Below the pieces are notes generated by a model. It saw only the letters and a list, made by a program, of their open reading frames with translations. It did no database searches and had not been told where the DNA came from. Made by a program: the position numbers and the translations under genes. A stretch of DNA of 57,464 bases from Oceaniradius stylonematis. Lineage in GTDB: Bacteria; Pseudomonadota; Alphaproteobacteria; Rhizobiales; Rhizobiaceae. Positions 1 to 57,464 of the stretch are shown in pieces. The stretch is from the NCBI RefSeq assembly GCF_003149475.2, contig NZ_QFWV02000004.1, positions 243,022 to 300,485 on the forward strand, given 5' to 3'. Position 1 is the stretch's first letter, and every line of letters begins with the position of its first letter.

Positions 1-1
1 C

Positions 2-40
2 AAGGGACCGGCCAAGCTGCCGCTGGGGCATTTGACATGA
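2..40 (+). CDS. C-terminal end of an unidentified gene (5' truncated by window)
   Basis: An open frame enters from the left edge and ends at the TGA at 38-40, giving the residues KGPAKLPLGHLT. The stop overlaps the ATG of the next gene (ATGA arrangement), which suggests translational coupling and a shared operon. The fragment is too short to assign a family. Its neighbour is related to the hydrolases that often sit beside VOC-type dioxygenases, so that is one possible identity, but nothing in the 12 residues proves it. Confidence 0.45.
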   Translation, partial: KGPAKLPLGHLT

Positions 41-909
41 GCGACGGGGAACAAGGCGCGCCGCCGACGCCGGTGCTCATGGTCGGTGGGGCCGCAGATG
101 CGCAGGCCCTGTTCCAGACAATTGCGGCGACACTGCTCGATGCGAGAGACGTCATCGTGCGAACCGCACCTCCGGATGCCATCGCCGAAGCTGCCGGCCT
201 GACTAGCTGGATCGCGGAATCGGTTGGCCGCGACGCCGCAGACCGTGCGATCATCATCGCCCACGGCCGGGAGGCCGACATGGTCATCGCGTGGTTTGCG
301 CCGTCCGTGCCGGACGGTCCGGTGGCGCTGCTGCACCCGCTCGCGCCAACCGACACCATCGCGCCGGACGGGATCGAGGGTCGCGCCGTGCTGATCACCG
401 CCGGAGCGACCGATCCCGAGACGCCACCGGCGGCCATCGGCGCGCTCGCCGATGCGCTGGACACGGCCGGCGCGAAGACCGATGTCTTCTGGAACCGTGG
501 CGGCGCGGAGATCACAGAGGAAGAAACCCAGCGCATCATCGCATGGCTCAATGCGGCACGCGGCGCGCTTGTCGACCCCCGTATGCTGCCCATCACGGTC
601 GAAAAGGATGGGCCCAAGGGCCGCTACTTCATCGAGGCGCCGGGCGGCGTGACGGCGGAGATGACGTTTTCTCAGGCCAGCGACACGCTGATCATCATCG
701 ACCATACCGAGGTGCCGGACGCTTTTCGGGGCACTGGAACCGGTGTCCGTCTGGTCGAGACGCTGATCGCGGACGCGCGTGCATCGGGCACGAGGATCAT
801 TCCGCTGTGCCCGTTTGCGGCGGCGCAGTTCAAGCGCCATCCGGAGTGGAGCGACGTTCTGGAGACGAAAGTCAGGATGAAGCCGAACAGCAGGCGACCA
901 GATCGCTGA
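37..909 (+). CDS. Degenerate alpha/beta hydrolase domain fused to a YjdJ-type GNAT domain
   Basis: The protein is 290 residues. Residues about 10-178 follow the layout of phospholipase/carboxylesterase (MhqD-like) hydrolases, with a 'LLHPLAP' strand and a late 'GATDPETPP' acid loop. The nucleophile elbow reads AHGREAD where the family has GYSNGAN, and the histidine loop reads GGAEIT where GGHELT is usual, so two catalytic residues appear lost. Residues about 190-283 are a small GNAT domain of the COG2388/YjdJ type, with an acetyl-CoA loop RGTGTG and the family's typical CPFAAAQFKRHPEW end. The start overlaps the previous stop (ATGA). The 3' end overlaps the convergent MmgE/PrpD gene by 38 bp. 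Substrate unknown. The family calls are from motif recognition, and the loss of hydrolase activity is inferred. Confidence 0.8.
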   Translation: MSDGEQGAPPTPVLMVGGAADAQALFQTIAATLLDARDVIVRTAPPDAIAEAAGLTSWIAESVGRDAADRAIIIAHGREADMVIAWFAPSVPDGPVALLHPLAPTDTIAPDGIEGRAVLITAGATDPETPPAAIGALADALDTAGAKTDVFWNRGGAEITEEETQRIIAWLNAARGALVDPRMLPITVEKDGPKGRYFIEAPGGVTAEMTFSQASDTLIIIDHTEVPDAFRGTGTGVRLVETLIADARASGTRIIPLCPFAAAQFKRHPEWSDVLETKVRMKPNSRRPDR

Positions 910-2266
910 CCGTGGCCGGTGTGGCGGCGCCGGCCATCATCATGTCCTCGATCCGGGTAGCGCGATCGCCATAGCCGGCCTCGTCCATCAGGGCGTGGAA
1001 CTTCGAAGAAATCTCGGCGTCGGAAAGCGGCGCGTCGGCATCGCCCCGCGCGGTCAGCGGCTTTGATGCCAGCACGCGTCCGCCGGTCAGTTCAAGCTCC
1101 ACCTCCGCCCAGCGCTCGGCCGGGAAAAGGTCGTTGAAGGCGGCGCTTTCCGACAGTTCGACCCGCTCCGCCAGATCGAGAACGGTCGCGTCCCGCAATC
1201 CTTCGCCGCTGATCTGCGCGACGCCGAGGCGACCGTGCACGAGGGCGGCGGCCACCGGAAACGGCAGCGCGTACTGCGCCTGTTCCGTATCGGCCGGCCG
1301 CGCCGTGGCAAGGCGGATCGCTTCGTGAAAGGAGCGCACGCGGACGCGCCCGATCGTGTCGGACGCCACACCGTGTGCAGACCGCAGGTCGAGGGCCGCC
1401 TCGACGGCCGGCTGCGCCCAGCGGCATACCGGCCAGGGCTTCAAGTACTGCTCCATGATGCGCCAGCGCGTGCCGAGATCGGACCAGATGCCGGTGACGG
1501 CGGCTTCTTCCACCGTCAGCGCCGGCGCGCCGGTGAACCCGGACCGGGCGAGCATCAGCGCCGAAACCCCGGCCATCGCACCCCACCCGGACCCGTCCTT
1601 GAGCATGGTCGGATGATCGATGCAGCGCATCATCTGGCTGCGCGGGCCGTGATACTCGGCGATCCCCGCCGCATGGCGCACGATCTCGGAGTTCGCGCCG
1701 GTCATCAGCGCCCCCGACAATGCCACGCCCACTGCGACCCAGGCGCCGGAGGTGTGGTAATCGGGCGCCGTCGCATGCAGGGCGATGCCGCAGCGGATGG
1801 CGATCTCATAGCCGATCGTCAGATGAGCCAGAAATTCGTCCAGCGGCATGTCCGGCGCTTCGGTCTCGGCGATTGCCAGAAGCGCGGGGAAAAGCCCGCA
1901 ACCGGCGTGTCCCTTGGTCAGCGGGTGACCGTCATGAGCGTCGATCGCGTCAATGGTCATGCCGCCGGCCAACGCTGCACCGGCCGGTGAAGCCTTGCGC
2001 GCGCCGGCGTCGAAGAGGATCGTGGCGGGATTGGTGCCGGCCCCGAACTGGGTGGCGGCATGGGCGGCAATCAGGACAGCGAGTTCAGTGCGGCTGCCGG
2101 CGGCGGCAACGCCGACGAGATCAATGAGGCAACGCCGCGCCTGTTTCAACACGGGTCCAGGCAGGGCGCCGGGCACGGTCTGCGTCCGGTGAAACAGGGC
2201 AAACGTTTCGTGGACGGCAACCGGCTCGCCCGGCAACGCAGCGGTATCGGCAACCGCCGCCCCCAT
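872..2266 (-). CDS. MmgE/PrpD family protein
   Basis: This 464-residue protein belongs to the MmgE/PrpD family, which includes 2-methylcitrate dehydratase and cis-aconitate decarboxylase. Recognisable family stretches are CLIDLVGVAAAG near residue 50, the 'TIDAIDAHDGHPLTKGHAG' region near 105-122, and 'LKPWPVCRWAQPAVEAAL' near 280. Its start lies 5 bp after the stop of the ABC ATPase, so it is the last gene of the importer operon, suggesting that it acts on the imported compound or a product of it. The exact reaction cannot be read from sequence: many members of this family are annotated as PrpD without acting on methylcitrate, and no prpB or prpC gene is nearby. The C-terminus overlaps the convergent hydrolase/GNAT gene by 38 bp. 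Confidence 0.88.
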   Translation of the reverse strand: MGAAVADTAALPGEPVAVHETFALFHRTQTVPGALPGPVLKQARRCLIDLVGVAAAGSRTELAVLIAAHAATQFGAGTNPATILFDAGARKASPAGAALAGGMTIDAIDAHDGHPLTKGHAGCGLFPALLAIAETEAPDMPLDEFLAHLTIGYEIAIRCGIALHATAPDYHTSGAWVAVGVALSGALMTGANSEIVRHAAGIAEYHGPRSQMMRCIDHPTMLKDGSGWGAMAGVSALMLARSGFTGAPALTVEEAAVTGIWSDLGTRWRIMEQYLKPWPVCRWAQPAVEAALDLRSAHGVASDTIGRVRVRSFHEAIRLATARPADTEQAQYALPFPVAAALVHGRLGVAQISGEGLRDATVLDLAERVELSESAAFNDLFPAERWAEVELELTGGRVLASKPLTARGDADAPLSDAEISSKFHALMDEAGYGDRATRIEDMMMAGAATPATVSDLVACCSASS

Positions 2267-2271
2267 CGCCG

Positions 2272-4872
2272 TCAGCCCCCGGTCTTCTTTCTGGCCAGCG
2301 CCTTGGCCTGCTTGACCCAGCCGTCCCGGTCGATCCGTCCCTTGAAGCTCAGATAGCTGTCGACCCAGTCACGCTGAGGCTTCTTCCAGGCCGCGACCTG
2401 CTCGAACGTGTAGATGCCGAGCCCGTTCAGCGTGCCTTCAAGCTTCGGGCCGACCCCGGAGATCTGCTTGAGATCGTCGGGCACGTCCGGACGTTCCATG
2501 GATGACGGACGGTCGGGATCATCGAGCGAAGACTTGCCGCCCCTGGACTTGCCGCCCCTGGACTTGGCCGCCTCGGCTTTCGCTCGCTTGGTCTTCTTGG
2601 TCGCTTTGGTCTTTGCCGACCCCGTGTCGCCGGTATCCGCGACGGCGGCGACGGCCTTGTCGCGCCTGGCATCGGCCTTCTTCTGCACGGGCGCCTTCTT
2701 GACCGCGTCCAGATCGACGATCTTGGAGGCGTCCTCGACCGAGTCCTCCTTTGCCTCGAAAGAAATCACCGGCTCCATGGACTCAAGTTCGTCGCGGGAC
2801 AGGTGGCATTTCATGAAGTGGCCTTCGCCCCATTCCACGTAACCCGGCACTTCGGTTTCGCACTTGTTGCCGGAGACGCGCTCCTTCCAGCGGCAGCGCG
2901 TCTGGAACGGGCAGCCCGGAGGCGGATTGAGCGCCGAGGGAATGTCGCCGTCCAGAACGATGTGCTTCTTCTGGACCGACGTGTCGGCGATCGGAATGGC
3001 CGACAAGAGCGCCTCGGTATAGGGATGGTAGGGCGGCGAAAAGATCTGGTCGGTCGTGCCCTGCTCGACGATGTGACCGAGATACATCACCACCACGCGG
3101 TCGGCGATGTAACGCACGACGGACAGGTCGTGGCTGATGAACAGCATGGTGGTGCGCGACTCGCGCTGAATGTCCATCAAGAGCTCTGTGACGGCCGCCT
3201 GGACCGACACGTCGAGCGCCGATACCGGCTCGTCGGCGACGACAACCTTCGGCCCGCCGGCAAAGGCGCGGGCAACGCCGATGCGCTGTTTCTGGCCGCC
3301 GGAAAGCTGACGCGGCATCCGCGTTTCGAAGGCGCGCGGCAGCTTGACCAGATCGAGCAGTTCCAGCATGCGCTCGCGCCGCTCCTCGGTCGAGTTGCCG
3401 AAATTGAACTTTTCGAGCGTGCGGATGATCTGGCTGCCGACCGAGTGGCTGGGATTGAGCGTGTCGAACGGGTTCTGGAAGACCATCTGGATCGAGGAGA
3501 CCAGATCGGCGCCGCGGTTCTCGACCTCGATGCCCTGGATCTCCCGGTTGCCGAGCGTCACGGTGCCTTCGGTTGCCGTTTCAAGCCCGAGCAGAACCTT
3601 GGCGAGCGTCGACTTTCCGCAACCCGACTCGCCGACGATGGCGACGGTTTCCGCCTCCCGCGCGGTGAACGAGATCGTCTCGTTGGCCTTGACGGTCCGG
3701 GTCTCGCCGCCGCCGAAGATCGCGTTGGCGGCCACGTCGTAATATTTCTTCAAATTGTCGATCTGCAGCACGGGCGCGCCGGGCTCGACCGGATCGTTCT
3801 GCGCGATGCCGTCGGGCATCGCCTTCCAGTCGATCTCGTCGAACCGGACACACCGGCTGTTGTGATCGTGATGACCCTTGACCGGAATCATCGAGATCGG
3901 ACCGGCATCGCACTCGCCTTCCACGAAGTGATGGCAGCGCGGGCCGAAATTGCAGCCATGGGGTCGCTCGTGCGGCAGTGGCAGCTGGCCGGGAATGGCG
4001 ATCAGCGGGCGCGAATTCTTGTCCGCGCCGGGCAAAGGGATCGATCGGAACAGGCCCTGCGTATAGGGGTGGCGCATCCGGTCGAACACATCGGCGACGT
4101 CGCCCGTCTCCACGGCCTCGCCCGAATACATCACCGAGATGCGGTCGCAGGTCTCCAGGATCAGGCCCAGATTGTGCGAGATGAACAGCATCGACATGCC
4201 GTATTTCTTGCCCAGATCCTTGACCAGCTCGACGATGCCGGCCTCGACCGTCACGTCGAGCGCGGTGGTCGGTTCGTCCAGAAGCAGAAGTTCGGGGTTG
4301 GACAGGAGTGCCATGGCGATGACGACACGCTGCTGCTGGCCGCCGGAAATCTGGTGCGGATAGGAGCTCATCACACGCTTGGGATCGGGCAGGCGCACCG
4401 CTTCGAGCATCTCGATGGAGCGGTCATAGGCCTGCTGCTTGGAAACGCCCTCATGGACGATCGGCACTTCCATAAGCTGCTGGCCGATCTTCATCGCCGG
4501 ATTGAGCGACGCCATCGGCTCCTGGTAGATCATGGCGATCTTCGATCCGCGCAGGTCGCGCAGTTCAGCATCGCTCATCTCGCCCATGTCACGGCCCTTG
4601 AAGCGGATCGTGCCGGACTTGATGTGTCCGCGGTTGCCCATGTCGCGCATGATGCCGAGCGCGACCGTCGACTTGCCGCAGCCCGATTCGCCGACAATGC
4701 CGAGCGCCTCGCCCGGCATGACCTTGCACGAATAGTCCATGACGGCGGGAATTTCGCCGGCACGGGTGTAGAACGAGATGTGCAGGTTCTCGATCTCGAG
4801 GATCGGGGTCTGGTCGGTGGCGGGCGCCGGAACGCCGCCGGTTGCGGGAGTGATTTCAGTGTTGGCTGACAT
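2272..4872 (-). CDS. Double ABC transporter ATPase (DppD-DppF type) with C-terminal NuoE-like helix-hairpin-helix tail
   Basis: The 866-residue protein contains two complete ABC ATPase domains in one chain. The first has Walker A GESGCGKST at about 61-69, signature SGGQQQRV and Walker B LLLLDEPTTALD. The second repeats GESGCGKST, has LSGGQKQRIG and ends VVADEPVSALD. Each is followed by the oligopeptide/dipeptide C-terminal Cys region (for example CPFQTRCRWKE). It would energise import through the two adjacent permeases. Unusually, a Lys/Ala-rich linker leads into a 72-residue tail (about 795-866, DLKQISGVGPKLEG to GRIDRDGWVKQAKALA) that closely resembles the tail of rhizobial NuoE. The start has a strong GGGAGG site. 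The permease stop lies 11 bp upstream. Confidence 0.93.
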   Translation of the reverse strand: MSANTEITPATGGVPAPATDQTPILEIENLHISFYTRAGEIPAVMDYSCKVMPGEALGIVGESGCGKSTVALGIMRDMGNRGHIKSGTIRFKGRDMGEMSDAELRDLRGSKIAMIYQEPMASLNPAMKIGQQLMEVPIVHEGVSKQQAYDRSIEMLEAVRLPDPKRVMSSYPHQISGGQQQRVVIAMALLSNPELLLLDEPTTALDVTVEAGIVELVKDLGKKYGMSMLFISHNLGLILETCDRISVMYSGEAVETGDVADVFDRMRHPYTQGLFRSIPLPGADKNSRPLIAIPGQLPLPHERPHGCNFGPRCHHFVEGECDAGPISMIPVKGHHDHNSRCVRFDEIDWKAMPDGIAQNDPVEPGAPVLQIDNLKKYYDVAANAIFGGGETRTVKANETISFTAREAETVAIVGESGCGKSTLAKVLLGLETATEGTVTLGNREIQGIEVENRGADLVSSIQMVFQNPFDTLNPSHSVGSQIIRTLEKFNFGNSTEERRERMLELLDLVKLPRAFETRMPRQLSGGQKQRIGVARAFAGGPKVVVADEPVSALDVSVQAAVTELLMDIQRESRTTMLFISHDLSVVRYIADRVVVMYLGHIVEQGTTDQIFSPPYHPYTEALLSAIPIADTSVQKKHIVLDGDIPSALNPPPGCPFQTRCRWKERVSGNKCETEVPGYVEWGEGHFMKCHLSRDELESMEPVISFEAKEDSVEDASKIVDLDAVKKAPVQKKADARRDKAVAAVADTGDTGSAKTKATKKTKRAKAEAAKSRGGKSRGGKSSLDDPDRPSSMERPDVPDDLKQISGVGPKLEGTLNGLGIYTFEQVAAWKKPQRDWVDSYLSFKGRIDRDGWVKQAKALARKKTGG
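2531..2560. repeat. Perfect 15-bp tandem duplication in the ATPase linker
   Basis: Two identical copies of GACTTGCCGCCCCTG lie head to tail at 2531-2545 and 2546-2560. On the minus strand they encode the SRGGK-SRGGK repeat in the Lys/Arg-rich linker between the second ATPase domain and the helix-hairpin-helix tail. The identity at every position, including wobble bases, points to a recent in-frame duplication or replication slippage. Confidence 0.9.
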
Positions 4873-4883
4873 TGTTCCCTCCC

Positions 4884-6095
4884 TCAGTCTTTCAGCGATT
4901 CTTCACGCAGCGCGTCGGCGAGAAGATTGAGGCCGAGCACGAAGCTCATCAGCGCGACGGCGGGCACCAGCGCCGGCCAGACGTAGAGCCGCAGGAGCTG
5001 CGAGCCGTCCTTGATGGCCGTGCCCCAGTCGGGGCTTTCGGGCGGCATGCCGAGCCCGAAATAGCCCAGCGTGCCCAGCAGGATCGTCGTGTAGCCGATG
5101 CGCAGACAGGCATCGACGATCAGCGGGCCGCGTGCGTTGGGCAGCACTTCCCACAGCATGATGTACCAGGGGCTTTCGCCGCGCGTCTGGGCGGCGGCGA
5201 CATAGTCGCGCGTCTTGATGTCCATGACGAGACCCCGCGTGATGCGGAACACGCCGGGTGACGATGCGAAGACGACGGCGACGAAGATGTTGAGCTGGCC
5301 CGGTTCGATCGAGATGATCTTGAAGACCGGCAGGTCGAAAAACGCCCCGACAAAGCCAAGCCCGTTGTTGCGCAGCGCCTGAACGATGAAATCGTTGGAA
5401 ACGAGCGAGATCCAGATCCATGTGCCCAGGACTATGGTCACTGCGATTGCAGGCCACATGAATTGCGGACGCGCCTGATAGCGCGTGTAGAAGAGCGTGA
5501 CGAAGAAGATGACCGGGAAGATGAAGAACAGGCCGGCCAGCGTGTAGGGGATCGGCGTCTCGGTGATGCCCGGCGTGACCAGCAGATAGAACAGAAGGAT
5601 CACCGGGAAGGCCAGAACCAGGTTGGCGATGAACGACAGGACGTTGTCGACCTGTCCGCCGTAATAGCCCGCCGGCAGGCCCAGCGTGATGCCGACCATC
5701 AATGCGAAGGCGGTGGCGGCCGGCGCGATGATCAGAACAATCTGGGAACCGTACACCATGCGGCTGAACACGTCGCGGGCCAGCTTGTCGCCGCCCAGCA
5801 GGAACGCATTGCCGGATTCAGGGTCGATGGTGCCGGGCACCGCGTTCTTGAGGATCGGCACCACCCCGATCGGGTCGAACGGCGCGATGATCGACGCGAA
5901 CAGCGCCGAGAACAGCCAGAAGCCGATAAAGACCAGGCCGGCGATCCCGACGCCGCCATCATAGAGCTGGCCGTAAAGGCCGAGCCGGTCCCGATACATG
6001 TAGCTCAGGGTGCCGATGATGATCATCGCGGCCCAGACCGGCCAGAAACGCCAGATGATCTGGATGACGATTTCGAATGTGGACAGAGTTTCCAT
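4884..6095 (-). CDS. ABC transporter permease (DppC-like)
   Basis: This 403-residue inner-membrane protein is the DppC-type permease of the importer. The N-terminal region has two hydrophobic spans (about 15-30 and 48-70) followed by a periplasmic loop with the 'LLGGDKLARDVFSRMVYG' segment seen in this family. The EAA coupling loop is near residues 310-330 (AAAQTRGESPWYIMLWEVLP), where the ATPase docks. It is longer than typical DppC (about 290-310 residues) owing to an N-terminal extension and an internal insertion at about 195-270 with additional hydrophobic segments. A clear AGGGGG site precedes the ATG. It lies 18 bp after the DppB-like gene and 11 bp before the ATPase gene. Confidence 0.92.
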   Translation of the reverse strand: METLSTFEIVIQIIWRFWPVWAAMIIIGTLSYMYRDRLGLYGQLYDGGVGIAGLVFIGFWLFSALFASIIAPFDPIGVVPILKNAVPGTIDPESGNAFLLGGDKLARDVFSRMVYGSQIVLIIAPAATAFALMVGITLGLPAGYYGGQVDNVLSFIANLVLAFPVILLFYLLVTPGITETPIPYTLAGLFFIFPVIFFVTLFYTRYQARPQFMWPAIAVTIVLGTWIWISLVSNDFIVQALRNNGLGFVGAFFDLPVFKIISIEPGQLNIFVAVVFASSPGVFRITRGLVMDIKTRDYVAAAQTRGESPWYIMLWEVLPNARGPLIVDACLRIGYTTILLGTLGYFGLGMPPESPDWGTAIKDGSQLLRLYVWPALVPAVALMSFVLGLNLLADALREESLKD

Positions 6096-6113
6096 TGTGC
6101 GCCCCCTATGCGC

Positions 6114-7151
6114 TCACGAGACGCGGATGCGCGGATTGAGGAAGGCGTAGCCGACGTCGCTGAGCAGCTGGGTGACCAGAACGACGACGACGGAAACGAG
6201 CGCGCAGGCGAGCAGCAGGTCGATATCGTTGTTCGACGCTGCTTCGACCAGCGTGAAGCCAAAGCCCTGATACCGGAACATCGCCTCGACGATGACGACG
6301 CCGGTCAAAAGCCACGGGAACTGCGGCATGATCACGGTGAAGGGCGCGATCAGCGCGTTGCGCAGCGCATGCTTGATGACGACCGATGAGAAGGTCAGCC
6401 CTTTCAGGCGCGCCGTGCGGATATATTGCGCGGTCATCACCTCGGCCATCGACGCGCGCGTCATGCGGGCAATGTAGCCCATGCCGTAGATCGCCATGGT
6501 CATGACCGGCAGGGTAAAGTTGGAAAAGGTGATGCCCTCGCGCGTCGCGGTCGCGGCCGACCCGTTCAATATGCCGAGCCAGGACGCGAATATGACGGTG
6601 AAGATGACGCCGGACACATACTCGGGCGTCGCCGTCGATGCGATCGAAGCCACCGACAGACTTCGGTCGGTTCGTGACCCTTCGCGCATGCCGGCAAAAA
6701 TGCCGACGAGTAGCGCTCCGGGCACCATGACGAGCATGACATAGAACATCAGCCAGCCGGTGGCCTGAAGGGCTGGCACAAGGCGTTCGGAAACCGGCAC
6801 CTTGAAGCGTGTCGAACAGCCGAAATCGCCCTGGATGACGCCGGAAAAGCGCGCCTCGGCCGGCTCGTCGCAAAAGCGGAAGCGCGGTGTCGCCTCGCCG
6901 GTTTCAGGATCGACGAGGGGTTGCTTCTGGACGACGCCCAGCCACTGGCCGTAGCGGACGAAGAAATTGTCGCGATAGCCGTTGCGCACAAGCCAGCTTT
7001 CGATCTGCGCATCGGAGGCGCGCATGTTGGTCTGGCTGATGGACAGCTTGCGCAGATTGGGTTCGAGATTGACGAGGAAAAACACGACGAGTGTCAGGCA
7101 GAGCATGGTCAAGGCCATGATTCCCAGACGCCGGACAAAGAACGAGATCAA
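6114..7151 (-). CDS. ABC transporter permease (DppB-like), TTG start
   Basis: This inner-membrane permease partners with the DppC-like protein. From the start chosen here it has 345 residues, beginning LISFFVRRLGIMALTML, the usual DppB arrangement of a short basic stretch and then a first transmembrane helix. The frame extends upstream to another TTG at 7166, but a GGGGAG site lies 7 bases before the TTG at 7151, so the shorter form is preferred. The conserved EAA-type loop TARLKGLTFSSVVIKHALRNALIAP is near the last third. A periplasmic insert at about 45-110 (after the first helix) includes 'ASDAQIESWLVRNGYRDN', as in family members with a large first loop. Confidence 0.9.
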   Translation of the reverse strand: MISFFVRRLGIMALTMLCLTLVVFFLVNLEPNLRKLSISQTNMRASDAQIESWLVRNGYRDNFFVRYGQWLGVVQKQPLVDPETGEATPRFRFCDEPAEARFSGVIQGDFGCSTRFKVPVSERLVPALQATGWLMFYVMLVMVPGALLVGIFAGMREGSRTDRSLSVASIASTATPEYVSGVIFTVIFASWLGILNGSAATATREGITFSNFTLPVMTMAIYGMGYIARMTRASMAEVMTAQYIRTARLKGLTFSSVVIKHALRNALIAPFTVIMPQFPWLLTGVVIVEAMFRYQGFGFTLVEAASNNDIDLLLACALVSVVVVLVTQLLSDVGYAFLNPRIRVS

Positions 7152-7225
7152 GCTGCTTCTCCCCAAGACGCGCGATGGCGCGAGACGTGCAGACGGCTTC
7201 TTGCGGCCGCCTTGCCCCTGTAGCG

Positions 7226-7253
7226 AAAAGGCGCAGCCGGTTCCGGCTGCGCC
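7226..7253 (-). terminator. Attenuator-like hairpin between binding-protein and permease genes
   Basis: A perfect 11-bp inverted repeat (GGCGCAGCCGG and CCGGCTGCGCC, 7230-7240 and 7243-7253) is followed on the minus strand by TTTTC. It lies in the 118-bp gap after the binding-protein stop. ABC operons often carry such a partial terminator so that the binding protein is made in excess over the membrane parts. Terminator strength is not known. Confidence 0.75.
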
Positions 7254-7269
7254 CTGGTTTCAGGCCCCG

Positions 7270-8916
7270 TCAGGTGTCGAGCCAGACATCGGCCAGATCC
7301 AGCTCGTAGGTCGGATGCTGGTAGTAGTTCTGGACGGTTGCGTCGTTGAAGTTGAACAGCGAACGCCAGTAGGGCTGGATGATAATGCCCGATTCCTGCA
7401 GCATCCGCTGGATATCGACCATCAGTTCACGCCGCTGGTCGGCGTCGGCGATCGCCAGGGCCTGGGTCAGCTTCTCGTCGAACTCCGGGTTCGAATAGCC
7501 GGCTTCGTTCCAGGCTTCGCCGGACCGGTAGGCGAGCGCAAGGATCTGCACGCCGAGCGGGCGGTGGTTCCAGTTGGTGGACGAGTAGGGATATTTCGTC
7601 CAGTCGTTCCAGAAGGTCGAGCCGGGGAGCACCGTGCGCTTGACCTTGAACCCGGCCTCGCGAAGCTGGGCCGCCACCGCATCGGTGGTGTTCTTGCGGT
7701 AGTCGTCGTCGATCGAGATGATCTCATGCTCGAAATCCATCTGGCCGGCTTCTTCCATCAGCGCCTTTGCGGCGTCGATGTCGCGGCTGATCGGCGGCAG
7801 TTCGGCATATTCGGGGTGGATCGGTGCCACGTGGTGGTTCTCGGCCACCGTGCCCTGACCGGCAATGCCAAGCTGCAGAACGACATTGTTGTCGACGGCG
7901 AGCTGGAGCGCCTGACGCACGCGCTGATCGTCATAGGGCGGGTTGTTGACGTTGGTGCGGACGACAACGGTCGCGCCGGTGACGGCTTCGTTCTTGGTCA
8001 GACCAAGGCCCTCGAAAATGTCGACGAAGTCGCCGGTCACCTCGTAGTTGGCCTGTACCTCGCCCGACTCGAACGCGGAGACCTGGGCCGACTGGTCGGT
8101 GCCGTAGTCGACGAAGACCACCTCGTCGAGATGCGCCTCGCCGCCCCACCAGGCACCGTCCTCGCGGCGCTTGTACTCGGCACGGTCGCCGATCGAGAAC
8201 GAGACCAGTTCGAACGGACCGGTGCCGATCGGATTGTCGACCAGTTCGCCCGTGTCCGCATAGGAGGGGTGAACGACCAAGGCCGGATAATCGGCCATGC
8301 CGGCGATCAGCGTAATGTCCGGCTGCGGCAGCATCAGCTTGACGGTGAAATCGTCGACCCGGACGATTGCGCCCTCGGCGGCCTTGCCGGTCTCGTCGTC
8401 GATGATCGCCGCAAAGCGCGCGGCCATCGAATTGCCCTCGACGTCGCGTTCGCACCAGCGCTCGATGTTGAAGATAACGTCGTCGGCGTTGAAGTCGTCG
8501 CCATTGTTCCACTTGACGCCCTGCCGCACGCGCAGCGTGTATTCGGTGGCGTCGTCGTTGATCTCCCAGCTTTCGAGCAGCATCGGCTCGAAGGTGAAGT
8601 CGACGGTGTATTTGACCAGCGGCTCAAGGAACTGACGGCCCAGATTGCCCATTTGCGACCAGTCAAAGGTGCGCGGATCCTTCAGTTCGCGCACGTCCAT
8701 GGCGATGGTCAGCACGCCGCCTTTCTTGGCTTCCTGCGCCAACGCCCTTCCCGGCGCTGCGATGCCGATCATCGAATAGGCGGCGGCGGTGGTGGCGCCG
8801 AACGTCGTTGCCAGGGCGAGGAATTCGCGCCGATCCATCTTGCCGGCCTTGGTGTCCGCGGCCAGCTTCTCGATGTGCTCGGGCATACGCTCGCCGTTGC
8901 GTTTGAAAAATGCCAT
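7270..8916 (-). CDS. Extracellular solute-binding protein, family 5 (peptide/nickel type), Tat-exported
   Basis: The 548-residue protein is the periplasmic receptor of the importer (SBP_bac_5). The start at 8916 is chosen because GGGAGG lies 7 bases upstream; the frame could extend 21 codons further. An N-terminal Tat signal is visible: [10 protein letters not shown] with the twin arginines at 29-30, then a hydrophobic Ala-rich stretch and a likely cleavage ALA-QE after residue 60. Tat export of binding proteins of this family is common in rhizobia. Mature-domain signatures include '[18 protein letters not shown]' and '[13 protein letters not shown]'. Ligand unknown; the MmgE/PrpD gene at the operon end hints at a carboxylated compound rather than simple peptides, which is inference only. 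Confidence 0.92.
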
Positions 8917-9175
8917 ACATGCCTCCCGGGGTTGTAGCATTGCGTGCCCTAACTTCGGACACGGCAGCACGCTTGTCAAAGCGCTTACAAAAATTTTCGT
9001 TTCTGCGACCTCATCAAACGCCGTGGCGACCCCGGCGGGTTTCCGTCAAGCGACATGCATTTGCGAAGCGGCGTCAACAATGGCGGAAAAAACGCCGTCG
9101 GACGGGGTTTTTTTAACCGCAATCGGTGTATAGGCCGGCACGACCCGCTTCACACGATCGCCGCAGAAAGCCTCC
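8917..9175. promoter_or_regulatory. Divergent intergenic region of the ABC importer operon and uppP
   Basis: This 259-bp stretch separates two divergent genes and must carry both promoters. I do not see a convincing sigma-70 promoter for either. The main visible structure is the hairpin with flanking A and T tracts at 9087-9113, described separately. Confidence 0.5.
9087..9113 (+). terminator. Terminator-like hairpin with A and T tracts upstream of uppP
   Basis: A near-perfect inverted repeat runs AAAAAACGCCGTC, one G, then GACGGGGTTTTTT, with one mismatch. It is followed by another T. In shape it is a rho-independent terminator readable in either direction, but it sits between two divergent genes about 63 bp before the uppP start, where no gene should end. 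It could end a short leader or small RNA, or insulate the two promoters. Confidence 0.55.
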
Positions 9176-9982
9176 ATGACGGACCAGACAATCGTTGCAG
9201 CCGCCCTTCTGGGCGTTCTTGAAGGGCTGACCGAATTCATACCGGTCTCGTCCACCGGACATCTGCTGCTTGCGGGACACTTTCTGGGCTTTGAATCCAC
9301 CGGCAAGACGTTCGAGGTGCTGATCCAGCTGGGCGCAATCGGCGCGATCGTCAGCGTCTATGCGGCGCGGCTGTGGCAAATGGCCACGCGCCTGCCATCG
9401 GACCCGCAAACACAAAGGTTTGTTCTGGGCATCCTTCTGGCATTCCTGCCGGCGGTCGTGGTCGGCGTGCTGGCGCACGGCTTCATCAAGACCGTCCTGT
9501 TTGAATCGCCGATGACGATCTGCATCGTGCTCATCGTCGGCGGGTTCATCCTGCTGTGGATCGACCGGCTGCCGCTGAAACCCAGATATACCGATGTGAT
9601 GGACTATCCGCCATCGCTTTGCCTGAAGATCGGCCTGTTTCAGGTGCTGGCGATGGTACCGGGCACTTCGCGCTCGGGCGCGACGATCGTCGGCGCATTG
9701 CTGATGGGCACCGACAAGCGCTCGGCGGCGGAGTTTTCCTTCTTCCTCGCCATGCCCACGATGGCGGGCGCGTTCGCCTATGACCTGTTCCAGAACCGCG
9801 CGCTTTTGACGATGGACGATGCGGTGATCATCGCCACCGGTTTCATCACCTCGTTCATCGTCGCCGTCATCGTCGTGCGAATGCTGCTGGACTATGTCTC
9901 GCGCTACGGCTTCGGCCTGTTTGCCTGGTGGCGGATCATCGTCGGTTCGGCGGGGCTGGTGGGCCTGTGGCTGCTGGGCTGA
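9176..9982 (+). CDS. uppP: Undecaprenyl-diphosphatase
   Basis: UppP (BacA) removes a phosphate from undecaprenyl diphosphate, recycling the lipid carrier for peptidoglycan and other envelope polymers. The 268-residue length is normal. The two family motifs are present: [16 protein letters not shown] near residues 14-29 and [17 protein letters not shown] near 161-177, which form the active site facing the periplasm. Several membrane helices are evident between and after them. Its stop lies 3 bp from the stop of the convergent TauE-like gene, with no room for a terminator between them. Confidence 0.96.
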
Positions 9983-9985
9983 CGG

Positions 9986-10771
9986 TCACAGCAGCGCGCG
10001 GCGGATCAGGTCGAGCGCCAGAAGGGTCAACAGAAGCTTGAAGACGCGCCGAAAGACACGCTCCGGAACCACCGACAGGATGCGCGCGCCGGTGATCGTA
10101 CCCAGATAGCCGGTGGCGATCATCGCCGCGATCACCGGCACCCATTTCCAGAACGCAAAGCCCAATGCGCCGAACGCGGCCACCTTCAGCCCGTGCTGAA
10201 AACTCATGGCGAGCGCGGCATTGGCGACCAGCTTTCCGCGATCGGCGAACGAACGCGCGAACAGGGCGTTGACCAGCGGCCCGGTGGCACCGACGAACAT
10301 GGTGGCAAACGTGCTGGCAAGGCCGCCAATGGCCATGACACCCGGCGAGGCGAAGGCGAGCGCCGGGAGCTTCAGCCAGGTGACGGCCAGCACGAACAGG
10401 CCGAGGATAAGCTTGAGCGCCGTGTCAGGCAATTCGACGACGAGCAGCGCGCCCAGAAATGCGCCGGCCAGACTGCCGACCAGGAACGGCACGAGGATGG
10501 GAGGGGCGGCAAGCCGCCGCATGTGCCAGGCGCGGCCCGCATTGGAGCCGAGCTGGACGACGCCGTGCACGGGAATGAGCGCGGCAACAGGAACGACCGG
10601 TCCCATGAGGGCAAGAAGCGTCACCCCGCCGCCGATACCGAACGCGGCCGTCATGGCGGACGTGAAGTAGCTGGCGGCGATCAGAAAGGCCGCCTCAAGC
10701 CCTTCCAGGCCGGGCGGCAGGAGGGTCAAGGCCGGCGGTCCGTCAGCCTTCGCCCTTCTCGGCGGCGACAT
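9986..10771 (-). CDS. TauE/SafE family permease (putative sulfite/anion exporter)
   Basis: The 261-residue membrane protein has the TauE/SafE pattern: a first repeat starting with 'SAMTAAFGIGGGVTLLALMG', about eight hydrophobic segments and a second repeat with 'FATMFVGATGPLVNALFA'. Members move sulfite, sulfoacetate or other small organic anions, and the substrate here cannot be told. The ATG at 10771 overlaps the 3' end of the upstream NDUFA9-like gene by 29 bp, so the two are probably co-transcribed. It is convergent with uppP. Confidence 0.88.
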   Translation of the reverse strand: MSPPRRAKADGPPALTLLPPGLEGLEAAFLIAASYFTSAMTAAFGIGGGVTLLALMGPVVPVAALIPVHGVVQLGSNAGRAWHMRRLAAPPILVPFLVGSLAGAFLGALLVVELPDTALKLILGLFVLAVTWLKLPALAFASPGVMAIGGLASTFATMFVGATGPLVNALFARSFADRGKLVANAALAMSFQHGLKVAAFGALGFAFWKWVPVIAAMIATGYLGTITGARILSVVPERVFRRVFKLLLTLLALDLIRRALL

Positions 10772-11738
10772 TGTTCCGGAACTGCCCGGTCACGCGGAAG
10801 CGCCACAGATAGGTGGGCAGGATCGCCTCGACGGTCGACGCATCGATGCCGATGCCGTCCAGCGTGCGCCTATCATCGATGGCCGCTTGTGAGACGACGT
10901 TGTCGGTGCGCAGCAGGCGCACCTGGTCTTCGGTGATGAGCGGCGTGCCGGGCATCATCTGGAAAAAGCGGCCCTGCATGGAGGCCGCCCACCACGGAAT
11001 ACTCACAAGGGCGCGCTTGCGCTGGATGACTTCGAGCATCTCTTCAAGGCATTTGCGGAAGCTCATCACTTCAGGACCGCCCAGCTCATAGGTTGCGCCG
11101 CCCCTGAGCCGGCCGTCGATTCCGCGCGCGATCGCCTCGGCGACATCGCCCACATAAACCGGCTGGAATTTCGTCTCGCCGCCGCCGATCAGCGGCAGGA
11201 ACGGCGAGTAGCGCGTCATGGAGGCGAACTGGTTGAAGAAATTGTCTTCGGGCCCGAAGATGATGGACGGGCGCATGATGACCGCATTGTCGCCCAGCGT
11301 CTGCCGCACCCAGTCTTCGCCACGGCCCTTGGACCGGGCATATTGCGACTCCGAATCCGGGTCGGCGCCGATGGCCGAGACATGGACCAGCGGGATGCCG
11401 GCCTTGTCGCAGCTTTCGGCGACGTAGCGTGCGCCATATTCCTGCACGGCGTCAAAGCCCTGCTTGCCGCCCTCGAACAGGATGCCGACGAGATTGATCG
11501 CCGCATCGGCGCCTTCGACGGCGCGCTCGACCGACCATTTGTGGCGCAGATTGGCCTGGATGGCGGCAATCTGGCCGACATCGCCGAGCGGCTGAAGATG
11601 GAACGCCAGATCGGGCCGGCGCACGGCGGCGCGCACGCGGTAACCGCGCTTGGCCAGCGCCCGCGTCACATGGCGGCCGAGAAATCCGGATCCGCCGAAG
11701 ACGGTGACGACTTTGGGCATGTTCGACAGGGTGGTCAT
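10743..11738 (-). CDS. NDUFA9-like complex I assembly/accessory protein (atypical SDR, NAD(P)-binding)
   Basis: The protein is an atypical short-chain dehydrogenase of the NDUFA9/39-kDa subunit family. It begins with the NAD(P)-binding motif VVTVFGGSGFLGRHV and keeps 'INLVGILFEGGKQGFD', 'HVSAIGAD', 'YARSKGRGED' and 'RPSIIFGPEDNFFNQF', all typical of this family. In bacteria it is an accessory factor or quinone-biosynthesis-associated NADH-binding protein rather than a true sugar epimerase. The frame extends upstream to a GTG at 11762. The ATG at 11738 is preferred (GGAG 11 bases upstream, 331 residues), though another ATG at 11720 is possible. Rhizobia commonly carry this gene beside uppP. 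Confidence 0.9.
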   Translation of the reverse strand: MTTLSNMPKVVTVFGGSGFLGRHVTRALAKRGYRVRAAVRRPDLAFHLQPLGDVGQIAAIQANLRHKWSVERAVEGADAAINLVGILFEGGKQGFDAVQEYGARYVAESCDKAGIPLVHVSAIGADPDSESQYARSKGRGEDWVRQTLGDNAVIMRPSIIFGPEDNFFNQFASMTRYSPFLPLIGGGETKFQPVYVGDVAEAIARGIDGRLRGGATYELGGPEVMSFRKCLEEMLEVIQRKRALVSIPWWAASMQGRFFQMMPGTPLITEDQVRLLRTDNVVSQAAIDDRRTLDGIGIDASTVEAILPTYLWRFRVTGQFRNNVAAEKGEG

Positions 11739-11904
11739 CGTCGCTTTCACTCCGCGCTGCACCTTTGCGCCGGCGCCCGTGCGGGCGCGGCGTCTGGCCG
11801 GTTCTCTATTCGCTTATGGCGTTGCCGAAAAGGGGGTCATTGGACGCATGAAGCGCCAAGACGAAGGGCAGCGCCGGGCCGCCCTTCTTGCCGGTCGGCG
11901 CGTC

Positions 11905-12414
11905 TCAGGCCTTGGCTATGTCGGGAATGCGCAGCACCTGGCCGGGATAGATCTTGTCCGGGTGCGTCAGCATCGGCTTGTTGGCCTCGAAGATGAGCTC
12001 GTATTTGGAGCCGTTGCCATAGGCCTTCTCCGAGATCGCCCACAGCGTGTCGCCTTTTTCCACGGTGTGGAACTTCGGCTCGGCGGCCGGGGTCGCAGCG
12101 GCGATGATCGCGTTCATGTCGGCGCCGGCGTCCAGCTTCAGACCGCTTTCGGGCGGCACGACCTTGAGTTCGGACGCCTCGACCTTCGAGATGCCGAGCG
12201 TGTTGCCGACGGCGACGACGGCCTTTTCGAAGATCGACTGATCCTCCACGGCGCCGCGAATGACCGCCGTGTCGCCCTTGACCTCAACCTGCACCGCGTC
12301 GGTGCCAAGGCCGTGCGAATCCAGTTCGCGCTTGAGTTCCTCGGCATTGGCTTCATCATCGTCACCGAAACCGAGCCGCTTGCCGGCGCTCTTCACAAAA
12401 TCGAAAAATCCCAT
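11905..12414 (-). CDS. BON and LysM domain protein (Kbp/YgaU-like)
   Basis: The 169-residue protein starts MGFFDFVKSAGKRLG, the usual start of YgaU/Kbp homologues. Residues about 25-85 form a BON domain and residues about 115-165 a LysM domain (HTVEKGDTLWAISEKAYG to VLRIPDI). E. coli Kbp is a cytoplasmic potassium-binding protein, and no signal peptide is seen here either. The ATG at 12414 has a purine-rich site GAGGGAG upstream; the open frame extends 22 codons further but that part looks untranslated. A 7-bp inverted repeat (GAAGGGC/GCCCTTC, 11863-11887) lies just after the stop but has no T tract. Confidence 0.9.
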   Translation of the reverse strand: MGFFDFVKSAGKRLGFGDDDEANAEELKRELDSHGLGTDAVQVEVKGDTAVIRGAVEDQSIFEKAVVAVGNTLGISKVEASELKVVPPESGLKLDAGADMNAIIAAATPAAEPKFHTVEKGDTLWAISEKAYGNGSKYELIFEANKPMLTHPDKIYPGQVLRIPDIAKA

Positions 12415-12517
12415 TTCCCCATCTCCCTCGATAGAAGTGTTTGCGCGACGTGTATTGCACCTGTCGCATGACAAATCCAAGTCATTTGCTCGGCAGCCGC
12501 TTCGGCGCGCCGGTCAG

Positions 12518-12979
12518 CTATTCGTCGTCATGCACCGAACCGCGCATCTTCTTGATCGCCGAACGGCCGGCCTTGGCCTTCAGACGCCGTTCCACCGAAC
12601 CGCGGGTCGGGCGCGTCTTGCGGCGCGGCGGAGGGGGTGGCTGCAGCGCCTTGTCGACCAGCGCCGCGAGCCTCTCGCGCGCGTCCTGCCGGTTGCGTTC
12701 GCGCGTGCGGTATCGGCTCGCCTCGACGACGATCTCGCCGGCCTTGGTGGCGCGCCGGCCAGCCAGCCGCATCAGTCGCGCAAACTGGGCATCGGTGAAG
12801 ACACCGGAGCCCCTGGCCTGAAAGCGCAGTTGCACGCTTGTCGCCACCTTGTTGACATTCTGGCCGCCCGGGCCCGACGCATGGATGAAGGCCTCCGTCA
12901 GCGTCCAGGCGGGAAGCTCCGCGCCGTTCGCCAGCCGGAGCGCATCACCGGCCATCGCCACCGATCCATGTGGTGACAT
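12518..12979 (-). CDS. arfB: Alternative ribosome-rescue peptidyl-tRNA hydrolase ArfB (YaeJ/ICT1 family)
   Basis: ArfB frees ribosomes stalled without a stop codon by hydrolysing the peptidyl-tRNA. The catalytic GGQ motif is in [15 protein letters not shown] near residues 33-47. The C-terminal part is the expected basic tail ([26 protein letters not shown]) that inserts into the mRNA channel. At 153 residues it has the size of ArfB and lacks the codon-recognition domain of release factors. The start at 12979 overlaps the end of the nitroreductase gene by 35 bp; a second ATG at 12955 would give 145 residues and is equally possible. Confidence 0.92.
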
Positions 12980-13634
12980 CTTCGAGGGGCTTGCGGGTGA
13001 TGGCCGGAACGCTCGCGCCCTCAGCGGGTCGGCCGGCGACCAGCAGGATGACCGGCTTCTCGTGCGCGGGGCGCCCGCAAATCTCCGACAGGAAGCCCAT
13101 CGGCGACGGCGTATGGGTCAGCGTCGCAAGGCCTGCATTGTGCAGGGCGGCGATCAGAAGGCCGGTGGCGATGCCGACCGATTCGGGCACGTAATAGTGC
13201 TTGACGCGCTCGCCGGCCGCATCGATGCCATGGCGTTCGGCGAAGATGACGATGAGCCAGGGCGCGGTTTCCAGAAACGGCTTGTGCGCGTCCGTGCCGA
13301 GCGGCGCCAGCGCCGACAGCCATTCATCGCCGGCGCGGCCTTCATAGAAGGCGCGCTCCTCGGCTTCGGCCGCCTGACGAATGCGGGCCTTGGTCTCCGG
13401 GTCGCCGATCGCAACGAAATGCCATGGCTGCTGGTTGGCGCCCGACGGCGCGCTCGCCGCCGTCCGCAGGCAGTCCTCGATCACCGACCGGGGCACGGGT
13501 TCGGGCGAAAAGTCGCGCACCGTGCGCCGGCGGGTCATCAGGTCGGCGAAGGCGCCGGCCCGTTCCGTCATCTCATCGGCGGATCGATGCTGAAAATCGA
13601 GCTGGATATGCGACGATTGCGCGGATCGGTTCAT
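12945..13634 (-). CDS. Nitroreductase-fold flavoprotein, iodotyrosine deiodinase-like group
   Basis: The 229-residue protein has the FMN-dependent nitroreductase fold: [14 protein letters not shown] near the N-terminus and '[18 protein letters not shown]' for FMN binding. The stretches '[15 protein letters not shown]', '[20 protein letters not shown]' and '[14 protein letters not shown]' are typical of the subgroup that includes mammalian iodotyrosine deiodinase and bacterial homologues. A dehalogenation role is possible but unproven. The ATG at 13634 is chosen because GGAGG lies 6 bases upstream, whereas the frame itself extends a further 9 codons. It is upstream of and overlaps arfB. Confidence 0.88.
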
Positions 13635-13670
13635 GACGGCCTCCGCGCGCACCATGCACATTCAAGCGCC

Positions 13671-13702
13671 AAAATGAAAAGGGCGACCGCGTACGGCCGC
13701 CC
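13671..13702 (-). terminator. Rho-independent terminator of pckA
   Basis: Reading the minus strand after the pckA stop, GGGCGGCCG, loop TACG and CGGTCGCCC form a 9-bp stem with one G-U pair, followed by TTTTCATTTT. It lies 32 bp past the stop codon. Confidence 0.85.
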
Positions 13703-13734
13703 CTCATCGGATCATGTCTACAGGTCGTGGCCGC

Positions 13735-15345
13735 TTATTCGGCGGCCTCAAGAAAAACCGGCGCCGCGTCCATCACCTCAAGATCGACGTGGCCTTCGAA
13801 CTTGTCGAAATTGTCGCGGAACATGGACGACAGGCGGGTCGCTTGCGCATCGTAGGCCGCCTTGTCGGCCCAGGTCGAACGCGGATCGAGGATCGTCGAA
13901 TGGACGCCAGCGACCGCGACCGGCACGGCGAAACCGAAATTGGGATCGGTGCGGAATTCTGCGGCGTTGAGCGAACCGTCGAGCGCGGCGCGCAGCAGGG
14001 CGCGGGTCGCCTTGATCGGCATGCGCTGGCCGACGCCATAGGCGCCGCCGGTCCAGCCGGTGTTGACCAGCCAGCAATCGACGCCATGCTCGGCGATCAG
14101 TTCGCGCAGCAGATTGCCATATTCGGAGGGATGGCGCGGCATGAAGGGCGCGCCGAAGCAAGTCGAGAAGGTCGCTTCGGGCTCGGTCACGCCCTTTTCG
14201 GTGCCGGCCACCTTGGCGGTGTAGCCCGACAGGAAGTGATACATGGCCTGCGCCGGGGTCAGCTTGGCAATGGGCGGCATCACGCCGAACGCATCGGCGG
14301 TCAGCATGATGATGTTGGCCGGATGGCCCGCATTGCCGGTGTCGCTGGCATTGGGAATGAAATGCAGCGGATAGGCGCAGCGCGTGTTCTCTGTCAGCGA
14401 GCCATTGTCGAAATCGGGCTTGCGGTCGGCGTCGAGAATGACGTTTTCCAGAACCGTGCCGAAGCGCTGGGTCGTGGCATGGATCTCCGGCTCGGCCTCG
14501 GCGCTCAAACGGATCGTCTTGGCGTAGCAGCCGCCTTCGAAATTGAAGATGCCGTCCGGGCCCCAGCCGTGCTCGTCATCGCCGATCAGCGTCCGTTCGG
14601 GGTCGGCCGAAAGCGTCGTCTTGCCGGTGCCCGAAAGGCCGAAGAAGACGGCGGCGTCGCCGTTCGGCCCGACATTGGCCGAACAATGCATCGGCATGAC
14701 GCCCCGGCCGGGCAGCAGATAGTTCAGCGCGGTGAAGACCGATTTCTTCATCTCGCCAGCATAGGAGGTCCCGCCGATCAGCACGATCATCCGCGTCAGG
14801 TCGACGGCGATCACCGTTTCGGTGCGGCAGCCATGCTTGACCGGGTCGGCCTTGAAGGAGGGCAGGTCGATGATCGTCATCTGCGGAGCGAAGTTCTTCA
14901 GCGCCGCCCGATCCGGCCGGATCAGCAGATTGCGGATGAACAGCGAGTGCCACGCCTTTTCCGTGACCACGCGCACATTGATGGCGTGCTCGGCGTCGGC
15001 TCCGCCCGTCAGGTCCTGCACGAACAGTTCCTTGCCGTTGGTTGCGGCGAGCATGTCGGTGTAGAGCCGCTCGAACGCATCGGGCGCCATCGGCTTGTTA
15101 TTGTCCCACCAGACATGATCGTCGACAAGGCCGTCGCGCACAACGAACTTGTCCTTGGCCGAGCGTCCGGTGTGCTCGCCGGTGCGCGCGACAAGCGCGC
15201 CGCCCGCAGCCAGTTCGGCTTCGCCACGCGACAGGGCGTATTCGTACAATTGCGGCTCGGACAGGTTGTAATAGACGGCGGACGCGCCTGCGATGCCGTT
15301 CTTTTCCAATCCCTGGGCCGTATTGAATACGCCGTGTGCTTTCAT
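13735..15345 (-). CDS. pckA: Phosphoenolpyruvate carboxykinase (ATP)
   Basis: PckA converts oxaloacetate and ATP to phosphoenolpyruvate, CO2 and ADP, the entry step of gluconeogenesis. From the ATG at 15345 the protein has 536 residues, the usual rhizobial length; an in-frame GTG lies 9 bp upstream. Visible signatures are the kinase-1a loop [17 protein letters not shown], the metal site region 'GDDEHGWG' and '[13 protein letters not shown]', and the N-terminal '[17 protein letters not shown]'. It is divergent from chvI, an arrangement widespread in rhizobia. Upstream, three copies of a CGTTT-centred sequence suggest repressor control (see operator entry). Confidence 0.97.
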
Positions 15346-15458
15346 GACTGTCACCGGTTTTCAGTTCGAAACGAGAGCCGCCCCGAGGCGGCGCCACTTG
15401 CCTGATTGCAAGAGGGTGCGCAGCGTGAAACAGAATTGCCAAACAATCTCAAACCATT

Positions 15459-15498
15459 AATCGTTTTAAAAGTTTGAAAATCGTTTCAACCGTTTGAA
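15459..15498. promoter_or_regulatory. Candidate operator cluster upstream of pckA
   Basis: Three related 11-mers lie in the same orientation: AATCGTTTTAA (15459-15469), AATCGTTTCAA (15479-15489) and AACCGTTTGAA (15488-15498). The middle region also forms a dyad, TTGAAA-ATCG-TTTCAA, at 15474-15489. The CG core flanked by A/T runs is typical of LacI-family sites. Rhizobial pckA is known to be controlled by PckR, a LacI-type regulator, so these are plausible PckR sites; I cannot confirm the exact PckR motif from memory. Confidence 0.5.
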
Positions 15499-15629
15499 TC
15501 AGGCCCATTCTTTACGCATTATTAACTATGCCGGCTAAGAAATCGGCGCGCCAGACGCTTTGCGCTAAATGGCGGGCACGCCGCGAACCATGACAGGCTC
15601 GTCGATTCGTGCCACATTTTGTCCCCTGT

Positions 15630-15674
15630 TTGCGGGGAAAGCCTTCCGTCACCACATGCATGCACAACGGAAGG
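15630..15674 (+). promoter_or_regulatory. Two potential hairpins in the chvI leader
   Basis: A small stem CCCC-tgtttgc-GGGG is followed by a perfect 8-bp inverted repeat CCTTCCGT (15642-15649) and ACGGAAGG (15667-15674). The loop of the second contains the palindrome TGCATGCA. They end about 31 bp before the chvI start. They could be a DNA dyad for a regulator, including ChvI itself, or an RNA structure. Confidence 0.4.
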
Positions 15675-15705
15675 GTCGCGGGTCATGTCCGGGGAGAGTT
15701 TCAAC

Positions 15706-16413
15706 ATGCAGACGATTGCGCTTGTCGACGACGACCGCAACATTTTGACGTCGGTGTCGATCGCGCTGGAAGCCGAGGGGTTCCGCGTCGAGACATACAC
15801 CGATGGCGCTTCGGCACTGGACGGGCTTCTGGGCAAACCGCCGAACCTGGCCATTTTCGACATCAAGATGCCGCGTATGGACGGGATGGAACTCTTGCGC
15901 AGGCTGCGGCAGAAATCGGACCTGCCGGTGATCTTCCTGACGTCCAAGGACGACGAGATCGACGAACTGTTCGGGCTGAAGATGGGCGCCGACGACTTCA
16001 TCACCAAGCCGTTCTCGCAGCGGCTCCTGATCGAGCGGGTGCGTGCGATCCTGCGCCGGACGGCGGCGCGCGAGATCGCGGTCAAGCCCGGCGCGGCGGG
16101 CGCCAACAGCACGCTGGTGCGCGGTCATCTGGTGCTCGACCAGGAACGCCATACCTGCATGTGGAAGGAAAAGCCGGTGACGCTGACCGTTACCGAGTTC
16201 CTGATCCTGTTCTCGCTCGCCCAGCGCCCCGGCGTCGTCAAGAGCCGCGATGCGCTGATGGATGCGGCCTATGACGATCAGGTCTATGTGGACGACAGGA
16301 CGATCGACAGCCACATCAAGCGGCTTCGCAAGAAATTCAAGGGGGCCGACCAGGATTTCGACATGATCGAAACGCTCTACGGCGTCGGCTACCGGTTCCG
16401 CGAGGCGGCGTAA
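15706..16413 (+). CDS. chvI: Two-component response regulator ChvI
   Basis: ChvI is the OmpR-type transcription factor paired with ChvG; in rhizobia it controls envelope, exopolysaccharide, motility and acid-responsive genes. The 235-residue protein opens with the conserved [17 protein letters not shown]. The phospho-acceptor is Asp52 in [13 protein letters not shown], and Lys in TKPFSQRLL completes the acidic pocket. The C-terminal winged helix (from about 130) includes [17 protein letters not shown] and ends [10 protein letters not shown]. The ATG at 15706 is preferred because GGGGAGAG lies just upstream and it matches the family start. The frame extends upstream through another ATG at 15685. 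Confidence 0.96.
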
Positions 16414-16464
16414 GCGGACGCATCAGCAGCGGCGCCATGGCTGGCGCCGCACGAGGACCATTCA

Positions 16465-18243
16465 ATGGCGGTCGAAACCGACCACATGCCGGCGACGAAA
16501 TCACGCCGCGACGGGCGGCGGGCGGCGGCCCGCGCCGGATCGGTGCAGGGGCTGACCGGCCTGCGCCGGCTGTTCGGCCGGCACCTGTTCTCGTCGATCA
16601 CGCGGCGCATCCTGATCCTCAACCTCGCCGCGCTCGGCCTTTTGATGTCGGGCATTCTCTATCTGAACCAGTTTCGCGACGGGCTGATCGATGCGCGCGT
16701 CGAGAGCCTGATGACGCAGGGCGAAATCATCGCCGGCGCGATCGCCGCCTCTGCAAGCGTGGAAACCGACGCGATCCTGATCGACCCGGAAAAACTGCTG
16801 GAACTGCAGGCCGGCGAGAGCATCGTGCCCAGCGTCGACGGGTTCGACAGCCTCGATTTTCCGATCAATCCCGAGCGCGTTGCGCCCGTCCTGCGGCAAT
16901 TGATTTCGCCGACCCGGACGCGGGCGCGCATCTACGACCAGGACGGCAACCTGATCCTCGACAGCCGTCATCTTTACTCGCGCGGCCAGATACTGCGCTA
17001 CGATCTGGACCCGCTCGACGCGCCGGAAACGACCATGGCCGAAGAGATGCGCAACCGCATTGCGCGGTTCTTCCGCCGCAACGACCTGCCGCTCTACCGG
17101 GAGCAGCCCGGCGGCACCGGCACCGCCTATCCCGAAGTGATGCAGGCTTTGGCCGGCGACCGGCGGCAGATCGTGCGCATCTCCGAGCAAGGCGAGATGA
17201 TCGTGTCGGTCGCCGTGCCGGTGCAGCGTTTTCGCGCCGTGCTCGGTGTCCTGCAATTGTCCACGCAGGGCGGCGATATCGACAAGATCGTCGAGGCCGA
17301 GCGCTTCGCCATGTTCCGCGTGTTTGCCGTCGCGGTTCTCGTCAACATCATCCTGTCCTTCATGCTGGCGGGCACGATCGCCAATCCGCTGCGGCGGCTG
17401 TCGGCGGCGGCGGTGCGGGTGCGCCGCTCGATCCGAAACCGCGAGGAAATTCCCGATTTCTCCGACCGGCACGACGAGATCGGCAATCTGTCGGTGGCGC
17501 TGCGCGACATGACCAATGCGCTTTATGCGCGGATCGACGCGATCGAGAGCTTTGCCGCCGATGTCAGCCATGAGTTGAAGAACCCGCTGACCTCGCTGCG
17601 CAGCGCGGTCGAAACGCTGCCCCGGGCCCGCACGGACGATGCCCGCGCGCGGCTGCTCAACGTCATCGAACATGACGTGCAGCGGCTGGACCGGCTGATC
17701 ACCGACATCTCCGACGCCTCGCGGCTCGATGCGGAACTCGCGCGCGAGGATGCGGGGCGCGTCGATGTCGCGCGGCTGCTCCAGAACATGATCGGCATCT
17801 GGTCCGACGGCCACATGGACCGCATCGCGCCGAAGCTGACCATCGACCGGCAGCAGGGCGGCCGCGCACTGATGGTCGCCGGCCATGAATCGCGTCTCGG
17901 CCAGGTGATCACCAATCTGGTCGAAAATGCGCGCTCCTTCGTCCATCCCGGCACCGGCCGGATCGAAATCCGCCTGTCGGGCAATGCCAAATGGGTCGAA
18001 ATCCGGGTCGAGGACAACGGGCCGGGCATTCGGGCCGAAAATGTCGAGACCATCTTCAAGCGCTTCTACACCGACCGTCCCGGCGCGGACGATTTCGGCC
18101 AGAATTCCGGGCTCGGTCTTTCGATCTCGCGGCAGATCGTCGAGGCCCATGGCGGCACACTGACCGCCGAGAACATCACCCGTCCGAACGACACCGAAAC
18201 CGTTCTGGGCGCGCGTTTCATCGTCCGCCTGCCGCGCGAATGA
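16465..18243 (+). CDS. chvG: Sensor histidine kinase ChvG (ExoS)
   Basis: ChvG is the membrane sensor that phosphorylates ChvI. In the 592-residue protein a first transmembrane helix (about 52-70) and a second (about 290-315) flank a periplasmic sensing domain of about 215 residues. In rhizobia this domain is inhibited by ExoR. A HAMP-like segment follows, then the dimerisation region with the phosphorylated His369 in VSHELKNPLTSLR. The ATP-binding domain has the N box NLVENARSF, G1 DNGPGI and G2 GLGLSIS. The gene starts 51 bp after chvI and its stop overlaps the hprK start (ATGA). No exoR gene is in the window. Confidence 0.95.
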   Translation: MAVETDHMPATKSRRDGRRAAARAGSVQGLTGLRRLFGRHLFSSITRRILILNLAALGLLMSGILYLNQFRDGLIDARVESLMTQGEIIAGAIAASASVETDAILIDPEKLLELQAGESIVPSVDGFDSLDFPINPERVAPVLRQLISPTRTRARIYDQDGNLILDSRHLYSRGQILRYDLDPLDAPETTMAEEMRNRIARFFRRNDLPLYREQPGGTGTAYPEVMQALAGDRRQIVRISEQGEMIVSVAVPVQRFRAVLGVLQLSTQGGDIDKIVEAERFAMFRVFAVAVLVNIILSFMLAGTIANPLRRLSAAAVRVRRSIRNREEIPDFSDRHDEIGNLSVALRDMTNALYARIDAIESFAADVSHELKNPLTSLRSAVETLPRARTDDARARLLNVIEHDVQRLDRLITDISDASRLDAELAREDAGRVDVARLLQNMIGIWSDGHMDRIAPKLTIDRQQGGRALMVAGHESRLGQVITNLVENARSFVHPGTGRIEIRLSGNAKWVEIRVEDNGPGIRAENVETIFKRFYTDRPGADDFGQNSGLGLSISRQIVEAHGGTLTAENITRPNDTETVLGARFIVRLPRE

Positions 18244-18704
18244 GCCCGGACGACACCGACACCCCGCCGCACGGCACATGTGTTGCGTTGGGCGGCAAGG
18301 GCGTTTTGATCACCGGCGCCTCGGGCGCCGGCAAGACAGGGCTTGCACTGACGCTGATCCGGCGCGCCCGCGCCGGCGGCATCGAAGCCGGCCTCGTCGC
18401 CGACGATCGGGTGATCCTTGAACCCGATGCAAGCGGCATAATCGCCCGGTGTCCCGCGCCGCTCGCCGGCAAGATCGAAGTTCGGGGCTGGGGCATCGCC
18501 GATGTCTCGGATATCGCCGTGCCGTCCGTCCGGCTTGCGCTGCTGGTCCGTCTGGTCGCGGCTGGAGACGCACTGCGTTTTGCGCAGGAACACCGCGAAA
18601 CGGTGGAAGGGCACGGCTTCCCGTGCCTCAGACTGCCGACAGGGCCGACCGCCTCGGCACCGGCGGCCGTGTTGGCCGCGCTTGGCCTTCCGGTGTGGCT
18701 TTGA
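18240..18704 (+). CDS. hprK: HPr kinase/phosphorylase (short alphaproteobacterial form)
   Basis: HprK phosphorylates a serine of HPr and removes it again. The 154-residue protein is the short alphaproteobacterial form that contains only the catalytic domain, with Walker A GASGAGKTGLAL near residues 27-38 and 'LVADDRVIL' after it. The later 'GWGIADV' region matches the family's conserved segment. The Firmicute-type N-terminal domain is absent. The ATG overlaps the chvG stop, indicating coupling of the two-component system to the phosphotransferase genes. Confidence 0.92.
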   Translation: MSPDDTDTPPHGTCVALGGKGVLITGASGAGKTGLALTLIRRARAGGIEAGLVADDRVILEPDASGIIARCPAPLAGKIEVRGWGIADVSDIAVPSVRLALLVRLVAAGDALRFAQEHRETVEGHGFPCLRLPTGPTASAPAAVLAALGLPVWL

Positions 18705-18844
18705 CCCCACAGCGTGACGGTTTGGCCGCGTTGAAGCCGGCGCGGGCATGCCAACGCCTTGAAATGGACCGTGTTTGCTGATCAAGATGGTGCCCTTGCG
18801 GAGGTGGGCACGATAAGCGGACCCCGGACGGGAGTTGGTGACAG

Positions 18845-19246
18845 ATGATCGGTGTCGTGCTGGTGACGCATGGCGCTCTTGCCGACGCATTTTTGCGCGC
18901 CGTCGAACACGTCGTCGGCCCGCAGGAAGCGTTCGAGACGGTGTGCATCGAAGCGGACGACAATATGGAGCGGCGGCGCGAGGATATCGTGGCGGCCATC
19001 GACCGCGTCGACACTGGCCAGGGCGTCATCGTCGTCACCGACATGTTCGGCGGCACGCCGTCCAATCTGGCGATTTCCGTGATGGCGCCGGACCGCACCG
19101 AAGTGATCGCAGGGGCCAATCTGCCGATGCTGATCAAGCTGGCCAAGGCGCGCGAAAGCGCCGACATGGCGAGCACGCTCGAACAGGCAAGCCAGGCCGG
19201 CCGGAAATACATCAATGTCGCAAGCCAGATCCTGGCCGCCAAATGA
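18845..19246 (+). CDS. PTS EIIA component, mannose family (EIIA-Man/ManX-like)
   Basis: The 133-residue protein has the EIIA-Man fold with the phosphorylatable His9 in VLVTHGALADAFL and the family segment 'GVIVVTDMFGGTPSNLAI'. No EIIB, EIIC or EIID sugar permease is present, so, as in other alphaproteobacteria, it most likely serves in a regulatory phosphorelay (with HPr and EINtr) rather than in sugar uptake. A GGAG site precedes the ATG. Its stop overlaps the HPr start (ATGA). The 140-bp gap from hprK contains no feature I can name. Confidence 0.93.
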   Translation: MIGVVLVTHGALADAFLRAVEHVVGPQEAFETVCIEADDNMERRREDIVAAIDRVDTGQGVIVVTDMFGGTPSNLAISVMAPDRTEVIAGANLPMLIKLAKARESADMASTLEQASQAGRKYINVASQILAAK

Positions 19247-19557
19247 GCGATGCCACGCAAGCGGACAGGGGGGATGACGGGCGGAACCACCGGCAGGCCG
19301 TCTTTACCATCACCAACAAGCGCGGCCTTCACGCGCGCGCCTCGTCTAAGTTCGTCCAGCTCGCGGAAGGCTACGGCGCCTCCATCACCGTGGCCAAGGA
19401 CGGCACGCGCGTCGGCGGCACATCGATCATGGGGCTGATGCTGCTCGCGGCGGGACCCGGCAGTTCGATCGAAGTGACGGCGGAGGGACCGGACGCCGGC
19501 GCCGCGCTTGATGCGATCGGCGCGCTGATCGCCGACCGGTTCGGCGAGGGCGAATAG
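19243..19557 (+). CDS. HPr family phosphocarrier protein
   Basis: This 104-residue protein is the phosphocarrier of the regulatory phosphotransferase system. His30 in TNKRGLHARASSKF is the residue phosphorylated by enzyme I. Ser61 in GGTSIMGLM corresponds to the serine targeted by HprK. An N-terminal extension of about 18 polar residues precedes the usual HPr start. It is translationally coupled to the EIIA gene by a 4-bp overlap and lies 109 bp before the ahcY start. Confidence 0.94.
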   Translation: MSDATQADRGDDGRNHRQAVFTITNKRGLHARASSKFVQLAEGYGASITVAKDGTRVGGTSIMGLMLLAAGPGSSIEVTAEGPDAGAALDAIGALIADRFGEGE

Positions 19558-19581
19558 ACAGTCGCCCTTTCATATACGGAC

Positions 19582-19597
19582 ATAAAGATTTCTTTAT
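19582..19597. promoter_or_regulatory. Dyad operator candidate upstream of ahcY (SahR/SamR-like site)
   Basis: A perfect inverted repeat ATAAAGA-TT-TCTTTAT lies 70 bp before the ahcY start in an AT-rich patch. In proteobacteria ahcY and metK genes are known to be controlled by ArsR-family regulators of S-adenosylhomocysteine metabolism (SahR and relatives), which bind AT-rich dyads. The match to that class is from memory of the regulon, not from an alignment. Confidence 0.6.
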
Positions 19598-19666
19598 ATT
19601 GCCGTTGCGTGCCGTGGTTCAGTCTGTTAGGAGCCGCGCCAAATCCAATTGCCAACGGAGCCCCTG

Positions 19667-21067
19667 ATGGCTGACCCCAAAGACTACGTCGTTGCCGACA
19701 TCTCGCTGGCCGAATTCGGCCGCAAGGAACTGGACATCGCCGAAACGGAAATGCCCGGCCTGATGGCGCTGCGGGCCGAATATGGCGATGCAAAGCCGCT
19801 GACCGGCGCACGCATCGCCGGCTCGCTGCACATGACGATCCAGACCGCCGTGCTGATCGAGACGCTCAAGGAACTGGGCGCCGATGTGCGCTGGGCCTCG
19901 TGCAACATCTTCTCGACGCAGGACCATGCCGCTGCGGCGATCGCGGCCACGGGCACGCCCGTCTTCGCCGTCAAGGGCGAGACGCTGGAGGAATACTGGT
20001 CCTACACCGACCGCATCTTCCGGTTCGAAGAGGGCGGCGCCAACATGATCCTCGACGATGGCGGCGATGCCACGCTCTACATCCTGATGGGCGCGCGCGT
20101 CGAAGAGGGCGAGGACGATCTGATCGCCAATCCGACCAATGAGGAAGAAGAGGCCCTGTTCGCCCAGATCAAGAAACGCATCGCCGAGACGCCGGGCTGG
20201 TTCGTCAAGCAGCGTCACATGATCAAGGGTGTCACCGAAGAGACGACGACCGGCGTCAACCGCCTTTACCAGATGATGGAGAAGGGCCACCTTCCGTTCC
20301 CGGCCATCAACGTCAACGACTCGGTCACCAAGTCGAAGTTCGACAACAAGTATGGCTGCAAGGAATCGCTGGTCGACGGTATCCGGCGCGCCACCGACAC
20401 GATGATGGCCGGCAAGGTCGCCGTCGTCTGCGGCTATGGCGATGTGGGCAAGGGTTCGGCCGCATCGCTGCGCGGCGCCGGCGCCCGGGTGCAGGTCACC
20501 GAGATCGACCCGATCTGCGCGCTGCAGGCGGCGATGGACGGCTATGAGGTCGTTACGCTCGATGAAGCCGCGCCGAACGCCGACATCGTCATCACCACGA
20601 CCGGCAACAAGGACGTCATCACGATCGACCACATGCGGTCGATGAAGGACATGGCGATCGTCGGCAATATCGGCCACTTCGACAACGAGATTCAGGTCGC
20701 CGCCCTGCGTAACCTGAAATGGACCAACATCAAGCCGCAGGTGGACATGATCACCTTCCCGGACGACACGCGGATGATCCTCCTGTCGGAAGGCCGGCTT
20801 CTGAACCTGGGCAACGCCACCGGCCACCCCAGCTTCGTGATGAGCGCATCGTTCACCAACCAGGTGCTCGCCCAGATCGAACTGTGGGCGCATGGCGACA
20901 AGTACGGCAATGAAGTCTATGTGCTGCCCAAGCACCTGGACGAGAAGGTCGCGCGCCTGCATCTCGAAAAGCTCGGCGTCAACCTCACCCAGATGAGCGA
21001 CGAGCAGGCCGCCTATATCGGCGTGTCGCCGCAGGGCCCCTACAAGGCAGAGCACTACCGCTACTGA
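19667..21067 (+). CDS. ahcY: Adenosylhomocysteinase
   Basis: AhcY hydrolyses S-adenosylhomocysteine to adenosine and homocysteine, relieving inhibition of methyltransferases and feeding methionine synthesis. The 466-residue length matches rhizobial enzymes. Key segments are '[25 protein letters not shown]', the substrate-site '[16 protein letters not shown]', the NAD-binding loop [18 protein letters not shown], and the C-terminal KAEHYRY that reaches into the neighbouring subunit. The ATG at 19667 is chosen because CGGAG lies 8 bases upstream; the frame continues six codons further upstream. Confidence 0.97.
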
Positions 21068-21090
21068 TCTGTCCGCCGTCAACGAAAGAA

Positions 21091-21121
21091 GCCGGTGCCG
21101 CGATGCGGCGCCGGCTTTTTT
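21091..21121 (+). terminator. Rho-independent terminator of ahcY
   Basis: GCCGGTGCCGC, loop GAT and GCGGCGCCGGC form an 11-bp stem with one G-U pair, followed by a run of seven Ts. It begins 24 bp after the ahcY stop. Confidence 0.9.
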
Positions 21122-21251
21122 GTGCGCGAGGCTTCACGGCGATTCCGGCGCCAGCTATGGTGCGGTGATTCGTGTGTCGGGGTGCTTCGTTTACGTGCGC
21201 GGTAACGGCCCGTGCACGGCGCCCCTTGCGCGGAGGCAAAAGGGGACCCGC

Positions 21252-23780
21252 ATGCCGCATGATGGCAGAACGCCCGGAAATCGGCGCGTCTCAAATCCGT
21301 TTGTTCGGCTGACACGCCTTCCGGCGCTTCTCGGCGGCAGCGCGCTGGCCAGCCTTTGGGCCGGTGTCGCCGCAGCGCAGACCGGCCCCGGCAACACTTC
21401 GTTTTCGTCGCTGCTCTCGATGATCTCGCTGGACACGTTCGAGGTCGTGCAGCTGGCGCTGTTCACCGGCGCCATGGCCGCGGCAATCGGCTCGGCGCTG
21501 TGGCTGATCCGCGAGCGCGGGCGCACGGCCTCGCAGAACCTTGCGCTGCGCGGAAAGGTCTCCGCGCTGACCGGGCGGCTGAGCCAGCTCGAGACGCTGG
21601 CCGCATCGGAGGGTCAGCGTGCGATCGTCTGGAGCGACGAGCCGAACAAGCCCGCCGCCGTCATCGGCACGCTCGGTGCCCGCTCGGGCGCGCCGGAATC
21701 GCGATCCGAGTTTCTTGCCTTCGGGCGATGGCTCGAGCCGCGCTCGGCGGCGCGCATCGAACAGGCCATTGCACGGCTGCGAGACCATGCGCTGCCGTTC
21801 GACGATCTGGTGCAGACGCCGACGGGCAATCCGGTCGAGGTGACCGGCCGGACCAGCGGCGGCAGCGCGATCGTACGCTTCGTGTCGCTGTCGGGCGAAC
21901 GGGCGGATCATGCGCGGCTGATCGCCGATCACGCCCGGGTCGTCGAAACGCTGGAAACCCTGCAAGGGCTGATGGACCAGTCCGACATGCCGGTTTGGCT
22001 GCGCAGTGCCGACGGGGCGCTTGCCTGGGTGAACCGCGCCTATGCGGACGCCGTCGAGTGCGCCGATGCCGATGCCGTCGTCGCCGAACGGGCCGAACTG
22101 TTCGGCACGCAGGCCGGCAAGACCATCGCCCAGCAGCGGCAGGCCGACGGCCATTTTGCCGACCAGGTTTCCACGGTGGTGCGCGGCGACCGGCTGATGT
22201 TCGACGTGATCGACGTCGCCGGCCCCTTCGGATCGGCCGGCATCGGGCGCGACCGCACGGAGACCGAAGCCGTGCGGTCGGAACTGAACACAACCATCCG
22301 CAGCCACGAGGAAACGCTCGACCAGCTGACGACGGCCGTGGCCATGTTCGACAGCGATGCGAGGCTGCGTTTTCACAATCAGGCGTTCGAACAGCTCTGG
22401 GAACTCGACAGCGGGCTCCTGGCATCCAAGCCGGACATGTCGATGTTCCTCGACCGGATGCGCGCCGAGGGCAAACTCCCCGAGCAGCCGGAATGGCGCC
22501 GCTGGAAGGACGGGCTGCTCGCCGCCTTCAAGGCCGTCGAGCCGCAGGAGGACTGGTGGTACCTGCCCGACGGGCGCACCGTGCGCGTCATTGCCAGCCC
22601 GCATCCGCGCGGCGGCCTTACCTGGGTTTTCGAGAACCTGACCGAGCGCATCGATCTGGAAAGCCGCTACAAGACGCTGATGCGCGTACAGGGCGAAACG
22701 CTCGACCATCTGGCCGAAGGTGTGGCGGTCTTCGAAGCCGACGGAACGCTGCAACTGGCCAATCCTGCCTTCGAGCGCTTCTGGCATATCGGCCACCTGA
22801 CCGGCGAGGCCCGCGTTCATATCAACCAGATCGGCGAGGCGTGCGCCGCCAAGTTTGGCCATGCCGGGCCCTGGGAGCAGTTTGCGGGTATCGTCACGGG
22901 GTTCGACGAGGACCGTGCCGGCGCGACCGGGCGGACGGAGACCGGCAGCCTCACACTGTCATGGACCGTCGTGCCGCTTCCCAACGGCCAGACGATGATC
23001 ACCTTCGTCGACATCACCGCCAGCGACCAGATGGAGCGCGCCTTGCGCGAGCGCAACGACGCGCTGGAAAAGACCGCACTTGTGCGGGACCGGCTCATCC
23101 GGCACGTATCATACGAGCTGCGCGCACCGCTGACATCGATCGGCGGCTTCACCGAACTTCTGGAGATGGACGCGACCGGCCCCCTGAACGGCAAGCAGCG
23201 CGAATATCTCGACCATATCGCCGCTTCCACCGGCACGTTGAACGATCTGACCCGCGACATTATCGATTTGGCGAGCGTCGATGCCGGCGTCATGGAACTT
23301 GCGCTCGACGAGGTCGAACTCGAGCCGGTCATGCGCACGGCGGCCGCCGAGATCATGCCGAGGCTGGAAGACCACGGCATCAGCCTGGCGCTGCGCATCG
23401 CGCCGGATGCGGGCTGCATCATCGCCGACCGGGCACGGCTGACCCAGGTTCTCACCAACATCCTGGCCAATGCCGCCGACTATGCACCGGAAGACAGCGA
23501 GGTCGTGTTCACCTGCGAGCGCACCGAAGATGGAGTCCGGTTCCGGATCCGCGATCACGGGCCAGGCATCGAGGAAGGGGCGCTGACGGAGGTCTTCGAA
23601 CGGTTCCACACGGACCAAGGCGGCCGGGGACGAGGCGCCGGCCTTGGCCTGGCAATCGTCAAGAGTTTCGTGGCGCTGCATGACGGCGCCGTGTCGATCC
23701 AATCGTCGCCGGACAGTGGCACCGAAGTGACCGTCACCTTCCCGGAGGCGCCTGCGCGTGTCAGCGTCGCTGCCGAATAG
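21252..23780 (+). CDS. divL: Cell-cycle regulator DivL (PAS-containing kinase homologue with Tyr in place of the phospho-His)
   Basis: DivL is a membrane-anchored, kinase-like scaffold that controls CckA and so the CtrA phosphorelay. The 842-residue protein has an N-terminal hydrophobic start (about 20-42) and a transmembrane helix (about 66-86). Several PAS-like domains follow (about 235-330, 345-470 and 475-600). The dimerisation helix reads RHVSYELRAPLTSIGG: Tyr621 stands where kinases have His, the hallmark of DivL. The ATPase domain keeps the N box ILANAADYA, DHGPGI and GAGLGLAIV. The ATG at 21252 follows an AGGGG site. Its 3' end is close to or overlaps the next gene, tsaE, as in other rhizobia. 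Confidence 0.94.
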   Translation: MPHDGRTPGNRRVSNPFVRLTRLPALLGGSALASLWAGVAAAQTGPGNTSFSSLLSMISLDTFEVVQLALFTGAMAAAIGSALWLIRERGRTASQNLALRGKVSALTGRLSQLETLAASEGQRAIVWSDEPNKPAAVIGTLGARSGAPESRSEFLAFGRWLEPRSAARIEQAIARLRDHALPFDDLVQTPTGNPVEVTGRTSGGSAIVRFVSLSGERADHARLIADHARVVETLETLQGLMDQSDMPVWLRSADGALAWVNRAYADAVECADADAVVAERAELFGTQAGKTIAQQRQADGHFADQVSTVVRGDRLMFDVIDVAGPFGSAGIGRDRTETEAVRSELNTTIRSHEETLDQLTTAVAMFDSDARLRFHNQAFEQLWELDSGLLASKPDMSMFLDRMRAEGKLPEQPEWRRWKDGLLAAFKAVEPQEDWWYLPDGRTVRVIASPHPRGGLTWVFENLTERIDLESRYKTLMRVQGETLDHLAEGVAVFEADGTLQLANPAFERFWHIGHLTGEARVHINQIGEACAAKFGHAGPWEQFAGIVTGFDEDRAGATGRTETGSLTLSWTVVPLPNGQTMITFVDITASDQMERALRERNDALEKTALVRDRLIRHVSYELRAPLTSIGGFTELLEMDATGPLNGKQREYLDHIAASTGTLNDLTRDIIDLASVDAGVMELALDEVELEPVMRTAAAEIMPRLEDHGISLALRIAPDAGCIIADRARLTQVLTNILANAADYAPEDSEVVFTCERTEDGVRFRIRDHGPGIEEGALTEVFERFHTDQGGRGRGAGLGLAIVKSFVALHDGAVSIQSSPDSGTEVTVTFPEAPARVSVAAE

Positions 23781-23787
23781 GATCGCC

Positions 23788-25314
23788 TTGCCCAAGATGC
23801 AATTCGGACCGTTCGACGAACCGGCCATGGCGCGGTTCGCCGCCGATCTGGCGCGCATCGTCCTGCCGGGCGATTGTGTGGCACTGTCCGGCGATCTGGG
23901 CGCCGGCAAGACCAGCTTCGCGCGGGCCTTCATCCGCGCGCTGGCCGGCGACGCCGAGCTGGAAGTCCCAAGCCCGACATTCACGCTCGTACAGGAATAC
24001 GCCACCAGTCCGCCGGTCGCCCATTTCGATCTCTACCGCATCGCCGACCCGGACGAAGTTGCCGAACTGGGGCTGGACGAAGCGCTGGAGGCAGGGATCG
24101 CGCTGATCGAGTGGCCCGAACGGGCCGGCACTGCCCTGCCCGCCGGTGCGATCGGGCTGGCTTTTTCGGAAACCGTGACCGACGCCGGCGCCGATGCCCG
24201 CACGATCGCGATCGAAGCGCCCGAAGCGGCCGTTGCGCGCATAAGGCGCACGCTGGCGATCCGCGCACTGCTCCTGTCCGCGGGCCATGGCGGGGCAAAC
24301 CGCGCGCCGCTCACCGGCGATGCCTCGACGCGCCGGTACGAAACGGCAACCGACGGTGCGTGGCGTGCCATCGTCATGGACGCGCCGCCCATGCCGGACG
24401 GGCCCCCGGTGCGCGACGGCAAGCCCTATTCGCAGATCGCTCATCTGGCGGAAGATATCGGCCCGTTCGTCGCAGTGGCCCGGATGCTGACCGGAGCGGG
24501 TTTCGCCGCGCCGGAGATCATGGCGGTCGACCATGAGGCCGGGCTGATCCTGCTCGAAGATCTCGGCGAGGATGGCGTGCTGGATGCTGCCCGCCGGCCG
24601 ATCCCGGCGCGCTATGAGGCGTCGGTCGATTGCCTCGCCGCCATGCACGCCACCGACTGGCCCCGCGAGATCGTCCTGGAAGACGGCACGGTCCACCGGG
24701 TGCCGGCGTTCGACCTCGGCGCCTTCCTGATCGAGGTCGATCTGCTGCTCGACTGGTATGTTCCGAGGGTCGCCGGCGCTCCGGCCAGCGCCGAGGACCG
24801 GCAATCGTGGCACGCCATCTGGCAGGCGCTGTTCGCCACCGTCGATGCCGGCCCCAAGACCCTTGCGATGCGCGACTTCCACTCGCCCAACATTGTCTGG
24901 CGCGGCGAAAGGACCGGACATGACCGGGTCGGGCTGATCGACTTTCAGGATGCGCTCTGGACCCACCCCGCCTATGACGTGATGTCGCTGATCCGCGATG
25001 CGCGTGTCACCGTCGAACCGGACCTGCAGTCGCGGCTTCTGGAAGCCTATTGCGCGGCAAGGGACCAACAGGCGGAGGACTTCGACGAGACCGGCTTCCG
25101 GGAGTGTTCCGCCATTCTGGCCGCGCAGCGGGCCGCCAAGCTTCTGGGGATATTCGTGCGCCTCGACGAACGGGACGGCAAGCCGGGCTACATCGCACAT
25201 CTGCCCCGCATCCAGACATACATGCGCCAGTCGTTGTGCCATCCGGCGCTCGCCGATCTCGACGCGTGGCTCGCCGCGCACGGCCTGCTCGACGTGACGG
25301 TCGAACCGCGATGA
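23788..25314 (+). CDS. TsaE tRNA threonylcarbamoylation ATPase fused to an AmgK-like sugar kinase
   Basis: Two enzymes are joined. Residues about 1-150 are TsaE, the ATPase that drives t6A formation on tRNA, with Walker A SGDLGAGKTSFARAF and 'HFDLYRI'. Residues about 165-508 are an aminoglycoside-phosphotransferase-fold kinase with catalytic MRDFHSPNIVW and metal-binding 'GLIDFQDALW', resembling AmgK, which phosphorylates MurNAc/GlcNAc at C1. The next gene resembles MurU, AmgK's partner, supporting this. The start is uncertain: TTG at 23788 has AGGA 5 bases upstream. GTG at 23758 (overlapping divL) and ATG at 23797 are alternatives. The fused form is common in Rhizobiales. Confidence 0.92.
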   Translation: MPKMQFGPFDEPAMARFAADLARIVLPGDCVALSGDLGAGKTSFARAFIRALAGDAELEVPSPTFTLVQEYATSPPVAHFDLYRIADPDEVAELGLDEALEAGIALIEWPERAGTALPAGAIGLAFSETVTDAGADARTIAIEAPEAAVARIRRTLAIRALLLSAGHGGANRAPLTGDASTRRYETATDGAWRAIVMDAPPMPDGPPVRDGKPYSQIAHLAEDIGPFVAVARMLTGAGFAAPEIMAVDHEAGLILLEDLGEDGVLDAARRPIPARYEASVDCLAAMHATDWPREIVLEDGTVHRVPAFDLGAFLIEVDLLLDWYVPRVAGAPASAEDRQSWHAIWQALFATVDAGPKTLAMRDFHSPNIVWRGERTGHDRVGLIDFQDALWTHPAYDVMSLIRDARVTVEPDLQSRLLEAYCAARDQQAEDFDETGFRECSAILAAQRAAKLLGIFVRLDERDGKPGYIAHLPRIQTYMRQSLCHPALADLDAWLAAHGLLDVTVEPR

Positions 25315-26036
25315 CCGCACCGGTCTCAACAGCCATGGTGCTGGCCGCCGGCTTCGGAAAACGGCTGCGGCCGATCACCGACACCGTGCCCAAGCCCCTG
25401 GTCCCGGTGGGAGGGCGTACCATGCTCGACCGGACGCTCGATGCGGCGGAAACGGCCGGGATCGCGCGCGCCGTGGTCAACGTTCATTATCTGGGCGAGC
25501 AGATCATTGCGCATTGCGCGAGCCGGCAGACGCCGGCGACGTCGATCAGCGACGAGCGCGACGCGATCCTTGAAACCGGGGGCGGCGTGGTCAAGGCGTT
25601 GCCGTTGCTCGGCGATACTCCGTTCGCGCTCCTCAACGCCGACACGTTCTGGGTCGATGGCGGCCGGTCGACGCTTGCGGCGATGATCGACGCCTTCGAC
25701 CCGGCACGCATGGACATGCTGCTCCTGACCGCGCGCCTTGACGATACGACGGGACATTCGGGCGGCGTGGACTTCACACTGGACGCCGGCAGCCGGATCG
25801 CACGGGCGCCGGATCCGGCCGGAGCCGGCGTCATCTACGCGGGCGCGGCGATCATCGATCCGGCGGTCTTCACCGGCGCGCGTGCCGAGCCGCATTCGCT
25901 GAACCGCTATTTCGACGCCGCCATCGCCGCCGGCCGGCTGTTCGGCCATGCGCTCGAAGACGGCCACTGGTACACGGTCGGCACGCCGGACGGGCTGACG
26001 GAGGTCGAGGCGCATCTGGCAGCGGGCAGGGTTTGA
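25311..26036 (+). CDS. murU: Nucleotidyltransferase family protein, MurU-like
   Basis: The 241-residue protein is a sugar-phosphate nucleotidyltransferase with the signature AMVLAAGFGKRLRPITDTVPKPLVPVGG and 'LNADTFW' for metal binding. It most closely fits MurU, which makes UDP-MurNAc from MurNAc-1-phosphate in the peptidoglycan recycling route that bypasses MurA. The gene starts inside the stop of the TsaE/AmgK fusion (ATGA), so kinase and uridylyltransferase would be made together. Assignment to MurU rather than another NDP-sugar pyrophosphorylase rests partly on this neighbourhood. Confidence 0.85.
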   Translation: MTAPVSTAMVLAAGFGKRLRPITDTVPKPLVPVGGRTMLDRTLDAAETAGIARAVVNVHYLGEQIIAHCASRQTPATSISDERDAILETGGGVVKALPLLGDTPFALLNADTFWVDGGRSTLAAMIDAFDPARMDMLLLTARLDDTTGHSGGVDFTLDAGSRIARAPDPAGAGVIYAGAAIIDPAVFTGARAEPHSLNRYFDAAIAAGRLFGHALEDGHWYTVGTPDGLTEVEAHLAAGRV

Positions 26037-29000
26037 CCGCCGAGCGGGAGGCCCGCAGACTTGGGCTCTCCGAATCGCGATCTGCCGCCGTGACCCAGAA
26101 CCGCTACGTCCATCCCAAAGTCTTCACCGTCGCGCCCGGCGCGCCTTTCCTGCCCGCCATCGCCGATGGACTGCTGGAGGGCACACTGGTCGACGGCTTC
26201 ACCTTCGATGGCGATCCGATGGCGTTGGCGCGCGCGATCATTTACGTGCCGACGCGGCGCGCGGCGCGCGAGCTGCGGTCGGTGTTCATGGATGCGCTCG
26301 GCCAACGCTCCATCCTTTTGCCGCGCATCCGCCCGCTCGGGGAATTCGACGAGGATGCCGCCTTCTTTGCAGCAGGCGCGGGGGAGATGCTGTCGGTGCC
26401 GCCGGCGATCGACGCGCTTGAGCGCCAGCTTGCGCTCGGCACGCTGACGGCGCGCTGGACAGAGGCGATGACAGACGATCTGCATGCGCTTTACGGCATC
26501 GAGCGGGTGACGACGCCGGTGTCGACCGCCGACGCTTTCTGGATGGCGGCCGATCTCGCCGCGCTGATCGACCAGCTTGAGACCGAGGGCATTCCGTTCA
26601 AGGCCATCGAGGATGCCGCCGGCGCCGAGGTCTCGGAATGGTGGAACGTCACGCTCGCCTTTCTGCAGATCGTCAAAAAGGCCTGGCCGGCGCATCTCGC
26701 CGAGGCCAACCGGCTGGACCCGGCCGACCATCGCAACCGGATGATCCGGGCCGAGGCGGCCCGGCTCGCCGCCGCGCCGCCCGCCGGGCCGGTGATCGTC
26801 GCCGGCTCGACCGGCACCATCCCTGCGACGGCGGAACTGATCGCCACCATTGCGCGGCTTCCCCAGGGCGCTGTCGTGCTGCCGGGCTACGACACGGAGA
26901 TGGATGGCGAGACACGCGCGCTTCTTGAAACCGTTGGCGATGCCACGCCGGTGATCGGCCATCCGCAGTTCGGCATGCACAAGCTCGTCCGCTCGATCGG
27001 GATCGCGCCCGACGCGATCGAGCGGCTCGGCGCGGCGGAGGACGATGCGGTTGCGGCGCGAAGCCGCTGGGTCGCAGCGGCGCTGGCACCCGCCGAACGC
27101 ACGGCGGACTGGGCCGCCCAACGCGCGACGTTCAAGGACGCCGCCTTTGCCGGAACTGCGGTTCTGCACGCGGCCGACGAGCGGACCGAGGCGCTGGCGA
27201 TCGCCTGCGCGCTGCGCGAAGCCATTCTCGATCCGCAGGCGACGGCGGCGCTGGTGACGCCCGACCGGCAGCTGGCCCGCCGCGTTGCAACCGAGCTTGC
27301 GCGCTTCAGTGTCGAAGCCAACGATTCCGGCGGTACGCCGTTTGCATTGACGCCGCATGGCAGCCTGCTTGCGCTCGCCCTGCCGCTCGCGGCGGGAGAG
27401 GCGGACCCTGCCGCGCTTCTGGCGCTGCTCAAGCATCCGCTGGCGCGGTTCGGCGCCGACCGGGCGGCGCACATGACGGCGGTCGCACATCTGGAAATGC
27501 TGGCGCTGCGCGGCGGCACGGGCCGGATAGCGCTCGGCCGGTTCGCGGGCTTCGCCGAAGACGCACTGGCACAATGGGCCGACGACGGGCGCCGCAAGCC
27601 GGACTGGTTCCAGGCGATCGACGCCGGTGCTTTCGATCAGGCACGGGATCTGGCCCAGCGCATCGAGGCAGCCTTTGCGCCCCTTTGCGCGCTCGGCGAT
27701 GCGGCGGAAACGATCGCTCTCGACAAAACCGTGTGCGCAACGGTGCAGGTGCTTGAGGCGATCACGCGCGATGGCGACGGGCGGTTCGACGCGCTTTACG
27801 CAGGCGAAAGCGGCACGGCGCTCGAAGGCCTGTTGCGACGCCTGCGCGACAGCGCAACGCCCATCGCCTTCGCTGCGGACCAGTGGCCGGACATGGTCCG
27901 CGCCCTGACCGCAACGATGGCGGTCAAACCGGCCGTCGGGGGTCATCCGCGCATTGCGATCTGGGGCACGCTGGAAGCGCGCCTCCAGACCGTCGATCTG
28001 ATGGTGCTGGGCGGCCTCAACGAAGGCACATGGCCGGCGCAGACATCCAATGACGCGTTCCTGACGCGGTCGATGAAAGCGGAAATCGGTCTCGATCCGC
28101 CCGAACGGCGCATCGGGCTGGCGGCGCACGATTTCCAGATGGCGATGGGCAATCGCCGCGTGCTTCTCACCCGAGCCATTCGGGCAGGCGGTGCCCCGGC
28201 CGTCGCCTCGCGCTGGCTCCAGAGGCTGGAAACGCTGGCCGGGCCGGATCGGACGGCGGCAATGCACGCGGCCGGCGGTCACTATGCGCAATTGGCCGAA
28301 ACCGTCGCCGCGCCGTCCATCGCCGATCCGGCCGGGCGGCCGGCGCCGCAGCCGCCGCTCACGGCGCGGCCGAAGGCGCTGTCGGTGACCGAAGTCGAAA
28401 CTCTGCGGCGCGATCCCTACGCCGTCTATGCGCGCCGCGTTCTGGAACTGGCGCCGCTCGATCCGCTGGTGCGCGATCCGGACTTCGCCGACCGGGGATC
28501 GCTGATCCACAAGGTGATGGAGGAAGCGGCGCGGGCGAGGATCGACTGGCCAGCGGAGACGGCCCACGCCGCGCTGGAGCGCCTGGCGCGAGACGTGTTC
28601 GATGCGGAGAGACTTCCGCCGGAGATCGACGCGGTATGGTGGGCCCGGATGCTGGCCGCGCTGCCGCGGATCGTCGCCTGGGAGACCGAAAGGCAACCGC
28701 TGATCACCGCCCGACATCCCGAAGCCCGCGCCCGGCCGACGCCCGTCGGCGCAACGGGCGTGACACTGCGCGGCTATGCCGACCGCGTCGATGCGCGCAC
28801 CGACGAGCTTGCCGACATTATCGACTTCAAGACCGGCGGCGCGCCATCCGCGCCGCAGGTTCAGACGCTGCTGGCGCCACAATTGCCGCTCGAAGCGGCC
28901 CTGCTTGAACGCGGCGCCTTCGACAGCCCCGAAAAATCCGAGCCGGGCGATCTCATCTATGTCCGGCTCGGCGCGCGCGGCGAACTGGTCGCCCGGCCCG

Positions 29001-29209
29001 TATCGGGCGGCAAGAATGACAAGGCGGCCACGCTCGCCCGGCGTGCATGGGAGAAGCTGGAGGGGCTCTGCGCGCACTACAACAAATTCGAGCAAGGCTA
29101 CCCGAGCCGCCTCATGCCGTTCCGGGAGGCCGATTTCGACGGCGATTACGACCATCTGGCGCGGGCGCTGGAATGGGCCGACGCGGTGCGGCGCGAACGC
29201 GATGGCTAA
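26033..29209 (+). CDS. addB: Double-strand break repair protein AddB
   Basis: AddB pairs with AddA in the helicase-nuclease that resects double-strand breaks and responds to recombination hotspots. The 1058-residue protein is of alphaproteobacterial AddB size. The N-terminal half has a degenerate helicase fold (VPTRRAARELRSVFMDA, 'LPRIRPLGEFDED'). The C-terminal RecB-like nuclease has 'DRGSLIHKVMEEAARA', 'IIDFKTGGAPSAPQVQT' and a 'PQLPLEAALL' helix. The TTG at 26033 overlaps the murU stop; a GTG at 26090 is an alternative start. The stop overlaps the addA start by 8 bp. Confidence 0.94.
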   Translation: MTAEREARRLGLSESRSAAVTQNRYVHPKVFTVAPGAPFLPAIADGLLEGTLVDGFTFDGDPMALARAIIYVPTRRAARELRSVFMDALGQRSILLPRIRPLGEFDEDAAFFAAGAGEMLSVPPAIDALERQLALGTLTARWTEAMTDDLHALYGIERVTTPVSTADAFWMAADLAALIDQLETEGIPFKAIEDAAGAEVSEWWNVTLAFLQIVKKAWPAHLAEANRLDPADHRNRMIRAEAARLAAAPPAGPVIVAGSTGTIPATAELIATIARLPQGAVVLPGYDTEMDGETRALLETVGDATPVIGHPQFGMHKLVRSIGIAPDAIERLGAAEDDAVAARSRWVAAALAPAERTADWAAQRATFKDAAFAGTAVLHAADERTEALAIACALREAILDPQATAALVTPDRQLARRVATELARFSVEANDSGGTPFALTPHGSLLALALPLAAGEADPAALLALLKHPLARFGADRAAHMTAVAHLEMLALRGGTGRIALGRFAGFAEDALAQWADDGRRKPDWFQAIDAGAFDQARDLAQRIEAAFAPLCALGDAAETIALDKTVCATVQVLEAITRDGDGRFDALYAGESGTALEGLLRRLRDSATPIAFAADQWPDMVRALTATMAVKPAVGGHPRIAIWGTLEARLQTVDLMVLGGLNEGTWPAQTSNDAFLTRSMKAEIGLDPPERRIGLAAHDFQMAMGNRRVLLTRAIRAGGAPAVASRWLQRLETLAGPDRTAAMHAAGGHYAQLAETVAAPSIADPAGRPAPQPPLTARPKALSVTEVETLRRDPYAVYARRVLELAPLDPLVRDPDFADRGSLIHKVMEEAARARIDWPAETAHAALERLARDVFDAERLPPEIDAVWWARMLAALPRIVAWETERQPLITARHPEARARPTPVGATGVTLRGYADRVDARTDELADIIDFKTGGAPSAPQVQTLLAPQLPLEAALLERGAFDSPEKSEPGDLIYVRLGARGELVARPVSGGKNDKAATLARRAWEKLEGLCAHYNKFEQGYPSRLMPFREADFDGDYDHLARALEWADAVRRERDG

Positions 29210-32200
29210 ACCGCTTCCCGACGACAGGACCCGAGCCGATCAGGCCCGAGCGGCGGACCCGGCCAATTCCGCCTGGGTGTCCGCCAATGCCGGGTCCGGC
29301 AAGACCTGGGTCCTGTCGACCCGGGTCATCCGTATTCTTCTGTCCGGCACCGAGCCGTCGAAAATCCTGTGCCTGACCTACACCAGGGCCGCCGCCGCGG
29401 AGATGAAGACCCGTGTGTTCCAGCGGCTCGGGGCCTGGGTGGCGATGGACGATGCGGCGCTGCGCGACGAGCTGGCCGCCATCACGGACGAACGACCGGG
29501 GCGGGAAGCTATCGCGTTCGCGCGGACCCTGTTTGCCCGCGCGCTCGAGACGCCGGGCGGGCTGAAGATCCAGACCATCCACGCCTTTTGCGAATCGCTG
29601 CTGCACCGGTTCCCGCTCGAAGCCAACATTGCCGGCCATTTCGAGCTGCTGGACGCCGAGGCGCAGGCGCTGCTTGTCGCACAGGCGCGGCGCGGACTCC
29701 TGGCCGATGCGGCGCAGCGGAGCGGCGCGGGTGCGGCGGTCATGCGGCTTCTGGCGATTGCCGGGGAAAGCGGGGTCGAAAAGCTGCTCGACGAGATCGT
29801 CGTCCGGCGCATCGCGGTCACCGATCTGCTGCGGCGGCTTTCGCCGGCCGGGGAGAGACGCGGTGCCTATCGCACCGCCTTCGGGTTCGCGCCGGACGAG
29901 ACCGATGCGGACGTCGCCGCGACCGTCTGGCCGCTGCCGGGGTTCGGAGAGGCCGATCTGGAGCGGCTGGAACATGCGGCCCGTGCGCCGAAGTCACCGC
30001 GAAAGACGCATCTGAAGTTCATCGCCGAGCTACGCGATGCGTCGGCGGAGCCGGACGCTCTATTGCGCCTCTCCTCGCTGGCCAGGGCATTTCTGAAGGC
30101 CGATGGCACGCCGGCGACGCACAATATGTTCCCGGCCGATATTGCCGGGGCGCTGCCCTCCTTCGAGGCAGACTATCTGTCGGCAGCGGACCGGATCGCA
30201 AAAGCCTGCAACCGCTTGGACCTGCTGCGCGAAATCGAAGGCACGCTCGACGTTCTCGCCGTTGCCGACGCGCTGATCGCGCGCTACGAGGCGCTCAAGC
30301 GCGCGCGCGGGCTGCTGGACTTCGAAGACCTGATTGCGCGCACCGCCACGCTTCTGACGCGCACCGGCGCTTCGCTCTGGGTGCGCTACAAGCTGGACCA
30401 GGGCATCGATCATATCCTTATCGACGAGGCGCAGGACACCAGCCCCGCCCAGTGGGACGTCATCCGCACTTTGGCCGACGAGTTCTTTGCCGGCGATGCG
30501 GCACGGCCGGAACTGCGCACCGTCTTTGCGGTCGGCGACGAGAAACAGTCCATCTACTCTTTCCAGGGGGCCGATCCGGACAAGTTCGCGGGCACACGCA
30601 CCCATTTCGCCCAACGGGCTGGCGAAGCCGACCGTGCCTTTGAGCCGGTGCAACTGCAGGTCTCGTTCCGGTCCACCGAGGCGGTTCTGGCCGCGGTCGA
30701 CCATGTTTTCGCGACTGAAGAAAACCGGGCCGGGCTGACACGCGACAGTCTGCCCACCGCGCACCGTTCGCTGCGCAGAGGCGAGCCGGGCCGCGTCGAA
30801 ATCTGGGAGCAGGTCGCAAAACAGAAGAGCGACCCCAGCGAAGACTGGACCGCGCCGGTCGACGCGGTCGAGGAGCCCTCCCTGCGTGTCGCCACCCGCA
30901 TCGCCGAAACGATCAAAGGATGGATCGGGACGAGAACGGTCCTTGAGGCAACGGGCGAGCCGATCGCGCCAGACGACATTCTGGTTCTCGTGCGGTCGCG
31001 CGACGGGTTCGTCAACGCGCTGTCGCGGGCGCTCAAGGATCGCGGCGTCCCCGTCGCCGGCGCGGACCGGCTGGCGCTGACCGGCCATATCGCGGTGCTG
31101 GACCTGATGGCGCTTGGCCGTGTCATGCTGAACCGGGCCGACGATCTGTCGCTGGCCGCGCTTCTCAAGAGCCCTCTCTTCGGCCGTAGCGATGACGATC
31201 TGTTCGCGCTCGCCCATGGCCGCGAGGGTGCGACGCTCTGGTCGCGGCTGGCCGATGTCGGGCGTAACGACCCGGTCCTTGCGGCCATCGCGGCGCAGCT
31301 CGCCGACTGGGCGGACAAGGCGATGCGCTGGCCGGTGCACGAGTTCTATGCCCATGTGCTGTCGGCCTGTTCGGGACGCGAAAAGCTGATCGGCCGGCTG
31401 GGTCCGGAAACCGCCGACGTGCTCGACGAATTCATCGCGTTGACGCTGGCGGCCGAACGCACCGGACCGCCGGCGCTCGAGACCTTTCTCAACACGCTCG
31501 ATCTCTATGCGCCGGAGATCAAGCGCGAGATGGATCAGGCCAAGGGCGAAGTCCGGATCATGACGGTGCACGGCGCCAAGGGGCTGGAGGCGCCGATCGT
31601 GTTTCTCGTCGATCGCGGCAGCGCGCCGTTCGATGCGCGTCAGGCGCCGGCGCTGCTGCCGGTGCAACTGCCAAGCGAAACAGGCTCCGACAGCGACGCC
31701 CTTTTGTGGCGCGGCGTGCCGGACGCGCGCTCTGATGTTCAAGCCGCAGCGCTCGAAAGGCTGAAGCGCGCCGCACAGGACGAATATCGCCGGCTCTTGT
31801 ATGTCGGAATGACGCGCGCCGCCGACAGGCTGATCGTCGCCGGCTATCGCGGCATCCATGCGCCGTCCGAGGCGACATGGCACACCATGGTGCTGTCGGC
31901 GCTGGAGCCGCATTGCGACGTGACCGAAACCGGTGACGGGACGGTCTGGCAGTTTCCGGCGGGGCTTGGCGCTGTGCCGGCCAGCGCTCCGGCGGTACCG
32001 GACAAGCGCGAACAGGCGTTCTCGCTGCCCGCGGGTTTTGCCGATCCGGCGCCCCCCGAACCTCCGGCGGCGCGGCCACTGGTGCCGTCGGGAGCGTCGG
32101 GCCTTGCCATTTCCCCGGAGACAGCGGATGCCGCGGAACCGGGCAGCGTGTCGCTGCTGGACGACGGGGGCGGAACACCGGGCGGATCGGCGGCGCGGCG

Positions 32201-32708
32201 CGGAACGCTGATCCACACGCTGTTGCAGATGCTGCCGGCAATCGACCCCAGCGAACGGCAGGACCGGGCGCGGCAATGGTGCGCGATGACCGCGCCCGAA
32301 ATGGACATCGGCGACGTCGATTCGTTGCTCGCTCAGGTGTTTGGCGTGCTGGACGACCCGCGTTACGCGCCGCTGTTCGCGCCGGAATCGATTGCCGAGG
32401 TGTCCGTGATGGGCACGCTGAAGCTTGGCGGCGAGGCGCGCGCCGTCTCCGGCGCGATCGACCGGCTAGTGGCGGTGGGCGACACGGTGCTGATCGTCGA
32501 TTACAAGACCGGCCGCCACATCCCCGAAACGCCCGACGCGGTCGCCGAGGCCCATGCGCGTCAGATGGCGCTTTACCGCGCGCTCGTCGCCCCTCTCTAT
32601 CCGGGCAAGGCGGTGCGCACGCTTTTGCTTTTCACCGCCGGGCCGGCGATGATCGAAGTCTCCGGCGAGAGGCTCGCCTCCGCCTTGGCCGGTCTCGCAC
32701 AATCGTGA
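29202..32708 (+). CDS. addA: Double-strand break repair helicase-nuclease AddA
   Basis: AddA is the UvrD-type helicase and nuclease subunit of AddAB. The 1168-residue protein shows the superfamily 1 motifs in order: Walker [17 protein letters not shown] near residue 28, [71 protein letters not shown] and [13 protein letters not shown]. The C-terminal nuclease has '[12 protein letters not shown]' and [15 protein letters not shown]. The ATG at 29202 overlaps the end of addB by 8 bp and is in a typical AddA start context ([14 protein letters not shown]). Confidence 0.95.
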
Positions 32709-32787
32709 GAATCGGCCTATAGGTACGGGCTTGAACATGCGTCCGATCCGGCCCACATGCGGGCCAGGACATGAGAAGGAGGCCGCA

Positions 32788-33111
32788 ATGGCGACCGTGA
32801 AGATCGATACCAGCAATTTCGAGGCCGATGTGCTCGGCGCCGACGAACCGGTGGTCGTGGATTTCTGGGCGGAATGGTGCGGCCCGTGCAAGATGATCGC
32901 GCCGGCGCTGGAGGAACTGTCCGGCGAACTGGACGGTCAGGTGAAGATCGCCAAGGTCAACATTGACGAAAATCCGCAGATCGCCGCGCAGTACGGCATC
33001 CGCTCGATCCCGACGCTCTACATGTTCAAGGGTGGCGAAGTCGTCGACCAGATGGTCGGCGCCGTGCCCAAGGGCAAACTGTCGGACTGGATGAAGGGCG
33101 CCATCGCCTGA
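32788..33111 (+). CDS. trxA: Thioredoxin
   Basis: Thioredoxin is the cytoplasmic dithiol reductant for ribonucleotide reductase and other enzymes. The 107-residue protein has the active site [13 protein letters not shown] and the cis-proline segment [13 protein letters not shown]. The ATG at 32788 has an ideal AAGGAGG upstream; the frame extends 19 codons further but without a signal. It follows addA by 79 bp and ends at a strong bidirectional terminator shared with the convergent folC. Confidence 0.97.
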
Positions 33112-33134
33112 GGCCGGCTGCACGGATTTTCACG

Positions 33135-33162
33135 AAAACCCGGCCCTTGCGCCGGGTTTTTT
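33135..33162. terminator. Bidirectional terminator between trxA and folC
   Basis: A perfect 10-bp inverted repeat AAAACCCGGC and GCCGGGTTTT with a 6-base loop is followed by two further Ts. The A tract on one side and the T tract on the other allow it to end transcription from both convergent genes. Confidence 0.92.
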
Positions 33163-33169
33163 GTGCCGG

Positions 33170-34534
33170 CTACCGTGGCGGCGTGCCGTTGTCGCGCAGA
33201 ACATCGCCGGCCAGATAGAGCGAGCCGCATATCAGGATACGCGGCGGACGCTCCAGGCCGTTCCAGCTTTCAGCCAAAAGACGGAGCGCGGCGGAGACGT
33301 TTTCCATCGGCTCCGCCGAAAGGCCGGCTTCGAGCGCCTGGTCGGCGAGAAAGCCCGGATCGACACCGGCATCGCTGCCCGGCACCGGAACGGTGAAGAC
33401 ATGCCGGACGAGGCCCTCGAACACGCGGAAATAGCCGACGGCATCCTTGGTGTTGAGCATGCCGGCGATCATGAACAGCGGCCGCTCGACCTGTTCCTCG
33501 CGTGCGGCGAGATGCTCGGCGGCCATCGCCGCGCCGTCGGGATTGTGGCCGCCATCGAGCCAGATCTCCGCCCCCTTTGGTGCGAGCGCCACCAGATCGC
33601 CTTCGGTCAGCCGCTGCAACCGCGCCGGCCAGTCGACCGTCTGCATCGCGCGCTCGGCGGCCGCCTCGGTCAGGGAAAAACCGCCGGCGCGCAGTGCGGC
33701 GATGGCCGCGGCGGCGTTGGAAAGCTGGTGCCGGCCCCGCAGCGCCGGCAAAGGCAGATCAAGCAAACCGTCGGTGTCCTGAAAGACCAGCCGGCCATGC
33801 TCCTCGAAGGCGATGAAATGCTCACCATAGATGTGCGCGTCGCAGCCCAGAGCTTCGGCGCGCGTGACCAGTTCGTCGCGCGCCTCCGGATGAGGCTGGG
33901 CGCCGATGACCACCGGCGCGTCGGGTTTCATGATGCCGGCCTTTTCGCCGGCGATCAGTTCGACCGTGTCGCCGAGATAGGCCTGATGGTCGAGACCGAC
34001 CGGCATGATGACGCTGACCGCCGGCCGGTCGATCACATTGGTGGCGTCGGCGCGGCCGCCAAGACCCACCTCGATGACTGCCGCATCGGCCTTGTGTTCG
34101 CTGAACAGGACGAACATGACCGCCGTCAGGATCTCGAAGACAGTGATCTTGCGGCCGTCATTGGCGTCGGCGACGCGGCGCACCGCATCTGCGAGCACTG
34201 CATCGTCGACCAACGTGCCGGCCAACCGGAACCGCTCGTGCCAGCGCACGAGGTGCGGCGAGATGTGAACGTGGGTGCGATGGCCGGCGGCCTCCAGCAG
34301 CGCGCGGCAGAAGGCGGCGCACGACCCCTTGCCGTTGGTGCCGGCGATGTGGATCACCGGCGGCAGCGCCGTGTGCGGATCGCCGAGCGCGCCCAGCAGA
34401 CGGCGGATGCGGCCGAGCGACAGGTCGAACCCCTTCGGATGCAGGGCCATTAGCGCCTCGATGGCGCGGGTGGCTTCGTCGGGCGATACCAGTTCGGTGC
34501 CCGGCGCGGCGGGCGGATGATGATCGCTTGCCAT
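33170..34534 (-). CDS. folC: Bifunctional folylpolyglutamate synthase/dihydrofolate synthase
   Basis: FolC adds glutamate to dihydropteroate, forming dihydrofolate, and lengthens the glutamate chain of folates. The 454-residue protein has the P-loop HIAGTNGKGSCAAF near residues 62-75, 'THVHISPHLVRWHERF', the Mur-ligase stretch 'EVGLGGRADATN' and the C-terminal 'WLDGGHNPDGA'. It begins 12 bp after accD, the usual accD-folC pair of many proteobacteria, and is the last gene of the trp/acc/fol operon. Confidence 0.96.
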   Translation of the reverse strand: MASDHHPPAAPGTELVSPDEATRAIEALMALHPKGFDLSLGRIRRLLGALGDPHTALPPVIHIAGTNGKGSCAAFCRALLEAAGHRTHVHISPHLVRWHERFRLAGTLVDDAVLADAVRRVADANDGRKITVFEILTAVMFVLFSEHKADAAVIEVGLGGRADATNVIDRPAVSVIMPVGLDHQAYLGDTVELIAGEKAGIMKPDAPVVIGAQPHPEARDELVTRAEALGCDAHIYGEHFIAFEEHGRLVFQDTDGLLDLPLPALRGRHQLSNAAAAIAALRAGGFSLTEAAAERAMQTVDWPARLQRLTEGDLVALAPKGAEIWLDGGHNPDGAAMAAEHLAAREEQVERPLFMIAGMLNTKDAVGYFRVFEGLVRHVFTVPVPGSDAGVDPGFLADQALEAGLSAEPMENVSAALRLLAESWNGLERPPRILICGSLYLAGDVLRDNGTPPR

Positions 34535-34546
34535 GGCCGCGCTCCG

Positions 34547-35566
34547 TCAGAAGCTGGGCGAAGGCTTTTGGGGCGTCGCCTCGGCCGGTTCGAGAATTTC
34601 GGTCTCGACGGCACCTGTCGTCACCGCCGCATCTTCGGGATCGGCGACCGGCACCGTGTCGACCGAGCCGGTCTCGTCCATCACCGCGGCCTGCCCGACC
34701 GTTTCGGTCGCAGGCACGTCCTGTTTGGTCAGGATGCGAAGCAGGCGGGCGATGGTCGCCCTCAGTTCGGTGCGCGGCACGACCATGTCGACCATGCCGT
34801 GATCGAGCAGATATTCGGAACGCTGGAAGCCCTCGGGCAGCTTTTCGCGAATGGTCTGTTCGATGACCCGCGCGCCGGCAAAGCCGATCACCGCGCCCGG
34901 TTCGGCGATGTGAATGTCGCCCAGCATCGCATAGGAGGCCGAAACGCCGCCGGTGGTCGGATTGGTCAGGACGACGATGTAGGGCAGGCCCGCCTCCTTC
35001 AGCATTTCGACGGCAACCGTGGTGCGCGGCAACTGCATCAGCGACAGGATGCCCTCCTGCATGCGCGCACCGCCGGATGCGGCGAACAGCACCATCGGGC
35101 ATTTCTTTTCGATGGCCGTCTCAAAGCCGCGAATGATCGCTTCGCCGGCCGCCATGCCGAGCGAGCCGCCCATGAAGGTGAAATCGTGCACTGTGGTGAC
35201 GATTTCCATGCCCTCGAGCTTGCCGGTGGCGTTGATGATGGAATCCTCGAGACCGGTCTTCAGCCGGTTCTCGCGCAGCCGGTCGGAATACTTCTTCTGG
35301 TCCCGGAAACGCAGCGGGTCCTGCGCCACCTCCGGATTGGCGATCTCCTGGAACGCGCCGCCATCATAGAAATGGGTGAGCCGCTGGCGCGCGGCGATCT
35401 TCATGTGGTGTCCGGAGACCGGGATCACCCACTGGTTTTCCTCGACATCGGCGTGAAACACCATCTCGCCGGTCTCGGGGCACTTGATCCAGAGGTTTTC
35501 CGGCGTCTCGCGCCGCCCCAGCATGGAGTTGAGGCGCGGACGGACGTAGTTGGTGATCCAGTTCAT
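34547..35566 (-). CDS. accD: Acetyl-CoA carboxylase carboxyltransferase subunit beta
   Basis: AccD and AccA transfer CO2 from carboxybiotin to acetyl-CoA, making malonyl-CoA for fatty acids. The 339-residue protein has the conserved '[21 protein letters not shown]' and '[21 protein letters not shown]' segments of the carboxyltransferase fold. The N-terminal zinc ribbon is degenerate: only Cys29 of the usual four cysteines remains ([12 protein letters not shown], later IPVSGHHM), a feature I recall from other rhizobia. The C-terminal 40 residues are a Glu/Pro/Thr-rich tail of no known function. It lies 33 bp after trpA. Confidence 0.96.
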
Positions 35567-35599
35567 GACCGATTCCCGTTTTGGGCCAATGTGGACCGG

Positions 35600-36439
35600 C
35601 TATTCGGCAGCTTCAAGGCGCGCGGCGCGGACGCCTGCGGCCAGGCCGCCCACCAGCGTCGTGACGGCGGCGACCGTGTCGGACGTCGAGCCGCCATCGC
35701 CGTCCAGCGAATTGACGATGGCCTGGACGATCGCCGTGCCGACCACCACGCCGTCCGCATCGCGACCGATCAGCCGGGCCTGCTCGGCGGTCTTGACGCC
35801 GAAGCCGACACAGACCGGCAAGGGCGTATGGCCCTTGATACGGTTGACCGCCTCGCCGACCGCGCCGGTGTCGGCGATGGCCGATCCGGTGATGCCCGTC
35901 ATCGAGACGTAATAGACAAAGCCGGACGTGTTGGCGAGGACGGCCGGCAGGCGCTTGTCGTCGGTCGTCGGGGTCGCCAGCCGGATGAAGCTGATGCCGG
36001 CCTCAAGCGCCGGAATGCACAGTTCGCCATCCATTTCCGGCGGCAGGTCGACGATGATCAGACCGTCGATTCCGGCAGCGTTCGCATCGTCGAGGAACCG
36101 GTCGACACCATAGATGTAGACCGGATTGTAATAGCCCATCAGGACGATCGGCGTATCGGTATCGGTCTTGCGGAAGGCTTTGGCCATCGCCAGCGTACGG
36201 GCCAGCGTCTGCCCGCCCTTGAGCGCGCGTTGTCCCGCCATCTGGATCGCGGGCCCGTCGGCCATCGGGTCGGAAAACGGCATGCCGAGTTCGATGATGT
36301 CAGCGCCCGCTTCCGGCAGGGCCTTCATGATCGACAGCGAGGTGTCGTAGTCCGGATCGCCGCCCATAATGTAGGTGACGAGCGCGGGCCGGCCTTCATC
36401 GGCAAGCCGCGCAAACAGCGTGTCGAAACGGTTGGTCAT
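35600..36439 (-). CDS. trpA: Tryptophan synthase alpha chain
   Basis: TrpA cleaves indole-3-glycerol phosphate to indole and glyceraldehyde-3-phosphate. The 279-residue protein has '[13 protein letters not shown]' near the N-terminus, the catalytic Glu in [16 protein letters not shown], and the second catalytic Asp in the '[22 protein letters not shown]' region. The phosphate-binding '[10 protein letters not shown]' follows. The start overlaps the arsC stop by 4 bp. It is separated from its partner gene trpB by two unrelated genes, which is unusual. Confidence 0.96.
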
Positions 36440-36858
36440 GCGCTTTGCCCCGATTTGCCGACGACTTCGCCGTCTTCCTTTGTGAAGGTGCCGACCTTGT
36501 CGGCGTTCGGCAGCACGTCCAGCACCTTTTCGGACGGGCGCGACAGGACCGTTCCGAGCGGCGTGACGACGATCGGCCGGTTCATCAGGATCGGGTGCTC
36601 GACCATGAAGTCGATGAGCTCGTCATCGGTCCATTTGGGATCATCGAGCCCGAGTTCCTCATAGGGCGTGCCCTTCTTGCGCAGCACTTCGCGCACTGAA
36701 AGACCGGTGGCCGCGATCAGCTCGACGAGCTTGGCCCGGCCCGGCGGTGACTTCAGATATTCAATCACCTCGGGCTCCTCGCCGGACGCGCGGATCATCG
36801 CCAGCGTGTTGCGGGAGGTGCCGCATTTGGGATTGTGGTAGATGGTGATCGTGCTCAT
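36436..36858 (-). CDS. arsC: Arsenate reductase, glutaredoxin-coupled (ArsC)
   Basis: ArsC reduces arsenate to arsenite with glutathione and glutaredoxin. The 140-residue protein has the active-site loop [18 protein letters not shown] with catalytic Cys12 and the arginine-containing 'NRPIVVTP' segment that binds arsenate. No arsR, arsB or acr3 is nearby, so it may be a housekeeping or repurposed member of the ArsC/YffB fold. It is coupled by 4-bp overlaps to both the upstream flavoprotein and the downstream trpA. Confidence 0.92.
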
Positions 36859-37559
36859 TTCGGCACCTCCGGGTGATCGAAGCGTTCGCCGTTGTTCCAG
36901 CCAACGGCCGAATTGCCGTGTGCGGGAATGCCGCCGGCGTCATCCAGCATCTTTGCCAGATGCATCAGGTTCCAGGTCATGAACGTGGTGTTCCGCCGCG
37001 TGAAGTCGTTGTCGAGACCGGCGCCATTGTCGCCATAGGAATCGCCCGGGCCGGCCTCGCCGATCCAGCCCGAATCGGCCTGCGGCGGCACCGTGTAGCC
37101 GATGTGCTGAAGCGCATAGAGACACGTCATCGACGCGTGCTTGATGCCGTCCTCGTCGCCGGTGACCATACAGCCCCCGACCTTGCCGTAATAGATGTAC
37201 TGGCCGGCATTGTTGCGCTGGCCCGCATGGGCGTAAAGCCGTTCGATGACGACGCGGCAGACGGACGATTCCTCGCCGAGCCAGAGCGGTGTACCGAGCA
37301 CGAGAATATGCGCATCGCGCACCTTCGGCCAAAAGATGTCGGGCCAGTCGTCGTGATCGGCGCCGTGGTCGCGCATGTCCGGCATGATACCGAACGCGAT
37401 CCGGTGATCGGCGGCGCGCAGATAGTCCACCGTGACGCCGTTCCTTTCCATGATCGCCATGGAGTTGCGCATCAGCCGTTCGGTGTGGCTCGGCCCCTGG
37501 GCGGTCGATTTCAGCGTCGTGTTGATGAACAGGGCTTTGAGGCCGGCAAAGTCGACCAT
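36855..37559 (-). CDS. Flavodoxin-like NAD(P)H-dependent FMN oxidoreductase
   Basis: The 234-residue protein has a flavodoxin-type fold: a first strand 'LKALFINTTLKSTAQGPSHT' where the loop binds the FMN phosphate, the flavin-contact 'LVLGTPLWLGEESSVCRVV', and 'YYGKVGGCMVTGDEDG'. Its reaction is not known. It sits between trpB and arsC with a 4-bp overlap to arsC, so it could supply reducing power for arsenic handling, as ArsH-type flavoproteins do, but it is not recognisably ArsH. The ATG at 37559 is preferred; a GTG at 37565 that overlaps the trpB stop is an alternative. Confidence 0.82.
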   Translation of the reverse strand: MVDFAGLKALFINTTLKSTAQGPSHTERLMRNSMAIMERNGVTVDYLRAADHRIAFGIMPDMRDHGADHDDWPDIFWPKVRDAHILVLGTPLWLGEESSVCRVVIERLYAHAGQRNNAGQYIYYGKVGGCMVTGDEDGIKHASMTCLYALQHIGYTVPPQADSGWIGEAGPGDSYGDNGAGLDNDFTRRNTTFMTWNLMHLAKMLDDAGGIPAHGNSAVGWNNGERFDHPEVPK

Positions 37560-37561
37560 CG

Positions 37562-38782
37562 TCACATCTCAAATCCCAGCCGCTTGCCGACGGCGAAGAC
37601 GTCCTTGTCGCCGCGGCCGCACAGATTCATGACGATGATCTGGTCCTTGCGCATCTTCGGTGCGCGCTTGATCACCTCGGCGAGCGCGTGGCTGGGTTCG
37701 AGCGCCGGGATGATGCCCTCGATCTTCGACAGGAGCTGGAAGGCTTCGAGCGCCTCGGTGTCCATGATCGGCACATAGTCGACGCGGCCGGTGTCCTTCA
37801 AATAGGAATGTTCGGGGCCGATGCCGGGATAGTCGAGGCCGGCCGAGATCGAATGGCCTTCCTCGATCTGTCCGTCGCCGTCCTGCAGAAGATAGGTGCG
37901 GTTGCCGTGCAGCACGCCGGGCGAACCGGCGGTCAGCGAGGCGCAGTGCTCGTCCGTGTCGAGCCCCTTGCCGCCCGCTTCGACGCCGACCATCTGCACA
38001 TTGCGGTCGTCGAGGAACGGATGAAACAGGCCGATCGCGTTGGAGCCGCCGCCGACGGCGGCGACCAGCATGTCCGGCAGCCGGCCCTCGATTTCAAGCA
38101 GCTGCTCCCTGGCCTCCTTGCCGATGACCGACTGGAACTCGCGCACCATCTCCGGATAGGGGTGCGGGCCGGCGGCGGTGCCGATGATGTAGTAGGTGCT
38201 CTCGACATTGGTGACCCAGTCGCGCAGCGCCTCGTTCATGGCGTCCTTGAGGGTGCCGTTTCCGGCCGTCACCGGGGTCACCTCGGCGCCCAAGAGCTTC
38301 ATGCGGAAGACGTTCGGTGCCTGCCGGTCGATGTCGGTGGCGCCCATATAGACATGGCAGGGAAAGCCGAACCGCGCGGCGACCGTGGCCGAGGCCACGC
38401 CATGCTGGCCGGCGCCGGTTTCGGCGATGATCCGCGTCTTGCCCATGCGCTTGGCCAACAGGATCTGGCCCAGGCAATTGTTGATCTTGTGCGAGCCGGT
38501 GTGGTTCAGCTCGTCGCGCTTGAAGTAGATTTTCGCGCCGCCCAGATGCTCGGTCAGCCGCTCGGCGAAATAGATCGGCGAGGGCCGGCCGGTATAGTGC
38601 GTGTTCAGATGCTGCAATTCGGCCTGAAACTCCGGATCGGTCTTGGCCTGGTTCCACTTGTCCTGCAGGTCGAGGATCAGCGGCATCAGCGTCTCGGCGA
38701 CGAAGCGGCCACCGAAAATGCCGAACATGCCCTGCTCGTCAGGACCTGTGCGAAAAGAATTGGGTTCAGGTGGCTTGTTCAT
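37562..38782 (-). CDS. trpB: Tryptophan synthase beta chain
   Basis: TrpB condenses indole with serine to make tryptophan using pyridoxal phosphate. The 406-residue protein has '[28 protein letters not shown]', the PLP lysine in HTGSHKINN, '[11 protein letters not shown]' for substrate contact, and the phosphate-binding GGGSNAIG. The ATG at 38782 lies 2 bp after the trpF stop, so the two are coupled; a TTG 6 bp upstream is less likely. Confidence 0.97.
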
Positions 38783-38784
38783 CG

Positions 38785-39462
38785 TCAAACTCCCAAAGCG
38801 GCGGTCTGCCGCTGTTCGCGCGCCTCGGCGACCGCCAGAAAAAACGCCTCGATCAGGCCCGCGTCCTTGATGCCCGGCGCGCTTTCGACGCCCGAGGACA
38901 CGTCGATCCCCGGCGGGCCGGCGATCCCGAGCGCCTCGCCCACATTGCCGGCATCGAGCCCGCCGGACAGCATATAGTCCGTGTCCGCGTCAAGCGAGGC
39001 AAGGAGCGACCAATCGAAGCTGACGCCATTGCCTCCGGGAAGGTCCGATCCTTTTGGCGGATTGGCGTCGAGCAGGAACCTGTCGGCGACGCCGCGATAG
39101 GCGTCCAGCTTTTTCAGGTCATCGCGACCGGAAATGGCGAACGCCTTCATCACCGGCAGGCCATGGCGCGCCCTGACCGCGGCGACCCGTTCGGGGCTTT
39201 CGCTTCCATGCAATTGCAACATGTCGGGCCGGACCGTCCGGACGATCCGGTCGAGCATGGCGTCGTCCGCATCGACCGTTACGGCGACCGTCACAACGCC
39301 GGCCGCCTTGGCCCGCGCTGCCAATGGCGCCGCAGCGTCCGGCGCCACGTTGCGCGGCGATCTCTCGAAGAAGATGAAACCGGCATGGCTCGCGCCGCCG
39401 GCTGCCGCCGCGTCGATGGCGTCCGGTGTCGAAAGTCCGCAGATCTTGATGTCGAGGCTCAT
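38785..39462 (-). CDS. trpF: Phosphoribosylanthranilate isomerase
   Basis: TrpF isomerises phosphoribosylanthranilate in tryptophan synthesis. The 225-residue protein has the N-terminal [19 protein letters not shown] with the catalytic Cys, 'LQLHGSE', the catalytic-acid region '[19 protein letters not shown]' and the C-terminal '[11 protein letters not shown]' phosphate-binding site. It is the first gene of the trpF-trpB-flavoprotein-arsC-trpA-accD-folC operon. Its promoter must lie in the 167-bp region shared with the divergent RiPP-like genes. Confidence 0.96.
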
Positions 39463-39555
39463 GCAGGCGCCTTAGCGCGCACGGTTCAGCGAGTCGAGCA
39501 TTTGATCAGCCCGGCGCCATGCCGGACGAGGTCGCCGACTGGTCGATCTATTTGT

Positions 39556-39580
39556 GAAAGAGAACAAAATTGACTCTTTC
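39556..39580 (+). promoter_or_regulatory. Candidate operator/promoter of the RiPP-like cassette
   Basis: A perfect inverted repeat GAAAGAG-11 bp-CTCTTTC (39556-39562 and 39574-39580) lies in an AT-rich patch between trpF and the precursor gene. It overlaps TTGACT (39570-39575), which matches a -35 element; no good -10 is obvious at the right spacing. Arms whose centres are about 18 bp apart suit a dimeric repressor or activator. Confidence 0.45.
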
Positions 39581-39629
39581 CAATACTTGTATCACCCTCA
39601 GAATGTTTCCGTTAAAGGAGATTTGGTCC

Positions 39630-39905
39630 ATGCCTAAAAGAGAAATCACTGCACGAAAGCTGATTGGCGAAAAGCGCTATGCCGAACTCAAAGAGCGCTA
39701 CGATGCGTTTGTCGGTCAGGCGATCGTCGACAAACTCGTGGAGCCGGACATGCTGTCGGGCTTCCCTCCCTTGGGGATTCACGCCGAAGGGCCGCACTAC
39801 GAGCAGGAAGGCGGCGATTACGATCAGTCCACCGGCGGCAATCACAGCCAGACCGGCGGCGGCAGCTACAAGCAAGCGGCTCCCAAGACCGAAGAGTTCC
39901 GCTAA
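39630..39905 (+). CDS. Candidate RiPP precursor peptide with four [Y/H]-x-Q motifs
   Basis: This 91-residue peptide has no recognised enzymatic domain. Residues 1-50 are charged and probably helical (MPKREITARKLIGEKRYAEL), like a leader. Residues 51-85 are Gly-rich and carry four regularly spaced three-residue motifs: Y57-E-Q59, Y64-D-Q66, H72-S-Q74 and Y80-K-Q82, at steps of 7, 8 and 8 residues. An aromatic residue two places before a polar residue is the substrate pattern of three-residue cyclophane-forming radical SAM enzymes, and such an enzyme is encoded 15 bp downstream. AAGGAG lies 9 bases before the ATG at 39630; the frame extends 20 codons upstream without a better signal. The RiPP role is inferred from arrangement and motif pattern. 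Confidence 0.78.
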   Translation: MPKREITARKLIGEKRYAELKERYDAFVGQAIVDKLVEPDMLSGFPPLGIHAEGPHYEQEGGDYDQSTGGNHSQTGGGSYKQAAPKTEEFR

Positions 39906-39920
39906 GCCGGCCGCGCCACA

Positions 39921-41171
39921 ATGCCCCCTGGTCTGACCGGCGCGGCCACGACGCGACGCCATGCGGCCGTGCCCTCGATCCGGACGCTTCAGGTCGTGTT
40001 GAAGGTGGCCGAGCGCTGCAACATCAACTGCAGCTACTGCTATTATTTCAACATGGGCGAGACATCGGCGCTGGACCGTCCGGCGCTGATCAGTCTCGAT
40101 ACGGTGGCCTCGCTCGCGCGCTGGATACGTGAGGGTTGCGCGGAACTGGGCATCGGGCGCGTGATGGTCTCGTTCCACGGCGGCGAGCCGCTGCTCCTCA
40201 AGCCCGCGCGCTTCTCCGCGGCGTGCACGCTCCTGCGCGAAACGATCGAGCCGGTCGCCAAGGTTTCCTTTGCCGTGCAGACCAACGGCACGATTCTCAG
40301 CCGGCAATGGCTCGATATCTTCGCCGAGCACCGCATCCATGTCGGCGTCAGCATCGATGGCGACCGCGGCGCCAATGACCGTTTCCGCCTGACCAAGGAC
40401 GGACGGTCTACCTTCGACACGGTCGACGAGACGATCCGGACCCTGGTTGCCTGGTCCGGCGGCAATCAGGCTCTCGGCCCGTCGACGATCTCCGTTCTTG
40501 ATCATCGCAACGACTATGGCGCCATCTATCGCTACCTGCGGTCGCTCGGCATCATGAACATGAGCTTTCTCCTGCCCGACCGCAGCCACGATCAGGGGTT
40601 CAGTGCCGACGATGGCGATGCGGAGAGCTATGGCCGGTGCCTGTCGGATCTGTTCCAAGCCTGGTTCGCCGAGGACAATCCCGATGTGAATGTGCGGCAG
40701 GTCAAGGAGGTCATCCGGCATTTCCAGAACACGGAAAAAGGCCCGCCCGAACCGCCGGGCGAAGACAAGATCGCCTACCAGATCATCGTCGCGCAGAGCG
40801 ACGGAACCGTGTCGGTCGACGATTCGCTCATCCCCGCCCTTGACTGGTTCAAGGGCACGCCACGCGTGGCCATCGCGGACACGTCGCTGCCCGACTTCCT
40901 CGCCGATCGGGTTTTTGGAGAGATCCGGCGCGCAAACAACACGATCGCCACCGCCTGCCGAGACTGCGATTGGCGCGGCGTGTGCCGCAGCGGCGATCTC
41001 GAAAACCGTTACGCCGACGGCATGGGGTTCGACAATCCGTCCGTCTACTGCAGCGGTTACCAGCGGTTTTTCACCGACGTCTGTGGAACGCTGCTTGCCA
41101 ACAACTATCCGGTCGATCTGCTGGAAGATCGCATCGAGCAATCATTCGCCGCGGTCGACGCGCATGTTTGA
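39921..41171 (+). CDS. Radical SAM/SPASM peptide maturase (cyclophane-forming type, putative)
   Basis: The 416-residue protein has the radical SAM cluster motif C33-x3-C37-x2-C40 (RCNINCSYCYYF), then SFHGGEPLLLKP, 'VQTNGTIL' and 'GVSIDGDRGANDRFR'. A C-terminal SPASM-like region has C346-x2-C349-x5-C355, C377 and C388 with GDLENRYADGMGFDNPSVYC, the arrangement of maturases that crosslink peptide side chains. It probably binds auxiliary iron-sulfur clusters and installs crosslinks on the preceding peptide. Public databases have named several cyclophane-forming maturase families (for example FxsB, XyeB, GrrM/OscB, YhhB), and I cannot tell which is nearest. No good ribosome site precedes the ATG, so translation may depend on coupling to the precursor 15 bp upstream. 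Confidence 0.88.
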   Translation: MPPGLTGAATTRRHAAVPSIRTLQVVLKVAERCNINCSYCYYFNMGETSALDRPALISLDTVASLARWIREGCAELGIGRVMVSFHGGEPLLLKPARFSAACTLLRETIEPVAKVSFAVQTNGTILSRQWLDIFAEHRIHVGVSIDGDRGANDRFRLTKDGRSTFDTVDETIRTLVAWSGGNQALGPSTISVLDHRNDYGAIYRYLRSLGIMNMSFLLPDRSHDQGFSADDGDAESYGRCLSDLFQAWFAEDNPDVNVRQVKEVIRHFQNTEKGPPEPPGEDKIAYQIIVAQSDGTVSVDDSLIPALDWFKGTPRVAIADTSLPDFLADRVFGEIRRANNTIATACRDCDWRGVCRSGDLENRYADGMGFDNPSVYCSGYQRFFTDVCGTLLANNYPVDLLEDRIEQSFAAVDAHV

Positions 41172-41205
41172 ATGAAGCCTGGCGTGGCCGGCACGGTGGG
41201 GCCGG

Positions 41206-41949
41206 TCAGAACACGATCGACTGCAGTTTCGACCCGTTGCGCTTGAGCCAGGCCTTGCAGCGCTTCGTGTCCGGGCAGAGCTCCTCGCACAGCGCCCAGA
41301 AGCGCGCGCCGTGGTTCATCTCGCGCAGATGCGCCACCTCGTGGGCGACCAGATAGTCGATCACCCGCGGCGGCGCCATGGCGATCCGCCAGGAAAAGGA
41401 CAGGTTGCCCTCCGACGAGCAGGAACCCCAGCGGCTGACCGTGTCCTTGAACCGGACCGCGCGCGCCGGCCGGCCGACGGTGGCGGCATGGCGGGCCACC
41501 AGCGGCTCGATGCGCTCCCTGGCGGTCTTCTTCAGAAAATCGGCGACACGGCGCGGCAAATGTTCCGGCGCGCCGAAGACGACCAGTTCGGGGCCGTTCG
41601 CCCCGTCCTCGATCCGCGTGACGCCGCGGCCGGGCCGGTGGACGATCAGATGGTTGACGCCCAGCACCGGCAGCTTAATGCCCGGCCGCACCTGCGGGCG
41701 ATCGGGCATCTTGGCGATCTTGCCGGCGAGCCAGCCCTCGTGACGGGCCAGAAACCGGTCGATCTCCGCTTGCGCCATGCCGGGCGGCACGGTGACCTTC
41801 AGACCGCGATCGCCGGGCTGTATGCGCAGCGTCAGCCGCTTGGCGCGGGGGTTTTCGACGATCGAGAGCGGCAGCGTCCGGCCAGCCACCTGGTGGCTGT
41901 CCGGACGTTGCTCGTGTCGGCGCCGTGCGCGCGTCAGGCCGAAAACCAT
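41206..41949 (-). CDS. YgjP/SprT-type zinc metallopeptidase (M48-like, DUF45)
   Basis: The 247-residue protein is a small cytoplasmic zinc metallopeptidase with the HExxH site in 'YLVAHEVAHLREMNHGARFW', the usual DUF45/YgjP signature, and the family segment 'SRWGSCSSEGNLSFSWRIAMAP' before it. It has no signal peptide. Its gene converges on the maturase gene with a 34-bp gap and is common in rhizobia without any RiPP cluster, so a role as leader peptidase is possible but not supported by operon structure. Confidence 0.88.
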   Translation of the reverse strand: MVFGLTRARRRHEQRPDSHQVAGRTLPLSIVENPRAKRLTLRIQPGDRGLKVTVPPGMAQAEIDRFLARHEGWLAGKIAKMPDRPQVRPGIKLPVLGVNHLIVHRPGRGVTRIEDGANGPELVVFGAPEHLPRRVADFLKKTARERIEPLVARHAATVGRPARAVRFKDTVSRWGSCSSEGNLSFSWRIAMAPPRVIDYLVAHEVAHLREMNHGARFWALCEELCPDTKRCKAWLKRNGSKLQSIVF

Positions 41950-42101
41950 GGGGTGTTCATAGCGTGATTCGGCGGCGCGCCTAACAGCGAAACCGGACCT
42001 GCGCGAAGCAGCTCCGGCCGGCCCGCCAACGCCGGGAGAGGTCCCGACGTCGCGGTTTGTGTGCCGGCGCCATCACAGGACGGCGCCCGGTTCTTTGCGT
42101 A

Positions 42102-42563
42102 TCAGCTCTCGTCCGATCCCTTGACGTTCGGGACCGAAGTGCCCTTGGCGCCATTGCCGGCGTCGGCATCCATGTCGCGACCGCGTGCCGCCATGAACTG
42201 GTCGAATTCTTTCTGGTCCTTGGCGCGGCGCAGTTCGCGCAGATAGTCATCGAACTCCTTGCGCATTTCGTCGAGCTTGCGGCGCTCTTCCTCGATGCGC
42301 TTGAGTTCGGCATCGCGCCAGTCGTCAAAGGCGACGTTGCCGGTGCGCGGTGCCATGTTGGCGGAACGGCCGCAACGGCTCCAATTGCGGGACATGGCAT
42401 CGGTGGCGCGGTTGACGTCACCCTTCCAGCCATCCAGCCGGTCGCCCCAGAGAATGTAGGCCAGCATCGCCAGGCCCAGCGGCCAGAAGACGATGAAACC
42501 CAGCACCATCAGGCCGATGGTGGCCGGCGTCCACGCGGGACGGATCAAGGCAGTCTGTGTCAT
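42102..42563 (-). CDS. DUF2852 domain-containing protein
   Basis: The 153-residue protein has one or two N-terminal membrane segments (about 14-42, ATIGLMVLGFIVFWPLGLAMLAYILWG) followed by a charged region likely to form a coiled coil (about 78-115, LKRIEEERRKLDEMRKEFDDYL). This is the DUF2852 architecture of rhizobia, whose function is unknown. The ATG at 42563 gives the usual start MTQTALIRPAWTPA; the open frame extends 22 codons upstream. The gaps on both sides (152 and 126 bp) hold nothing I can name except a weak GC-rich dyad after the stop without a T tract. Confidence 0.87.
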   Translation of the reverse strand: MTQTALIRPAWTPATIGLMVLGFIVFWPLGLAMLAYILWGDRLDGWKGDVNRATDAMSRNWSRCGRSANMAPRTGNVAFDDWRDAELKRIEEERRKLDEMRKEFDDYLRELRRAKDQKEFDQFMAARGRDMDADAGNGAKGTSVPNVKGSDES

Positions 42564-42689
42564 GTTCGAACACCCCATTTTTGCCTGGCGATAAAGGCTC
42601 GCCACGGTTCTGAGGTGGTGACCGAACACCTGCTCTGCAAGCGCTTTTGGCCGGTTTTTCGGCGGACAATCGTTAAATTTTGTTCAGAT

Positions 42690-43832
42690 TCAGCGTTTTG
42701 CCAGCGCCAGAAAATGCACCGCGAGACCCAGCATCAGGCCCCAGAAGGCGGCGCCGATGCCGAAAAAGACAATGCCTGAGGCGGTGATGGCAAAGGTGGT
42801 CATCGCCGGAATGCGGTCGCGTTCCTCGGCGACGGCAATGCGGGTGGAGTTGGCCAGCGGCCCGAGCAGCGCGATGCCCAGAACCAGCGCAATCAGCGAG
42901 GCGGGCAGCACGGTGACAAGCGCCACGAACGAGGCGCCGAACAGCGCGAACACGATATAGATGAGGCCGTACCAGATGCCCGTGACCCAGCGCTTGTGCG
43001 GATCGGGATGGGCGTCTTCGCCGGTGCAGATGGCCGCGGTCACGGCGGCGAGATTGGTCGATGAGGCGCCCAGAAAGCCGGTCAAGGTCGAGAAGACGCC
43101 GGTGACGGCGATCACCGGCCCGGCCGGCGGGCGATAGCCGTCGGCGCGGAGCACCGCCAGGCCGGGCAGGTTCTGCGAGGCCATGGTGACGACGTAGAGC
43201 GGTACGGCGAGGCCGAAGAACGAGCCGACCGATATCTCCGGCACGACGAAGGCGAGCGACGAGGTCTCGATGGTGATGTCGCCTTCGGTCATGCCGCCAA
43301 GCAGCGCCCAGGCAATGCCGACGAACAGCACGCCGATCACCGCCAGCTGCGCGTCATAGGTGCGCAGCACGAAAAATCCGGCGGCCAGCGGCAGGATGAA
43401 GGCCGGATCGATGGTGGCCGCCTGCGCGCCGGCGACGACGAAGGGCAAAAGGATGCCGCCGAGCATGCCGGCGGAGATCGCGCCGGGAATGGCTTCGACC
43501 AGCCGCATCAGCGGCCGGAACAGGCCGGTGGCGATCGTCAGGAGCCCCGCCGCGACGAAGGCGCCGACCGCTTCGTTCATGGAGTATCCCGTGCTTGCCG
43601 TCACCAGCGCCAGGCCGGCGATCGACCAGGCGGCGATGATCGGCATGCGAAACCAGATGGTCAGGATCAGGGTCTCGATGGCCACCGCGATGCATATTGC
43701 GGTGATCCAGCTTGCCGTCTGGGCCTCGGTTGCGCCGACAGACTGGGCTGCGCCAAGCACCAGCGCCATCGTGCCGCCGAAACCGACGAATGAGGCGACA
43801 AGCGCCGCCGACAGGGCCGAAAAACGAAACAT
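42690..43832 (-). CDS. benE: Benzoate/H+ symporter BenE family transporter
   Basis: The 380-residue protein is a 12-helix-type inner-membrane transporter of the BenE family (MFRFSALSAALVASFVGFGG, 'AVTGVFSTLTGFLGASSTNLAAVTAAICTGEDAHPDP', the latter being the most conserved family stretch). Members take up benzoate or related compounds with protons, but there are no ben/cat catabolic genes nearby, so the substrate is open. The start at 43832 lies 2 bp from the stop of the upstream hydrolase, so the two are probably co-transcribed. Confidence 0.9.
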   Translation of the reverse strand: MFRFSALSAALVASFVGFGGTMALVLGAAQSVGATEAQTASWITAICIAVAIETLILTIWFRMPIIAAWSIAGLALVTASTGYSMNEAVGAFVAAGLLTIATGLFRPLMRLVEAIPGAISAGMLGGILLPFVVAGAQAATIDPAFILPLAAGFFVLRTYDAQLAVIGVLFVGIAWALLGGMTEGDITIETSSLAFVVPEISVGSFFGLAVPLYVVTMASQNLPGLAVLRADGYRPPAGPVIAVTGVFSTLTGFLGASSTNLAAVTAAICTGEDAHPDPHKRWVTGIWYGLIYIVFALFGASFVALVTVLPASLIALVLGIALLGPLANSTRIAVAEERDRIPAMTTFAITASGIVFFGIGAAFWGLMLGLAVHFLALAKR

Positions 43833-43834
43833 GG

Positions 43835-44620
43835 TCAGCCCTGGCCGCCTCCCTGGCCGCCGGACTTGCCCGCAAGCGCGCCGGCGGCATCGAGCATCAT
43901 GGCGATGTCCTGCGGCCGCGACAGGCGGTGATCGCCATCCTTGACGTAGCTGATCACCGCATCGTCCTTGGACAGAAGCTCGAACAGACGCTGCGCATGC
44001 TGCCACGGCACGTCGGGATCGGCCTGGCCCTGAATGATGCGCACCGGGCAGTGCGTGTCTATGGGCCCGGTCATGACGCGGTTGTTGCGGCCATCCTCGA
44101 ACAGGTCCCGCGTGAAGATGTTCGGCTCGGGCCCGTATGGCGTCGGCTCGGCGAAATAGCCCTGCTCTTGCAGATCCCGCTTTTGCGCGCCGGTCAGCTT
44201 GGGCTCATGCAGCTCGCTGGTGAAGTCGGGCGCGGGCGCCAGCAGCAGCAGCCCTGCGATCGGATCGCCGACACCGCCCCGGTTGAGTTCGGCGACCATG
44301 CGCAGCGCGATCCACGCGCCCATTGACGAACCGACAAGGACCAGCGGCGGAGCGCAGACGTTTTCGGTCACCGCGAGCGCCTCGCCGAGCCAGCGCGAGA
44401 TCGTGCCGGCCCGGAAATCGCCACCCGACCGGCCATGGCCCGAATAGTCGAACCGGGTGCAGGCCATGGCGTGCTCGCCGCACCAGCGGTCCAGTTCGAC
44501 GGCCTTTGTGCCGTCCATGTCGGATCGGTAACCGCCGAGCCAGACGAAGTTCGGCGCGCCGCCCGTGCGGTGGCACACGGCGATCTCGGCGCCGTCCACG
44601 GTCAGCGATTGTTCGTCCAT
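43835..44620 (-). CDS. Alpha/beta hydrolase, ABHD10-like
   Basis: The 261-residue protein is a cytoplasmic alpha/beta hydrolase with the nucleophile elbow VGSSMGAWIAL, an acid in the 'RIIQGQADPDVPW' loop and the histidine in DGDHRLSRPQD. The opening 'WLGGYRSDMDGTKAVELDRWC' and 'CTRFDYSGHGRSGGDF' resemble mitochondrial ABHD10 thioesterases, whose bacterial relatives often lie beside infC in rhizobia. GGAGGAG precedes the ATG at 44620, which fixes the start although the frame extends 63 codons upstream. The C-terminus is a short Gly/Gln tail. Confidence 0.9.
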   Translation of the reverse strand: MDEQSLTVDGAEIAVCHRTGGAPNFVWLGGYRSDMDGTKAVELDRWCGEHAMACTRFDYSGHGRSGGDFRAGTISRWLGEALAVTENVCAPPLVLVGSSMGAWIALRMVAELNRGGVGDPIAGLLLLAPAPDFTSELHEPKLTGAQKRDLQEQGYFAEPTPYGPEPNIFTRDLFEDGRNNRVMTGPIDTHCPVRIIQGQADPDVPWQHAQRLFELLSKDDAVISYVKDGDHRLSRPQDIAMMLDAAGALAGKSGGQGGGQG

Positions 44621-44844
44621 CTCGCGCTCCTCCGGCGGTCCCTGCGCCATCGTCCGCCTTATGAGGGGTTGCATCGGACCTGTGAAGCCATCACATGGCC
44701 GAATGCGTCCGGCCGGATCAATGCAACAAACGGCCCAAGGCAGGTGATTTGCGGACACGTTCATGCTATGGACCTGCCGTCCGCACCCCGGCCAGCCGGC
44801 TCGGACCATGAACCCTTCCGGTCAATATCAAGGAGATTACGACC

Positions 44845-45381
44845 ATTCGCAGACCATTCAGAGCGCCACCGCCGCAAAAGTCCGGCCCGCCCGCCAATGA
44901 CGACATTCGCGATCCAGAAGTGCAGCTTATCGACGCCGACGGCGAAAACAGGGGCATAACCGAGACGCTCGAAGCGCGACGCATGGCCGAAGATGCCGGC
45001 CTCGATCTCGTGCTGATCTCACCCAACGCCAAGCCGCCGGTCGCCAAGATTCTCGATCTGGGCAAACTGAAATACGAACAGCAGAAGAAGGCGGCGGCCG
45101 CGCGCAAGAAGCAGAAGACCGTCGAGGTCAAGGAAGTGAAGATGCGCCCGAACATCGACACCCACGACTATGAGGTGAAGATGAAGGCGGTGAAGCGCTT
45201 CTTCGAGGATGGCGACAAGGTCAAGGTCACGCTGCGCTTCCGCGGCCGCGAGATGGCACACCAGCAGCTCGGCATGCAGCTTCTGCAGAAGGTGCGCGAG
45301 GAAGTCGGCGATATCTCAAAGGTCGAAGCCGAGCCCAGGCTTGAGGGGCGACAGATGATGATGGTTCTGGCGCCGAAATAG
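44845..45381 (+). CDS. infC: Translation initiation factor IF-3 with an ATT start codon
   Basis: IF-3 binds the 30S subunit and discriminates against non-canonical starts. The mature N-terminal sequence [13 protein letters not shown], then the '[16 protein letters not shown]' domain and the C-domain with '[30 protein letters not shown]', are clear. No in-frame ATG, GTG or TTG precedes the conserved N-terminus. An ATT at 44845 has AAGGAG 9 bases upstream, giving 178 residues. ATT is the rare start used by infC in other bacteria for self-repression. Starting at the first GTG (44920) would lose the conserved N-terminal 25 residues. Confidence 0.95.
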
Positions 45382-45407
45382 AGCGGCACACATCGCGCCA
45401 TGCAATG

Positions 45408-45434
45408 AAGGCTCGCCGGCGGCGGGCCTTTTTT
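45408..45434 (+). terminator. Rho-independent terminator of infC
   Basis: AAGGCTCGCC, loop GGC and GGCGGGCCTT form a 10-bp stem with one G-U pair, followed by TTTT. It starts 26 bp after the infC stop and lies before the convergent methyltransferase gene. Confidence 0.88.
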
Positions 45435-45452
45435 GCTGGCTGGCCGTTTCGT

Positions 45453-46085
45453 TCAGCCGGCCTTGCGGGCGGCGATCACCCAACCGGTCAGGCCGGTGCC
45501 GACAATATGTTCGCCATGCTCGTCGGCGCGGCCGGTCAGAAGGCCGCCGGCTTCGAGGGCGTCGAGCTTTCCGGCCAGTCCGCCCGACCGGTAGAAATTG
45601 TCGTTCAGTCCGATCACCAGAAAGCCGCCGGGACGGATCACACGCACGATCTCGTCGATCGCGTCCGGCCGGACATGGGCGGTCGAAAAGACGCCGACGC
45701 AGGCCGCGGCGTCATAGGCGCCATCGCCGGCATCGAGCGGCGGCCGGTTCAGATCGGCCTCGAACAGCCGGCGATAGATGCCGGTCGCCTCGGCTTTCTT
45801 CAGCATGCCGGTGGAAAAATCGCAGCCATCGATCGCGCCGTATCCTGCCTGATGCAATGCGATGCCCGACAGGCCCGAGCCGCAGCCGACATCGAGCACC
45901 GCAACACCGGGCCCCGGCGCGAGCCGTTCGGCCAGGGCCTGTGCGCAGCGTGCCGGCTGGCGGTATTCGTTCTCGTCCAGTTCCTCGTCGTAGACCTCCG
46001 CCCAGCGGTCGTAGAGCGCCCGTGTCTCCTCATCGGTCCTGACCTGATAGGCCTTGTCCAGAAAGCGTTCCCGCCCGTTGGTCAT
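45453..46085 (-). CDS. Class I SAM-dependent methyltransferase
   Basis: The 210-residue protein has the SAM-binding motif I VAVLDVGCGSGLSGIAL, an acidic motif II around 'DGCDFSTGML', and 'VLRVIRPGGFLVIGLND'-type motif (here RVIRPGGFLVIGLND). The substrate is unknown. It resembles the WBSCR27-like group of small methyltransferases, but I am not certain. The ATG at 46085 has GGGGAGG upstream and is preferred over the GTG or other upstream codons. It is divergent from rpmI. Confidence 0.88.
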   Translation of the reverse strand: MTNGRERFLDKAYQVRTDEETRALYDRWAEVYDEELDENEYRQPARCAQALAERLAPGPGVAVLDVGCGSGLSGIALHQAGYGAIDGCDFSTGMLKKAEATGIYRRLFEADLNRPPLDAGDGAYDAAACVGVFSTAHVRPDAIDEIVRVIRPGGFLVIGLNDNFYRSGGLAGKLDALEAGGLLTGRADEHGEHIVGTGLTGWVIAARKAG

Positions 46086-46231
46086 CGCGCGTACCTCCCC
46101 ACCGCCAAGGCTTGCATCCACAACGGTTTGAGTCTATAGGCGCGCGGTCCGAACCGTCCGGCAGGGCATGCCGTGGCGGTTCACGAATGCTGAACAGCCA
46201 GCACGTCATCGACAATCGAGCGAAGCGAGGC

Positions 46232-46264
46232 GGGATCGGCCGATCCCCGTTCGAATTTTCGAAC
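46232..46264. promoter_or_regulatory. Two adjacent perfect palindromes upstream of rpmI
   Basis: GGGATCGGCCGATCCC (46232-46247) is a perfect 16-bp palindrome. Two bases later, GTTCGAA-TT-TTCGAAC (46249-46264) is a perfect 7-bp-arm dyad. They lie 59 bp before the rpmI start in the 237-bp region between divergent genes. They could be operators or RNA hairpins of the leader that controls rpmI-rplT by L20 feedback. Confidence 0.45.
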
Positions 46265-46322
46265 GCCCTTGCGGAGCGCCTGCGAAAGCGGGCCGGCGTG
46301 AACGCGAACAATGGAGAGCAAA

Positions 46323-46523
46323 ATGCCCAAGATGAAGACGAAGGCTTCGGTCAAGAAGCGCTTCAAGACCACCGCCTCGGGCAAGATCAAGGTCGCCCAG
46401 GCCGGCAAGCGCCATATGATGATCAAGCGGTCCAACAAGTTCATCCGCAACGCGCGCGGCACCATGGTGCTGTCCGAGCCGGATACGAAGATCGTCAAGA
46501 AGTTCATGCCCTACGGCCTGTGA
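46323..46523 (+). CDS. rpmI: 50S ribosomal protein L35
   Basis: L35 is a small basic protein of the large ribosomal subunit. The 66-residue protein begins [14 protein letters not shown] and has the conserved '[20 protein letters not shown]' region. The ATG at 46323 is chosen to match the family start with GGAG upstream; another ATG lies 12 bp before it. It is followed by rplT, the usual pair. Confidence 0.97.
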
Positions 46524-46557
46524 GCCGTCACGCACCAGATTTGAAGGAGCCAAGACC

Positions 46558-46959
46558 ATGGCACGTGTCAAACGCGGCGTGACCGCTCACGCCAAGCACA
46601 AGAAAGTTCTCAAAGCCGCCAAGGGCTATTACGGCCGGCGCAAGAACACCATCCGCATCGCCAAGCAGGCGGTTGAGAAGGCGGACCAGTACGCCTATCG
46701 CGACCGCAAGGCCCGCAAACGCAATTTCCGCTCGCTGTGGATCCAGCGCATCAATGCCGCCGCGCGCGAGCACGGCCTGACCTATGGCCGGCTGATCGAC
46801 GGGCTGAACAAGGCCGGCGTCGAGATCGACCGCAAGGTGCTGTCAGACATGGCGATCCACGAACCGGCGGCATTCGCTGCCATCGCGGAAAAGGCCAAGG
46901 GCGAGCTGGCCTATCTGAAAGACACCACGCCCAACGCATTTGAGGCCGCTGTCCGCTAG
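46558..46959 (+). CDS. rplT: 50S ribosomal protein L20
   Basis: L20 is needed for early assembly of the 50S subunit and can repress its own operon. The 133-residue protein has [37 protein letters not shown]-type N-terminal basic extension and the C-terminal globular part '[23 protein letters not shown]'. An AAGGAG site precedes the ATG. It lies 34 bp after rpmI and its length matches rhizobial L20, which carries extra C-terminal residues. Confidence 0.97.
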
Positions 46960-46992
46960 GCCAGCGCGCTTCTCAACGCATCACCCAAGTTT

Positions 46993-47034
46993 GAGAACCC
47001 GCTTCTGGCCACCGCCGGACGCGGGTTTTCTTTG
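46993..47034 (+). terminator. Terminator or attenuator between rplT and pheS
   Basis: GAGAACCCGC (46993-47002) pairs with GCGGGTTTTC (47021-47030), with a possible inner stem CTGGC/GCCGG, followed by TTTG. It lies 34 bp after rplT and 47 bp before pheS. It could end the ribosomal protein transcript or limit read-through into pheST. I see no phenylalanine leader peptide. Confidence 0.7.
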
Positions 47035-47081
47035 TCGCCGGACTGTGAGAAACGAACCGCCGGACAGATAGGGAAACCGTC

Positions 47082-48182
47082 ATGAACGAAACGGCCCGAC
47101 CCGAGATCGATCAGCTTGAACGGACGCTGATGGCCGACATCGCCTCGGCCGCCGACGAGGACGCCATCGAACAGGTGCGCGTTGCGGCAATCGGCAAGAA
47201 AGGCGCGGTCTCCGAGCGCATGAAGACGCTCGGCAAGATGAGCGCCGAAGAGCGCCAGGTGATGGGCCCGGCGCTGAACGGGCTTAAGGTCCGCGTGACC
47301 GACGCGATCGCGGCCCGCAAGGCCGAACTGCGCGACGCGGCGATCGAGGCCCGGCTGGCGACCGAGACGGTCGACATCACGCTTCCCGTCCGTCCGTCGC
47401 CCGCCGAGACCGGCCGCATCCATCCGATCAGCCAGGTGATCGACGAGATCACCGCGATCTGCGCCGACATGGGGTTTGCCGTTGCCGAAGGCCCCGATAT
47501 CGAGACCGACTATTACAACTTCACGGCGCTCAATTTCCCCGAGGATCATCCGGCGCGGGAAATGCACGACACGTTCTTCATGGCGCCGGACGCAAACGGC
47601 GAGCGCAAGGTGCTGCGCACGCACACCTCGCCAGTCCAGATCCGCACTATGGAAGCGCAGGAGCCGCCGATCCGCATCGTCATTCCCGGCAAGACCTACC
47701 GGCACGATTCCGACGCCACCCATACGCCGATGTTCCATCAGCTGGAGGGACTTGTCGTCGACAAGGTGACGACGGTCGCGCACCTGAAATGGACCATCGA
47801 GGAGTTCTGCAAGGCCTTCTTCGAGGTGCCCGACGTCGCCATGCGGTTCAGGCCGTCCTACTTCCCGTTCACCGAGCCGAGCCTGGAGGTGGACATTCAG
47901 TGCGACCGGTCAAAGCCCGGCGAAGTCCGGTTCGGCGAGGGCAATGACTGGATGGAGATCTTGGGTTGCGGCATGGTGCATCCGAACGTTTTGCGCGCCG
48001 GCGGGCTCGATCCGGACGTCTATCAGGGCTTTGCCTGGGGCATCGGCATCGACCGGCTGGCGATGCTGAAATACGGCATGCCGGACCTGCGCGCCTTTTT
48101 CGACGCCGATGTGCGCTGGCTGAAACACTATGGCTTCCGGCCGCTCGACATGCCGACCCTGTTCGGAGGATTAAGCCAATAG
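47082..48182 (+). CDS. pheS: Phenylalanine--tRNA ligase alpha subunit
   Basis: PheS is the catalytic subunit of the alpha2beta2 synthetase that charges tRNA-Phe. The 366-residue protein has an N-terminal coiled coil (about 1-95) and the class II core: '[30 protein letters not shown]', '[26 protein letters not shown]', motif 2 '[17 protein letters not shown]' and motif 3 '[16 protein letters not shown]'. It is transcribed with pheT, 52 bp downstream. Confidence 0.97.
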
Positions 48183-48234
48183 CGGCGAACCTGCCGCGCC
48201 GGCCGCTGACCAACGCCTATCGAAAGCAAAAACG

Positions 48235-50640
48235 ATGAAATTCACATTGTCCTGGCTCAAGGACCATCTCGACACGGATGCAACGCTTGCCGAGATCACC
48301 GAGGCGCTGACCATGATCGGCCTCGAGGTCGAGGCGGTGGACGACAAGGCGCAGTTCGCGCCGTTCACCATTGCGCGCGTGCTGACCGCCGAGAAGCACC
48401 CCGACGCCGACAAGCTGAAGGTGCTGACGGTCGATGCCGGCGACGGCAAGCCTGTTCAGGTGGTGTGCGGGGCGCCCAATGCGCGGGCCGGCCTCGTCGG
48501 CGCGTTCGCCGCGCCGGGTACCTATGTGCCGGGCATCGATCTGGAACTGTCGGTCGGCAAGATCCGCGGCGTCGAGAGCCATGGCATGATGTGCTCGGAG
48601 CGCGAGCTTGAGATGTCGGACGAGCATTCCGGAATCATCGACCTGCCCGAGGACGCGCCGGTGGGTACGCCTTTCGCCGCCTATGCGGGGCTCGACGATC
48701 CGGTGATCGAGATCGGCCTGACGCCGAACCGGCCCGACTGCACCGGCGTCCATGGCATTGCGCGCGACCTGGCGGCGGCCGGGCTGGGCACGCTCAAGCC
48801 GCTCGGCATCGAGCCGATTGCAGGCGACGGCGCATGCCCGGTCGATGTGCGCATCGACGCGCCGGACCTGTGTCCCGGCTTCGCCCTGCGGCTGGTGCGC
48901 GGCGTCAAGAACGGCCCCTCGCCGCAATGGATGCAGCAGCGCCTGATCGCCATCGGCCTGAGGCCCATCAATGCGCTCGTCGATATCACCAACTATGTCA
49001 CCTTCGGCTGGGGCAGGCCGCTGCACGTATTCGATGCCGCCAAGGTGACGGGCAACCTCGTCGTGCGCCGCGCCACCGATGGCGAGACAATTCTTGGCCT
49101 TGACGGCAAGGAGTACACGCTGACCGGCGAGATGTGCACGATCGCCGACGAGCGCGGACCCGAATCCATCGCCGGCATCATGGGCGGCGAAGAATCCGGC
49201 TGCGACGAGACCACGACCGATGTGGTCATCGAATCGGCGCTGTGGAACCCGCGCAATGTCGCGCGGACCGGTCGCGATCTGGGCATCATCACCGATGCCC
49301 GTTACCGGTTCGAGCGGGGTGTCGATCCGGAATTCATGGTGCCGGGACTGGAACTGGCGACACGCATGGTGCTGGACCTGTGCGGTGGCACGCCCACCGA
49401 AACGCGCGTGACCGGCTATGCCGGCCATCAGTGCAAGACGGTGGATTTTCCGTTTGCCGAGGTCAGGCGGCTGACCGGCGCCGATGTCGAAGCCGCCAAG
49501 AGCACCGACATTCTGGAACGGCTCGGCTTTGACGTGAACGGCAGGGGCGAGATCGCCAAGGTCACGGCTCCGTCATGGCGGCCGGACATTGAAGGCAAGG
49601 CCGATCTGGTCGAGGAGGTCATGCGCATCCATGGCGTGGGCAACATCGCGCCGCTGCCGCTTGAGAGCCATGGTGCGGTCAATGGGCGCGTGCTGACCGT
49701 CCAGCAGGTGCGCACCCGCGCTGCGAAGCGTGCGCTCGCCGCGCGCGGCATGATGGAAGCCGTCACATGGTCTTTCATTCCGGCTGCCCATGCGGCGGCG
49801 TTCGGCGGCGGCGCGGCCGCGCTGCAGCTTGCCAACCCCATTGCGGCCGACATGAGCGACATGCGCCCCTCGCTGCTTCCCGGCCTTCTGGCGGCGGCCC
49901 AGCGCAACGCCAATGTCGGCCATGGCGATGTCGCGCTGTTCGAGGTCGCGGGCACTTATGAAAGCGACACGCCGGACGGGCAGCGCAGGGTCGCCGGCGG
50001 CATCCGCCGCGGCACGGCGACGCTCACCGGCGCGGGCCGGGCATGGGACGGACACGCGGCGGCGGTCGGCGTGTTTGACGCCAAGGCCGACGCGCTGGCC
50101 GCGCTCGAAGCGTGCGGCGCGCCGGTCGACAAGCTGACGGTCGAGCGCGGCGCGCCGGACTGGTACCATCCGGGCCGTTCGGGGCTGATCAAGCTCGGCC
50201 CGAAGAACGTGCTCGGCCATTTCGGCGAACTGCATCCGCGCACGCTCGAAGTGCTCGACGTCAAAGGGCCGGTCTGCGGCTTCGAGATCTTCATCGACGC
50301 CCTGCCCGAACCCAAGCGCAAGGCGACACGCACCAAACCGCGCCTCGATTTGTCGCCGTTCCAGGCGGTGACGCGCGATTTCGCCTTCGTGGTCGATGCC
50401 GATGTGGCGGCGGGCGCCCTGCAGCGCGCGGTCGCCGGCGCCGACAAGCAGTTGGTGACGGGCGTGACGGTCTTCGACCTGTTCGAGGGCGCGGCGCTCG
50501 GCGAAGGCAGGAAGTCGGTCGCCGTCGAAGTGCAGATCCAGCCGACCGACCGAACGCTGACCGACGAGGACCTCGAAGCACTGAGCGGCAGGATCGTTGC
50601 CAGTGTCGAAAAGGCGACGGGCGGCGTGCTCAGGGGGTAA
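48235..50640 (+). CDS. pheT: Phenylalanine--tRNA ligase beta subunit
   Basis: PheT supplies editing and tRNA binding to the synthetase. In the 801-residue protein the N-terminal tRNA-binding (EMAP-like) domain is at about 40-150 ('[17 protein letters not shown]'), the B3/B4 editing domain at about 210-380 ('[28 protein letters not shown]'), the B5 domain at about 405-475, and the C-terminal anticodon-binding domain ends the protein ('[19 protein letters not shown]'). Its stop lies 2 bp from the stop of the convergent toxin gene. Confidence 0.97.
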
Positions 50641-50642
50641 GG

Positions 50643-50942
50643 TTAGCCGCCGGTGCGTGTCTTGATCGTTCGTTGTCCGCGTTTCGAGTAAGCGCGGCTG
50701 CGATGCGCAAGATGGACGATCAGCACCACGGTCCCATCTCGTCGCAATAACTCACAGACGAGGCGGTAAGCGCCGCACCGCAGCTTCCGAAAGCCTTTCA
50801 GGTTGCCCGAATAGGGAACCAGGCGCTGTCGTGCGTCCTCAAGGCGGGACAATTCGTCCAGCGCCGCCTTGATGCGCCGCTGATCGGCGGTCGCGATCGC
50901 CAGAAGGTCGGTGACGGCATCGGGATGCCATTCAATCCGCAA
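50643..50942 (-). CDS. RelE/ParE-family toxin, TTG start
   Basis: The 99-residue protein has the RelE/ParE layout: 'IEWHPDAVTDLLAIATADQRRIKAALDELS' for the first strand and helices, a central 'GNLKGFRKLRCGAYRLVCELL' and a C-terminal 'VVLIVHLAHRSRAYSKRG'. RelE members cut mRNA on the ribosome and ParE members poison gyrase; which applies here cannot be told. The TTG at 50942 overlaps the end of the antitoxin gene by 11 bp, as expected for a coupled pair. Longer starts upstream lie within the antitoxin gene. It is convergent with pheT. Confidence 0.86.
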   Translation of the reverse strand: MRIEWHPDAVTDLLAIATADQRRIKAALDELSRLEDARQRLVPYSGNLKGFRKLRCGAYRLVCELLRRDGTVVLIVHLAHRSRAYSKRGQRTIKTRTGG

Positions 50943-51150
50943 GACCGACCCTCTTCCAAACCTCTTCGTTCGGCACCGGCTCGAAAGGCTCCGACAAACG
51001 ACTGCGCACAGTGTAGAAATCCTCAAGCTCTTCGAGCTTGTCGATGATCGCCTGACGGATCAGATGGCTTGCGTTCAAACCATGCTCTTCGGACAGTTTA
51101 TCCCAACGAGCCTTGATCTCCGCATCAACACGGATAGACATCGATGTCAT
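50932..51150 (-). CDS. Ribbon-helix-helix antitoxin of the RelE/ParE pair
   Basis: The 72-residue protein begins with a ribbon-helix-helix pattern (SMSIRVDAEIKARWDKLSEEHG then NASHLIRQAIIDKLEEL), the DNA-binding fold of many antitoxins. Its C-terminal part (about 45-72) is acidic and probably wraps the toxin. GAGG lies 6 bases before the ATG at 51150. Two other ATGs (51162 and 51141) are possible. As in such systems, it probably represses its own promoter; palindromic sequences lie just upstream. Confidence 0.86.
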   Translation of the reverse strand: MTSMSIRVDAEIKARWDKLSEEHGLNASHLIRQAIIDKLEELEDFYTVRSRLSEPFEPVPNEEVWKRVGLAD

Positions 51151-51166
51151 GACCGGCCTCATGTGT

Positions 51167-51194
51167 GCATCATGTCATACATGTAGTACGATGC
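51167..51194. promoter_or_regulatory. Palindromic sequences upstream of the toxin-antitoxin pair
   Basis: GCATC (51167-51171) and GATGC (51190-51194) flank a perfect TACATGTA palindrome (51178-51185), and CATG-TCATA-CATG lies within. The two dyads do not share the same centre. The region is AT-rich and immediately upstream of the antitoxin, where self-repression sites usually lie. Confidence 0.45.
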
Positions 51195-51315
51195 GTATCA
51201 TTCTTCAATGAGCGCTTACCGGTTGCCGCCTGAGAAGTCCGAAGCCTGTACGGGCACCCTTGCTCCCCGCCGCCCGCTCTGACACAAGGCTGGCCTGCAT
51301 CGGTCGGAGCCCGCC

Positions 51316-52704
51316 ATGAACCTCATTCTCAACACCGACAGCTACAAATACTCGCACTTTGCGCAGTATCCGCCGGAGACGGCGGCGATCTCGGCCTATA
51401 TCGAATCGCGGCGCGGCGGCGACTATGACGTGACGCTGTTCTTCGGCCTGCAAATGTTCCTCAAGGACTATCTGTCCAAGCCGGTCACGCTTGCCGACGT
51501 CGATGAAGCCGAGGCGATGATCACGGCGCACGGCCTGCCGTTCAACCGGCCCGGCTGGGATCTTTTGATCGAGCGCCATGGCGGCTATCTGCCGCTGATG
51601 ATCGAGGCGCTGCCGGAAGGCTCGGTCGTTCCGGCCGGCACGCCGATGGTCCAGGTGCGCAACACCGACCCCGAATTTTTCTGGCTGCCGACCTTCATCG
51701 AGACCGCGCTTTTGCGCGCGGTCTGGTATCCGTCGACGGTGGCGACGGTATCGTGGCATGTGCGCCAGATGATCGCCGAAACGCTCGACAGGACCTGCGA
51801 CGATCCGGGGCCGATCCTGCCGTTCCGCCTGCACGATTTCGGCGCGCGCGGCGCGACCAGCTATGAGCAGGCCGGCCTTGGCGGCGTCGCCCATCTGGTC
51901 AATTTCCTGGGCACCGATACCGTCGCGGCGCTCGTCTATGCGCGCAAATATTACGGCGAGGAGATGGCCGGCTTTTCGATCCCGGCCGCCGAGCATTCGA
52001 CGATGACTTCATGGGGCGAGGAGCGCGAGGCGGCGGCCTACGAGAACATGGTCGAGCAGTTCGGCGGTGACGGCAAACTGGTCGCCGTGGTCTCCGACAG
52101 CTACGATCTGTTCCGCGCCGTGCGCAACATCTGGGGCGGAGAACTGAAGGAAAAGGTCGAGACGATGGGCGGCACGCTGGTTGTGCGGCCCGACTCGGGC
52201 GATGCGACCCGCGTGCCCATCGACACGATCGAGATGCTCGGCGACATTTTCGGCTACCGCGTCAACGCCAAGGGCTACAAGGTGTTGGCCGATTGCGTGC
52301 GCGTCATCCAGGGCGACGGCATCACACCGCGCACCATCCGTGTGCTGCTCGAAGCGATGACCGAGCGCGGCTGGTCGGCGGAAAACCTCGCCTTCGGCAT
52401 GGGCGCGGGGCTGTTGCAGCGGGTCAATCGCGACACGCTGCGCTTTGCCATGAAGGCCAATGCGCGGCAGGACACGGACGGCGGCTGGCACGGCATCGCC
52501 AAGGACCCCAAGACCGACCCCGGCAAGGCGTCCAAGCGCTACCGGCAGGCGGTCGTTATCGAAGATGGCGCTCCGGTGGCGATGCCGCTCAAGGACATTG
52601 GCGACCGTCAGAACCTGATGCAGCCGGTCTGGGAAAATGGCGAGCTTAAGCGCGACTGGACCTTCGCGGAGATCCGCGAACGAGCCAATCCCGCGCGAAA
52701 ATAG
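51316..52704 (+). CDS. nadV: Nicotinamide phosphoribosyltransferase-type enzyme (NadV/NAMPT family)
   Basis: The 462-residue protein belongs to the NAMPT group: LNTDSYKYSHFAQYPPE at the start, 'RLHDFGARGATSYEQAGLGG' near 175, 'SIPAAEHSTMTSWGEEREA' near 225, and the phosphate-binding 'VVRPDSGDATRVPI' near 295. NAMPT makes NMN from nicotinamide and phosphoribosyl pyrophosphate, a one-step NAD salvage. Rhizobial copies are often labelled nicotinate phosphoribosyltransferase, but the motifs fit the nicotinamide-type better. It lies 10 bp before the next gene, with which it is probably co-transcribed. Confidence 0.88.
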   Translation: MNLILNTDSYKYSHFAQYPPETAAISAYIESRRGGDYDVTLFFGLQMFLKDYLSKPVTLADVDEAEAMITAHGLPFNRPGWDLLIERHGGYLPLMIEALPEGSVVPAGTPMVQVRNTDPEFFWLPTFIETALLRAVWYPSTVATVSWHVRQMIAETLDRTCDDPGPILPFRLHDFGARGATSYEQAGLGGVAHLVNFLGTDTVAALVYARKYYGEEMAGFSIPAAEHSTMTSWGEEREAAAYENMVEQFGGDGKLVAVVSDSYDLFRAVRNIWGGELKEKVETMGGTLVVRPDSGDATRVPIDTIEMLGDIFGYRVNAKGYKVLADCVRVIQGDGITPRTIRVLLEAMTERGWSAENLAFGMGAGLLQRVNRDTLRFAMKANARQDTDGGWHGIAKDPKTDPGKASKRYRQAVVIEDGAPVAMPLKDIGDRQNLMQPVWENGELKRDWTFAEIRERANPARK

Positions 52705-52714
52705 GAGGGCCATC

Positions 52715-53701
52715 ATGTTCCGTTGGGGGATTATCTCGACCGCAAAAATCGCCCGTGATCAGGTCGTGCCGGCGATCATGCAGAGCGAGACCGGCATCGT
52801 GACCGCCGTCGCCAGCCGCCGGCCCGGTCCGGCGGCCGGTTTCGCGCGCCGCTTCAACATCGCACACGCGTTCGACAGCTATGAAGCGATGCTGGACAGC
52901 GATGCCATCGACGCCGTCTATGTCCCGACCGTGACATCGACCCATGTCGAATGGGCGATCAAGGCCGCGAAGGCGGGTAAGCATGTTCTGGTCGAAAAGC
53001 CGCTGGCGCTCAAAGCCGAAGACATCGATCCGGTGATCGCGGCGCGCGATGCGGCCGGCGTTGTCGTCTCCGAAGCGTTCATGGTCACTTATCATCCGCA
53101 ATGGCTCAAAGTGCGGGCGCTGATTGCAGAAGGCGCGATCGGCACGCTGCGGATGGTCCAGGGTGCGTTTTCCTATTTCAACCGCGACGGAAGCAATATG
53201 CGCAACGTGGCCGATCTGGGCGGCGGCGCACTGCCCGACATCGGCGTTTATCCGACCGTCGTGACGCGCTTCGTGACCGGGCAGGAACCGCGCGACGTGG
53301 TGGCGACAATCGACTTCGATGCAAAATTCGGGACCGACATCTTCGCCAATGCGACGATGCGGTTCGACGGGTTCGATCTTGGCTTTTACCTCGGTACACA
53401 GCTCGCCCAACGCCAGTCGATGGTGTTTCACGGCGACAAGGGCTTCATCGAGGTCCAGACGCCGTTCAATGCGGGGCTTTACGATTCCGACCGGGTGACG
53501 CTGCACGGTGCCGACCACCGCGAGGCGCAGATTTTCGCCTTTCCGGGCGTCAACCAGTACCAGTGTCAGGTGGACGCTTTTGCCCGCCATGTGGCGGGAT
53601 CGGGCGAAGCGCTGTTCACGCTTGAGAGTTCCCGCGCCAACCAACGGGCCATCGACGCAGTCTATAGGGCGGCGGAAAGCGGCGAGCGCACGCGCGTCTG
53701 A
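52715..53701 (+). CDS. Gfo/Idh/MocA family oxidoreductase
   Basis: The 328-residue protein has the NAD(P)-binding N-terminus MFRWGIISTAKIARDQVVPA, the family motif 'AGKHVLVEKPLALKAEDID' with the catalytic lysine, and 'DLGGGALPDIGVYPTVVTRFV' in the C-terminal domain. This family oxidises or reduces sugars and inositols; the substrate is unknown. AGGAGG precedes the ATG at 52715; the frame extends 26 codons upstream inside nadV. Its stop abuts the stop of the convergent htpX-like gene with no bases between. Confidence 0.9.
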   Translation: MFRWGIISTAKIARDQVVPAIMQSETGIVTAVASRRPGPAAGFARRFNIAHAFDSYEAMLDSDAIDAVYVPTVTSTHVEWAIKAAKAGKHVLVEKPLALKAEDIDPVIAARDAAGVVVSEAFMVTYHPQWLKVRALIAEGAIGTLRMVQGAFSYFNRDGSNMRNVADLGGGALPDIGVYPTVVTRFVTGQEPRDVVATIDFDAKFGTDIFANATMRFDGFDLGFYLGTQLAQRQSMVFHGDKGFIEVQTPFNAGLYDSDRVTLHGADHREAQIFAFPGVNQYQCQVDAFARHVAGSGEALFTLESSRANQRAIDAVYRAAESGERTRV

Positions 53702-54829
53702 TCACCACCAGACGCCGCCGCGACCGATGCGGATGCGCGGGGCTTGATCTGCGGGCGGATGCAGCGGACCGGCACAACCCGGACAATCGGCTTCGGTGGC
53801 GCCGACGACCGGCCCGACCGGTGGACGCGTCTCGGCAAAGGCCAGCCAGTCACGCATTCGGTCCTGCTCGCGCCGGGGAATTTTCGGAACCGGCGAAACC
53901 CGCCGTCGCAGCGGAGCCTGACGGGCAGTGGGATTGTCTGCCGGCGGCGTGCGCAGCAATGTCGGCTTGAGCGCCTGCAACCGTTCGACCCGTTCTGCGG
54001 TCGGCGGATGCGAGCGCAGCATGGAAGGCTCGGCCATCCGGCCGGCGGGCAGCAACATCGCTTCGAGCCTGCGCCGATGGGCGCCTTCAAGCTTGACGAG
54101 GGCCGACGACAGGCCGTCCGGGTCGCCGGTCAGCATGGCGGCACCATAATCGGCGTCGAACTCGCGGGTGCGCGACAGTGCAAGCTGCAGCAGGCTGCCC
54201 ACGGTCGGCGCCGCGATCATCGCCACAATGCCGAGCCAGGGCACGGTCGGAAAGAAGCCCGAAAGGTTGAACAGAACGGCGATGATGCCGATGGTCGACA
54301 GGGTCGATGTCAGCCGCGAGACGACATCGGCCAGGCTCATCACCTTGATGTCCTCGTTGCGGATATGCGTGATCTCGTGGGCCAGAACGCCGGCCAGTTC
54401 GCGTGTGGTCAGGCTCCGCACCAGCGCATCAGTCACCGCGATCGCCGATGCATCGCGCCGACCCACGGCAAACGCGTTCATCAGCGGCGACGGAACCACA
54501 TGCAGATCGGGCGCTCGGGTCAGGCCGGCGCGACGCGAGAGCTCGGCGACGATGGCGTGGCCCGCCGGAAACCGGTCCGGCCCCACAGGCTTTGCCTTGT
54601 ACATGCGCAGGACGACCGACGGCGAAACCCGCCGGGCAGCGAACAGGCTGACGCCCCCGAAGATGAGCGCGTAGACGATACCGGTCGTGCCGGCGATCGC
54701 CCAGGCCGTCATCGCAAGAAGGGCGAGCGAGCCGGCGACCAGCACGAATGTGTGCAGCCGGTTTGCGAAGCGGTGACGCCGATGGATGGCATGGGTCTGT
54801 TCGAAAAAGGCGAAGGCCATGGCGTTCAT
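53702..54829 (-). CDS. htpX: M48 family zinc metalloprotease, HtpX-like
   Basis: HtpX is an inner-membrane protease that removes damaged membrane proteins. The 375-residue protein has two N-terminal membrane helices (about 25-70), the HExxH site in 'GVLAHEITHIRNEDI', and further helices at about 175-215. The zinc-ligand Glu is likely in the 'REFDADYGAAML' region. The C-terminal 70 residues are basic and Pro-rich and end with a single CPGC motif (ADCPGCAGPLHPP), which could bind metal in a dimer. Length is above the usual 290-320 residues because of this tail. The gene is convergent with the oxidoreductase. Confidence 0.88.
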   Translation of the reverse strand: MNAMAFAFFEQTHAIHRRHRFANRLHTFVLVAGSLALLAMTAWAIAGTTGIVYALIFGGVSLFAARRVSPSVVLRMYKAKPVGPDRFPAGHAIVAELSRRAGLTRAPDLHVVPSPLMNAFAVGRRDASAIAVTDALVRSLTTRELAGVLAHEITHIRNEDIKVMSLADVVSRLTSTLSTIGIIAVLFNLSGFFPTVPWLGIVAMIAAPTVGSLLQLALSRTREFDADYGAAMLTGDPDGLSSALVKLEGAHRRRLEAMLLPAGRMAEPSMLRSHPPTAERVERLQALKPTLLRTPPADNPTARQAPLRRRVSPVPKIPRREQDRMRDWLAFAETRPPVGPVVGATEADCPGCAGPLHPPADQAPRIRIGRGGVWW

Positions 54830-54876
54830 ATGGGCGACGCCACGGCCGGTTTGGAGTCCCTGCTTTGGGCCCGATC

Positions 54877-55329
54877 TCAGCCCTTCACGCCGAACACGAA
54901 CCGCGAATAGCCCAGATAGGAAAAGACGGTGACGCAGGCGACGGCAACGAATGTCGCCATTTCGGGCAGGAACCAGTCCGGCGTTGCCAAAAGGACCGCC
55001 GAATAGATCAGATAGTTCAACACCGCGCCGATGATGGCCACCGTGACATAGCGCGCGGCCTCATTGCCCACCGTCCTGCCGCTGGCACCGAAGGTGAAGG
55101 TCCGGTTGATCAGCCAGGTGGTCAGCATCGCCGCGCCAATCGCCGGGATGCGGGCGGCAAAAGGACCAAGGCCAGCCAGCTCGATCAGCCCGCGCAGCAC
55201 CGCCAGATCGACGATGAAGCCGGCGCCGCCGGCGAAGGCGAAGCTGAAAAGCCGGCCGAGCCGGGTTCTGGCGGGCTGGACCGCCGGACCGCGGCCGGGC
55301 GCATCGGCATGTTCACCGGTCTGCTTCAT
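54877..55329 (-). CDS. GtrA family membrane protein
   Basis: The 150-residue protein has four transmembrane segments with the GtrA signature 'FAFAGGAGFIVDLAVLRGLIELAG' and 'LTTWLINRTFTFG', and a C-terminal 'YLGYSRFVFG'. GtrA proteins are linked with moving lipid-linked sugars across the inner membrane during cell-surface polysaccharide assembly. AAGGG lies 5 bases before the ATG at 55329; other ATGs upstream (for example 55341) are possible and the frame extends to 55437. Confidence 0.88.
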   Translation of the reverse strand: MKQTGEHADAPGRGPAVQPARTRLGRLFSFAFAGGAGFIVDLAVLRGLIELAGLGPFAARIPAIGAAMLTTWLINRTFTFGASGRTVGNEAARYVTVAIIGAVLNYLIYSAVLLATPDWFLPEMATFVAVACVTVFSYLGYSRFVFGVKG

Positions 55330-55473
55330 GGAACCCTTCATACCGTGGCGGGGTAAACCAATCCTGTCGCGGCGTGTCGGCGCCGGCGATTGGCCGGGCC
55401 GGTTGGAGCGGAATGCAAATCGCGATAGACTCGGCAAGATTTGGGGGCGGAATCAGGCGACGGGGAGGCGGCG

Positions 55474-56556
55474 ATGGGTGTTTTTGCACGATTTTCGATG
55501 CGAGCCCGGTTCAAACCGGCGCTGACCGGGCTTGCGGTTGTGGGACTTGCGCTAATGTGCGGCCTTGGCTCCACGCCGGCCCTGGCGGAAGAGCCGGCCA
55601 AGCAATTGTTCGGCAACACGCCGCTGCCGGCGGCGACCGAAGCCCGCGTCCACGGATTTTATTCCAGTGGCTGCATTGCCGGCGCGGTCGCGATGCCCAT
55701 CGACGGTCCGAACTGGCAGGCCATGCGGCTCGAGCGCAACCGCCGCTGGGGCCATCCGGACCTGATCGCGCTGGTGCAGCGCCTGTCGCGCGAGGCGGCG
55801 GCCGATGGCTGGCCGGGCCTTCTGGTCGGCGACATTTCCCAGCCGCGCGGCGGGCCGATGCTGTCCGGCCACGCGTCCCATCAGGTCGGGCTCGATGCCG
55901 ACATCTGGCTGACAAAAATGCCGAACCGGCGCCTGACGCAGAGCGAGCGCGCCAACACCAGTGCGGTCTCGGTCCTCAAACAGGGCACGCTTCATGTCGA
56001 TCCGGCGATCTGGACCGCCGAACATGCCAAACTGCTGCGGCGGGCAGCGTCCTACGGCGCGGTGGAGCGGCTGTTCGTGCATCCGGGCATCAAGCGGGCG
56101 ATGTGCGACGCCTATGGCGCCGATCGCGGCAATGATCGCTGGATGATCAAGATCCGTCCCTATTACGGCCACCACTACCACTTTCATATCCGCATGAAGT
56201 GTCCGGCCGATTCGCCCAATTGCCGGCCGCAGGACCCGGTGCCTGCATCCGGCAATGGCTGCGATGCCTCGCTCGACTGGTGGTTCACCTCCGAACCCTG
56301 GACGCCGAAACCGCAGGCGCCGGGCACAAAGCCCCGGCCGCGCCGCGAAAAGACGCTCGCCGATCTGCCCAATGCCTGCCGGGGCGTGCTGCGCGCGCCG
56401 CGCCCGGCCTCGGAGAGTCTGGCGACCTATTCGGCGTCATTCGATCAGGTTGCGATGATCGCCTCAGCCGTTCCGATTGCCGACGCTGCGCCGGCGCGCG
56501 CGGCGCTTCCGGGACTGGCGCGACTGCCGATACCCGCCGACCGGCCACGGCAGTAG
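55474..56556 (+). CDS. mepA: Penicillin-insensitive murein endopeptidase
   Basis: MepA is a periplasmic LAS-type zinc endopeptidase that cuts D-Ala-meso-DAP crosslinks in peptidoglycan. The 360-residue protein has a signal peptide (about 1-38, cleavage near ALA-EE), the zinc-binding region 'SGHASHQVGLDADIWL', and 'RPYYGHHYHFHIRMKCP' with the catalytic histidines. GGGGAGG precedes the ATG at 55474; the frame extends 11 codons upstream. The Pro/Arg-rich C-terminus (about 270-360) has no recognised domain. The 87 bp after the stop hold nothing I can name. Confidence 0.94.
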   Translation: MGVFARFSMRARFKPALTGLAVVGLALMCGLGSTPALAEEPAKQLFGNTPLPAATEARVHGFYSSGCIAGAVAMPIDGPNWQAMRLERNRRWGHPDLIALVQRLSREAAADGWPGLLVGDISQPRGGPMLSGHASHQVGLDADIWLTKMPNRRLTQSERANTSAVSVLKQGTLHVDPAIWTAEHAKLLRRAASYGAVERLFVHPGIKRAMCDAYGADRGNDRWMIKIRPYYGHHYHFHIRMKCPADSPNCRPQDPVPASGNGCDASLDWWFTSEPWTPKPQAPGTKPRPRREKTLADLPNACRGVLRAPRPASESLATYSASFDQVAMIASAVPIADAAPARAALPGLARLPIPADRPRQ

Positions 56557-56643
56557 ATGGCGCGAAAAAAGATGCGAGCCCATCTTTCACGCGGACCCCG
56601 AAACGGTTAAGAGAAACACGTCTTCTAAATCGATTGAACCACC

Positions 56644-57063
56644 ATGTCCGATGCCCTCACCATCGCCCTGGTCGCCCATGACCAGAAGAAGGACGACATG
56701 GTCGCGTTCGTCCGGCGCCATGCGCCGCTTCTGTCGCGCTGCAGCCTGGTGGCGACGGGCACGACCGGCGGACGCATTGCCGATGCCGATCCTGCGCTGG
56801 ATGTATCGCGGCTCCGCAGCGGGCCGCTGGGCGGCGACCAGCAAATCGGTGCGATGATTGCCGAAGGCGCCATCGACTCGCTGATCTTCTTCGTCGATCC
56901 GCTGACGCCGATGCCGCACGATGTCGATGTCAAGGCGCTGATGCGGCTGGCGATCGTCTATGACATTCCCATGGCGCTCAATGCCGCCACCGCCGACATT
57001 CTTCTCACCGCGCTGATTGCGGGGCACACCCCGGCGCAAGACACGGAAAAGGCCCATGCCTAG
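56644..57063 (+). CDS. mgsA: Methylglyoxal synthase
   Basis: MgsA converts dihydroxyacetone phosphate to methylglyoxal and phosphate, a bypass used when sugar phosphates accumulate. The 139-residue protein has '[13 protein letters not shown]' near the N-terminus, the phosphate site '[11 protein letters not shown]', the catalytic Asp in '[13 protein letters not shown]' and '[18 protein letters not shown]'. Its stop overlaps the glk start by 8 bp, linking methylglyoxal formation with glucose phosphorylation. Confidence 0.96.
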
Positions 57064-57464
57064 CTCCTCCAGCACCAGCCACTTCGTTTTGCCGTTCCCG
57101 ATCCTGATCGCCGATGTCGGCGGCACCAATGCGCGGTTTTCGATCCTCATCGACGCCAATGCCGAGCCGAAGGCATTTACGACCATCCGGACGCGCGATT
57201 TTCCGACGCTGGATGCCGCGATCCAGAGCCACGTGCTCGACCAGACCTCGCTGATGCCGCGCAGCGCCGTACTGGCGGTGGCCGGGCCGACCGACGGCGA
57301 CACGATCGACCTGACCAACAATGACTGGGTGGTCCATCCGCGCCGGATGATCGAGGAACTGGGGTTCGACGATGTGGTCGTGCTGAACGATTACGAGGCA
57401 CAGGCGCTCGCGGTCGTCGCGCTCGACGAAGGCAATCTGCAGCAGATCGGCGGCGGCGAACGCG
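57056..57464 (+). CDS. glk: Glucokinase, N-terminal part (runs off the window)
   Basis: Only the first 136 residues are present because the window ends. The ATP-binding stretch [16 protein letters not shown] is near residues 17-32, '[20 protein letters not shown]' follows, and '[16 protein letters not shown]' with the catalytic Asp lies near residues 113-128. These are the Glk family signatures. The ATG overlaps the mgsA stop region by 8 bp, so the two are probably co-transcribed. Confidence 0.95.

Follow-up and report, generated by a model that had tools for sequence, protein, structure and literature searches.

A two-gene cassette in Oceaniradius stylonematis that probably encodes a triceptide with glutamine as the predicted acceptor

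The DNA analyzed here (the window) is a stretch of 57,464 nucleotides from Oceaniradius stylonematis, in which a small open reading frame on the forward strand (positions 39630 to 39905) encodes a putative precursor peptide of 91 residues. Translation of this frame confirmed the layout described in a first-pass annotation of the DNA, with four [Y/H]-x-Q motifs at steps of 7, 8 and 8 residues behind a charged N-terminal half. The motifs are Y57-E-Q59 (39798 to 39806), Y64-D-Q66 (39819 to 39827), H72-S-Q74 (39843 to 39851) and Y80-K-Q82 (39867 to 39875), and they are preceded by a conserved leader segment, GQAIVDKLVEP, at residues 29 to 39 (39714 to 39746). The strong ribosome-binding site reported in the same annotation was seen as the Shine-Dalgarno sequence AAAGGAG at 39614 to 39620, nine bases 5' of the ATG. 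An alternative TTG start at 39570, 5' of the ATG, would give a protein of 111 residues, but the ATG at 39630 is favored because of its Shine-Dalgarno site and because the homologous genes in two other genomes of the genus (loci L004 and L005) have similar starts. The sequence TTGACTC at 39570 to 39576 is kept 5' of the precursor in all three carrier loci of the genus (the window, L004 and L005) and is possibly a promoter element; a consensus scan of 39440 to 41260 found no sigma-70 promoters. When the residues of the 91-residue precursor were shuffled, four or more [YHFW]xQ motifs appeared in 1 of 2000 trials. Across all six frames of the window, a triple of [YH]xQ motifs with gaps of 2 to 9 residues was found in the precursor frame only, and chance pairs were found at three other places (46100 on the forward strand, 14359 and 22890 on the reverse strand).

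The gene for a radical SAM/SPASM maturase of 416 residues (39921 to 41171, forward strand; NCBIfam, Pfam and structure-profile matches) begins fifteen bases 3' of the precursor gene. The precursor gene thus has a neighbor from the cyclophane-forming radical SAM superfamily, as the first-pass annotation had supposed. The ligands of the radical SAM cluster, C33-x3-C37-x2-C40 (40017 to 40040), and those of a SPASM-type auxiliary cluster, C346-x2-C349-x5-C355-x21-C377 (40956 to 41051), are both invariant in the 14 aligned members of the enzyme clade described below and in 12 outgroup maturases. The enzyme matched Radical_SAM (PF04055) in Pfam, and the best NCBIfam model was XyeB (TIGR04496; 251.7 bits against a cut-off of 450), followed by YhhB (NF041707; 244.1 bits, cut-off 445) and FxsB (TIGR04269; 235.1 bits, cut-off 370); AmcB (NF041718, cut-off 425) scored 98.3 bits. 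Since the score lay under every one of these curated cut-offs, the reaction of the maturase cannot be read from a family name. By sequence, the nearest solved structure was that of ChlB (9gm3; E = 2.3e-35 for the single protein and 1.7e-55 for the profile), and identity to the 12 other maturases compared was 25.5 to 30.9%.

The cassette is flanked by trpF and a gene for a YgjP-like metallopeptidase, neither of which is an exporter. The gap between the YgjP-like gene and trpF is 1743 bases in the window and holds both cassette genes, whereas in two other genomes of the genus it is 41 bases (G003) and 97 bases (G002), with the cassette absent between the two genes. A precursor search of both of these genomes found no copy elsewhere, and the precursor is carried by three of the five genomes of the genus. 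The YgjP-like metallopeptidase was considered as a leader peptidase and rejected, because its position is unchanged in genomes that lack the cassette. The GC contents of the precursor (0.587) and enzyme (0.631) genes are exceeded by those of the flanks (0.671 and 0.694). As to flanking repeats that might mark mobility, the segments 39451 to 39640 and 41151 to 41260 share no 9-mer in direct or inverted orientation.

Homologous loci were collected by a scan of genome contigs for the enzyme, run on six 8-residue patterns, which returned a non-exhaustive set of 13 loci with enzymes 46 to 79% identical over the best segment. Besides the two genomes of the same genus (L004 and L005), in which the precursor homologues are 78% identical, these came from two Thioalkalivibrio and three Nonomuraea genomes, from Enhygromyxa, Colwellia and Phenylobacterium, and from metagenome-assembled genomes (MAGs) of Planctomycetota, Rhodobacteraceae and a gammaproteobacterium. 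A [Y/H]xQ repeat frame lay upstream of the enzyme in all 13. Plasmids were also scanned: the enzyme query returned 23 records, of which 13 were examined, yielding one further member, the Pseudoalteromonas locus L018 (enzyme 36.7% identical), again with an upstream [Y/H]xQ repeat frame; the records outside those 13 include a second one from Pseudoalteromonas (H2) with a score equal to that of L018. The precursor query, at E = 0.001, matched no plasmid, though L018 exists there, and no relative was found when viral contigs were scanned with the enzyme alignment. The loci with the cassette span four phyla.

In 14 of the 15 loci the precursor ends at most about 0.5 kb before the enzyme. The exception is Enhygromyxa (L012), whose precursor ends near position 3484, about 1.45 kb before the enzyme frame, has three motifs only and lacks the usual leader segment. 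In this locus (3300 to 4940), the precursor continues past the core with an extra segment, and the gene for an HExxH protein separates precursor and enzyme. At L016 the enzyme frame is broken (3264 to 4503) and the precursor frame is open; the sequence would fit either a pseudogene or an assembly error. The Colwellia (L013, 4528 to 4890) and Phenylobacterium (L014, 4566 to 4907) precursors extend roughly 30 to 40 residues past the last motif. The precursor profile A2, whose rows were supplied by 14 of the 15 genomes or records (all except L012, itself matched weakly at E = 8.8e-6), matched once in every one of the 15, with no second copy. Genome samples searched with precursor profiles returned known carriers only: 1 of 385 for the class (profile A1, E = 1e-4) and, with A2 at E = 0.001, 1 of 398 for the phylum and 1 of 180, 2 of 47, 1 of 246, 1 of 149, 1 of 235 and 1 of 246 in further draws. 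These draws were partial, that of 180 genomes evidently being without two other Nonomuraea carriers (G803 and G808). From these samples, the precursor family is rare or patchily distributed, unless divergent members escape the profile. Its thin spread over four phyla suggests horizontal spread.

Each of the 15 precursors has 3 to 5 core motifs. Of the total of 63, Tyr is the first residue in 53 and His in 10; FNQ in the L018 leader, which would be a sixty-fourth match, was excluded from this core count. Thirteen different residues, W, I, G, R and D among them, occur at the middle position. In an alignment of 14 precursors, with L012 left out, Y57, Q59, Y64, Q66, Y80 and Q82 were invariant, so that motifs 1, 2 and 4 keep both Tyr and Gln in all rows. 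Position 72 is H in 7 of the 14 rows and Y in 6, and Q74 is kept in 13; the fourteenth (L018) has YTQ one column out of register, and with this row re-registered, every one of the 14 precursors has H or Y together with Q at motif 3. Conservation of the Y/H and Q positions in homologues beside the enzyme, on which the first-pass annotation had made its proposal depend, was found in all 14 other loci. The same positions are unchanged between the window and L004 precursors, in which 22 of 91 codons differ by amino-acid-changing substitutions and 25 by silent ones; the changes D65E and S73T fall on middle residues. In the leader segment (consensus GQAIxDGLxxP), P39 is invariant in the 14 rows of A2 while G29 and I32 each reach 90% or more, and residues 29 to 39 are probably the recognition site for the enzyme.

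Glycine-, serine- and glutamine-rich repeats are frequent in secreted and structural proteins. A low-complexity, Gly-rich protein could have come to lie beside the enzyme by chance, with repeats that are not substrate sites, but this is very improbable: the repeat frame accompanies the enzyme in 15 of 15 loci of its clade, whereas close [YH]xQ triples occurred at none of the 12 outgroup maturase loci, and no second precursor copy was present in any of the 15 genomes or records. In a control of 27 sources (286,570 bases, six frames), such triples were confined to the 15 precursors, with chance pairs in several of the sources. One outgroup locus, L030 from plasmid p_2 of Rhizobium lusitanum, encodes at 1778 to 2920 a protein of 380 residues with seven HDQ motifs (mostly within MHDQTHSE) and one HSQ on a Gly-rich background, directly 5' of a radical SAM gene and an HEXXH modification gene. 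Its HxQ repeats are too widely spaced for the triple-motif control, and HxQ is therefore not wholly private to the clade. This protein is perhaps another His-x-Gln substrate, of a different enzyme clade.

The enzymes were placed in a tree of 26 sequences, 14 of them from [Y/H]xQ loci (L016, with its broken frame, was left out). These 14 formed one clade with support of 98/96, neighbored by a Paracoccus enzyme and by XyeB, which is the nearest named branch. Because five outgroup branches were flagged as long and unusual composition was noted in five rows (two from the clade), the branching order outside the clade is unsure. Thirteen residues were listed as invariant in 10 clade members and rare in 12 outsiders, among them Y42, C102, P305, W309, D359, E361 and N362. 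The last three sit inside the SPASM ligand stretch (40956 to 41051), and the outsiders have P at 361 in 7 of 12 and H at 362 in 9 of 12. By this comparison of sequences, the clade-marking residues are candidates for determinants of substrate choice.

In the available text of PMC12257519, triceptide enzymes are described as taking a hydrogen from an aliphatic residue, after which the carbon radical is added to an aromatic ring. Rings from residue i to residue i+2 are listed, in the portion of PMC11002830 at hand, with Trp, Phe, Tyr and His as donors and Arg, Asn, Asp, Ser and Ala as acceptors. The gene pair of the window has the corresponding parts: CxxxCxxC and SPASM cysteines in an enzyme with kinship to XyeB, FxsB and GrrM, a precursor beside that enzyme, and an aromatic-x-X (i, i+2) core motif with a free middle position. 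We consider it likely, from these sequence features, that the pair is the cassette of a triceptide subfamily with Gln as the acceptor and Tyr, or sometimes His, as the donor. The reading of each motif as one ring, put forward in the first-pass annotation, holds as far as the radical SAM neighbor and the conserved Y/H and Q positions are concerned; its view of His as an unusual donor does not, since His-to-Ala rings made by HaaB and ScaB and Tyr- and His-to-Arg rings made by YhhB are reported in the same portion of PMC11002830.

In the proposed pathway, the N-terminal half of the precursor would serve as the leader that delivers the core to the neighboring radical SAM/SPASM maturase. By way of a 5'-deoxyadenosyl radical, the maturase would abstract a hydrogen at the Gln beta carbon of every [Y/H]-x-Q motif and link this carbon, in a C(sp2)-C(sp3) bond, to the aromatic ring of the donor (Tyr or His) that precedes the Gln by two positions. 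Both the bond and its position are drawn from the logic of known three-residue cyclophane enzymes with other acceptors, and Gln could instead be a recognition residue and not the bonded one. Four motifs would give four rigid rings with flexible Gly-rich links between them and a loss of about 2 Da for each, 8 Da in total. Where related clusters include a JmjC-type 2-oxoglutarate oxygenase, this enzyme probably adds hydroxyl groups to the product.

The enzyme might modify the motifs by some other radical reaction, such as an ether to the Tyr oxygen, a bond to another Gln carbon, or oxidation or epimerization with no crosslink. The evidence is all from sequence, the enzyme is as distant from other maturases as noted above and has invariant residues of its own, and the related DarE forms an ether link according to the accessible part of PMC9055067. 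We nonetheless regard such a reaction as rather improbable, because motifs with positions i and i+2 fixed and the position between them free are characteristic of three-residue cyclophanes in the available text of PMC11002830, and the nearest named families make such rings. Moreover, His, which replaces Tyr at motif 3, has no phenol oxygen, and this speaks against an ether through that atom as the reaction common to the motifs. It is somewhat less unlikely, but still doubtful, that only some of the motifs are crosslinked, with the His motif or one of the end motifs skipped. The varying number of core motifs and the looser spacing at the first motif of L006, L007, L013 and L018 would fit such partial crosslinking, and the conservation of the donor and Gln positions of all four motifs across the 14 aligned precursors, with L018 re-registered, weighs against it.

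Among known systems, XyeA/XyeB resembles the window pair in that a small precursor lies directly 5' of a radical SAM/SPASM enzyme. XyeA differs in having WVN, FAR and WDK motifs where the window has Tyr/His-x-Gln; the 91-residue precursor contains no Trp and so is not of the XyeA type with Trp motifs. The XyeA locus also has a gene for an HlyD-type adaptor and a peptidase-ABC transporter downstream, whereas the window pair has no adjoining exporter. YhhA/YhhB/YhhC is similar in its Tyr and His donors (PMC11002830, in the portion at hand) and in the oxygenase partner YhhC of its Vibrio cluster, in place of which relatives of the window have a JmjC_2 oxygenase. It differs in its Arg acceptor (YDR and HNR), as the window motifs end in Gln and do not follow Tyr/His-x-Arg, and in having one short motif cluster as opposed to Gly-spaced repeats; three YhhB enzymes were 26.9 to 27.5% identical to the window maturase. 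ChlB shares the same four SPASM cysteines and, by the reference title "multiple cyclophane synthase," the only part of that source considered here, would form several rings on one peptide. However, the limited record available describes it as fused to an HExxH hydroxylase, whereas the window maturase stands alone, and it has PHRY where the window maturase has ENRY. HaaA/HaaB and ScaB share the His donor and the three-residue ring (PMC11002830, likewise from the portion at hand), and HaaB is annotated as a member of the FxsB family; HaaA/HaaB differ in their Ala acceptor (HQA in HaaA) and in their partners HaaT and HaaN.

The neighbors of the enzyme in other loci were surveyed by a Pfam scan of 26 selected proteins. 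A JmjC_2-type gene adjoined the enzyme in 5 of the 15 loci. In three Nonomuraea loci (L008, L010 and L015) and one Phenylobacterium locus (L014), this protein starts at the end of the enzyme; PF08007 was called by Pfam for L008, where the gene occupies 6164 to 7345, and for L014, and L010 and L015 were assigned by 85 to 94% identity. The Nonomuraea and Phenylobacterium proteins are 44% identical to each other, and the fifth, in Colwellia, is a convergently transcribed PF08007 protein with 25% identity. For a JmjC hydroxylase in another RiPP pathway there is BipG of biphenomycin, which is headed as an ornithine hydroxylase in the excerpts available from PMC12257519 and PMC12707348. An HExxH protein adjoined the enzyme in L012 and L018; these proteins share 22% identity across 187 residues (E = 3e-11, searched in a database of two sequences) and, judged by their N termini, may be secreted. 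A gene of the trypsin family lies about 0.9 kb 5' of the L018 precursor, and either its product or the HExxH protein could process the peptide. At the Thioalkalivibrio loci (L006 and L007), type II toxin-antitoxin modules (YefM/YoeB-like, and HigB-like with an HTH protein) surround the cassette, in a setting that resembles an island or cassette array. In the Nonomuraea loci (L008, L010 and L015), two small frames, one of them Cys-rich, lie 5' of the precursor at about 3950 to 4700; neither of the two in L010 reached a Pfam cut-off.

Triceptides are a known kind of peptide, and Tyr and His donors have already been published. A [YH]xQ subgroup may be contained in a published survey of triceptide precursors and so not be new, an outcome that we hold to be quite possible, if short of an even chance: a 2022 survey reportedly lists several thousand precursors. 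Against this, searches with the window precursor gave no match in NCBIfam at E values up to 1 or in Pfam at E values up to 0.1, and the portion of PMC11002830 at hand names no Gln acceptor. Neither a Tyr/His-x-Gln cyclophane nor a Gln acceptor was found among the literature matches listed, which comprised partial texts and had the primary triceptide surveys outside their scope. The chances are about balanced that the cassette represents an undescribed subfamily, in which a stand-alone enzyme would form serial Tyr-to-Gln and His-to-Gln cyclophanes on Gly-spaced repeats, sometimes followed by JmjC hydroxylation. As a bare two-gene cassette in the window, with no adjoining exporter or dedicated protease, it may produce a peptide that acts inside the cell or borrows general secretion.

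If this reading is correct, Gln would be added to the acceptors of three-residue cyclophane chemistry, and one enzyme would take both Tyr and His in register with a variable middle residue between donor and acceptor, which would be useful for the construction of rigid peptide rods. The loci in four phyla, together with the clade-marking residues of the enzyme, would form a test set for acceptor choice. Finally, the bare two-gene form in O. stylonematis would raise the question of what role such a peptide has in a locus without export genes.
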